Assembly (NCBI GenBank): GCA_944323535.1
Contig: CALUSW010000014.1
Coordinates: 1 to 34,326 of the forward strand
DNA length: 34,326 nucleotides
Source of the DNA: Candidatus Gastranaerophilales bacterium
GTDB lineage: Bacteria > Cyanobacteriota > Vampirovibrionia > Gastranaerophilales > Gastranaerophilaceae
Direction: 5' to 3'
Of the stretch, positions 1 through 34,326 are shown piece by piece. The first letter of the stretch is position 1. Every line of letters begins with the position of its first letter. The position numbers were made by a program, and so were the translations under genes. The notes beneath the pieces were generated by a model, which saw only the letters and a list, made by a program, of their open reading frames with translations, ran no database searches and had not been told where the DNA came from.

Positions 1-80
1 TAAACTTCTGTTTATGTTTCAAGTTGTTTTATACAATCAATACAGTTTTTGTTACGAAAATAAAAAGGGAACTCATAAGC

Positions 81-290
81 ATGAGAACTCGTGAGGCATT
101 GCATGCCCGTATGATTGCAGGGTGTAAAGCTCGGCAGATCAAAGGGAAATCTAAACTGGATATACACAGAAATGATATACTTAAATTGATTAGCTTAGGT
201 GTGCCAAAAACCTTAATAGCAAAGCAATTTAATACGACACTAGATTATATTATAAATAAATTAGCAATATCTAAGCAAATTAAAAGATAG
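81..290 (+). CDS. Small HTH protein, recombinase-type helix-turn-helix
   Basis: A 69-residue basic protein. The frame stays open upstream to an ATG at 24, but the ATG at 81 has the better ribosome-binding site (AAGGGA at 65-70). The C-terminal half has the shape of the DNA-binding helix-turn-helix found at the end of serine recombinases and related regulators: a basic linker (KGKSKLD), a helix (DILKLISLG), then the helix-turn-helix core VPKTLIAKQF. No catalytic recombinase domain is present, so it is either a free-standing DNA-binding protein or the remnant of a recombinase. Positions 228-253 are identical over 26 bases to the right end of the dispersed repeat at 22546-22757. Its last codons overlap the 3' end of the opposing small RNA. 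The function is unknown. Confidence 0.55.
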   Translation: MRTREALHARMIAGCKARQIKGKSKLDIHRNDILKLISLGVPKTLIAKQFNTTLDYIINKLAISKQIKR

Positions 291-369
291 ATCCTCTGAA
301 CAACACACCATACCATTAAGGTACTGCTGGGATTACCCAACGTTGTTTTAGCCAGACGCTAATCTATCC
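282..369 (-). ncRNA. Candidate structured small RNA next to the DUF3800 gene
   Basis: The minus-strand sequence folds compactly. The outermost stem pairs 362-368 with 286-292 (GATAGAT/ATCTATC). Next comes a hairpin of 348-352 with 358-362, whose loop 353-357 can pair with 295-298 as a pseudoknot. This pseudoknot and the outer stem share only base 362 with the hairpin. A further stem pairs 342-347 with 299-304 (AACAAC/GTTGTT) and encloses two 4-bp hairpins (328-339 and 311-323). The outer stem is followed by four U residues (285-282), as in a short intrinsic terminator. A consensus promoter (376-404) puts the start at about 369, the first base of the fold. The RNA would be about 84-88 nt. From memory, Weinberg and colleagues (2017) described structured RNA motifs lying near DUF3800 genes. 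I cannot tell whether this is one of those families. Confidence 0.6.
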
Positions 370-375
370 ATAAAT

Positions 376-404
376 ATTATACACCATGCCTATTTTGTTT
401 TCAA
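376..404 (-). promoter_or_regulatory. Sigma70-type promoter for the small RNA
   Basis: On the minus strand the -35 box is TTGAAA (404-399), the spacer is 17 bases and the -10 box is TATAAT (381-376). The predicted start is G369. The -35 box lies inside the last codons of the DUF3800 gene, so the RNA can be made independently of the operon. Confidence 0.6.
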
Positions 405-1217
405 TCTTTTACTAAGTTTTCTTAAGAATTCGTTTATCCAAATATACTTTTCTTGCTCTAATATATCCGTATCACTTGGAAATAACTTTAAGCCATAACC
501 TAAACATTTTCCATTGTGAACAAATATATTGTTACTTAACTTCATATAATAATAAGGTTCAACATCTCCATCATATTGATTAGGTTCAAATGCTTGGTAA
601 GTTGAACTTGCAACTATATCTGCCAATTGTAAGCATTTTGACTGGCTCTTTGTCAAAGGTTTGATACTAAGCACGTATTGTTCACAATCGATAACCTTAC
701 GAATATATGTTTCTAATTCATCATAATGAGTGTTTCTACGGTGTTCAAAAATAAAATTAGCCTTAGCTTTTTCGCTCTTTAGATATATAGTTACTTTTTC
801 TAGCAATAGTTTGCATGCATAATTATATAGCACGGACTTAACCTGTAATGCCCCTTTTAACATCTCCTTTTGAAACACAACAGAGATAACTGTAAAATCT
901 CTAAATTGCTCTAACCGATTTACGCATACTTTCTTTTTCTCGTGAGACATTTTGTAGAAATGCAGGGGTGCTAATATATCTTTTTGCTGGTATTTAAGTA
1001 TTTTCTTAATATCATTTACAATGCTTGCTAATTTCTGGTCTAATTCTTGTCTAACAATAATAGCAGATAATACAAAGAATTTACTACTCCCTCGCCCTTT
1101 ACCGCATTCAAACTTAAAACCTTCGTCTCCAGCTTCATCTATATATACATTATAATTAATTTCTGCAATCTTTCCTGCTTCCATACCATTAGTGTATATA
1201 AACAAATGGTTATGCAC
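390..1217 (-). CDS. DUF3800 domain protein
   Basis: A 275-aa protein with the hallmarks of the DUF3800 family: an early acidic strand YIDEAGDEGF (D27, E28, D31), a following hydrophobic strand FVLSAIIV, and a C-terminal LQLADIVASS with D200. These acidic positions suggest an RNase H-like metal-binding site, which is family inference. No biochemical role is established that I can name. The start is GTG at 1217 with AAAAGG 12 bases upstream. An internal ATG (residue 12) lacks a ribosome-binding site. It follows the specificity-subunit gene by 32 bases on the same strand, so it is probably the third gene of the restriction-modification operon. Its 3' end carries the -35 box of the small RNA. Confidence 0.8.
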   Translation of the reverse strand: MHNHLFIYTNGMEAGKIAEINYNVYIDEAGDEGFKFECGKGRGSSKFFVLSAIIVRQELDQKLASIVNDIKKILKYQQKDILAPLHFYKMSHEKKKVCVNRLEQFRDFTVISVVFQKEMLKGALQVKSVLYNYACKLLLEKVTIYLKSEKAKANFIFEHRRNTHYDELETYIRKVIDCEQYVLSIKPLTKSQSKCLQLADIVASSTYQAFEPNQYDGDVEPYYYMKLSNNIFVHNGKCLGYGLKLFPSDTDILEQEKYIWINEFLRKLSKRLKTK

Positions 1218-1249
1218 ACTTACAACTAGCCTTTTTCTAGGATATTACA

Positions 1250-2347
1250 TTAAATTCTATCACTGTATGGCAAAGAATTAATGTAATCTTCCATAAATTG
1301 CCAATCAGGAATATAACCCTTTTCAGAATAGGTATAATTATCATCTATAATTGGATTTCCGTTATTGTCTCGTTGGATGGGAAGTCTTAAAATTAAATTC
1401 GGTAGTGTTTTATTAGCTTGTCTTCCATATGAGTATCTGTATTGATTTGAAAACAACACGGTACTTATAAACATTTTAACTTTAATGCTGATATCTTCTT
1501 TTGATATTAGCAAATAAAGGTCTCTACCGCTGTAAAACGGTCTTTTTTGTACGAAAGTTGATAGTACACTACCACCGCCAGCAACAGTTATCGTTTCTGC
1601 GGGTTGAGGTTCTCTCCCTTCAATCTTCTTTACATATGCAGATATGCCATTATTGTCTGCTGTTCTTGCAACAAAAGCAATCCCTTCAGGGTCATCAGAA
1701 GTGGTTTCTATGCATGTATTTAACTCCAAATTGATACCATATTTGACTTCAAACAGACTAGAAACAGTAAATTCTTCCCATTTATCTATTTCCAATTCTT
1801 TTGCATGACCTGATTTAACTTTGGTTGTAATAGGTTTGTGGTGTAATGACTTTATGTAATCTTCCATAAACTGCCAGTCTGGGATATAACCTTCATCAGA
1901 ATAAGTCCTGTTTTCATCTATAGTAGGTGTATTATCTTCATTGTGTTTAATAGGTAGTTTTACAATAATTTCTTTAGAGTCGCCTACACGACACTGCCTA
2001 CCATAAGACCATTTACCATTTTCATTGAATGTGATAATTGAAGTTAGAAACAGTCCTACATTTTGTGTCATTTTATATTTAGGTGCGAATATATTTGCAT
2101 CGCTTGTAGCACTAAAAGGTTTCCCTTGATAGAATGCTTTACATTCAACTTTGCCAGTTACAATTTTATTCTCACTAAAGTCAGGTGGTAAATCTATCAT
2201 CTGCCCAACACCATTATTTGTTGCAGAAGCTGACACATAAGGTGTTGTACCATATTCATAGTCATCAGAACTGTAATAGTTCCCAGCACATATATCAAAT
2301 AATCTTGTTACATTAAACTCTTTCCAGTCTTGTACATTTAATTCCAT
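1250..2347 (-). CDS. Restriction-modification specificity subunit (BcgI B-like / HsdS)
   Basis: A 365-aa two-domain specificity subunit that should set the DNA target of the adjacent nuclease-methyltransferase. It has two similar halves, each beginning with a W-x-E-F-x-V-x-x-L-F segment (residues about 8-17 and 190-199) and ending in the conserved stretch GYIPDWQFMEDYI. Each half contains a target-recognition domain. The length is close to the roughly 340 aa of the BcgI B subunit. The start ATG at 2347 is two bases after the stop of the upstream gene, and its ribosome-binding site (AGGGG) lies inside that gene's end, so the two are translationally linked. The near-identical half-ends could allow exchange of recognition domains by recombination. 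Confidence 0.85.
   Translation of the reverse strand: MELNVQDWKEFNVTRLFDICAGNYYSSDDYEYGTTPYVSASATNNGVGQMIDLPPDFSENKIVTGKVECKAFYQGKPFSATSDANIFAPKYKMTQNVGLFLTSIITFNENGKWSYGRQCRVGDSKEIIVKLPIKHNEDNTPTIDENRTYSDEGYIPDWQFMEDYIKSLHHKPITTKVKSGHAKELEIDKWEEFTVSSLFEVKYGINLELNTCIETTSDDPEGIAFVARTADNNGISAYVKKIEGREPQPAETITVAGGGSVLSTFVQKRPFYSGRDLYLLISKEDISIKVKMFISTVLFSNQYRYSYGRQANKTLPNLILRLPIQRDNNGNPIIDDNYTYSEKGYIPDWQFMEDYINSLPYSDRI
1282..1352 (-). repeat. Intragenic repeat in the specificity gene (partner at 1855-1925)
   Basis: The segment coding for the end of the second half of the specificity subunit is repeated, with scattered mismatches, at 1855-1925, exactly 573 bases (191 codons) away. Both copies encode the Y-I-P-D-W-Q-F-M-E-D-Y-I block. 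It marks the duplicated two-TRD architecture. Confidence 0.7.
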
Positions 2348-2349
2348 CG

Positions 2350-4305
2350 TTATCCCCTGTTATCATCTTCATATACATTACCTTCTTTTACAAGGTAGGA
2401 TAAGTAGTTATTAAGTGTACGTTGAAAATCATCTGCTGTTAATTTGGTATAATCTGTTTTCATATACGCTTCACATAACCATTCATCATCAGCAGTAACT
2501 CTTTCTACAGCTGATTTCCCATCGACTACAGCTTTTTCTTCATATAATTTCAACCATTCTTCTTCAATACTTTTCCACTTAGAAATTGTGAAGTTTCCTT
2601 TCTCATCTTTAATAAACTGTTCAACACGTCCTAAGTTCTTTTTCTTAACAAATCCATCATCTTTACAGTAACCAAAAAATGTGCTTCTTGTTGTACCGTC
2701 AGGCTTTATATGAGGTTGTCCCAGTGTAAATAGCATACAACAAGCACAAACAGAAGAACCGGGATAGAATATTTCAGCAGGTAGAGAAAATACGGCTTCC
2801 AGAGTATTATTTTTAAGCAACACTTCTTTTTCTTTAGTAATAAGACTGCCTGTTCCTATAGCACATGCAAGAGGCAATAAAACCGCTAACTTTACAGGTT
2901 TAGGTTGGTCACCATTTTTAATTTTTTCATCATTGAGTTCTTTAATGACATCGGAAAAGTAGTGGACAAAAACCAGTCCTTTTGTTGGGTCTTCTTTACC
3001 ATCTTTTGCTTTACCCCAATCATTTTTATAGGAATTCGGTATGCTTCTGGGTTTTGCGTTATAAGGCGGATTCATTAAAATGATATTCGGGTCCGCTTCT
3101 TTTATAAACTGTTTATAGTCAAAGCAACTACCGAGTTTGATATTAGAATTCCCGTCACCATGAATCAACATATTAGTGACCGACAAACCAAACGCTTTTT
3201 CTTCAATTTCAATACCATATATATTATTCTCTTTAACATTTTGTTGAAGTTTTTGAATTTCATTAGTTGAAAGATTTGGTTTCTTACAGTCTGCTAATTC
3301 TTTAACCATAGCCTGCACTAGGAAAGATGCACTGCCGCATGTCCCATCCAAAACAACTTTATTACAGTCTACTTCTGTTAATCTACACATAAATTCTGTG
3401 ATATGGTCTGGTGTAAAGGCTTGGTTCTTATCAGCTTTGCCAGTGTACTTATTGAAGGCAATAAAGAACAAGTTTAAAATATCCTGCCCTTCTGAACTGT
3501 TAGTATCTATATATTTATAGATATCCATAAGGATAGTATCTATAATTTCAATCCAATCTTCTTGTTTAAGAGCTTTTACTTTCTGATTCTCTAATACATT
3601 CTTTTGCAGTAATTCAATCTTTTTACTCTTGTTATCGGAGCCATCTAATAATTCTGTTAATGTACCTTTTATGCCGGCAATAATTTGGGTTGCAGACATT
3701 AATTTTAAAGCTTTATTAACTTGTTGTTTTGTTTCTTCATTAATTTCTGTTATTTCTAGTTTTTTGAGTAAATCTTTAATATGAAGTAATACTGTACCGA
3801 CAAACTGACTTCTAAGAACTTCAGCAATATCTTTCTTGTGTAATAATTCATTTAAGGCATAGGTATTCTTTAAAACCCGTTCTCTATCATTCTGTCTATT
3901 AAAGAAGAACAATGATTTATAATATTCCATTGTTCCTAAAACAGTTTCTTCTTTAAGAAAATTATCGGCATCAATGAATGATTTCCATACTCTTATCTTG
4001 TCATTTTTAGTATTCGCAAGAATACAGATAACTTTCTTCCCTGGATGCAATGCTCTTTCTTCTTCAAGGTACTCTGCCAGTTGTTCAACATCAGAATCAA
4101 CAAAGTTCTGTTTCGTTTCAATCAATATGACAAAGTCATCATCTTCAAGTCTTATATCTAATTTAAAGTGGTTAAAGCAATGTCCAAGAGCTTTTTCCAA
4201 CTTTGCTTTAGAACCAGCTTCAACTACATAACTATATTCTCCACCCTCTATATTGGTCGTAAGATATTTACTACCAATTCTCTCTATCATATCGTGTCTG
4301 TTCAC
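2350..4305 (-). CDS. Fused restriction nuclease / N6-adenine methyltransferase (BcgI A-like)
   Basis: With the chosen start this is a 651-aa polypeptide combining restriction and modification. Near the N-terminus a D...E-x-K pattern (D50, E63, K65, in the strand FVILIETK) looks like a PD-(D/E)xK nuclease site. A helical region follows, then a gamma-type N6-adenine methyltransferase: SAM-binding motif DGTCGSASFL from residue 320 and catalytic NPPY at 412-415. One chain with nuclease and methylase plus a separate specificity subunit is the layout of BcgI-type (type IIB) systems; BcgI A is about 640 aa. GTG at 4305 is preferred because AGGAGA lies 8 bases upstream. A TTG at 4338 in the same frame would add 11 residues but has no comparable site. 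No separate HsdR or helicase gene is present. Confidence 0.8.
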   Translation of the reverse strand: MNRHDMIERIGSKYLTTNIEGGEYSYVVEAGSKAKLEKALGHCFNHFKLDIRLEDDDFVILIETKQNFVDSDVEQLAEYLEEERALHPGKKVICILANTKNDKIRVWKSFIDADNFLKEETVLGTMEYYKSLFFFNRQNDRERVLKNTYALNELLHKKDIAEVLRSQFVGTVLLHIKDLLKKLEITEINEETKQQVNKALKLMSATQIIAGIKGTLTELLDGSDNKSKKIELLQKNVLENQKVKALKQEDWIEIIDTILMDIYKYIDTNSSEGQDILNLFFIAFNKYTGKADKNQAFTPDHITEFMCRLTEVDCNKVVLDGTCGSASFLVQAMVKELADCKKPNLSTNEIQKLQQNVKENNIYGIEIEEKAFGLSVTNMLIHGDGNSNIKLGSCFDYKQFIKEADPNIILMNPPYNAKPRSIPNSYKNDWGKAKDGKEDPTKGLVFVHYFSDVIKELNDEKIKNGDQPKPVKLAVLLPLACAIGTGSLITKEKEVLLKNNTLEAVFSLPAEIFYPGSSVCACCMLFTLGQPHIKPDGTTRSTFFGYCKDDGFVKKKNLGRVEQFIKDEKGNFTISKWKSIEEEWLKLYEEKAVVDGKSAVERVTADDEWLCEAYMKTDYTKLTADDFQRTLNNYLSYLVKEGNVYEDDNRG

Positions 4306-4360
4306 AATAATACTCTCCTGCAATGTAAATTGTAGCAAGGGAAACAGTTATGGTCTATAT

Positions 4361-4390
4361 TTTATAAAAAAATCGTACGTTTACTGTAAA
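4361..4390 (-). promoter_or_regulatory. Candidate promoter of the restriction-modification operon
   Basis: Minus-strand TTTACA (4390-4385), an 18-base spacer and TATAAA (4366-4361) lie about 55 bases before the GTG start. The spacing and position are reasonable; the hexamers are imperfect. Confidence 0.4.
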
Positions 4391-4631
4391 TATTTAGATT
4401 TTATCCGGCATGCATAATTTTTTAGCATATCAGGTTTTAAATCATTACATACGAAATTATAACTATTGCAAAACCGTTCAGTTGTATTATTAGAGCAATA
4501 AAATTTTAATGTTATTTAGGAGTAAAATTTCTTACTTACGTAATGGCTTATACTGTGTAAAGCATTGATAATAAAGACAGGAGAGAGAGTAAAACAAGAG
4601 TGTATAATAATTTTTATTCATACAATTGATA
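4391..4631. other. AT-rich spacer between the restriction island and the efflux locus
   Basis: I see no supported gene, RNA or strong hairpin in this stretch between two minus-strand operons. The end of the efflux operon (4632) has no convincing intrinsic terminator here. It is a plausible boundary of the accessory island, but I found no flanking direct repeat. Confidence 0.4.
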
Positions 4632-5072
4632 TTAAGAGGCTGATTGAACTAAATTTGTAGCCGGTATTAGTGGTCTTAAAATACCAATCATCCCTTCTGC
4701 CGCAATATCGTTTATTATTTTTCCTTCGTCATTAAAATAATAAAAATTCATAACAGTAGTTTTAATTTTTACACCCGACGCTTTAATGCCCATAAATTCA
4801 CCGTCATGAGTCCCCGTTAATGTCCAGCGGACAGCCGCTTTATTTTCATCAGCTACTATTTCATCAAGTTTCCATTGAACATCGGAAAATCCCTTCCTCA
4901 TCCAATAAACAACGGATAAATAGCCTTTACCTCCATATAACGGTTCGGGTGACGCAGGTGTATAAAAAGAAGCTTTTTCAAAAATTAATTCTTGTGCCAG
5001 CTTCTCATCACACGTATTAATCATAGTTTCAAATTTCTGCATTGTTTGTTTATTGCGATTAATTTTATTCAT
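4632..5072 (-). CDS. SnoaL-like / NTF2-fold small protein
   Basis: A 146-aa protein resembling the SnoaL-like cyclase family (NTF2-like alpha-plus-beta barrels that bind small molecules). Typical features are an N-terminal helix around a short acidic segment, the strand pattern AAVRWTLTGTHDGEFMGI and the following GVKIKTTVMNFYYF. The frame continues upstream to 5126, but the ATG at 5072 has AAGGAG just before it, so the shorter form is chosen. It lies 22 bases downstream of the emrB-like gene and is probably the last gene of the efflux operon. Family members range from enzymes to non-catalytic binding proteins, so no substrate is proposed. Confidence 0.65.
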   Translation of the reverse strand: MNKINRNKQTMQKFETMINTCDEKLAQELIFEKASFYTPASPEPLYGGKGYLSVVYWMRKGFSDVQWKLDEIVADENKAAVRWTLTGTHDGEFMGIKASGVKIKTTVMNFYYFNDEGKIINDIAAEGMIGILRPLIPATNLVQSAS

Positions 5073-5094
5073 AAAACTCCTTTTGAATATCATA

Positions 5095-6648
5095 TTATAA
5101 ATCTTTTTTCTTATCCGTATTAACATTTAAGAAAAAAGCAAGCGGAATCAAAATAAAAGCAATTAAAGCAAATATCGCAAATACATCTACATATGCCATT
5201 AAACGCGATTGGGTTAAAAGAGATTTATATAAATACATATTGGTTTTTATATCGGCAAAAGTACTTGATGAATTTGACATAAATGTATTTGCCAGTGCTG
5301 CAAATTTCTGCTGAAAGATAAGATTAAAATCAGATAAATTTTTAACCAGATATACCTGATGTATCTGTGAATGACGTGCCACCAAAGTTGAAGCTACGGA
5401 AGCAATAATAGCGGTAACTGCACTTTTGCATAAATTATGCAGGCTTGCTCCGTTAGATAATTCCGATTTAGGCAGTGTCCCAAGAACAAGTGCCGATACG
5501 GGAATAAAAACGAGTATAACGCCAACGCCCATAAGAACCTGAGGTATTGCTACATAAATAAAAGAAATTGACAGATTTATGTTAATAAAAAACAGAATGG
5601 AAATTCCCAAAAAGAAAAAGCCTAAAGCAATAAGTATACGATTATCAAAAATCTTCATCAGGGAATTAATAAATATCATCATTAAAACACATGATATTAT
5701 TCTCGGGGATAAAACATAACCGCTTAATATTGCGGTATAACCCATCATATTTTGTAAAAATTGCGGTAACAGTACAATTGTGGAAAATACAAGCATATTA
5801 ACAGAGGAACTTAAAATTGTCCCTATAAAAAAGTTTTTATCTTTAAATAACCGGAGATTAATTAAAGGATTTCTGCATTCTAATTCACGTACAATAAAAA
5901 ATGCCAAAGAACATGCCGAAAATCCTGCAAGCCATGAAATCCAGGCACAATCAAACCAGTTATACTGCTGCCCTTTATCCAAGACTATTTGCATTGATAA
6001 AAGCCACAAAACAAGAGCAATCATACCCGGGAAATCAGTTTTTCCGACTTTTTTACGGATTTCCTGATCTTCTATATTTGCATGTATTAAAGAAACAGAT
6101 AATATCCCCACAGGAATATTAACAAGATAAATCCACTGCCAATCGGCATTATCCACAATAAAGCCTCCGAAAGTAGGTCCGAGAATGGCAAACACCATAA
6201 CTGCGAGTCCGTATAAGCTCATTGCAATGCCTTTTTTATCCGGAGGAAAAGCAGCAAGCAAAATTGCCTGTGAAATAGGTGTCATAGGTCCTCCGCCTAT
6301 TCCCTGAATTAAACGTCCCAAAACCATTATATTAAGGTTTGATGCAATTGCGCATATTAAAGAGCCTATTGTAAATATAGTTATAAAAACTTTTAAAAGC
6401 AGTGTTCTTCCCATTAAATTTTCAAGCCAGCCCGACATTAAAATTAAACAGGCATTTGCTATCATATAAGATGTAATAATCCAGTTTGCCTCATCAATAG
6501 TAGAGCCAAAATAGCCTGATATATGAGGAATAGCAACATTTGTAGCAGAAGTCGCAAGACATGCAAATGATGTAGGTAAAAGGATTGATAAAGCTACAAG
6601 CCATAACGGTGAATGATGATGCCTTGAAATAACAACAGCCTGCTGCAT
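5095..6648 (-). CDS. emrB: DHA2-family multidrug efflux permease (EmrB-like)
   Basis: A 517-aa inner-membrane major facilitator with the length and hydrophobic pattern of 14-helix DHA2 drug:proton antiporters such as EmrB. Family motifs are visible: LILMSGWLENLMGRTLLL (motif A region), GRLIQGIGGGPMTPISQAIL (motif B region) and AILGPTFGGFIVDNADWQW (motif C region). The ATG at 6648 is one base after the stop of the upstream membrane-fusion gene, so the two are translationally linked. With that adaptor and the divergent TolC-like channel it should form a tripartite pump across both membranes. The exported substrate cannot be read from the sequence. Confidence 0.9.
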   Translation of the reverse strand: MQQAVVISRHHHSPLWLVALSILLPTSFACLATSATNVAIPHISGYFGSTIDEANWIITSYMIANACLILMSGWLENLMGRTLLLKVFITIFTIGSLICAIASNLNIMVLGRLIQGIGGGPMTPISQAILLAAFPPDKKGIAMSLYGLAVMVFAILGPTFGGFIVDNADWQWIYLVNIPVGILSVSLIHANIEDQEIRKKVGKTDFPGMIALVLWLLSMQIVLDKGQQYNWFDCAWISWLAGFSACSLAFFIVRELECRNPLINLRLFKDKNFFIGTILSSSVNMLVFSTIVLLPQFLQNMMGYTAILSGYVLSPRIISCVLMMIFINSLMKIFDNRILIALGFFFLGISILFFININLSISFIYVAIPQVLMGVGVILVFIPVSALVLGTLPKSELSNGASLHNLCKSAVTAIIASVASTLVARHSQIHQVYLVKNLSDFNLIFQQKFAALANTFMSNSSSTFADIKTNMYLYKSLLTQSRLMAYVDVFAIFALIAFILIPLAFFLNVNTDKKKDL

Positions 6649-6649
6649 A

Positions 6650-7648
6650 TTATTTAACCTTTACCTCCGGCACAACAGACATACCGGGAACTATATTATA
6701 ATTTGAAATATCTTCTTTAAATATAATTTTTACCGGAACTCTTTGAACAATTTTGACATAACTTCCGACGGCATTTTCAGGCGGAAAAAGACTTTGTCTT
6801 GCACCGGTTGAACGCTGGATACTGTCTACTTCTCCCTTAAATTTCTTACCTGAATATGTGTCTATTTTTATGGATACAGGCTGCCCTTTTTTCATATTCG
6901 CAATCTGTGTTTCTTTAAAATTGGCAACCACCCACATTTTTTCGGGAACTATTGCAAATAAAGGCTGTGCAACCTGAATATAATTACCTTCTTCTACTGT
7001 TCTGTTTGTAATCATCCCGTCTTGCGCCGCATAAATTTTTGTATATGAAAGGTTTAATTCATCCTGTTCAACTTCTGCTTCAAGCCTTTTTATTGAAGCG
7101 TTAATCTCGTCATAAGCTGCTTTTGCAGAATTATTATTTGACTGCGCAGCTGTTAATTTATTTTTGCTTGCGTCATAATCTTGTTTTGAAGATATGCCTT
7201 TTTTATACATTTTAGAATAACGTTCATAATCTGCCTGAGCAAAATCCAAATCGGAAAAGCTTTTAATAACCTGATGTTCAGAATTTATAAGAGCTGCTTT
7301 TGCTTCTTCCAGTTTCGCTTTTGTTTCTTTTAATTTTGCTTCATAATCATTCGGATCAATTTCAAGCAATAAATCACCTTTTTTTACCTCCTGATTATCT
7401 TCTATGTTTAAATGCAATACGATACCCGCCACCCTTGGCGCAACGGTTATAACATGCCCTTCTACAAAAGCATCGTCTGTTGATTTGTAATATACGGAAT
7501 GTATAGAATAAAAAATTCCGCAGATTAAAAACACAATTGCGGTAATGCTTGGAACAAGTACTCTTTTTTTCTTATATTCAGGACGATTGTCCTCTTGTTC
7601 CGTTTCACTCTCTTGTGTTATTTGTTGTTCCGGCTTTTTATCTTCCAC
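6650..7648 (-). CDS. emrA: Membrane-fusion adaptor of the efflux pump (EmrA/HlyD family)
   Basis: A 332-aa periplasmic adaptor anchored by one N-terminal membrane segment (residues about 29-52). The family segment STDDAFVEGHV follows, then the first half of the lipoyl/barrel domain, a long charged helical hairpin (about 95-195), and the second half with DGMITNRTVEEGNYIQ. It bridges the EmrB-like permease to the outer-membrane channel. The start is GTG at 7648 with AAGGAG six bases upstream. It lies 12 bases after marR and one base before emrB, clearly in one operon. Confidence 0.9.
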   Translation of the reverse strand: MEDKKPEQQITQESETEQEDNRPEYKKKRVLVPSITAIVFLICGIFYSIHSVYYKSTDDAFVEGHVITVAPRVAGIVLHLNIEDNQEVKKGDLLLEIDPNDYEAKLKETKAKLEEAKAALINSEHQVIKSFSDLDFAQADYERYSKMYKKGISSKQDYDASKNKLTAAQSNNNSAKAAYDEINASIKRLEAEVEQDELNLSYTKIYAAQDGMITNRTVEEGNYIQVAQPLFAIVPEKMWVVANFKETQIANMKKGQPVSIKIDTYSGKKFKGEVDSIQRSTGARQSLFPPENAVGSYVKIVQRVPVKIIFKEDISNYNIVPGMSVVPEVKVK

Positions 7649-7660
7649 TTTTATCTCCTT

Positions 7661-8119
7661 TTAAATTTGTAGTTTAACTTTATCCCTTATATTCATGTTC
7701 ATTTTTTCAAGTGTAGCAAATGTAATTGCGAGTTCTTCTTCCGAAATATTGTTTGTTATCATATTTCGTAATTCAATATCGGTCGGAAATACTTTATCTC
7801 GTAGTTCTTTGCCCTTTTCGGTAACTATAAGTTTATAAATTTTTCTTCCGTTAGAATCCGGTATTTTTTTTATAATATTTTTTTTCTCTAAAATTTCTAT
7901 AATTCTTGAAATATTGGCTCTGTCTTTTAAAGTTATTTCAGCAAGCTGTCTTTGGTACATTATTTCATCATTTTCCAACAGCAGATTTAATATAACATAC
8001 TGATCAGGAGTCAATTCAAATCCTCTGTCTGTAAATGTTTGTGTTGATAATCCTCTTATAAAAGTACCGGTAATATAAATTAGTGCACCAATTCTGCCCT
8101 TTAAATATTCTCTGTACAT
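7661..8119 (-). CDS. MarR-family transcriptional regulator
   Basis: A 152-aa winged-helix regulator. The centre carries the MarR DNA-binding region: LTPDQYVILNLLLENDE (first helices), QRQLAEITLKDRANISRIIE (recognition helix) and the wing DSNGRKIYKLIVTEKGKE. Such proteins usually repress their own operon and an adjacent efflux gene and release DNA when a ligand binds. It is the first gene of the marR-emrA-emrB-SnoaL-like operon and divergent from the TolC-like gene. The perfect inverted repeat at 8149-8176 lies over the shared promoter region and is the likely operator. Confidence 0.9.
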   Translation of the reverse strand: MYREYLKGRIGALIYITGTFIRGLSTQTFTDRGFELTPDQYVILNLLLENDEIMYQRQLAEITLKDRANISRIIEILEKKNIIKKIPDSNGRKIYKLIVTEKGKELRDKVFPTDIELRNMITNNISEEELAITFATLEKMNMNIRDKVKLQI

Positions 8120-8148
8120 TTTTGTTTTACCTTGTTTACATTATAATA

Positions 8149-8176
8149 TTCTTGTGCTGTAATTGTAGCACAAGAA
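8149..8176. promoter_or_regulatory. Candidate MarR operator
   Basis: A perfect inverted repeat of two 10-bp arms (TTCTTGTGCT and AGCACAAGAA) separated by 8 bases lies in the 78-bp gap between the divergent marR and tolC-like genes. A TATAAT on the plus strand (8142-8147) and one on the minus strand (8145-8140) sit beside it, so a bound repressor would cover the tolC-like start site and the upstream part of the marR promoter. Confidence 0.7.
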
Positions 8177-8197
8177 AAAATTTGGGAATACATAATT

Positions 8198-9583
8198 ATG
8201 AAAAAAATTCTTATATGCTTATTAATATTTACATTTCTGGTCTTTCCTGCATATGCCAAAAAGAAACAAAATGAAAATGAACATGCAAAAGAAACCGTTC
8301 AATATATGAATCTTGAATGGTGGTCAAACTATAAAGACGATATATTAATACAGCATTTAAAAAATCTTTATGAATCAAATTATGATTTAAAAAATGCAGA
8401 ATTAAAAATAAAAGAAAATGAAAAACTTGTTAAAATTCAGTTTGCAAATGAACTGCCGCAATTGACTTTTGACGGATATATAGCAAGGGATTTGCGCTCT
8501 TCTGTTCAAAGATACGGAAATATGGTTATTCCCAGCTATGCCCAGAATAATTTTCAGCTGCCCTTAACGGCTAGCTATGAAATTGATATATGGGGAAAAA
8601 ACAGGTTAAAAACAAAAAGCACCGAACAATATCTGGAGATGGTTAAACAAGCGGAAAGAGCAACTTATATTGCTTTAACCTCCGATTTTACGGCAGAATA
8701 TCTTAACCTTATAAAATGTGACAAGCTTTTGTCTATCCAAAATGAACTTATTGATATTCAAAAAGAAATTACAGCAAAAACGCAGGATAAATTTGAAACG
8801 GGGCTCGCCTCCGTTAATGAACTTTATGCCGAACAAAAAATGCTTGCTGCAATGAAAGAAGAAAAAAATAATCTTGAAGAAAAACAAGAAGTATTGATAA
8901 ATTCTCTCCGTGTATACCTTTCAAAAGGAGATGGAGAAATTGAAAGAAATAATTATGAAAATCTCACTTTTCTTGAGAATATTCCAGAAAAAATCAACTC
9001 GGATATTATTGAAAACAGACCTGATTTTATTATGCAGGAAGCAAATATTAAACGTGCGGGATATGATGCTAAAATAGCAAAAAAAGAATTATTGCCGAGT
9101 ATTATTGTTTTTGGTCAAATCGGATTGAATGCATACAGACTGGACAGTCTTTTTAACAGATATTCACAATTTGTTAATGCGGGAGTTATGCCTTCTTTTG
9201 ATATATTTTCGGGCGGAAGAAAAATGGCTTTTTTAAAATTGAAGAAATTTCAATATGACGAAGCTTTAAATAACTATCAAAAAACTATTCTTGAAGATAT
9301 AAAAGAATTGAATGTAAGCCTGCAAGAATATAAAACGGCTAAGAAAAATTACGATGAAAGTATTGAACGTTTGAATCTTCAAACCAAAACTTATAATTTA
9401 ATACTGGATAAAAAAGAAATAGGTTCTGCCGCAGATATTGATGTTTTATATAATAAGGAAGATTTTTTGATTACTCAAAAAGATGAAGTTTCAAATAAAA
9501 TAAATTGTTTAATATCTGCTATAACTGTTTATAAAGCAGTAGGCGGGAAAAATCTGTATGAACTTTCCACAGATAATTTATAA
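8198..9583 (+). CDS. TolC-family outer-membrane efflux channel
   Basis: A 461-aa protein with an N-terminal signal peptide (residues 1-20, cleavage after AYA) and no lipobox, so a non-lipidated outer-membrane factor. It shows the duplicated helical organisation of the family, for example LPLTASYEIDIWGKNR in the first half and AGVMPSFDIFSGGRKMAFL in the second, with long amphipathic helices between. It should be the exit duct for the divergent EmrAB-like pump. The gene shares its control region with marR. It ends just before a strong bidirectional terminator. Confidence 0.9.
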   Translation: MKKILICLLIFTFLVFPAYAKKKQNENEHAKETVQYMNLEWWSNYKDDILIQHLKNLYESNYDLKNAELKIKENEKLVKIQFANELPQLTFDGYIARDLRSSVQRYGNMVIPSYAQNNFQLPLTASYEIDIWGKNRLKTKSTEQYLEMVKQAERATYIALTSDFTAEYLNLIKCDKLLSIQNELIDIQKEITAKTQDKFETGLASVNELYAEQKMLAAMKEEKNNLEEKQEVLINSLRVYLSKGDGEIERNNYENLTFLENIPEKINSDIIENRPDFIMQEANIKRAGYDAKIAKKELLPSIIVFGQIGLNAYRLDSLFNRYSQFVNAGVMPSFDIFSGGRKMAFLKLKKFQYDEALNNYQKTILEDIKELNVSLQEYKTAKKNYDESIERLNLQTKTYNLILDKKEIGSAADIDVLYNKEDFLITQKDEVSNKINCLISAITVYKAVGGKNLYELSTDNL

Positions 9584-9614
9584 TAAGACACCGGTGCTAA
9601 GTTTACTTAGATAT

Positions 9615-9646
9615 TAAAAGGACCGGTCAATTGACCGGTCCTTTTA
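9615..9646. terminator. Bidirectional intrinsic terminator
   Basis: A 32-base perfect palindrome centred on CAATTG, with GGACCGGTC arms flanked by A4 and T4 tracts. It gives a strong hairpin with a U-run on either strand and serves the convergent tolC-like and pilin-like genes. Confidence 0.85.
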
Positions 9647-9665
9647 GTAAATTACTCATCAACTA

Positions 9666-10238
9666 TTACATTTTTCCGGCGGAAACTTGCAGAGAATTTT
9701 CAATCAGTTCATTTTCAAATTCAAAGCTGTCTTCAGCAGGGGTATCAACTTTACCGTCATAATGAACTCTGATTTGAAGACCAAGACCATCCTTGCCTCT
9801 TTTAGCTGCAATAGTTCTCAATTCATTTGTACCAAGTCCGCGGTCAACATAAATAGTTCTGGTATCATCAACGAACTTGCCTTCAAGTCCCCAATATCTT
9901 ACACCATCAGTTGTAATGAAGTTTGGAGATTCATAAGAAGAAACGCTTTCACAATCAACACGTCCGGCTGTATTCAAAGCATCGGCAACAGCTTCACAAA
10001 ACGCGGAATCGGAAATATTTTCGTCTTTCCAATAAGCCGAGGAATTTGCGGCCATAGAATATACCGTAGAATCCATAGCATTTGAAACAGCACTTTGCAT
10101 ACTATACAAAGCCTTCTTATAAGTAATTTTGTCTTTATCCGGTCTTACATTATCGATTACCGGGATTAAGATTGCAGCCAGAACCCCTATAATTGCTAAT
10201 GTGACCAGTGCTTCCGAAAGAGTAAATGCTTTTTTCAT
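9666..10238 (-). CDS. Prepilin-like protein (type IV pilin / pseudopilin)
   Basis: A 190-aa protein starting with a type IV prepilin signal: a short basic leader MKKA, then F-T-L-S-E with the conserved glutamate at mature position 5, then a hydrophobic helix (residues about 9-27). The residue before the cleavage point is alanine where glycine is usual; prepilin peptidases can accept this. The remainder is a soluble domain with two cysteines (in DSAFCEA and RVDCES) that could form a disulfide. The ribosome-binding site AAGGA precedes the ATG. It stands alone behind its own promoter, so it may be one of a family of secreted pilin-like proteins, not the main pilin. Confidence 0.8.
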   Translation of the reverse strand: MKKAFTLSEALVTLAIIGVLAAILIPVIDNVRPDKDKITYKKALYSMQSAVSNAMDSTVYSMAANSSAYWKDENISDSAFCEAVADALNTAGRVDCESVSSYESPNFITTDGVRYWGLEGKFVDDTRTIYVDRGLGTNELRTIAAKRGKDGLGLQIRVHYDGKVDTPAEDSFEFENELIENSLQVSAGKM

Positions 10239-10284
10239 TTAGATTATCCTTATACTCACATAAAGTGACTCATCATATACTATT

Positions 10285-10313
10285 AATATAATACCACATT
10301 TTTAGAAATTCAA
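10285..10313 (-). promoter_or_regulatory. Promoter of the pilin-like gene
   Basis: Minus-strand TTGAAT (10313-10308), a 17-base spacer and TATATT (10290-10285) lie about 46 bases before the ATG at 10238. Confidence 0.55.
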
Positions 10314-10407
10314 CTCATGTTTTTAGATTAAATAAAAAAATTTTTTAAGAAAAAATTGCTTTATCTGATATTCTACACATTTATTTCATTATTTTAAAAA
10401 GGTCAAA

Positions 10408-10434
10408 ATCCTTATTAGATAAGGATATTTTTTT
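10408..10434 (+). terminator. Orphan terminator-like hairpin
   Basis: A perfect 7-bp stem (ATCCTTA / TAAGGAT) with a 5-base loop is followed by seven T residues on the plus strand. No plus-strand gene lies before it: the region is the gap between the divergent pilin-like and rpmE genes. It is upstream of the rpmE promoter, so it is not an rpmE attenuator. It may end a short unannotated RNA or antisense transcript. Confidence 0.45.
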
Positions 10435-10499
10435 GTAACGTTTTTTGTAATTTTATTTAGAAAATGTTACATTTTTAAATGGAAATATTACGGATGTAC

Positions 10500-10528
10500 T
10501 TGATATTAAATTTTCAGGCGTTTATAAT
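10500..10528 (+). promoter_or_regulatory. rpmE promoter
   Basis: TTGATA, a 17-base spacer and TATAAT: near consensus, with an expected start at about 10535, some 34 bases before the rpmE ATG. A TGTAAC...GTTACA inverted repeat lies just upstream (about 10435-10474). Confidence 0.7.
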
Positions 10529-10568
10529 TCAATAGCTGATATATTCATAAATTAACAGAGGTAAGACT

Positions 10569-10775
10569 ATGAAAAAAGGTATACATCCCGAATACAAAAA
10601 AACAGTTATAAAATGTGTTTGCGGAAATGAAATTGAAACAGGTTCTGTTTTAGATGATATAACAGTTGAAATTTGCAACAACTGTCATCCGTTCTATACA
10701 GGAAACCAGAAAATTGTTGATACTGAAGGACGTATAGAAAAATTCAAAAAACGTTACCAGCAAAAACAAAAATAG
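10569..10775 (+). CDS. rpmE: 50S ribosomal protein L31
   Basis: A 68-aa protein matching L31 throughout: N-terminal MKKGIHPEY, a zinc-binding set of cysteines (CVC and CNNC), the HPFYTGNQK motif and a basic tail. The retained cysteines mark the zinc-binding (C+) form. Ribosome-binding site AGAGG precedes the ATG. It has its own near-consensus promoter and two terminators directly after it, so it is a single-gene transcription unit. Confidence 0.95.
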
Positions 10776-10779
10776 CTAT

Positions 10780-10814
10780 AACTGCGCTATACTGCTGTAT
10801 GGCGCAGTTTTTTT
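10780..10814 (+). terminator. Intrinsic terminator after rpmE (first of two)
   Basis: AACTGCGC pairs with GCGCAGTT, extended inside by ATAC/GTAT, and runs into seven T residues. Confidence 0.85.
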
Positions 10815-10817
10815 ATA

Positions 10818-10840
10818 CCCGCATATATGCGGGATTTTTT
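10818..10840 (+). terminator. Second terminator-like hairpin, just before thyX
   Basis: A 16-base perfect palindrome (CCCGCATATATGCGGG) followed by A and six T residues. It ends 16 bases before the thyX start codon. It could be a backup terminator for rpmE or an attenuator in the thyX leader. Confidence 0.7.
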
Positions 10841-10856
10841 CAGAAAAGGGGATAAA

Positions 10857-11558
10857 ATGACTCAGGATAATAATGCGCATGTAAAATTAATATCAAAACC
10901 GGAAAATATGCTCAGAACAGTATATACGGCATGCAGAACCTGTTATAGTGCTGATTCTCCTTTGAACATTTATGATTGTGATTCTGCACATGATGAAGAA
11001 AAAATGCTTAAACTTATTAAAAGAGTTATTTCGTCAGGGCATTACAGCACAATTGAACATATTCAGATTAGTTTCGCAATAAGTAATATTTCCCGGGCAT
11101 GCTCTCACCAGCTTGTAAGACACCGCCATATGTCTTTTTCCCAAAAATCTCAAAGATATGTTAAAGAGAAAGGACAGTTTGAATATCTTACTCCTGAAAC
11201 AATAGAAAAAAATTCTGAATTAAAAGAAAAATTTGATAATTTTATGCGAAAGGTTTCTGAATTTTATATAGAACTAACAGAAGCCGGAATACCGGCAGAG
11301 GATGCAAGGGCTGTTCTTCCTAATGCGGCTGCAACATCTATGGTCGCAAGTTTAAACCTTAGAGAAATGATTCACCTTGCAAATTTAAGATTATGTACGA
11401 GAGCTCAAAAAGAAATAAGAATGCTGGTAAAAAAAATGTGCGGGGAACTTATAAAAGAAGAACCATGGCTTAAAGATTATCTTGTCCCGAAATGTGACAG
11501 ATTAGGTTATTGTGATGAGGATAAATCTTGCGGCAGGAAAGCGGTTAGGGTGCAATAA
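10857..11558 (+). CDS. thyX: FAD-dependent thymidylate synthase
   Basis: A 233-aa flavoprotein that makes dTMP from dUMP using methylene-tetrahydrofolate and reduced flavin. The ThyX signature RHR-x7-S is present (R88-H-R90 to S98, in [14 protein letters not shown]). The C-terminal block [21 protein letters not shown] is also characteristic. The frame stays open to an ATG at 10827 inside the preceding terminator palindrome, but AAAAGGGG directly before 10857 fixes the start there. The stop overlaps the prfA start (TAATG), so prfA is translationally coupled. Thymidylate-kinase-like genes lie about 12 kb downstream. Confidence 0.93.
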
Positions 11559-12640
11559 TGAAAGAAATGCTGGATAAAATACTTCAAATAGAAAGTAAAT
11601 ACAAAGAACTCGGAGAAATATTATCAGACCCCGAGGTAATTCAGGATTATAACAGATTTAAAACTTTATCCAAACAAAGAAAAGCAATGGAAGAAACTGT
11701 TGATGTATATCAAAAGTGGAAAGAAGCGGAACAAGCCGTTAATGATGCCGAAGATATGCTGAAAAATGAATCGGATGAATCAATGCGTGAATTTTTACGC
11801 GGAGAAATTTCATCTAATGAAAAGAAAATGTCAGAGCTTGAAGAAAAGATGAGAGTTCTTCTTTTGCCCCGGGATCCTATGGATGATAAAGATATTATGC
11901 TTGAAATAAGGGGTTCGGCCGGAGGTGACGAGGCTAATATTTTTGCCGGTGATTTAATGAGAATGTATTTGAGATATGCAGATAAACAGGGCTGGCAGAC
12001 ACAAATATTAAGTAAAACCGATTGTGAAGCCGGCGGAGTATCTGAGGTAATTATTTCTATTAAAGGCGACAGTATCTATTCTAAACTTAAATACGAATCG
12101 GGAGTTCACAGAGTACAAAGAGTTCCTGCAACAGAATCTCAAGGCAGAGTTCATACATCCACGGCAACGGTTGCTGTTATGCCGGAGGTTGATGATGTTG
12201 AAGTTGAACTTAATATGAATGATATTGAAATAACGACGGCACGTTCAGGCGGTGCCGGCGGACAGAATGTTAATAAAGTGGAGACAGCTGCAAGAGTATT
12301 TCATAAACCTACGGGTATAATGATATTCTGCACGGAAGAACGTTCGCAGCTGCAAAATAAAGAAAGAGCTCTTCAAATATTAAAAGCAAAGCTTTACGAT
12401 ATGGAAGTGCAAAAACAAATGAAGGAAGTAACCGATTTAAGACGTTCTCAGGTCGGAACGGGCGACAGATCGGAACGAATAAGAACATACAATTTCCCTC
12501 AGGGACGTTTAACAGATCACAGAATAGGAAAAAATCTTAATGTATGGACTGTGATAGACGGCGACTTAGATGAATTAATCGGTTTATTAATGGAGCATGA
12601 CCAGCAGTTAAAACTTGAAAAACTTGCTGAAATAAATTAG
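11558..12640 (+). CDS. prfA: Peptide chain release factor 1
   Basis: A 360-aa class I release factor that reads UAA and UAG. It has the catalytic GGQ loop at residues 234-236 ([15 protein letters not shown]) and the RF1-type codon-recognition stretch [14 protein letters not shown], whose PAT distinguishes it from the SPF of RF2. Length is standard. It overlaps thyX by one base and precedes rsmH by 13 bases. Confidence 0.96.
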
Positions 12641-12653
12641 ATCGGGGAAATAA

Positions 12654-13646
12654 ATGCAGGAATATAAACATTATCCTGTAATGCTTAAAGAAGCCGTAAA
12701 TGCATTAAACTGCGAAAGCGGCAAATTATATATAGATGCTACGCTTGGCGGAGGCGGATACAGCGGATTAATTCTGGAAAAAATTGCACCGGAAGGCAGG
12801 CTGATATCTTTTGATGTTGATGTTGATGCCGTAAATGCATCAAAAGAAAAATTAAAAGATTACAAAAACTTAACAATAGTACACGATTCTTATACTAACA
12901 TTAAGAAATATTTAGAAGAAAACAATATAAAAGAAATAGATGGGGGAATTGTTTTTGATCTGGGTGCATCTATCCCCCAATTAACCTCTGACACAAGGGG
13001 ATTCAGTTTCTTAAACGAGTCAAAATTAGACATGCGGTTTAACCAATCCGGCGATTTTTCCGCTTATGATGTGATTAATGATTATAAAGAAGCTGAATTG
13101 GTTAGAATATTTAGTGAATACGGTGAAGAAAGATTTTCAAAAAGAATTGCAAAAAAAATAATAGAAAAAAGAAAAATACAAAAAATAGAAACTACTAAAG
13201 AGCTTGTAAATATTATTTTTGAGGCAACTCCGAGAATAAAATCAAAAATTCATCCGGCAACACGGGTTTTTCAGGCAATAAGAATTGAAGTGAATCATGA
13301 ACTTGACAATATTAAAAATACATTAAACGATGTGCTTACATTATTGGCGAATAATGCTATACTATCAATAGTAACATTCCATTCTCTGGAGGACAGAATA
13401 GTAAAACAATTTTTTAAATACTATTCGAAGGAATGGATTGGGGACAACGGGCAGGTATTATCGAAAAATCAAAATTTATATGATAATTATCTTCCCGGCG
13501 GAGGCTTTAATTATAATCTTCCTTTACTTGAAATTATTAATAAAAAACCAATTACGGCAAGTGAAGAAGAAATTAAAATTAATCCGCCTTCAAGATCTGC
13601 AAAACTCAGAATAGCAAGAAGAATAAATAAACAGGAGAGACATTAG
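12654..13646 (+). CDS. rsmH: 16S rRNA (cytosine-1402-N4) methyltransferase
   Basis: A 330-aa RsmH (MraW) protein that methylates C1402 in the ribosomal decoding centre. It shows the N-terminal HYPVMLKEAVNAL, the SAM-binding loop YIDATLGGGGYSG, the FDLGASIPQL segment and the C-terminal NPPSRSAKLRIARR. In many bacteria rsmH opens the division and cell wall (dcw) cluster, and here it precedes ftsL and ftsI. The ribosome-binding site for the next gene lies in its last codons. Confidence 0.95.
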   Translation: MQEYKHYPVMLKEAVNALNCESGKLYIDATLGGGGYSGLILEKIAPEGRLISFDVDVDAVNASKEKLKDYKNLTIVHDSYTNIKKYLEENNIKEIDGGIVFDLGASIPQLTSDTRGFSFLNESKLDMRFNQSGDFSAYDVINDYKEAELVRIFSEYGEERFSKRIAKKIIEKRKIQKIETTKELVNIIFEATPRIKSKIHPATRVFQAIRIEVNHELDNIKNTLNDVLTLLANNAILSIVTFHSLEDRIVKQFFKYYSKEWIGDNGQVLSKNQNLYDNYLPGGGFNYNLPLLEIINKKPITASEEEIKINPPSRSAKLRIARRINKQERH

Positions 13647-14093
13647 TTGGGCATCAGTTCAATAAAATACATGCAAGAATCTTATATATATGAGCAAAAA
13701 GTAAACAGACAGCCTGTTTCTAATCCTGTTATTTACGGCAGATTTCCTAAATATGTTCATAAAAAATCTTCAATTGAAAAAGTTAATAAGTTTTTAAGTG
13801 TAATTTTAATGGGATTGGTTGTTTTATCTCTTGTTAGTTATTATTTTGTTTCAGACAGTGAAAAAATTATGAATAATCTTGGCAGAGAAATAGTTGCACT
13901 TAGTAATGAAAATATAGAACTTCAAAATAAAATAGATAATTTACATTCATTTAACAGGGTTGATACTGTTATTAACGGCAACAGTATGCTTGATACGGCA
14001 AAAAAAGTAATAGAAATTCCTGCCGTAAACAATGTTTCGGTTCCTAAAATAAATCCGATTCCCGTTAATTATAAATGGTCCATGGGATATTAA
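13647..14093 (+). CDS. ftsL: FtsL-like cell division protein
   Basis: A 148-aa bitopic membrane protein: a cytoplasmic N-terminus of about 47 residues, one membrane segment (about 48-68), then a short heptad-like coiled coil (EIVALSNENIELQNKIDNL) and a low-complexity tail. FtsL sequences diverge strongly, so the call rests on size, topology and position between rsmH and the class B PBP gene. FtsL acts in the divisome with FtsB, FtsQ and FtsI. The start is TTG at 13647, directly after the rsmH stop, with AGGAGAG seven bases upstream. Confidence 0.65.
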   Translation: MGISSIKYMQESYIYEQKVNRQPVSNPVIYGRFPKYVHKKSSIEKVNKFLSVILMGLVVLSLVSYYFVSDSEKIMNNLGREIVALSNENIELQNKIDNLHSFNRVDTVINGNSMLDTAKKVIEIPAVNNVSVPKINPIPVNYKWSMGY

Positions 14094-14127
14094 CTTTAAT
14101 TAAATTCTTGAACAAAATATATATTGT

Positions 14128-14148
14128 GTTACCCTGTTTGTAGGGAAC
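14128..14148 (+). promoter_or_regulatory. Hairpin covering the ftsI ribosome-binding site
   Basis: CCCT (132-135 of this kilobase) pairs with AGGG (142-145), extended by GTT/AAC around a bulged A. AGGG is the ribosome-binding sequence of ftsI, and T5 follows the hairpin. It may damp translation or act as a weak terminator in the ftsL-ftsI gap. Confidence 0.35.
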
Positions 14149-14154
14149 TTTTTA

Positions 14155-15876
14155 ATGAAAGAAACAAGTGAAAAAGAGAAGATTAAAACAATTGAAATGC
14201 GTATTAAAATAGCGCATGTATTTCTTCTGGGTTTATTTTTAATTGCAGTGATTTATCTTTTTCTTCTTCAGATAGCAGACATAAAACATTATAAAGCACG
14301 TGCAAATAATCAAAGATACAGTAAAAGTTTTGTTATGCGCGGTCAAATAGTGGACAGAAACGGGGTTAGACTTGCGGTTGATCAGGTTTCATATAATATA
14401 TATGCCCACCGTGAATATTTTGATCATACACCGGAGGAACTTGCAGAAATTCTTTCACCTCATATAGGTATTGATAAAAAGACTCTTATAAATACAATAA
14501 ATCGAGGTTCTACCGTAATTTTATTAAAAAAGGATGTAGATAGGACTACAGCTGAAAAAATAAAAAAACTTGGTCTTAGAGAAATAAGTCTGGATAAAAA
14601 AAATGACAGGGTATATCCTCAAGATGAACTTGCAGCACATGTTATAGGTTATTTTAATTCTGATGCCGATGTTGCTGCCGGAGTTGAACACAGTGCAAAA
14701 TCAAAGCTTGAGAAAATAGACAACAAAATATCAGTGCAAAGGACACCAAGAGGAGACATAATATATGAATCCGGTACCGATCCTGTTCTTGCTGCTACTC
14801 CTCAAATTGGCGAAACTGTCACGTTAACAATAGATTCCGCAATTCAGCATGTATGCGAGCGTGAATTAATGAATATGATTAATACAAAACAAGCGTCACG
14901 CGGTGCTGTCATTGTAATGAATCCGAGAAACGGAGAGATTTTGGGTTATGCCGTTTATCCGAGATACAACCCTAATAAATACAGAAAAACACCGGCTGCT
15001 AATTTAAAAAACTGGACTTTGACGGATGTTTTTCCTCCCGGCTCAACTTTTAAGGCTTTAACTGTTGCAGCCGGGCTTGAAAGCGGTAAAATCAAACCAT
15101 GGTCAAAAATTGAAGATACCGGAAAAATGAAACTCGGCAGTTGGACAATACAAAATTATGATTATCATAAACATCCTAATCCCGGAATGATAAATCTTGT
15201 ATATTTGCTTGAACATTCAAGCAATGTCGGGAGCGCAAATATAGCATTAATGATGTCTCCTATAGAATTTTATAATATATTGACTAAATTCGGAATCGGG
15301 AAAAAAACAGGTATAGATCTGGCCGGTGAGTCTTCTGGTCTTATGCCCAAACCTTTTCAATGGGATAAATCAAGACAGGCATCAATGGGTTACGGATACG
15401 GGGCTTCAGTTACTGCGATACAAATGATTTCCGCAATCAGTGCTTTGGCAAATGACGGAATCAGGGTAACCCCGCATGTTATTAAATATTCTCCTGAAGA
15501 AGAACAGGAAAACATTCAAAGAATTCAGGCAGTGAGCCCCGAAACTGCCAGAATTACCACAATGCTTCTTGCAAAAAGTGTTTCAAATTCAAAAACATAT
15601 ATTAATCTTGATAAATATACCGTAGCGGGTAAAACCGGAACATCAAAGAAACCGATGGAAAAAAAGAAAGGATATTCAGATGCTTTATATGCATCTGTAA
15701 TAGGCTATTTTCCGGCAAACAATCCGCAGTTATTAATATATGTTGTAATAGATTCGGCTACAGCCGGAGGCCCTGTCTGGGGAAATACCGTTGCCGGTCC
15801 CGTTTTTAAAGAAGTTGCATTGCAATCGGCAAGAATACTGAATATACCGCCTGATAAAGAAATAACAGAACAATAA
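14155..15876 (+). CDS. ftsI: Division transpeptidase, class B penicillin-binding protein
   Basis: A 573-aa class B PBP that crosslinks septal peptidoglycan. It has a cytoplasmic start, one membrane segment (about 21-43), a dimerisation region beginning at MRGQIVDRNG, and the transpeptidase domain with all three motifs: SxxK at S297-T-F-K300, SxN at S355-S-N357 and KTG at K493-T-G495. Position between an ftsL-like gene and murE supports FtsI over an elongation PBP2. The murE start lies 17 bases downstream. Confidence 0.92.
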   Translation: MKETSEKEKIKTIEMRIKIAHVFLLGLFLIAVIYLFLLQIADIKHYKARANNQRYSKSFVMRGQIVDRNGVRLAVDQVSYNIYAHREYFDHTPEELAEILSPHIGIDKKTLINTINRGSTVILLKKDVDRTTAEKIKKLGLREISLDKKNDRVYPQDELAAHVIGYFNSDADVAAGVEHSAKSKLEKIDNKISVQRTPRGDIIYESGTDPVLAATPQIGETVTLTIDSAIQHVCERELMNMINTKQASRGAVIVMNPRNGEILGYAVYPRYNPNKYRKTPAANLKNWTLTDVFPPGSTFKALTVAAGLESGKIKPWSKIEDTGKMKLGSWTIQNYDYHKHPNPGMINLVYLLEHSSNVGSANIALMMSPIEFYNILTKFGIGKKTGIDLAGESSGLMPKPFQWDKSRQASMGYGYGASVTAIQMISAISALANDGIRVTPHVIKYSPEEEQENIQRIQAVSPETARITTMLLAKSVSNSKTYINLDKYTVAGKTGTSKKPMEKKKGYSDALYASVIGYFPANNPQLLIYVVIDSATAGGPVWGNTVAGPVFKEVALQSARILNIPPDKEITEQ

Positions 15877-15893
15877 TTGATGAGGTGATGAAT

Positions 15894-17357
15894 ATGTTAT
15901 TAAGTAAATTAACAAGACTTTTAAAAGAACACAAAACAAAAAACTTTCAAGATGTTGATATAACAGGAATGTCATATAATTCGCAATTGACAAAAAAAGG
16001 TGATATTTTTCTTTGTATAAGAGGAGAAATGTCTGACGGGCATAAATATGCACAGGATGCTGTAGATAAAGGCGCTGCTGCCATATTTTGCGAAGAAGAA
16101 TTAAATATTAACTGTCCCCAGATAATTGTTAAAGATACAAAAAGAACTATGGCCGCAATTGCTGCAGCATTTTATAATGAACCGTCAAAAGAATTAAATC
16201 TTATAGGTGTAACAGGCACAAACGGCAAAACAACCGTAACTCATCTTATACAAAAAATACTTGAAGAAAATAACGAAAAATGTGCATTAATAGGAACTCT
16301 GGGATATAAATTATCAAGTACGGATAAATATAAAGATGCTAAACATACAACACCTCAGCCGCCTGAACTTCAGCGGGATTTGAGATTAATGGCAGACAGC
16401 GGTATTAAAAATGTTGTTATCGAGGTAAGTTCTCATTCATTAGAGCAAAACAGAGTCGGCTTTTGCTGTTTCAACGGTGCTGTATTTACAAATCTTACCC
16501 AGGATCATCTTGACTACCATATTACAATGAGAAATTATTTTAAGGCAAAAGCTATTCTGTTTGAAAATTTAAAAGAAGGTGATTTCGCCGTAATAAATGC
16601 TGATGACGAATATGCGGAAGATTTTATATCCGTTATACCTGAAGGGGTCAAAATTTATAAATACGGGGTAAAAAATAATGCGGATATAAAAGCTGAAAAT
16701 ATTGATTTTTCTGTTGACGGTGCAAAATTAACTGTTAGTTTTAACTCAAAATCCAGAGAAATAACTCTGCATTTAAACGGTATGTTCAGTGTATATAATG
16801 CTTTAGCTGCTTTTGCCGCTGCAATTGCAATGGGTATTGACGATAACGTGATAATAAAAGCTCTGGAAAATACAAAAAGCGTTGCGGGAAGATTTGAAAT
16901 AGTAAGCAAAAGACCTCTTGTAATAGTTGATTATGCTCATACTCCCGACGGTCTTGAAAATGTGTTAAAAGCTGCAAGAGAATTAACACCGAAAACAAGT
17001 AATCTAATATGTTTATTCGGCTGCGGCGGTGACAGAGATACTACAAAAAGACCAAAAATGGGCAAGATAGCAGACAACCTTGCTGATAAAGTAGTTGTAA
17101 CGTCAGATAATCCGAGAAGCGAAGACCCGCAGCTTATAATATCCGATATTATGGCGGGCATTAAAACAGTTGATACACAAAGAATATTTGTTGAACCGGA
17201 CAGACGCGAAGCTATTAAATTTTTAAAAGCAATTTCAAATCCGGAAGATGTAATTGTAATTGCAGGCAAGGGGCATGAAGACTATCAAATTCTGAAAAAT
17301 GAAACAATACATTTTGATGACAGAGAAGAAGCACGAAATGTATTTTGTAGTGTATAA
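15894..17357 (+). CDS. murE: UDP-MurNAc-L-Ala-D-Glu:meso-diaminopimelate ligase
   Basis: A 487-aa Mur ligase that adds the third amino acid of the peptidoglycan stem. The ATP loop GVTGTNGKTT carries K112. The middle domain has TTPQPPELQRDL and EVSSHSLEQNRV. The C-terminal domain has DNPR at 405-408, the motif that selects meso-diaminopimelate over lysine, so the wall is DAP-type. The frame also offers GTG 15885 and ATG 15888, but GAGGTGAT is best spaced for the ATG at 15894. Confidence 0.95.
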   Translation: MLLSKLTRLLKEHKTKNFQDVDITGMSYNSQLTKKGDIFLCIRGEMSDGHKYAQDAVDKGAAAIFCEEELNINCPQIIVKDTKRTMAAIAAAFYNEPSKELNLIGVTGTNGKTTVTHLIQKILEENNEKCALIGTLGYKLSSTDKYKDAKHTTPQPPELQRDLRLMADSGIKNVVIEVSSHSLEQNRVGFCCFNGAVFTNLTQDHLDYHITMRNYFKAKAILFENLKEGDFAVINADDEYAEDFISVIPEGVKIYKYGVKNNADIKAENIDFSVDGAKLTVSFNSKSREITLHLNGMFSVYNALAAFAAAIAMGIDDNVIIKALENTKSVAGRFEIVSKRPLVIVDYAHTPDGLENVLKAARELTPKTSNLICLFGCGGDRDTTKRPKMGKIADNLADKVVVTSDNPRSEDPQLIISDIMAGIKTVDTQRIFVEPDRREAIKFLKAISNPEDVIVIAGKGHEDYQILKNETIHFDDREEARNVFCSV

Positions 17358-17386
17358 TAAAATTTATTAGTGCAGGAGGTATTTAT

Positions 17387-18394
17387 ATGAAATTGACTGT
17401 TCTGGGTCCGGGGTGCTGGGGGCTGACACTTGCATGGCTTTTGACAAATAATTTTGAAGAAGTATGTGTCTGGGGGCGCAGCTGTGATATTTCAGATGAA
17501 TTAAGAAAAAGTCATAAAACCGAAAAACCTCTGCCTGTAACACTTGATGATAAAGTAGAAATTACTGATGATTTGAAACATGCAATTTATAATGCCGATA
17601 TAATATTGCTTGTTGTTGCAACATCGGGTATTCGTGCCGTTTGCAGACAGCTTAAAGAAGCCGGAATAAAAAACAGCCAGATTCTTGTTAATCTGTCAAA
17701 AGGGCTTGAACTACCTTCATTAAAAAGAATGTCCGAGGTAATAAAGGATGAATTGCCTGATTCAAGACTTGCTATACTGTCAGGTCCTACCCTTGCAAAA
17801 GAAATATTAAACGGATGTCCTACTGCTGCTTCAGTTGCAAGTGAAGATATGAAAACTGCGGAAATAGTTCAGAAATGTCTGTCCGTACCTTCTAAATTCA
17901 GATTATATACAAATTCTGATGTTATAGGGGTAGAACTCGGGGGAAGTTTAAAAAATGTAATTGCCATAGCATCGGGTTTTGCCGACGCAATGAAACTTGG
18001 AGATAACTGCCGCGGTTCTCTTCTTACAAGAGGTATGGCAGAAATTGTACGAATAAGTGTTGCCCTTGGCGCAAGTCCTTCAACATTATACGGGCTATCC
18101 GGCATGGGAGATTTAATTGCCACATGTTCAAGTCCCTTCAGCAGAAATTTTACCGTAGGATCCATGCTCGGAAAAGGTAAAAAAATTGATGATATTTTAA
18201 ATGAACTGGGTTCAGTAGCGGAAGGAGTCAAAACTTCTAAAGCATTATGCGAACTTGCCGCAAAACTTAATATGGAGGTTCCTGTTTCTTCTGCCATTTA
18301 TGAAGCGGTTTATACAAATATTACACCTGAAGAAGTCTTGAATAAATTGATGAACAGAAAATTGAAACAGGAAGAAGAGTATAATCTTAAATAA
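17387..18394 (+). CDS. gpsA: Glycerol-3-phosphate dehydrogenase [NAD(P)+]
   Basis: A 335-aa enzyme that reduces dihydroxyacetone phosphate to sn-glycerol-3-phosphate for phospholipid synthesis. The N-terminal Rossmann motif is GPGCWG (7-12). Family blocks follow: VNLSKGLE, LSGPTLAKEI, GGSLKNVIAIASG with K189 at the active site, and the C-terminal YGLSGMGDLIATCSS. A strong ribosome-binding site (AGGAGG) precedes the ATG. It links lipid precursor synthesis to a cell-wall gene block. Confidence 0.95.
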   Translation: MKLTVLGPGCWGLTLAWLLTNNFEEVCVWGRSCDISDELRKSHKTEKPLPVTLDDKVEITDDLKHAIYNADIILLVVATSGIRAVCRQLKEAGIKNSQILVNLSKGLELPSLKRMSEVIKDELPDSRLAILSGPTLAKEILNGCPTAASVASEDMKTAEIVQKCLSVPSKFRLYTNSDVIGVELGGSLKNVIAIASGFADAMKLGDNCRGSLLTRGMAEIVRISVALGASPSTLYGLSGMGDLIATCSSPFSRNFTVGSMLGKGKKIDDILNELGSVAEGVKTSKALCELAAKLNMEVPVSSAIYEAVYTNITPEEVLNKLMNRKLKQEEEYNLK

Positions 18395-18408
18395 TCGGGA
18401 GAAAGAAA

Positions 18409-19998
18409 TTGGCGGATACCGAAAAGAAAAGTACATACAATGAATTAGTTGAAGAAGGCCAGTCATTTTATGATAAAGGAGAGTATAAAGAAGCCGTAAA
18501 ATGCTATAAAACGGCGTTAATAATGTCTAAGAACATTAACAGCATTACTCTTGCAGGATTATATGTAAGACTTGCAAACGCATATTATAAACTGGAAGAC
18601 AAAGATAAATCGACATATTATTATGAACAATATCTGAAAGAATATCCGCAAGGACAGCTAAGTGTATTTTCAAGACTTGCGCATGCTTATTATTATATTG
18701 ATACGGATAAAAGTATTGATTATCATAATAAAGCATTAAATATGGAGGTGAATAAATACGATTCTGCCTGTAAGCTTTTTGCCATGACAAAATCTTCATA
18801 CTACGACCAGCAGGATATTAAAGAAGAATCGGAATATGAAGTTGAACAGCTCAGAAATACCATATTTAAAAATATAAAAAAATATAACCACGAAAATAAA
18901 AAACAAAAGAGAAACGGCAAATTAAATATTGCATATCTTTCATCGGACTGCCATGCCCATACTATGATGAACTATATTCTTCCTATATGGGAAAACCATA
19001 ATAAAGAGGAATTTAATTTTTTTATTTTTAACGGCTCCGAAAAAAATGATACTACGACAGAGAAAATAATTAAAACAGGTTTTGAAATAATACCATGTTC
19101 TAAAATGACGGATGAGCAGCTGGCAAAAGCAATATATGAAAAAGATATAGATATATTAATTGATCTTGGCGGATATACTCATCTTAAATCATATGCAGCT
19201 TTATATAAGCCCGCACCTGTCATAATTTCATATCTCGGCTATCTGAATACACTCGGAATAAAAGAGGTGGATTATATACTTGCGGATAGATTTACGATTC
19301 CGGAGGATAAAGCATATTTATATACTGAAAAACCTTTATATTTAGATAAAGGATACCAGATTTTTTCAGAAAAAAATCTTCCGGATACGGAAGAATCTCC
19401 GTATAAAAAGAACAATTATATTACATTCGGAAGTTTTAATTGTACATCTAAGTTTAATGATACGACTATTTATATGTGGTCAAAAATATTAAAAAATGTT
19501 CCTGATTCAAAGCTGTTAATATATAGAACCCAGCTTACAAAAAACATTATTAAGAATTTAAAGAATAAATTTGAAAAAAGAGGAATAGAATTAGAAAGAA
19601 TTATTTTTACGTCAAGAAAATATACTCCTCATTTTAAAGCATATTCACTAGCTGATATATCACTTGACCCTTATCCCTTCAGCGGTATGTCAATAGCGAT
19701 AGAAACAGCTTTAATGGGTGTTCCTACGGTTACTTTAATCGGAGACGGCATGCAGTCAAGAGGAGCGGGAAGAATTAATCATATTATAGGTCTTGATGAA
19801 CTTAATGCCGCATGCGGTGATGAATATATAAAAATAGCTGTTGATTTATCTTCTAATAAAGAAAAACTGGATGATTTAAAAAATACGTTAAGGAATAAAA
19901 TAAATAATTCCGAATTAAGACAAAATGCTAAAGATTTTACAATGGATTTGGAAAATAAATATAAAAAGGTATGGGAAGAATTTATAAATAGTCCTTAA
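18409..19998 (+). CDS. TPR protein with GT41 (SPINDLY/OGT-like) glycosyltransferase domain
   Basis: A 529-aa protein with tetratricopeptide-type helical repeats (residues about 8-130, for example GEYKEAVKCYKTAL) and a C-terminal GT41 domain (about 165-525). Characteristic pieces are IAYLSSDCHAHTMMNYIL, IDLGGYTHLKSYAALYKPAP, ISYLGYLNTLGIKEVDY, TFGSFNCTSKFNDTT and DPYPFSGMSIAIETALMGVP. Relatives transfer GlcNAc or another sugar from a nucleotide sugar to Ser/Thr of proteins; the substrate here is unknown. The start is TTG at 18409 with GGGAG seven bases upstream. It follows gpsA by 14 bases. Its last 17 bases overlap the convergent YkgJ-like gene. Confidence 0.85.
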   Translation: MADTEKKSTYNELVEEGQSFYDKGEYKEAVKCYKTALIMSKNINSITLAGLYVRLANAYYKLEDKDKSTYYYEQYLKEYPQGQLSVFSRLAHAYYYIDTDKSIDYHNKALNMEVNKYDSACKLFAMTKSSYYDQQDIKEESEYEVEQLRNTIFKNIKKYNHENKKQKRNGKLNIAYLSSDCHAHTMMNYILPIWENHNKEEFNFFIFNGSEKNDTTTEKIIKTGFEIIPCSKMTDEQLAKAIYEKDIDILIDLGGYTHLKSYAALYKPAPVIISYLGYLNTLGIKEVDYILADRFTIPEDKAYLYTEKPLYLDKGYQIFSEKNLPDTEESPYKKNNYITFGSFNCTSKFNDTTIYMWSKILKNVPDSKLLIYRTQLTKNIIKNLKNKFEKRGIELERIIFTSRKYTPHFKAYSLADISLDPYPFSGMSIAIETALMGVPTVTLIGDGMQSRGAGRINHIIGLDELNAACGDEYIKIAVDLSSNKEKLDDLKNTLRNKINNSELRQNAKDFTMDLENKYKKVWEEFINSP

Positions 19999-20371
19999 AT
20001 TCTTTTTTTATTATTCTAAAACCGCAGCCTTCAATCAGTCTGGCATTAAAATTAATTGTTTTAACAGGATAATTTTTGCAAAGACGGGGTCTTTTTTCAT
20101 AAACCGAGCATTCTCCGTTAGTTTTTAAATATATACAGCTTAAAATTAAGTTATTATATTCATCTTTTCCCGTTATAAAAAACCGGCGGTAATGAGGAAG
20201 AAAAAATTGCATAAACTTGAGTTCTTTTTCATTTTTGAGCCGGTATGAACGTATCTCCCTGCAGCATTTTCCGCATTTTATGCAGCTGCCTTCTATTTTG
20301 TATTTGATTTTTTGAGGAACAAAATAAGAAAGAAATTCATTGATAACTGATTTTATTATATCAATAGACAT
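19982..20371 (-). CDS. YkgJ-family cysteine-cluster protein (Zn/Fe-binding)
   Basis: A 129-aa protein with the cysteine pattern of the YkgJ (CxxCxxCC) family: CIKCGKCC near residue 30, then C-x-Y-x(5)-G-E-C-S-V-Y-E-K-R-P-x-x-C and a final EGCGF. The cysteines probably bind a metal; the biological role of the family is not established. I see no good ribosome-binding site before the ATG at 20371. It converges on, and overlaps by 17 bases, the GT41 gene, and is divergent from the PBP1A gene. Confidence 0.8.
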   Translation of the reverse strand: MSIDIIKSVINEFLSYFVPQKIKYKIEGSCIKCGKCCREIRSYRLKNEKELKFMQFFLPHYRRFFITGKDEYNNLILSCIYLKTNGECSVYEKRPRLCKNYPVKTINFNARLIEGCGFRIIKKEFKDYL

Positions 20372-20440
20372 TTGTTTACAAATCGTTTCTAAAAATATTT
20401 ATCTGGTAAAATATAATATAATAAAAGTCCGGGGAAATAA

Positions 20441-22537
20441 ATGAGTCCGAAGAAAAAAAGAAAATCGAATCCTTTTTTGTCCTTTGTAAAAGCAGTTATC
20501 ATAATGCTTCTTGCATTTATGCTTGCAGGTTATGCGGCAGTAAAAATGTATCTTAATGATTTAAGTCCTATTCCTAATCTGGATAACTATACAAGAAATA
20601 TTGTAAGTCAGGTATATTCGTCAGATGATTATTTAATAAAAACCTTTCAAACTTTTCACTATGAACAGGTTTCAATTGATGAAATTCCAAAATATTTGAA
20701 AGATGCAATTATTTCTACGGAAGATAAGAATTTTTATTATCATGACGGTTATGATATATTTGGAATAGCACGCTCCATAATAGTAAATTTAGTGAATAAA
20801 AAAGCAAAGCAAGGGGCAAGTACAATTACGCAGCAGCTCGCAAGAATATTATTTTTGTCTAATGAAAAAACTATGACAAGAAAAATAAAAGAGCTGCAAA
20901 TTGCTGCCAGAATAGAAAAAACAATATCAAAAGATAAAATACTTGAAATGTATCTTAATAATGTTTATCTTGGTTCCGGTGCATACGGTGTAGGAGCAGC
21001 AGCTTCTACTTATTTTAATAAAAAATTATCCGATTTAACACTTGCGGAATGTGCTCTTATAGCCGGGCTTCCTCAGGCGCCTTCTGCGTATTCTCCTTAT
21101 AAGAATATTAAACTTGCCGAGAAGAGAAGAAATAAAGTTCTTAAAAGAATGTATATAATGAAAACAATTACAAAAAAGCAATATGAAACTGCTTTAAAAG
21201 AAAAAATTGTTTTGAATAAAAAACCAGGTTTAACAGGAACAAATGTAGCACCGTATTTTATAGATTATGTTCTTAAAGAGCTTGAAGATCTGGGGTTTGA
21301 CGAAAATGAAATATCACAGGGCGGTTATAAGATAATTACAACACTTGATTACAAAGCACAGGTTGCTGCAAATGAAGCAATAGATAAAGCAATGAAAACC
21401 TGGAAACTGACAAAACCTAAGCAGCAGGCAGCTTTATTTTCATTTTCACCAATGACAGGTGCTATTATTGCTTATTGCGGCGGTAAAGATTATAGCCAGA
21501 CTCAATATGACAGAGTTACACAGGCAATAAGACCACCGGGTTCTTCGTTTAAACCTATAGTATATACTGCAGCCATAAAAAAAGGCTGGACGCCTACAGA
21601 TCCTGTTGAAGATACTCCGGTTACAATCGGAGATTGGAGTCCTCATAATTACGGTAATAAATATAAAGGTATTATGCCTTTATATAAAGCACTGGCATTA
21701 TCTTCTAATGTTGTTGCCGTAAAGCTGATTCAAGATGTCGGTATAGCTCCCGTTATAGATATGGCGAAATCTCTCGGTATTACAACAAGACTAACGCATG
21801 ATTATACAATTGCACTGGGTTCAAACGGTGTAAAACTTTATGATATGGTTGTAGTCTACGGTAATTTTGCAAACGGCGGATATAGAGTAAAACCTTATGC
21901 TATAGAAAGAATTGAAACTCAAAGAGGTAAAGTTATTTATCAGGCTGAAAGAACTAAAATTACAAAAGTTCTTGATAAAGATACTGCAGGTATAATGACT
22001 GCTATGTTAAGAAAAACAGTTACATCGGGAACAGGACGCAATGCATATATAAAGAAACCCATGGGAGGTAAAACCGGTACGACTAATGACAACAAAGATG
22101 CATGGTTTATAGGTTTTACGCCTGATTTGGTTACGGGGGTATTTATGGGAAATGATGATAATACAAGTATAGGTCTTACCGGCGGCAGTGCACCGGCGAG
22201 AATTTGGAAAGATATGATGACAGTTGCTACCGAAAAATACGGCAGTCCGGAATTTGATTATCCTGCAGTTGATTTCACATTTAATTTTGAAGAAACTCCT
22301 TATTCTCAATTAATTGAAGATAAAACAAAACATGATAAAAAAGAAGAAACAAATACCTCTGAAAAAGAAAGAAAAATATTTAAAAGAGATACTGAAGGTT
22401 TTAAATCTATTCCGGTTCAAATTAATCTGCCAATAGATTTGAAACGTTTCAGAAAAAAATCAGATAGTGAAGAAGAAAAAACCGAAAATAAGCAGGAACA
22501 GCCTGATGTAGTTATAGACCCTATACCGCTGCCTTAA
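20441..22537 (+). CDS. Class A penicillin-binding protein (PBP1A-type)
   Basis: A 698-aa bifunctional peptidoglycan synthase: a membrane anchor (about 15-35), a GT51 glycosyltransferase domain with catalytic E94 in STEDKNFYYHDG, then QGASTITQQLAR and LNNVYLGSGAYGVGAAA. The transpeptidase domain has SxxK at S368-S-F-K371, SxN at S421-S-N423 and KTG at K544-T-G. The tail after about residue 620 is charged and ends proline-rich, without a clear fold. Upstream TATAAT at 20412-20417 has only a weak -35 partner. The gene ends just before the dispersed repeat at 22546. Confidence 0.93.
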   Translation: MSPKKKRKSNPFLSFVKAVIIMLLAFMLAGYAAVKMYLNDLSPIPNLDNYTRNIVSQVYSSDDYLIKTFQTFHYEQVSIDEIPKYLKDAIISTEDKNFYYHDGYDIFGIARSIIVNLVNKKAKQGASTITQQLARILFLSNEKTMTRKIKELQIAARIEKTISKDKILEMYLNNVYLGSGAYGVGAAASTYFNKKLSDLTLAECALIAGLPQAPSAYSPYKNIKLAEKRRNKVLKRMYIMKTITKKQYETALKEKIVLNKKPGLTGTNVAPYFIDYVLKELEDLGFDENEISQGGYKIITTLDYKAQVAANEAIDKAMKTWKLTKPKQQAALFSFSPMTGAIIAYCGGKDYSQTQYDRVTQAIRPPGSSFKPIVYTAAIKKGWTPTDPVEDTPVTIGDWSPHNYGNKYKGIMPLYKALALSSNVVAVKLIQDVGIAPVIDMAKSLGITTRLTHDYTIALGSNGVKLYDMVVVYGNFANGGYRVKPYAIERIETQRGKVIYQAERTKITKVLDKDTAGIMTAMLRKTVTSGTGRNAYIKKPMGGKTGTTNDNKDAWFIGFTPDLVTGVFMGNDDNTSIGLTGGSAPARIWKDMMTVATEKYGSPEFDYPAVDFTFNFEETPYSQLIEDKTKHDKKEETNTSEKERKIFKRDTEGFKSIPVQINLPIDLKRFRKKSDSEEEKTENKQEQPDVVIDPIPLP

Positions 22538-22545
22538 TTATATAT

Positions 22546-22757
22546 TGTCCGAACAAAATTTCACGATAAGCCAGCGGCGTGAGTGAAATTTTGAGAGCGG
22601 CGTATTGAAAAGCGGATTGCGAGCAGAGGGTGAAGCCGGGTCGGCTTGCGAGGAGCAAGACGAGCAGGGCGAAAACCCGTTTAATGCGAGCAACCAAGCA
22701 GGTGAGTATTAAAGTGGAAATGTTGAATTTTCACTTTAATACGACACTAGATTATAT
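22546..22757 (+). repeat. Dispersed modular hairpin repeat, short copy (212 bp)
   Basis: This is the same sequence as 33590-33909, in the same orientation, apart from a few substitutions and a missing 108-bp module. It holds three hairpins: AAAATTTCAC/GTGAAATTTT (22555-22592), AAGCC/GGCTT (22633-22647) and ATTAAAGTG/CACTTTAAT (22708-22740). It ends in a 23-base tail shared with the other copy and, extended to 26 bases (22735-22760), with the HTH gene. It is noticeably richer in G+C than its surroundings and lies between convergent genes, where its hairpins may also terminate transcription. Confidence 0.85.
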
Positions 22758-23466
22758 TATTTAATTTGGGAATTTTCATCTTAAAAACATCTTCAAGATC
22801 AATTCCGTTTAAAATTTCATTAATGAGTTCGTTTGTCTTAACACTTTTTCCTCTAAAATTTCTGATTAAACCAATAATCTTTACATCTGTATATTTTTCT
22901 ATTATTTCCGGGAAAATTTTAATTTCCGTATTCTCGGAATATGCCGGAAACCTGTTTATAATTACTCCCCTTATATCTAAACCGGCAGTTCTGGCGGTAT
23001 TTATTTCATTAAGATAATGATTTATTGAATTTGTTGAAGGATTTACAATAAATACTACGGGTAATCTTAATTCAAGCGGCAGATGAAAACAAAAAAGTTT
23101 TTCTTTTAACGGAGTCATCAGTCCGCCGGGTGCTTCTGTTATTAAAGTATCCGTTTTTCTTGAAAGAATTGTATAATCTCTTCTAATATCATCTGTTTCA
23201 ATATTTATATTTTCAATACTTCCTGCGGCAGCGGGAATTAATTTGGAGGTCATCATATATGTGGAATGTGTGGTTATATACGGGTCAAGTATTTTTACAA
23301 AGGCAAGATCAGGTGATATTAAATATTTTCCCTTATCAACAGCACCTGTTTGTATTGGTTTATAGACACCCGCTTTATATCCCAAAGATTGCATAACCGC
23401 TGCAATTCCTGCGGATATTACAGTTTTGCCCCCGCCATTATCAATACTGGTAACGAATATATTCAT
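22747..23466 (-). CDS. bioD: Dethiobiotin synthetase-like protein
   Basis: A 239-aa P-loop protein resembling BioD, which closes the ureido ring of dethiobiotin using ATP and CO2. It has FVTSIDNGGGKTV (K14, T15), the substrate segment KPIQTG (36-41), EAPGGLMTPL and GVIINRF. The phosphate loop is slightly unusual: serine replaces the first glycine of the usual G-T-D-T-x-V-G-K-T. No other biotin gene is in view, so the role rests on similarity alone. The last codons and the stop lie inside the tail of the dispersed repeat, which suggests that the natural 3' end was replaced when the repeat arrived. Confidence 0.78.
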   Translation of the reverse strand: MNIFVTSIDNGGGKTVISAGIAAVMQSLGYKAGVYKPIQTGAVDKGKYLISPDLAFVKILDPYITTHSTYMMTSKLIPAAAGSIENINIETDDIRRDYTILSRKTDTLITEAPGGLMTPLKEKLFCFHLPLELRLPVVFIVNPSTNSINHYLNEINTARTAGLDIRGVIINRFPAYSENTEIKIFPEIIEKYTDVKIIGLIRNFRGKSVKTNELINEILNGIDLEDVFKMKIPKLNNII

Positions 23467-23507
23467 AACTGGATTATATCAAATTTAATATGTTTTAATA
23501 CCATCAT

Positions 23508-23535
23508 TTGTTGTATTAAACTTTTATGGTAATAT
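23508..23535 (+). promoter_or_regulatory. Candidate promoter of the tmk-like pair
   Basis: TTGTTG, a 16-base spacer and TAATAT lie about 31 bases before the ATG at 23567. The hexamers are imperfect. Confidence 0.35.
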
Positions 23536-23566
23536 TATTGAATTAATAGTAAAGAAGTGTAGCGCT

Positions 23567-24250
23567 ATGGAAAACAAATCAAGATTAAATCAGCCTCATA
23601 ATCTGCCGGGAACACTGGTATGCGTTGAAGGCATAGACGGTTCCGGCAAGTCTACCCAGCTTATTATATTAAGAGACTGGCTTAAATCAAGAAAACAGGA
23701 CGTAATTTTTACGGAATGGAATTCGTCAGATTTAATCTCACAGACAACAAAACTTGCCAAGAAAAAAAATTTATTAAGTCCCAGAACTTTTTCTCTTTTA
23801 CATGCGGTAGATTTTGCGGATAGATTGGAGCAGGTAATTATTCCCGCATTAAAGGCAGGATTTATTGTTCTTGCCGACAGATATGTTTATACTGCTTTTG
23901 CCCGTGATGTCGCGCGAGGAGTTGACAGAAATTGGGTAAGAAAAGTTTACGGATTTGCAGTAAGACCTGATTTAACTTTATATTTCAGGGTAGATGAAGA
24001 TGTATCGCTTGAAAGAATATGTTCTAATCGTTCACCAAAATTTTATGAAGCCGGTATGGATTTAAAATTAAGCAATGATCCTTATGAAAGCTACAGAATT
24101 TTCCAGAAAAGAGTTAATAATGAATACCGGAAGATGATTGAAGAATATAATCTTGTTGAGATAGATGCTAATGAAAGCATACATAAAAAACAATTATTTT
24201 TCAGAGAAAAGGTAGAGCAAATTCTTGCACAAAAAGGAATAACTGTATAA
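23567..24250 (+). CDS. Thymidylate kinase-like protein, first of tandem pair
   Basis: A 227-aa P-loop kinase of the dTMP kinase family, which phosphorylates dTMP to dTDP. The Walker A loop is GIDGSGKST (22-30), and FADRLEQVIIPALKAG and ADRYVYTAFARD match family landmarks. It departs from canonical Tmk: the TREPGGT segment after the first strand is replaced by TEWNSSD, and the usual DRYxxSxxAYQ reads DRYVYTAFARD. Substrate specificity is therefore uncertain. The downstream gene is a paralogue overlapping by one base (TAATG), so the two are translationally coupled and may form a heterodimer. Confidence 0.75.
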   Translation: MENKSRLNQPHNLPGTLVCVEGIDGSGKSTQLIILRDWLKSRKQDVIFTEWNSSDLISQTTKLAKKKNLLSPRTFSLLHAVDFADRLEQVIIPALKAGFIVLADRYVYTAFARDVARGVDRNWVRKVYGFAVRPDLTLYFRVDEDVSLERICSNRSPKFYEAGMDLKLSNDPYESYRIFQKRVNNEYRKMIEEYNLVEIDANESIHKKQLFFREKVEQILAQKGITV

Positions 24251-24909
24251 TGGTTGAATATAAATCAAAACACGGATATGAAGGTTTATTAATTGTAATA
24301 GAAGGAACAGACGGTTCCGGAAAATCCACGCAAATTGAACGTTTAAAAAGGTGGATTGAAGATCAATCATACGGTGTTATGGTCAGTGAATGGAAAACTT
24401 CAAAATTTATTGCTGATGCAATTAATGATGCCAAGGAAAGAAATCTTTTAAATGCAACTACTTTTAGTTTGTTATATGCCGCTGATTTTGCAGACAGATT
24501 GGAAAATATTATTCTTCCGGCCTTAAAGGCAGGATTCGTTGTTATTCTGGACAGGTATATTTATACTGCTTATGCACGCGATGTTGTAAGGGGACATGAT
24601 ATTGAATGGCTCAAAAATCTTTATGAATATGCGCCTGAACCAGATATGGTATTTTATCTTGATGTTCCGGTTGAAATATTGTTAAAACGAATTATAGGAA
24701 CAACAGGTCTTGATTATTGGGAATCCGGCAGAGATATAGGTTTGAGCAGCGACTTTTATAAAAGTTTTCAAATTTATCAGGGCAAATGTCTTGACGAATA
24801 TAAGAAGATGATTGAAGAATACGGATTTATTTCTATTGACGGAACTTTGAGCGAAAAGGAAATTCATAAAAAAATAATTTCGCATGTGGAAAAAATATTG
24901 GATATTTAA
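24250..24909 (+). CDS. Thymidylate kinase-like protein, second of tandem pair
   Basis: A 219-aa paralogue of the preceding protein with the same architecture: Walker A GTDGSGKST (19-27), SEWKTSK in place of TREPGGT, FADRLENIILPALKAG, and LDRYIYTAYARD in the substrate region. Both copies keep the nucleotide-binding residues, so neither looks like a pseudoenzyme. It starts at the ATG overlapping the first gene's stop. The similarity along the whole length points to tandem duplication followed by divergence. Confidence 0.75.
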   Translation: MVEYKSKHGYEGLLIVIEGTDGSGKSTQIERLKRWIEDQSYGVMVSEWKTSKFIADAINDAKERNLLNATTFSLLYAADFADRLENIILPALKAGFVVILDRYIYTAYARDVVRGHDIEWLKNLYEYAPEPDMVFYLDVPVEILLKRIIGTTGLDYWESGRDIGLSSDFYKSFQIYQGKCLDEYKKMIEEYGFISIDGTLSEKEIHKKIISHVEKILDI

Positions 24910-24924
24910 AAAATTTTAATCTTT

Positions 24925-24952
24925 TTGAAAAAATACGAGATTAGATTATAAT
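24925..24952 (+). promoter_or_regulatory. Promoter giving an apparently leaderless mRNA for the DciA-like gene
   Basis: TTGAAA, a 16-base spacer and TATAAT. The -10 box ends nine bases before the ATG at 24962, so transcription should start within about two bases of the start codon. No ribosome-binding site is present in the gap. Confidence 0.6.
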
Positions 24953-24961
24953 TGAATTAAT

Positions 24962-25300
24962 ATGAAAAAATTAAATAATTCTGATTTTGAGCTTATTCAT
25001 AACATAATTCAAGAAATTGATTTTAATTATGATAGTGAAAAACAGAAAAACACACTTATTTTATCCGAATTATGGGAGAATACAACAGGTAAAAAAATTT
25101 CAAAACTAACTAAAGTTTTTGAAATTTCTGACGATAATGTAATTACCGTTTTATGTGCAGACTCTTTTACAGCAAATGAATTATATTTTTCAAAAGAAAA
25201 TTTACTTGAATTAATGAAAGAAAAAGCACAAAATCTGGGAATAAAAATAAAAGATATTAAGTTTAATTATAAGAAGTGGAAAGAAAAAAATGATGAATAA
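24962..25300 (+). CDS. DciA-like (DUF721) protein
   Basis: A 112-aa protein matching the DUF721/DciA pattern: ILSELWENTTGKKISKLTKV, then a short beta strand with ITVLCADSFTANELYF, and a C-terminal LGIKIKDIKFNY. DciA proteins load the replicative helicase DnaB in bacteria lacking DnaC or DnaI; applied here, that is a family inference. The promoter geometry suggests a leaderless transcript. The 3' end overlaps the start of the next gene by 11 bases. Confidence 0.65.
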   Translation: MKKLNNSDFELIHNIIQEIDFNYDSEKQKNTLILSELWENTTGKKISKLTKVFEISDDNVITVLCADSFTANELYFSKENLLELMKEKAQNLGIKIKDIKFNYKKWKEKNDE

Positions 25301-27458
25301 AAAACGAACAGGGTTTTCGCTTGCTGAATTATTAATTGCCTTGCTGGTAATTAGTATTGTTTTATCTGCAGCAATTCCGACTCTTACAAGAAAATCTGCA
25401 ACAAGTGAGCAAATATGGCGCTGGAGCAGTTCCAATAACAGTGCATATTTTGGTGTAGGAAGTAATCAGAGCGCAATAATCGGTGCCGATTCAATCCCTT
25501 TTTTAAATGATCAATCTATGACACTTGAGCATATTATTTTTGATGATGAAGTTAATGTAACAGACTTAAAATTCAGTAATTACGGGGATAAACTTGTATT
25601 ATTAAAAAAATCTATGAGTGATAATGCAAAATCTCATTTTGTAAACTCTCATATATCTTTTTATAATATGACAAATAGTGCTGATGCAACTACAAATGAT
25701 ATACATTATGCCGGAAGGATTGCATCGGATACTCATAATCTTGCTTTTGGTATCGGAGCACTTCAAAATCTTGATGAAATAACGGATACATTTGACGGAG
25801 ATAATACCGCTATAGGTCATTATACTTTAATGCGTAACAGCAGCGGAAGTTATAATACGGCAATCGGTGAAAAAGCTCTTTCATATAATGAAGCAGGCAG
25901 TCTTAATACGGCTCTGGGATTTAAAAGTTTATTCAGACTTGGCGGTACAACAGGAGAAGATACTATTACTGCCAGTAATAATACTGCAATCGGTTCAGGG
26001 GCAATGCAATACAGTATAGCCGGTACTCAAAATACCGCAGTAGGTTCAGACAGTTTAGCAAAAAATCTTGCCGGCAGCGATAATACTGCAATCGGTTATT
26101 ATGCATTAAATATGGCTGATGAAGGTACCGGCAATACTGCCATTGGTGCAAATTCATGCGCTTTAATGACCGGCGGAGATTATAATATCTGTATAGGAAA
26201 CAGAGCCGGTGTAACAATGAACAGCGAGACAAATTACGGTCTTTTTATAGGAAGCGGTCAGGATGGTGACAATGATACTCCTCTAATCAGCGGTTTTACA
26301 CAGCCTTACGATACTAATGATAAAGAATTATCGGTTAATACAAGAATATTTGCCGTAAAAACCTTTGATTCAGGCTCTGATGCTTTCTATGTAGAGGCTA
26401 ATAAAGGAACTTCGGGATATGAAGCTACAGGACCGGCTGATAACGTAATAACTATGGCTCTTTATAATATAGGTGGTTTGCTTAAAGATGGCGCAATGTA
26501 CACCGGTTTAAGATTTAGCGGCGACCCTACCGATATAAATATTATTACTACAAGAACTGCAAGTGTGGCTGACAGCAGTAATAATAATGGTAATATAAAT
26601 TTTAATGACGGACAGCTTAAATTTGATTTAAGTAAAGATGATAAAGTTAATATTTATACTGATAAAGAAGAAATTAAAGAACTTCAGTTAAACGGTAAAC
26701 TTTCCGTAGAAAACAATAGTTCCGTTAATATGTCGCTAAGTGAAGATTATGGTTTTCAGGTGATTTCTTCAGATTCAACCGGGGCACAATTAGCTATGAA
26801 TGATGAAACTATGTATATTAATTTACCGGGAACATTTAGTCTGGATTCAGAAACGCTTTCCATTAATGAATCGGGAGCAATAACTGTCAAAAACGGTTAT
26901 ATAAGTATGGGTGAAAATGCCGGTAACAGCGTTTATATAAGTAATGAAGATGTTTCAATTCCGGGTGTTACGGGAACTTATGTTTCTGCATCAGTACAGC
27001 AGAGTCTTATAAACCTTTCATCTGCAGTTGAACAAGCTATGTCGTCAGGCGGAGGCGGGGGCTTCTCTGATATAAGACTTAAAGATGTTACGGGTGACTG
27101 TACTATAGGGTTAGACGAAATCAATGCTTTAGAAGTTAAGAATTTTACTTTTAAAAATGACAAAGAAAAAACTCCGCATGTAGGTGTTATAGCCCAGCAG
27201 CTTCAAAAAGTATTCCCTAATTCCGTATTTGAAGATAAAAAAAGCGGATATTTGAAAATCAAAACGGAAGAAATCTTCTATGCCATGGTTAATTCTATTA
27301 AAGAATTATTTGCACAAATACAGGATTTAACAGCAAAAATAACCGGACTTGATAAAAGAATAACCGAACTTGAAAAGCAAAACCAATTACTTTTAGAACA
27401 AAATAAAGCATTTGAAAAGCGGCTTGAAAAATTAGAAAAACAAAATTCCGGCAAATAA
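25290..27458 (+). CDS. Prepilin-type protein with beta-roll repeats and peptidase S74 chaperone tail
   Basis: A 722-aa chimera. The N-terminus is a type IV prepilin signal: basic leader ending in G8, then F9-S-L-A-E13 and a hydrophobic helix. Residues about 170-310 hold repeats of the NTAIGxxAL type (seven or eight copies spaced about 18-30 residues), as in phage tail fibres and trimeric adhesin heads. The C-terminus is a peptidase S74 (intramolecular chaperone) domain starting at S593-D-I-R-L-K, with PHVGVIAQQLQKVFP and a long terminal coiled coil (about 660-718). In S74 proteins the chaperone trimerises the fibre and cuts itself off at this serine. The result would be a pilin-anchored trimeric fibre. 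It overlaps the DciA-like gene by 11 bases; GGA upstream supports the first of two ATGs. Confidence 0.85.
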   Translation: MMNKKRTGFSLAELLIALLVISIVLSAAIPTLTRKSATSEQIWRWSSSNNSAYFGVGSNQSAIIGADSIPFLNDQSMTLEHIIFDDEVNVTDLKFSNYGDKLVLLKKSMSDNAKSHFVNSHISFYNMTNSADATTNDIHYAGRIASDTHNLAFGIGALQNLDEITDTFDGDNTAIGHYTLMRNSSGSYNTAIGEKALSYNEAGSLNTALGFKSLFRLGGTTGEDTITASNNTAIGSGAMQYSIAGTQNTAVGSDSLAKNLAGSDNTAIGYYALNMADEGTGNTAIGANSCALMTGGDYNICIGNRAGVTMNSETNYGLFIGSGQDGDNDTPLISGFTQPYDTNDKELSVNTRIFAVKTFDSGSDAFYVEANKGTSGYEATGPADNVITMALYNIGGLLKDGAMYTGLRFSGDPTDINIITTRTASVADSSNNNGNINFNDGQLKFDLSKDDKVNIYTDKEEIKELQLNGKLSVENNSSVNMSLSEDYGFQVISSDSTGAQLAMNDETMYINLPGTFSLDSETLSINESGAITVKNGYISMGENAGNSVYISNEDVSIPGVTGTYVSASVQQSLINLSSAVEQAMSSGGGGGFSDIRLKDVTGDCTIGLDEINALEVKNFTFKNDKEKTPHVGVIAQQLQKVFPNSVFEDKKSGYLKIKTEEIFYAMVNSIKELFAQIQDLTAKITGLDKRITELEKQNQLLLEQNKAFEKRLEKLEKQNSGK

Positions 27459-27473
27459 ACTAATGATTAAAAA

Positions 27474-27503
27474 CAAAAAAGCAGTTATATTAACTGCTTT
27501 TTT
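27474..27503 (+). terminator. Intrinsic terminator after the S74 pilin gene
   Basis: A perfect stem GCAGTTA/TAACTGC with a 3-base loop, preceded by A6 and followed by T6. Confidence 0.85.
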
Positions 27504-27520
27504 GTTGTAATATTTTTGTT

Positions 27521-27766
27521 ATGAGATTAGATAAGTTTTTAAAAGTATCAAGATTAATAAAAAGAAGAACTGTTGCCAACAAAGTTTCGGATCAGGGCAG
27601 AATATACGTAAATGATATTATTGCAAAACCCGCAAAACAGCTTAAAGAAGGGGATATAATTACAATTGTTCAAGCCGGTGCACAAATAAAAGTAAGAATA
27701 AAAAGAATCCCCTTAAACAATGTATCTGTCCAAGAGGCTTCCGGTTTGTATGAAATTATAAACTAA
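27521..27766 (+). CDS. S4-domain RNA-binding protein (RqcP/Hsp15-like)
   Basis: An 81-aa protein that is essentially one S4 RNA-binding domain: MRLDKFLKVSRLIKRRTVA, DQGRIYVND, AKPAKQLKEGD. It resembles the YabO/RqcP group, which binds stalled 50S subunits in ribosome quality control, and the Hsp15 group. No ribosome-binding site lies between the upstream terminator and the ATG. A TAATAT box ends seven bases before the ATG, which would give a leaderless message. The last four bases overlap the convergent ABC gene. Confidence 0.85.
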   Translation: MRLDKFLKVSRLIKRRTVANKVSDQGRIYVNDIIAKPAKQLKEGDIITIVQAGAQIKVRIKRIPLNNVSVQEASGLYEIIN

Positions 27767-29589
27767 ATATCTTCATTTTCATCATCAAGTCTAATTCTTG
27801 ACAGTTTAACAATTTCTTTAAAATCGGTATATTTATCGCATAATTCCTGAAATGTACCGACATCAATAATAGTTCCGTCTTTTAAATAAGCTATTCTATC
27901 GCAGTTAACAAGTGTTGAAAGCCTGTGCGCAATAGCTATTATGGTTTTGCTGCCTTTTATCTGCGATATAACTTCCGTTAATTTATTTTCTATTTTAACA
28001 TCAAGGTTGGAAGTTGCTTCATCCAAAACTATAATTTCAGGTTCTCGGTATAAAGCTCTTGCAATACCTATTCTTTGCATCTGTCCGCCTGATAAACCGC
28101 TGCCATCCTGTTTCAATTCAATTTCAAGACCGTTTTCGGTTTGTTTTAACTGGTCATATAATTGTGCGGTTTTTAGCACTTCATCAGCTTTTGTTTTGTC
28201 AATATCTTTTCTTTCTACACCCCAGGCTATATTTGTATATATATCTCCTTCTATCGTACAGATTTTCTGCGGAACGTAACCGATAATGTTTCTAAACATC
28301 TGAATATTGTCTGTATTAAGTAATACATTATCAATATAAATATTGCCTTTATATTCAAGGAGCCCTAACAAACAATCAACAAGAGTGCTTTTTCCTGCGC
28401 CTGATAAGCCTACTATTCCTATAAATTCACCTTTTCTTATATCTAAATTTATATCATGCAGTACATTTGTTTTCTTATCATATGAATAACTTAAATCTCT
28501 TATTTGAATGTCTTCATTAAATTTTATTTTTTCTTTTGTATCTTTATTTTTTGAATAATTATAAAGATTATATTCGTCATATAGTTTAAATAATTCATCG
28601 ACTCTGTTTGTATACAGATTTATATAGTTTAAATAAACCTGATTTTTATATACCTGCGGTACAACACGATATATTGCTATAGCGACAACACCGAATGTAA
28701 TTAAGATATTTGAAGGATTTTCCCCGTATTTTGTTAATATACCGAAACAAAGTATAACCATTGTAAATATAAAGATTATTTCAATAATATATTGGGGCAT
28801 TAACGGAATAAGATTAATTTTTTCGTTAAAAGGAATGATTTTTTCGGAAACATTTTTATAAAAATCATAGAAAAATTTCTGGCAGCCGTTAATCTTAATA
28901 TCTTTAATACAGCTTAAACTGCTTATAACGGAGCTGTAAGGTCCATCTGTAAGATTTGCTTTTTTTATGCCGAGTTTCATGCTCCATTGTCTGAAAAATC
29001 CGCTCTGAACAGAACCTGCAATAGAGAAGAAAAGAACGGCAAGCAATGTATATAACGGTAATAAAAACATTAATATTGCAAATACCAGAATAATTACAAG
29101 TGTGTTGGAAATAAAATTAATAACTTTAAATACAAAATACTGCATAACATCGTCAATATTTTGCGTAACTTTGGAAATAATGTTGCTTTTACCTATTTTT
29201 AAATCTGCTTCATAAGGAGAATAAAGGAAAAAATCGAGCATTTTTTCTTTTATTTCAAGTCCCCATTTGCTCATAATTTTATTTTGCCAGTACATAATTA
29301 AAATACTGTATATATTTTTTATAATTATAATTCCGGCAATTAACGCGCCTATAATCAAAATTAAATGATTAATACTGCTGATGCCGAAATGTTCTTTAAA
29401 AAACATAGCAACAGGATTACTGACAACTCTGCCAGGATTAACAAGTATCAACATAAAAGGGAAAACAAGGACAATACTTAAAAACTCCAGAAGGCTGGTC
29501 ATAAAAGCCATAAACAGCATATGAATAAGCTTAAATTCGTAACCTTTGCCGAAATATTGCAAAAATCTTATAAACTGTTTAAAAAACAT
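27763..29589 (-). CDS. ABC exporter, fused membrane and ATPase domains (MsbA/PglK-like)
   Basis: A 608-aa half-transporter that should work as a homodimer. It has about six membrane segments in residues 1-330, then an ATPase domain: Walker A GLSGAGKST with K400, Q-loop VGYVPQ, signature LSGGQMQRIGIARAL, Walker B IIVLDEATSNLD and switch AHRLSTL. The long, irregular membrane domain and overall size recall exporters of lipids or lipid-linked glycans, but the substrate cannot be assigned. AAGGAG precedes the ATG. It follows the helical-repeat gene by 24 bases on the same strand. Confidence 0.88.
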   Translation of the reverse strand: MFFKQFIRFLQYFGKGYEFKLIHMLFMAFMTSLLEFLSIVLVFPFMLILVNPGRVVSNPVAMFFKEHFGISSINHLILIIGALIAGIIIIKNIYSILIMYWQNKIMSKWGLEIKEKMLDFFLYSPYEADLKIGKSNIISKVTQNIDDVMQYFVFKVINFISNTLVIILVFAILMFLLPLYTLLAVLFFSIAGSVQSGFFRQWSMKLGIKKANLTDGPYSSVISSLSCIKDIKINGCQKFFYDFYKNVSEKIIPFNEKINLIPLMPQYIIEIIFIFTMVILCFGILTKYGENPSNILITFGVVAIAIYRVVPQVYKNQVYLNYINLYTNRVDELFKLYDEYNLYNYSKNKDTKEKIKFNEDIQIRDLSYSYDKKTNVLHDINLDIRKGEFIGIVGLSGAGKSTLVDCLLGLLEYKGNIYIDNVLLNTDNIQMFRNIIGYVPQKICTIEGDIYTNIAWGVERKDIDKTKADEVLKTAQLYDQLKQTENGLEIELKQDGSGLSGGQMQRIGIARALYREPEIIVLDEATSNLDVKIENKLTEVISQIKGSKTIIAIAHRLSTLVNCDRIAYLKDGTIIDVGTFQELCDKYTDFKEIVKLSRIRLDDENEDI

Positions 29590-29613
29590 ATTACTCTCCT
29601 TAGTTACAAAAAA

Positions 29614-30339
29614 TTATAACATAGAATATCTTCTGACATACATATTAGTATCATTTGCAAGCAGGTTCAAAATTTGTATAAATATATCATTTTTTTTTGA
29701 TAAATAAAAAGCCGCTTTTGCTGTTTTTTCCCTTATTGTATAGTCTTTTGAAACAGCTGTATTTTTCAGAATATTAAACAATGTATTATCTGAGGTAATT
29801 CTTTCTGATATACTTATTATTGCTTCAAGATTCCAATATAAATTAAAATTTTTTTTGTTAAGCAGATAAGATTTATTATCGGGAATATCTTTTATTGCTA
29901 TTTGTGTTTTTAATATTTCACCAATTATTTTTGAATATAAATACCCTGAGTCATCAACAAAAGGTAAAATTTCAATTATATTTCTTGAAACGGAAGGATT
30001 TATGTCAACTATAGCTTTTATAAAAATATCAAGGATTGATTTTTTTTGAAAAAAATGTTTAAAGTTATTTTGTTTTATTAATTCAAGAATTTTAAAAGAA
30101 GCGGTTTCTCTTATCGGACCGGGTTTATCCGTAAGATTATAAACAAGCATATCCGCCTCGTATTGATTATTAATTTCATTAATTTGGATAATACAAAACT
30201 GTTTTTTTAATTCATTATCGCCGCTAAGTTCTTTAATCAAATCTTCATGAGTATAATCCATAGCGCAGTATTCAACGGCAGATGAGAGCATTTGCATATT
30301 TTTCTCATAATTTATATCAAAAAAATTATTCATAGACAT
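29614..30339 (-). CDS. HEAT/ARM-like helical-repeat protein
   Basis: A 241-aa, apparently all-helical soluble protein with no signal peptide or membrane segment. Repeated units resemble HEAT-like repeats, for example PGPIRETASFKILELIKQN, INPSVSRNIIEILPFV, YTIREKTAKAAFYLSKK and the end DTNMYVRRYSM. Such repeats usually mediate protein-protein contacts. It is the upstream partner of the ABC exporter gene (24-base gap), so a role with that transporter is possible. The ATGs at 30339 and 30333 are both possible starts, neither with a clear ribosome-binding site. Confidence 0.6.
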   Translation of the reverse strand: MSMNNFFDINYEKNMQMLSSAVEYCAMDYTHEDLIKELSGDNELKKQFCIIQINEINNQYEADMLVYNLTDKPGPIRETASFKILELIKQNNFKHFFQKKSILDIFIKAIVDINPSVSRNIIEILPFVDDSGYLYSKIIGEILKTQIAIKDIPDNKSYLLNKKNFNLYWNLEAIISISERITSDNTLFNILKNTAVSKDYTIREKTAKAAFYLSKKNDIFIQILNLLANDTNMYVRRYSML

Positions 30340-30390
30340 TAATATAGCATAGTTGGAGGTTAAAAATGAACTAAAAAAGGTATAAAGTAG

Positions 30391-30420
30391 TTATACTTAT
30401 TGTGGAACATGATATATAAT
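30391..30420 (+). promoter_or_regulatory. Candidate promoter of the 54-aa small gene
   Basis: TTATAC, an 18-base spacer and TATAAT, 28 bases before the ATG at 30448. The -35 box is one arm of an inverted repeat (GTATAA-5-TTATAC, 30380-30396), which could be a regulator site. Confidence 0.4.
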
Positions 30421-30447
30421 AATTTTTAGTGAGAGGCAAGGAATAAA

Positions 30448-30612
30448 ATGAAAGAAATTTTAAATTTTTTTAAAGAAATTTTTATGCTTGATTCAAACGA
30501 AAAAATGCCGATAGGGTTATGCGGTTTTGAATGTGCGGCCGAACCTGTGGTAAAAACTCCAAAACCGAGAAGAAAAAGAGAAATGCGTCTTTCCGAGTTA
30601 ATGGATAAATAA
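30448..30612 (+). CDS. Small protein of unknown function, 54 aa
   Basis: A short open frame starting at ATG 30448 behind AAGGA (6-base spacing) and a candidate promoter. The protein has an amphipathic aromatic N-terminus (FFKEIFMLD), a central GLCGFECAAEP with two cysteines four apart, and a strongly basic PKPRRKREMRLSEL near the C-terminus. I do not recognise the family. A clear ribosome-binding site, its own promoter and a sensible composition argue that it is real. Confidence 0.55.
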   Translation: MKEILNFFKEIFMLDSNEKMPIGLCGFECAAEPVVKTPKPRRKREMRLSELMDK

Positions 30613-30648
30613 TAAATCTTTCCTATTAAATAAATTCAGAATATCCGC

Positions 30649-30677
30649 TTGATGAATAAAATTTGTTGAATTATAAT
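30649..30677 (+). promoter_or_regulatory. ebfC-recR promoter
   Basis: TTGATG, a 17-base spacer and TATAAT: close to consensus, about 37 bases before the ebfC start. Confidence 0.6.
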
Positions 30678-30713
30678 TAAGTTCGGTAGATTAAAGCGAT
30701 ATGGAGTTTAGAA

Positions 30714-31049
30714 ATGAATTTAGCAAATATGATGAAGCAGGCACAGCAGGTGCAGAAAAGATTACAGGACGCACAAAAAGAACTGGCTGCCGTTGAAATA
30801 AAAACAGAAGCTGCAAATGGTGCTGTTACGGTTATTTGTGACGGACATGGGAAATTTAAATCTATCAAATTGACAAAACAGGCTTTAAATTCCGAAAATC
30901 CCGAATCTGTTGATGATGAATCCGTTGAAATGCTTGAAGATTTGATTACTTCCGCAATGAAACAGGCAACGGAAGAAGCAGGCAAAAAAATGCAGGATAA
31001 AATGAAAGGAATTGTTCCTGCTGGCATAAATATTCCCGGATTATTCTAA
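30714..31049 (+). CDS. ebfC: Nucleoid-associated protein YbaB/EbfC
   Basis: A 111-aa member of the YbaB/EbfC family, small dimeric DNA-binding proteins often encoded beside recR. It shows the N-terminal [19 protein letters not shown] helix, the central [13 protein letters not shown], and [22 protein letters not shown] lies 7 bases before the ATG. Its stop overlaps the recR start (TAATG), so the pair is translationally coupled. Confidence 0.93.
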
Positions 31050-31648
31050 TGGAATATACAAAGCCTTTAGCACAATTGATAGAGTTTTTTCAAAAATTCC
31101 CCGGGATAGGACCTAAATCTGCCCAGAGAATGGCTTTTCATCTGCTAAAAATGCCTTTATCAGAGGTTGAAAAATTCTCTAAAGTATTGGTTGAAGCAAA
31201 AGAAAATATTCATTACTGTAGTATTTGTTTTAATATGTCAGCAAATAATCCTTGTGAAATATGTACGGATGAAAGACGTGATAAGACTGTTATCTGTGTA
31301 GTTGCGGAAACAAAAGATTTAATTGCCATAGAAAAAACACGTGAATATAAGGGGCTTTATCATGTTCTGCAAGGAATGCTTTCTCCGTTAGACGGTATAG
31401 GTGTTGAAGATATAAGGATAAAAGAATTATTAACAAGAATTGCAGATACAAATGTTGAAGAAGTTATTCTTGCATTAAGTCCATCCGTAGAGGGTGAAGC
31501 AACAAGCATGTATATTTCAAAGTTATTAAAACCGTTTAATATAAAGATTTCAAGAATTGCTTTCGGGCTGCCTGTAGGCTCCGATTTGGAGTTTGCGGAT
31601 GAAATTACTCTGGCTAAAGCAATAGAAGGAAGACGTGTTATCGATTAA
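31049..31648 (+). CDS. recR: Recombination protein RecR
   Basis: A 199-aa RecR, which acts with RecO (and RecF) in gap repair by RecA loading. Domains in order: helix-hairpin-helix [17 protein letters not shown], a four-cysteine zinc finger ([16 protein letters not shown]), a Toprim domain beginning [17 protein letters not shown], and the C-terminal [19 protein letters not shown]. Standard length and the usual ebfC partner. Confidence 0.96.
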
Positions 31649-31658
31649 GGAGATAAAA

Positions 31659-31835
31659 ATGAGTCAAATAACCATTAGATCCGACAGAGATACGGATTAT
31701 ACTTTCACTTATCAGGGAAAAGACGTTACACTTGAAGCAAGAAGCGTAATAAGTATTGCTAACGGGCTTCAGGATGTTGTATTGCCGACCTGTAAAATGA
31801 AAATTGCCAATAATTTAATTATTATTAAAGAATAA
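31659..31835 (+). CDS. Small protein of unknown function, 58 aa
   Basis: ATG 31659 has AAGGAG at ideal distance, 10 bases after the recR stop, so it is probably the last gene of the ebfC-recR operon. The sequence looks beta-rich: alternating strands such as YTFTYQGKDVTLE, SVISIANGL, and a C-terminal KIANNLIIIKE, with one cysteine. No signal peptide or known motif is visible. A strong terminator follows. The function is unknown. Confidence 0.65.
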   Translation: MSQITIRSDRDTDYTFTYQGKDVTLEARSVISIANGLQDVVLPTCKMKIANNLIIIKE

Positions 31836-31853
31836 AAAAATATGTTTGTTTTT

Positions 31854-31885
31854 TTTCGGATAGATTTTTCTATCCGAAATTTTTT
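31854..31885 (+). terminator. Intrinsic terminator of the ebfC-recR operon
   Basis: An 11-bp perfect stem TTTCGGATAGA/TCTATCCGAAA with a TTTT loop, followed by six T residues. Confidence 0.88.
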
Positions 31886-31993
31886 GTTTTATATTTAAAT
31901 GTGAAGAAAAATTAAAATTATCATTTTCTCCCTAAAGTTATATCATTTTTTTTCCGATATAAAAAAAGTATTTGGTTAAAAAAGGAGAGTTGT

Positions 31994-32227
31994 ATGCCTG
32001 AATTCGGAAAAGAAGCTATTTTCAATAAATATAAAAATATTTTCGGCGATACAAAAGCTACAATTGAAGCTATTCAAAAATACCTTAATGAAAATTCAAC
32101 CTCCAAGACAGAGATAGAAGAAGCATTATATGAAGAGGAACCTGCTGCTTCAATTAATAAAATTTTAAACAGTACTGCTTGTGAAGAAACAAATTCAGCC
32201 ATTCAAAAAATAATTAATAATCTTTAG
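31994..32227 (+). CDS. Small acidic protein of unknown function, 77 aa
   Basis: ATG 31994 follows AAGGAGAG closely. The protein is short, acidic and probably helical (IFNKYKNIFGD, ATIEAIQKYLNE, EIEEALYEEEPAASI, NSAIQKIINNL), with one cysteine and no signal peptide or membrane segment. Upstream lies a 7-bp inverted repeat TTATATC/GATATAA (31938-31962) that might be an operator. It is separated from recR by a terminator and from asnS by 60 bases. I do not recognise the family. Confidence 0.6.
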   Translation: MPEFGKEAIFNKYKNIFGDTKATIEAIQKYLNENSTSKTEIEEALYEEEPAASINKILNSTACEETNSAIQKIINNL

Positions 32228-32257
32228 TTGTTTAAATAAAATTAAAAGTGTGTTATT

Positions 32258-32287
32258 ATTAACCCGCAATGTATATAAGGGGTTAAT
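32258..32287 (+). promoter_or_regulatory. Inverted repeat enclosing the asnS ribosome-binding site
   Basis: A perfect 8-bp inverted repeat ATTAACCC/GGGTTAAT with a 14-base loop ends at the base before the asnS ATG. The ribosome-binding sequence AAGGGG (32277-32282) lies at the loop-stem junction and within the 3' arm, so the RNA hairpin would block translation. It could instead be a DNA operator. It is not a T-box: no T-box core is present. Confidence 0.5.
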
Positions 32288-33571
32288 ATGAAAAAAATAT
32301 GGATTCGTGACATTAAAGATTATGAAGGAAAAGAAGTTACAATCTTAGGGTGGCTTTATAATAAACGCTCAAGCGGTAAGCTGCATTTTCTGCAGTTAAG
32401 AGACGGAACAGGAGAAATTCAGGCAGTTGTTTTTAAAGGAAATGTTCCGGAGAGTGTTTTTGAACTGTCAGATAAAATAACTCAGGAAAGCTCTGTTGCT
32501 GTAAAGGGCATTGTAAAAAAACATGAGCGCTCAAAAATCGGATACGAACTGGATGCAACGGATGTCAAAATTATATCTCCTTCCGTAGATTACCCTATTA
32601 CTCCAAAAGAACACGGAACCCATTTTTTAATGGAGCACAGGCATTTATGGCTTCGTTCTTCGAGACAGCGTGCTATTCTTAATGTTCGCCACAGAATTAT
32701 AAAATCAGTGCGCGACTTTTTCGATTCACATGGCTTTACCTTGGTTGATGCTCCTATTTTTACTCCAAACGCTTGTGAGGGAACAACAAACCTTTTTGAA
32801 ACGGATTATTTTGACACTAAAGCATATTTAACCCAATCAGGACAATTGTATATGGAAGCGGCAGCAATGGCTGTCGGTAAAGCTTATTGTTTCGGTCCTA
32901 CTTTCCGCGCCGAAAAATCAAAAACAAGAAGGCATTTAACGGAATTTTGGATGGTCGAACCTGAAGTTGCCTTCGCCGATATCTATGATGATATGGATTT
33001 AGCGGAAGAATTTATTGAATATATCGTGGCTCAGGTTGTAGAACATAACAGAGCCGATTTAGAGGTTTTAGAGCGCGATATTTCCAAACTGGAAAATATA
33101 AAACGCCCGTTCCCGAGGATTTCTTATGATGAAGCAATTGAAATTCTTCATAAAAAGGGGAATGAAACTCCCCGGGGAGAGGATTTTGGCGGAGATGAAG
33201 AAACTTTGATATCGGAGGAATTTGATAAGCCTGTTATGATTCACCATTATCCTATGGCGGTAAAAGCATTTTATATGAAACAAGACGGAGATAAAGCAGC
33301 TTGTGTTGATGTAATAGCACCAGAAGGTTACGGAGAGATGATAGGCGGCGGTCAAAGAGAGGATGACCTTGAAAAATTAAAAGCAAAAATAAAAGAGAAC
33401 GGTTTATCCGAAGAAGTTTTTGACTGGTATTTAGATTTAAGAAAATACGGTTCCGTCCCTCATGCCGGATTTGGTCTTGGTATTGAAAGAACTGTTGCCT
33501 GGATATGCGGTTTGCCTCATGTAAGGGAAACTATTCCGTTCCCGCGTCTTATGGATAGAATAAGACCATAA
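32288..33571 (+). CDS. asnS: Asparaginyl-tRNA synthetase
   Basis: A 427-aa class IIb aminoacyl-tRNA synthetase that charges tRNA-Asn. The N-terminal OB-fold anticodon domain (about 1-100) includes [20 protein letters not shown]. The catalytic core has [12 protein letters not shown], motif 2 [21 protein letters not shown] in two overlapping pieces, and motif 3 [16 protein letters not shown] with [10 protein letters not shown] at the end. The last pattern and the overall length fit AsnRS, not AspRS. Its ribosome-binding site is inside an inverted repeat. Confidence 0.93.
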
Positions 33572-33589
33572 TATTTCATGGACTTATTA

Positions 33590-33909
33590 TGTCCGAACAA
33601 AATTTCACGATAAGCCAGAGGCGTGAGTGAAATTTTGAGAGCGGCGTATTGAAAAACGGATTGCGAGCAGAGGGTGCAGCCGGGTCGGCTTGCGAAGAGC
33701 GAAATTCCGGACGGACGGAGTGAAACGAGTCCGAAAAGCAATAGCGATGCTGACGGTAACGAAGTGAAGTCAGCGGCAGCAATGAGCGTAAAGGAATTTT
33801 AAGAAAGCAAGACGAGCAGGGCGAAAACCCGTTTAATGCGAGCAACCAAGCAGGTGAGTATTAAAGTGGAAATGTTGAATTTTCACTTTAATACGACACT
33901 AGATTATAT
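33590..33909 (+). repeat. Dispersed modular hairpin repeat, long copy (320 bp)
   Basis: Nearly identical to 22546-22757 on both sides of a 108-bp extra module (33701-33808). The extra module has near-perfect terminal inverted repeats (GAAATTCC / GGAATTTT) and internal small hairpins (CGGAC/GTCCG, GCTGAC/GTCAGC), each loop holding a GAAGTGAA- or GGAGTGAA-like string. The same kind of string (GTGAGTGAA) occurs in the shared first hairpin, so the element appears built from related hairpin units. Open frames across it are not gene-like. Confidence 0.85.
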
Positions 33910-33951
33910 ACCAAAATGAAAACATCAAGTTCGTAGATTGGGTAAAACATA

Positions 33952-34068
33952 ATGAAACCCAATCTATGGACTGAAATTCAATCAGGTGATATGATAATTT
34001 TTATAAAGCATAAATATAGTTTCGACAGTGTAAAACCGGTCTATGTACTTCGTATTGATTTGGCGTAA
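33952..34068 (+). CDS. Possible 38-aa open frame (low confidence)
   Basis: The frame starts at ATG 33952, inside the loop of a perfect 10-bp hairpin (TAGATTGGGT/ACCCAATCTA, 33934-33966), and ends at TAA 34068. The peptide has protein-like pieces (IQSGDMIIFIKHKYSFDS, KPVYVLRIDLA) but only a weak ribosome-binding site. It may be a leader peptide for the next gene, a remnant, or chance. Confidence 0.25.
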   Translation: MKPNLWTEIQSGDMIIFIKHKYSFDSVKPVYVLRIDLA

Positions 34069-34111
34069 TCCGTTCCGGTCTTTTGCGTTTTTGGATCTTG
34101 AGGTTTAAATA

Positions 34112-34326
34112 ATGAATAATATAAAGGAAGAGAATATTAATAATAAAAATAAATATAAATATAAATATAAATATAAATATAAATATAAATATAAATATAA
34201 AAATATATTTGTTCAATATTCTCTGAACCTTTGGAAGATATTCTTGTTGATTTGTGAAACAATTATTAATGCGCCTTCTATTTTAATCGATTTTATAAAA
34301 TTAAACTTACAGGTATTTTATCTGAA
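34112..34326 (+). CDS. 5' end of a gene with a Lys-Tyr repeat tract (runs off the window)
   Basis: ATG 34112 has GAGG (34100-34103) eight bases upstream, and the frame stays open to the window end (71 complete codons). After the polar start MNNIKEENINNKNKY, residues 14-29 are eight Lys-Tyr pairs coded by a perfect hexanucleotide repeat. A hydrophobic-amphipathic stretch follows (NIFVQYSLNLWKIFLLI...APSILIDFIKLNL), which may be a membrane or re-entrant segment. The family cannot be recognised from this fragment. The repeat unit is six bases, so changes in copy number keep the frame and only alter tract length. Confidence 0.55.
   Translation, partial: MNNIKEENINNKNKYKYKYKYKYKYKYKYKNIFVQYSLNLWKIFLLICETIINAPSILIDFIKLNLQVFYL
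34151..34198 (+). repeat. Hexanucleotide tandem repeat (AAATAT)8
   Basis: Eight perfect AAATAT units, with a degenerate ninth after two extra A residues (34201-34206). It lies inside the partial gene at 34112 and encodes alternating Lys and Tyr. Such tracts change length by strand slippage. Confidence 0.9.

Follow-up and report, generated by a model that had tools for sequence, protein, structure and literature searches.

A DUF3800-VII small RNA with its own promoter signal beside a predicted nuclease-like DUF3800 gene in a Gastranaerophilales bacterium

Introduction

Small RNAs linked to DUF3800 genes have been catalogued, and their function is unexplained. One such RNA lies in the window, i.e., the whole stretch of 34,326 nucleotides of contig CALUSW010000014.1 (Candidatus Gastranaerophilales bacterium) that was analysed here. 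Genes for an N6 methylase, a specificity subunit and a DUF3800 protein follow each other in this order on the minus strand, with the RNA coming last (Table 1). The locus raises the question of what this RNA is, whether it is a transcript in its own right and which of its neighbours it serves.

Table 1. Features of the DUF3800 locus and of its RNA (positions in the window).
Feature	Position	Strand	Remarks
DUF3800-VII small RNA	281..368	-	about 88 nt; RF02967, independent covariance model, covariation
P1	368-362/286-292	-	part of DUF3800-VII RNA
C358-G294 pair in internal loop	358/294	-	part of DUF3800-VII RNA
P2	356-353/295-298	-	part of DUF3800-VII RNA
P3	347-342/299-304	-	part of DUF3800-VII RNA
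Hairpin A	341-336/326-331	-	part of DUF3800-VII RNA
Hairpin B	323-320/311-314	-	part of DUF3800-VII RNA
-10 TATAAT	376..381	-	read directly; 7 nt before RNA position 368
-35 TTGAAA	399..404	-	read directly; overlaps 3' end of DUF3800 CDS
DUF3800 gene	390..1217	-	PF12686, 52.7 bits; predicted RNase HII-like fold
DNA specificity subunit (Methylase_S)	1250..2347	-	neighbour outside core module; order kept in L092 and L095
N6-adenine methylase, type I M / type IIG-like	2350..4338	-	neighbour outside core module
Serine resolvase, C-terminal part	3..290	+	converges on RNA; cut off or degenerate at contig start

Results

Family assignment of the RNA

The RNA segment of the minus strand, submitted alone, matched the Rfam family RF02967 (DUF3800-VII) with 54.8 bits (E 2.9e-11, gathering cut-off 36.2), a score obtained with Rfam's own model on 95 nt only. 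The match was full length (model positions 1-90) with no non-canonical pairs. An independent covariance model, for which 24 further DUF3800-VII RNAs were used and the window and its relatives were left out, detected the same RNA with 58.5 bits (E 2.1e-12, filters off), the second-best match reaching 8.8 bits. On the strength of these two scores, the membership of the window RNA in DUF3800-VII is close to certain. It was found as a single copy in the genome (a draft of 1.9 Mb in 121 contigs), and its sequence displays no repeats and no visible guide.

The Rfam comparison proposed in the initial annotation gave this result once the stretch was submitted on its own. The DUF3800-VII RNA was detected neither in the scan of the whole window nor in that of a 301-nt stretch with E up to 10, and a search for RF02967 in 292 genomes of the phylum gave no match, which for the genome studied here is demonstrably a false negative. 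The empty scans had first led to the view that the RNA represented a new class, which was dropped after the matches to RF02967 and to the independent model. The likely cause of the misses in the whole-window and 301-nt scans is the speed filters. Filtered Rfam scans were thus seen to overlook a match lying 18 bits above the gathering cut-off. The window RNA has 41% GC in comparison with 46-71% for the non-Gastranaerophilales DUF3800-VII members used here, and AT-rich members are probably under-counted by such scans.

Structure of the RNA and its conservation

The RNA begins with P1, followed by an internal loop with the C358-G294 pair, P2, P3 and a three-way junction with two hairpins, and its minimum free energy has a z-score of -3.4. 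Covariation among DUF3800-linked homologues, a check put forward in the initial annotation, was evaluated in 29 DUF3800-VII sequences, where two-sided changes were present in 24 of 27 pairs. In this alignment, which was fitted to the structure and leans toward it, 92.3% of cells were paired, compared with 40-46% in slid alignments; the covariation score was reached by none of the shuffles. When only the Gastranaerophilales members were considered (n = 8), 11 pairs displayed two-sided changes and 99.1% of cells were paired. Between the window and L012, P2 changed in a compensatory manner from UCUG/CAGA to UUCG/CGAA, P3 from AACAAC/GUUGUU to UGCAAC/GUUGCA and one P1 pair from U-A to C-G. Invariant or nearly invariant unpaired bases were G357, AG 325-324, G309 and G293. 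Between the window and L007, L010 and L011, the RNA had 91-94% identity, whereas the values were 54-68% for the third codon positions of the gene and 35-48% for the 3' flank, which suggests that the RNA is under selection.

Several parts of the initially proposed fold were confirmed: the outer stem corresponds to P1, the inner stem to P3 and the two small hairpins enclosed by the latter to hairpins A and B. The proposed pseudoknot was ruled out by the comparison with relatives. It relied on a 5-bp hairpin at 348-362, which assigned base 362 to two stems simultaneously; one to four of its five pairs were broken in the four nearest relatives, and pairing across the 29 sequences was limited to 45% of its cells, not above the slid controls. 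The complementarity of its loop (353-356) with 295-298 is genuine, but these bases form P2, a nested helix that was paired in 100% of cells, so no pseudoknot arises. The short U-run noted at the end of the outer stem is present in the window and its clade; self-termination is not a family trait because many other members lack the run.

Promoter signal upstream of the RNA

The letters of the TTGAAA-17-TATAAT promoter described initially were confirmed, and the start of the transcript is expected near position 369. The -35 TTGAAA was also identified in L092-L095 and L088. In L012/L094, the promoter is located beyond the DUF3800 stop codon, and its conservation is therefore not explained by coding constraint. 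A sigma-70-like site was detected in most of 32 members, with the -10 hexamer mostly 5-9 nt ahead of the RNA. Relative to random positions in the same loci, the site had a median p of 0.0025 and a combined p of 8e-37, the latter being only indicative because related loci are not independent. The promoter signal is a family-wide feature, and the RNA is probably made from its own promoter.

The DUF3800 protein

The initial annotation had placed a DUF3800 gene next to the RNA, in agreement with the PF12686 match, which spans nearly the whole domain and exceeds the Pfam gathering threshold of 21 bits. Alignment to relatives indicates that translation probably starts at the ATG at 1184 rather than at the GTG at 1217. 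The AlphaFold model of the protein (pLDDT 89.5) has an RNase H-type fold. The top matches among solved structures in Foldseek were RNase HII/H2 (E 3.7e-5 to 7.5e-4), the best being RNase HII 1eke (E 3.7e-5), at 11-14% identity and a TM-score of about 0.42-0.56. The DEAG stretch at D12-E13 resembles the DEAGRG motif of RNase HII, with the R-G of the latter replaced by D-E-G. Among 35 diverse DUF3800 members, D12, E13, Q182 and D185 were invariant, and G15, D16, H71 and K102 were near-invariant. The model predicts a nuclease-like protein with an RNase HII-like fold, and the conserved acidic residues would be in accordance with catalytic competence.

The searches of the PADLOC defence models, NCBIfam and PDB sequences with the protein gave no match, and the literature search found no biochemical function for the DUF3800 of PF12686. 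DUF3800 of Cas12a2-linked loci has been reported to have an RNase H fold in which the catalytic residues are rearranged (PMC10910872).

Linkage and orientation of the gene and the RNA

In the window, the RNA begins about 21 nt past the DUF3800 stop codon. RF02967 was also located just 3' of the DUF3800 gene in L016-L018, the closest plasmid/phage relatives of the protein. A search of viral contigs by protein alignment yielded 60 further DUF3800 loci; of the 40 that were scanned with Rfam, 21 had a DUF3800-VII match above gathering (18 of the first 20). Plasmids, phages and viral contigs together supplied 24 loci with such a match. Neither close relatives of the window DUF3800 protein nor the exact RNA core pattern were found in viral contigs.

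The presence and orientation of the RNA were placed on a tree of 63 DUF3800 proteins. Across most of the tree the RNA was directly 3' of the gene, in nearly all cases within a range of -37 to +42 nt relative to the stop codon, the exceptions being L023, L058 and L091. The RNA was on the strand of the gene in the window clade (five members), L021 and L023, likewise in the distant L091, and on the opposite strand in the remaining RNA-bearing members. Both characters were strongly clustered on the tree (0 of 500 shuffles), with some deep branches open. Since the link between gene and RNA, the fold and the promoter signal persist through the change in orientation, the RNA probably acts in trans.

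Several loci deviated from this arrangement. In L091 (700-4302, genome G105), a DUF2971 gene, a divergent DUF3800 gene, the RNA (2674-2763), a DUF4917 gene and an intact serine resolvase gene follow each other; this DUF3800 has 14% identity to that of the window, which places another subfamily beside the same RNA family. Weaker matches to the RNA model (26-44 bits, 115-137 nt), most of them 3' of a separate DUF3800 clade, were noticed in L044, L048, L054, L058, L065 and L066 and are possibly a variant with an insertion. In L023 (2001-4363), possibly an interrupted module, the DUF3800 match extends over 156 aa and then meets a stop, and the RNA lies 1.8 kb further downstream. The DUF3800-VII-like RNAs L086:154-242 and L087:1501-1589, which lie at contig ends with no DUF3800 gene visible, may be either orphan copies or assembly breaks.

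Genomic setting and distribution

The initial annotation had connected the RNA with a restriction-modification operon. An operon of this kind is indeed present in the accessory locus, but it is not a constant component: among five close loci, it was found in three (window, L092 and L095) and was lacking in L093 and L094; the module is therefore DUF3800 plus the RNA, without the operon. L092 carries an intact resolvase, to which the fragment converging on the window RNA has 62% identity over 77 aa; a Resolvase domain was found in L092 and L091. Adjacent to the island, the region 4632-9583 contains an efflux cluster with SnoaL-like, MFS, HlyD and MarR genes (minus strand) and an outer-membrane efflux gene (plus strand).

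A close DUF3800 homologue was present in 2 of 41 genomes of the same genus, including the genome studied here, and the RNA model R2 detected DUF3800-VII RNA in 8 of 383 genomes of the family. Restriction-modification genes, resolvases, phage integrases and S24/HTH repressors were among the neighbours of the module, in keeping with accessory cargo carried by prophages and islands.

Discussion

The range of explanations is narrowed by the orientation change, the recurring promoter signal and the RNase HII-like fold, which together point to an RNA acting in trans alongside a nuclease-like protein. The best overall explanation, given roughly even confidence, is that the RNA is the dedicated partner, and perhaps the inhibitor, of a nuclease-like DUF3800 protein on prophages and accessory islands; for the mechanism of the pair, confidence is evenly balanced at best. 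A separately transcribed RNA, made from its own promoter, would act in trans, which the sequence data make highly probable, and would then bind the DUF3800 protein, which is likely. The bound RNA could hold the nuclease-like protein inactive until phage infection or loss of the element ended its hold, and the freed DUF3800 would lead to abortive infection or element maintenance; this inhibitory step and the release are proposed tentatively, with somewhat less than even confidence. A role of the RNA and the protein in defence or maintenance, as the initial annotation had supposed, is plausible.

The second choice, to be regarded as rather unlikely although sequence does not discriminate it from inhibition, is that the RNA serves as activating cofactor or scaffold in a ribonucleoprotein effector, which would depend on it for target recognition or cleavage, with no antitoxin involved. 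A scaffold would be in keeping with a single folded RNA that has its own promoter signal and (near-)invariant unpaired bases, and DUF3800 accompanies Cas12a2 in some type V loci with a suggested role in interference or crRNA handling (PMC10910872); however, no variable or guide segment is visible in the RNA.

Regulation of the DUF3800 mRNA by an antisense RNA, in the manner of type I toxin-antitoxin systems, could be expected from the convergent position of the RNA in most relatives, with up to 37 nt of overlap with the 3' end of the gene. In the window clade, L021 and L091, however, the RNA is on the sense strand with the fold kept, and it cannot be antisense to the mRNA there, which makes this mechanism very unlikely. 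A role in cis, as a structured 3' UTR element or a terminator of the DUF3800 transcript, would agree with the window clade, where the RNA shares the strand of the mRNA and has U's at its end, but it is highly improbable given the opposite strand in most relatives, with the same fold and promoter signal, and the missing U-run in many members. Neither is favoured as a general mechanism because the orientation varies between clades. Equally improbable is a service of the RNA to the neighbouring resolvase or restriction-modification system instead of DUF3800: the converging resolvase gene (window, L092 and L091) and the operon could speak for it, but neither neighbour is constant, whereas the RNA has a DUF3800 gene beside it at all Gastranaerophilales loci that could be resolved and at almost all of the viral and plasmid loci examined; most loci were recovered via the protein, but L091 via the RNA. 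A chance fold or artefact, for which only the empty whole-window scan could be cited, was ruled out with near certainty by the score above the curated cut-off and the extensive covariation.

Comparison with known systems

The window RNA shares with RF02967 the pairs, the GCG and CAG signatures, the length, the position 3' of a DUF3800 gene and the upstream promoter-like site. It differs from most DUF3800-VII RNAs in its location on the gene's own strand, its Gastranaerophilales host and its being overlooked by routine filtered scans, a case in which such scans miss AT-rich members. The RNA class and the protein domain are already known, and what is new is a divergent, same-strand member.

The preferred model of inhibition resembles type III toxin-antitoxin systems (ToxIN), as it, too, would couple a small RNA to a nuclease. 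ToxI consists of tandemly arrayed 36-nt repeats which form pseudoknots; it is located ahead of toxN and is co-transcribed with it (PMC5772629). At the loci described here, one nested RNA follows the gene, on either strand and with its own promoter signal, and the predicted protein is RNase HII-like; in place of the tandem-repeat pseudoknot RNA upstream of the toxin that is expected of type III systems, there is a single nested copy 3' of the gene. With RNA-protein toxin-antitoxin pairs, the proposed mechanism would be shared, but the RNA here would be single-copy and separately transcribed. DUF3800 and its RNA may, as a tentative proposal, represent a new class of RNA-controlled RNase H-fold effectors borne by prophages and islands, in which a structured, separately transcribed and orientation-exchangeable RNA would switch the nuclease off (or on) in defence or maintenance.

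Follow-up and report, generated by a model that had tools for sequence, protein, structure and literature searches.

In Streptococcus sanguinis, the modular pilins PilB and PilC begin with a class III signal, to which vWA or lectin modules are attached as non-pilus effector domains, together with a pilin module. The combination of a prepilin signal (N_methyl) with a Peptidase_S74 domain (IPR012902-IPR030392) is one of the 15 most frequent modular pilin architectures; this class was counted only, and a peptidase function was suggested for it (Raynaud et al. 2021, PMC8179133). CofB of ETEC and TcpB of Vibrio cholerae are trimeric minor pilins located at pilus tips (PMC8179133, PMC5207764). The MAT fibres of Bdellovibrio bacteriovorus are trimeric, lie on the bacterial surface and end in an S74 domain with an SDxxxK motif, and self-cleavage has been shown for one of them, Bd3182 (PMC10769870). 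Phage endosialidase and tail-fibre chaperones (3gw6, 3gud, 4uw8) and the ICA domain of MYRF (7dc3) are released after trimer folding.

The gene described here (25290–27458, + strand, as are all its features; ATG start, 722 aa) lies in a window of 34,326 nucleotides, contig CALUSW010000014.1 of an uncultured Candidatus Gastranaerophilales bacterium from the gut, and encodes, in this order, a prepilin start, beta-roll repeats, a variable fibre and an S74 chaperone. Like PilB and PilC, the protein starts with a class III signal and continues into a non-pilus domain, but that domain is S74 in place of vWA or lectin modules, and Pfam recognises no pilin body. It resembles CofB and TcpB as a large minor pilin with a Glu at position 5, a likeness drawn here from the N-terminal signal only; those proteins also have a C-terminal beta-rich part and form a homotrimer at the tip, as proposed here, but they possess a clear pilin domain and have no S74 chaperone and no autocleavage. 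The MAT fibres differ in that a conserved ~130-aa beta-rich N-terminal domain follows a signal peptide, and they have no prepilin helix and no pilus anchor. The S74 fold, Ser/Lys motif and coiled coil are shared with the phage and MYRF domains, but phage chaperones ride on virions and MYRF ICA on a membrane transcription factor, neither of them on a pilin. We propose, with a probability of about 0.6, that the product is a modular minor pilin, three copies of which form a pilus tip that resembles a phage fibre and is processed at its two ends.

A preliminary description of this DNA had named a prepilin signal (G8/F9, E at +5), NTAIG beta-roll repeats, an S74 domain beginning at S593-D-I-R-L-K and a long coiled coil, and each of them is recovered here at the residues named. 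Specifically, the leader MMNKKRTG (residues 1–8; 25290–25313) ends at a predicted prepilin peptidase cut, G8|F9, and is followed by a hydrophobic α1-N helix of approximately residues 9–33 (25314–25388) with E13 at +5. All features of a class III signal are present: a short basic leader ending in G, a hydrophobic +1 residue, E at +5 and a hydrophobic helix. Pfam N_methyl matches residues 4–29 (E 2.9e-6; 27.1 bits against a curated cut-off of 21.2), and the NCBIfam prepilin signal model TIGR02532 scores 21.0 bits against a cut-off of 16.3. The helix also appears in a full-length AlphaFold model, which was built from three sequences, is of low confidence (pLDDT 34.5) and was left out of fold searches.

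The Glu at +5 helps pilins dock into filaments; a plain membrane anchor can do without it. The invariance of G8, F9 and E13 in 28 orthologues thus argues against the helix being a mere anchor or export signal for a trimeric, S74-matured adhesin that stays in the inner membrane or is set free, without ever entering a pilus. This alternative draws on the sequence after the helix, where Pfam recognises no pilin body in the 722-aa protein or in 15 scanned orthologues, and on the position of the gene, which is far from the pilus genes and inside a housekeeping cluster. Elsewhere in the order, though, S74-pilin genes occur in tandem, also with a non-S74 prepilin, in the manner of minor pilin operons, and we consider the anchor-only alternative rather unlikely. 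In TcpB, Glu5 is required for incorporation into the growing pilus and for retraction, not for initiation (PMC5207764). By analogy, the invariant E13 hints that the protein may truly be incorporated into a filament.

Residues 150–303 (25737–26198) contain NTA[IVL]G motifs at 172, 189, 206, 231, 248, 265 and 282, with a spacing of mostly 17 residues, and looser copies at 150 and 299. The region resembles phage tail-spike and tail-fibre families (PHROGs and phage records), and the low-confidence full-length model places short strands at the motifs. The repeat block is probably a beta-roll stalk. It is followed by a variable distal fibre, residues 331–592 (26280–27065).

The Peptidase_S74 intramolecular chaperone domain occupies residues 593–650 (27066–27239), with a Pfam match that starts at S593 itself (593–646; E 2.6e-13; 50.5 bits against a curated cut-off of 22). 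Its SDxxxK catalytic motif, S593-D-I-R-L-K598 (27066–27083), places the predicted autocleavage at F592|S593. S593, D594, R596 and K598 are invariant in the 28 orthologues, so the catalytic pair S593/K598, whose absence had earlier been considered, is in place; the Ser/Lys pair is likewise invariant in the tandem S74-pilin paralogues. A C-terminal coiled coil (residues 659–720; 27264–27449), seen in the structure models as one helix and conserved in sequence, has Leu or Phe every 7 residues from 673 to 715.

A PDB search with the single protein gave no match, and a profile of twelve S74 tails was needed; it matched the MYRF ICA domain (7dc3) with E 4.9e-15, as well as phage tail fibres. A model of residues 540–722, built from 39 sequences, is good from approximately residue 610 onward, with block pLDDT of 84–98. 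Foldseek against the PDB returned three chains of 7dc3 as the sole confident matches (E 2.3e-5), followed by 3gw6 (E 0.06). VIA-align superposed the model on 7dc3 (Z 7.5, 107 residues aligned, 2.9 Å), 3gw6 (Z 5.8, 99 aligned, 3.6 Å), 3gud (Z 5.8, 74 aligned, 2.7 Å) and 4uw8 (Z 4.7, 77 aligned, 2.9 Å); Z values of ~5–7.5 are middling if taken alone. Matches in BFVD were mainly phage fibre chaperones. Sequence and model support the assignment of an S74 fold with a C-terminal helix.

The gene has relatives across the sampled genus. A relative was found in 41 of the 41 genomes searched (E ≤ 1e-10; order Candidatus Gastranaerophilales), and both Pfam families, N_methyl and Peptidase_S74, were matched in all 15 orthologues scanned. 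Mean pairwise identity among the 28 orthologues is 81% for residues 1–35, 45% for 36–145 and 45% for the repeats (146–330); it falls to 26% for residues 331–470 and 18% for 471–592, approximate values because the alignment of this hypervariable part is uncertain, and returns to 76% for the S74 domain (593–650) and 70% for the coiled coil. The fastest-diverging part, 471–592, is thus immediately N-terminal of the predicted cut: identity falls toward residue 592 and jumps at 593. Many close pairs, too, differ more in the stretch before the cut than anywhere else in the fibre. Loci L009 and L023 are identical in the head (1.00) and nearly so in the repeats and middle (0.99 each), with 0.77 in the tip; for L010 and L026 the corresponding values are 0.94, 0.92, 0.86 and 0.50. 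L009 is closest to L023 in head, repeats and middle and closest to L013 in the tip, which suggests from sequence that its tip region recombined.

Constant ends with a divergent region before the predicted cut are the pattern to be expected if an exposed tip is made with the help of a chaperone that is then discarded. This pattern also bears on the function of the S74 domain. If the domain were a protease acting in the pilus system, as the database name implies, this would agree with the predicted peptidase activity described for the N_methyl–S74 architecture (Raynaud et al. 2021, PMC8179133). S74 domains in the literature, however, cut themselves and serve trimer folding (PMC10769870; the matched structures above), and a hypervariable stretch directly before the cut suits a product, not the scaffold of a protease. 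We regard a protease as very improbable here.

The gene sits in a one-strand housekeeping run, in which two tmk genes and a DciA-like gene (24962–25300, +) precede it and an S4-domain gene (27521–27766, +) follows it; both flanking genes, assigned by Pfam and synteny, are conserved neighbours outside the fibre, and the last 11 bases of the DciA-like gene are shared with the start of the pilin gene. Further neighbours include an ABC transporter and cell wall genes. The two adjacent thymidylate kinase paralogues (23567–24909) are kept across the genus, and the order tmk-tmk-dciA-[gene]-S4-ABC is common to the examined loci wherever contigs are long enough, except at L002, which has none of the tmk, dciA, S4 or ABC neighbours and may be a paralogue. 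About 5 kb upstream of the gene, at 18409–19998, is a protein with TPR and glycosyltransferase family 41 domains (O-GlcNAc transferase-like) that could modify surface proteins. By eye, the window also holds a type I restriction-modification-like pair of specificity and methylase genes (1250–4338, −), with a DUF3800-like gene beside it (390–1217).

There are no phage genes among the neighbours, and a prophage tail-fibre locus is ruled out, since the surroundings are housekeeping and not phage structural genes. The term 'phage-type' in the preliminary description is thus apt for the S74 domain family and does not hold for the origin of the locus. An assembly fusion, with two separate genes in relatives, had also been raised; the relatives have the one-gene architecture instead, genus-wide and in the same chromosomal place, which rules out both this and a chance joining. 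A related alternative, in which a captured phage tail-fibre gene was fused by chance to a prepilin start and has lost its function, would account for the phage-fibre-like repeats and S74 domain. It is already contradicted by the conservation, with a relative in all 41 genomes, a conserved locus and strong conservation at both ends, and the gene is single-copy in its own genome (the sole S74 match) in surroundings without phage genes; the chance of this alternative is close to nil.

The genome encodes a pilus machine. A secretin, an MshEN+T2SSE ATPase and a T2SSF platform protein are encoded in a row; elsewhere are a PilT-like ATPase and a prepilin peptidase (A24_N+A24), the enzyme that the earlier proposal of N-terminal processing calls for. 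The genome has five N_methyl matches, this gene included; another of the five, a prepilin-like protein of 190 aa with N_methyl above cut-off, also lies in the window (9666–10238, −). With a single secretin in the genome, this machine might itself be a type II secretion system, and the fibre could then belong to a short periplasmic endopilus that acts within the envelope, with no surface adhesin; large tip subunits, GspK among them, are believed to remain periplasmic (PMC5207764). The PilT-like retraction ATPase argues against this, and so does the distal end, whose fast divergence is easier to reconcile with contact with hosts, phages or competitors than with work in the periplasm. We judge an endopilus to be distinctly unlikely.

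Of the readings considered, a surface fibre that is trimeric and processed twice needs the fewest assumptions, and it is favoured by the divergence pattern; its trimeric state, cleavage and location are what we infer. Given the signal class, the prepilin helix would insert the protein into the inner membrane, with the remainder in the periplasm. As in other members of the S74 family, the S74 domain and coiled coil would gather three chains and template the beta-roll/beta-helix fibre. The S74 domain, in which the Ser/Lys pair is present, would then cut itself at F592|S593, which would yield a fibre of ~62 kDa and a chaperone of ~15 kDa. Residues 1–8 would be removed by the prepilin peptidase, for which enzyme and site are both present. 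The machine found in the genome (secretin, PilB, PilC and PilT) may take up the trimer, likeliest at the tip as for CofB and TcpB, and extrude it. The distal end bared by loss of the S74 domain would be the fast-evolving binding end.

The preliminary description had suggested a search for other proteins with N_methyl and S74 domains and their lineage, and the combination recurs in the order. S74 matches were found in 75 of 146 sampled genomes of the order and in 85 of the 291 genomes of a phylum sample (11 of the matching genomes are outside the order). A prepilin start is present in 33 of 40 S74 frames read; the others are truncated at the 5' end, apart from L262, which is outside the order. 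For the order itself, none of the 32 sampled S74 frames whose 5' end is complete lacks a prepilin start, and S74 thus appears from sequence to be a pilin tail throughout the order, as far as sampled. Among 181 viral S74 or repeat frames, some possibly cut at the 5' end, none has a prepilin start. Several genomes have 4 to 11 S74 genes. Such sets of S74-pilins with differing fibres (L048–L055 in genomes G032 and G008; also G111 and G205) look like an adhesin repertoire.

Exactly three S74-pilins occur at one place in genus g8 of the same family and in families f6 and f7 (L057, L060–L063, L232–L244). A fourth prepilin, which has no S74 domain, follows the set in f7 and at a single locus of f6 (L061); in f7 it is ~495 aa long (L062:8118–9605, L063:3619–5106). 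When S74 tails were placed in a tree, the three g8 positions formed three clades (supports 0.89, 0.98 and 0.97) apart from the f6/f7 group (support 0.95), and the three-gene number probably arose at least twice. We know of no heterotrimeric S74 fibre, which would be new and, if true, would parallel the GspI-J-K tip. Equal stalk lengths, taken as a sign of heterotrimers, are not seen in g8, where signal-to-S74 lengths within sets differ by up to ~170 residues, and heterotrimers are left as speculation; three separate homotrimers per set are equally possible. It is a tentative idea, and probably wrong as a whole, that S74 chaperones are an order-wide device for assembly and quality control of minor pilin tips, with homotrimers in the window's genus and heterotrimers in two lineages or more (g8; f6/f7).

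The preliminary description knew of no system of this design, which stands for characterised systems; the domain combination itself is not new, since Raynaud et al. 2021 (PMC8179133) already list it, and each half has its precedent. Literature searches for prepilin with endosialidase, and for prepilin with S74 and tail fiber, found no paper. What is new is the prediction of a disposable folding tail for a pilus tip, for which we found no test in the literature. The N_methyl–S74 class, listed yet unstudied, would be reinterpreted from 'peptidase' to 'disposable folding tail', with exact cut sites predicted.

Attachment of Gastranaerophilales has, to our knowledge, not been characterised, and the S74-pilin is probably an adhesion system of these gut bacteria. 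If the proposal is true, the cell builds the business end of a retractable pilus by means of a virus-style trimerising chaperone that removes itself, and a rapidly evolving binding tip is flanked by two constant ends.
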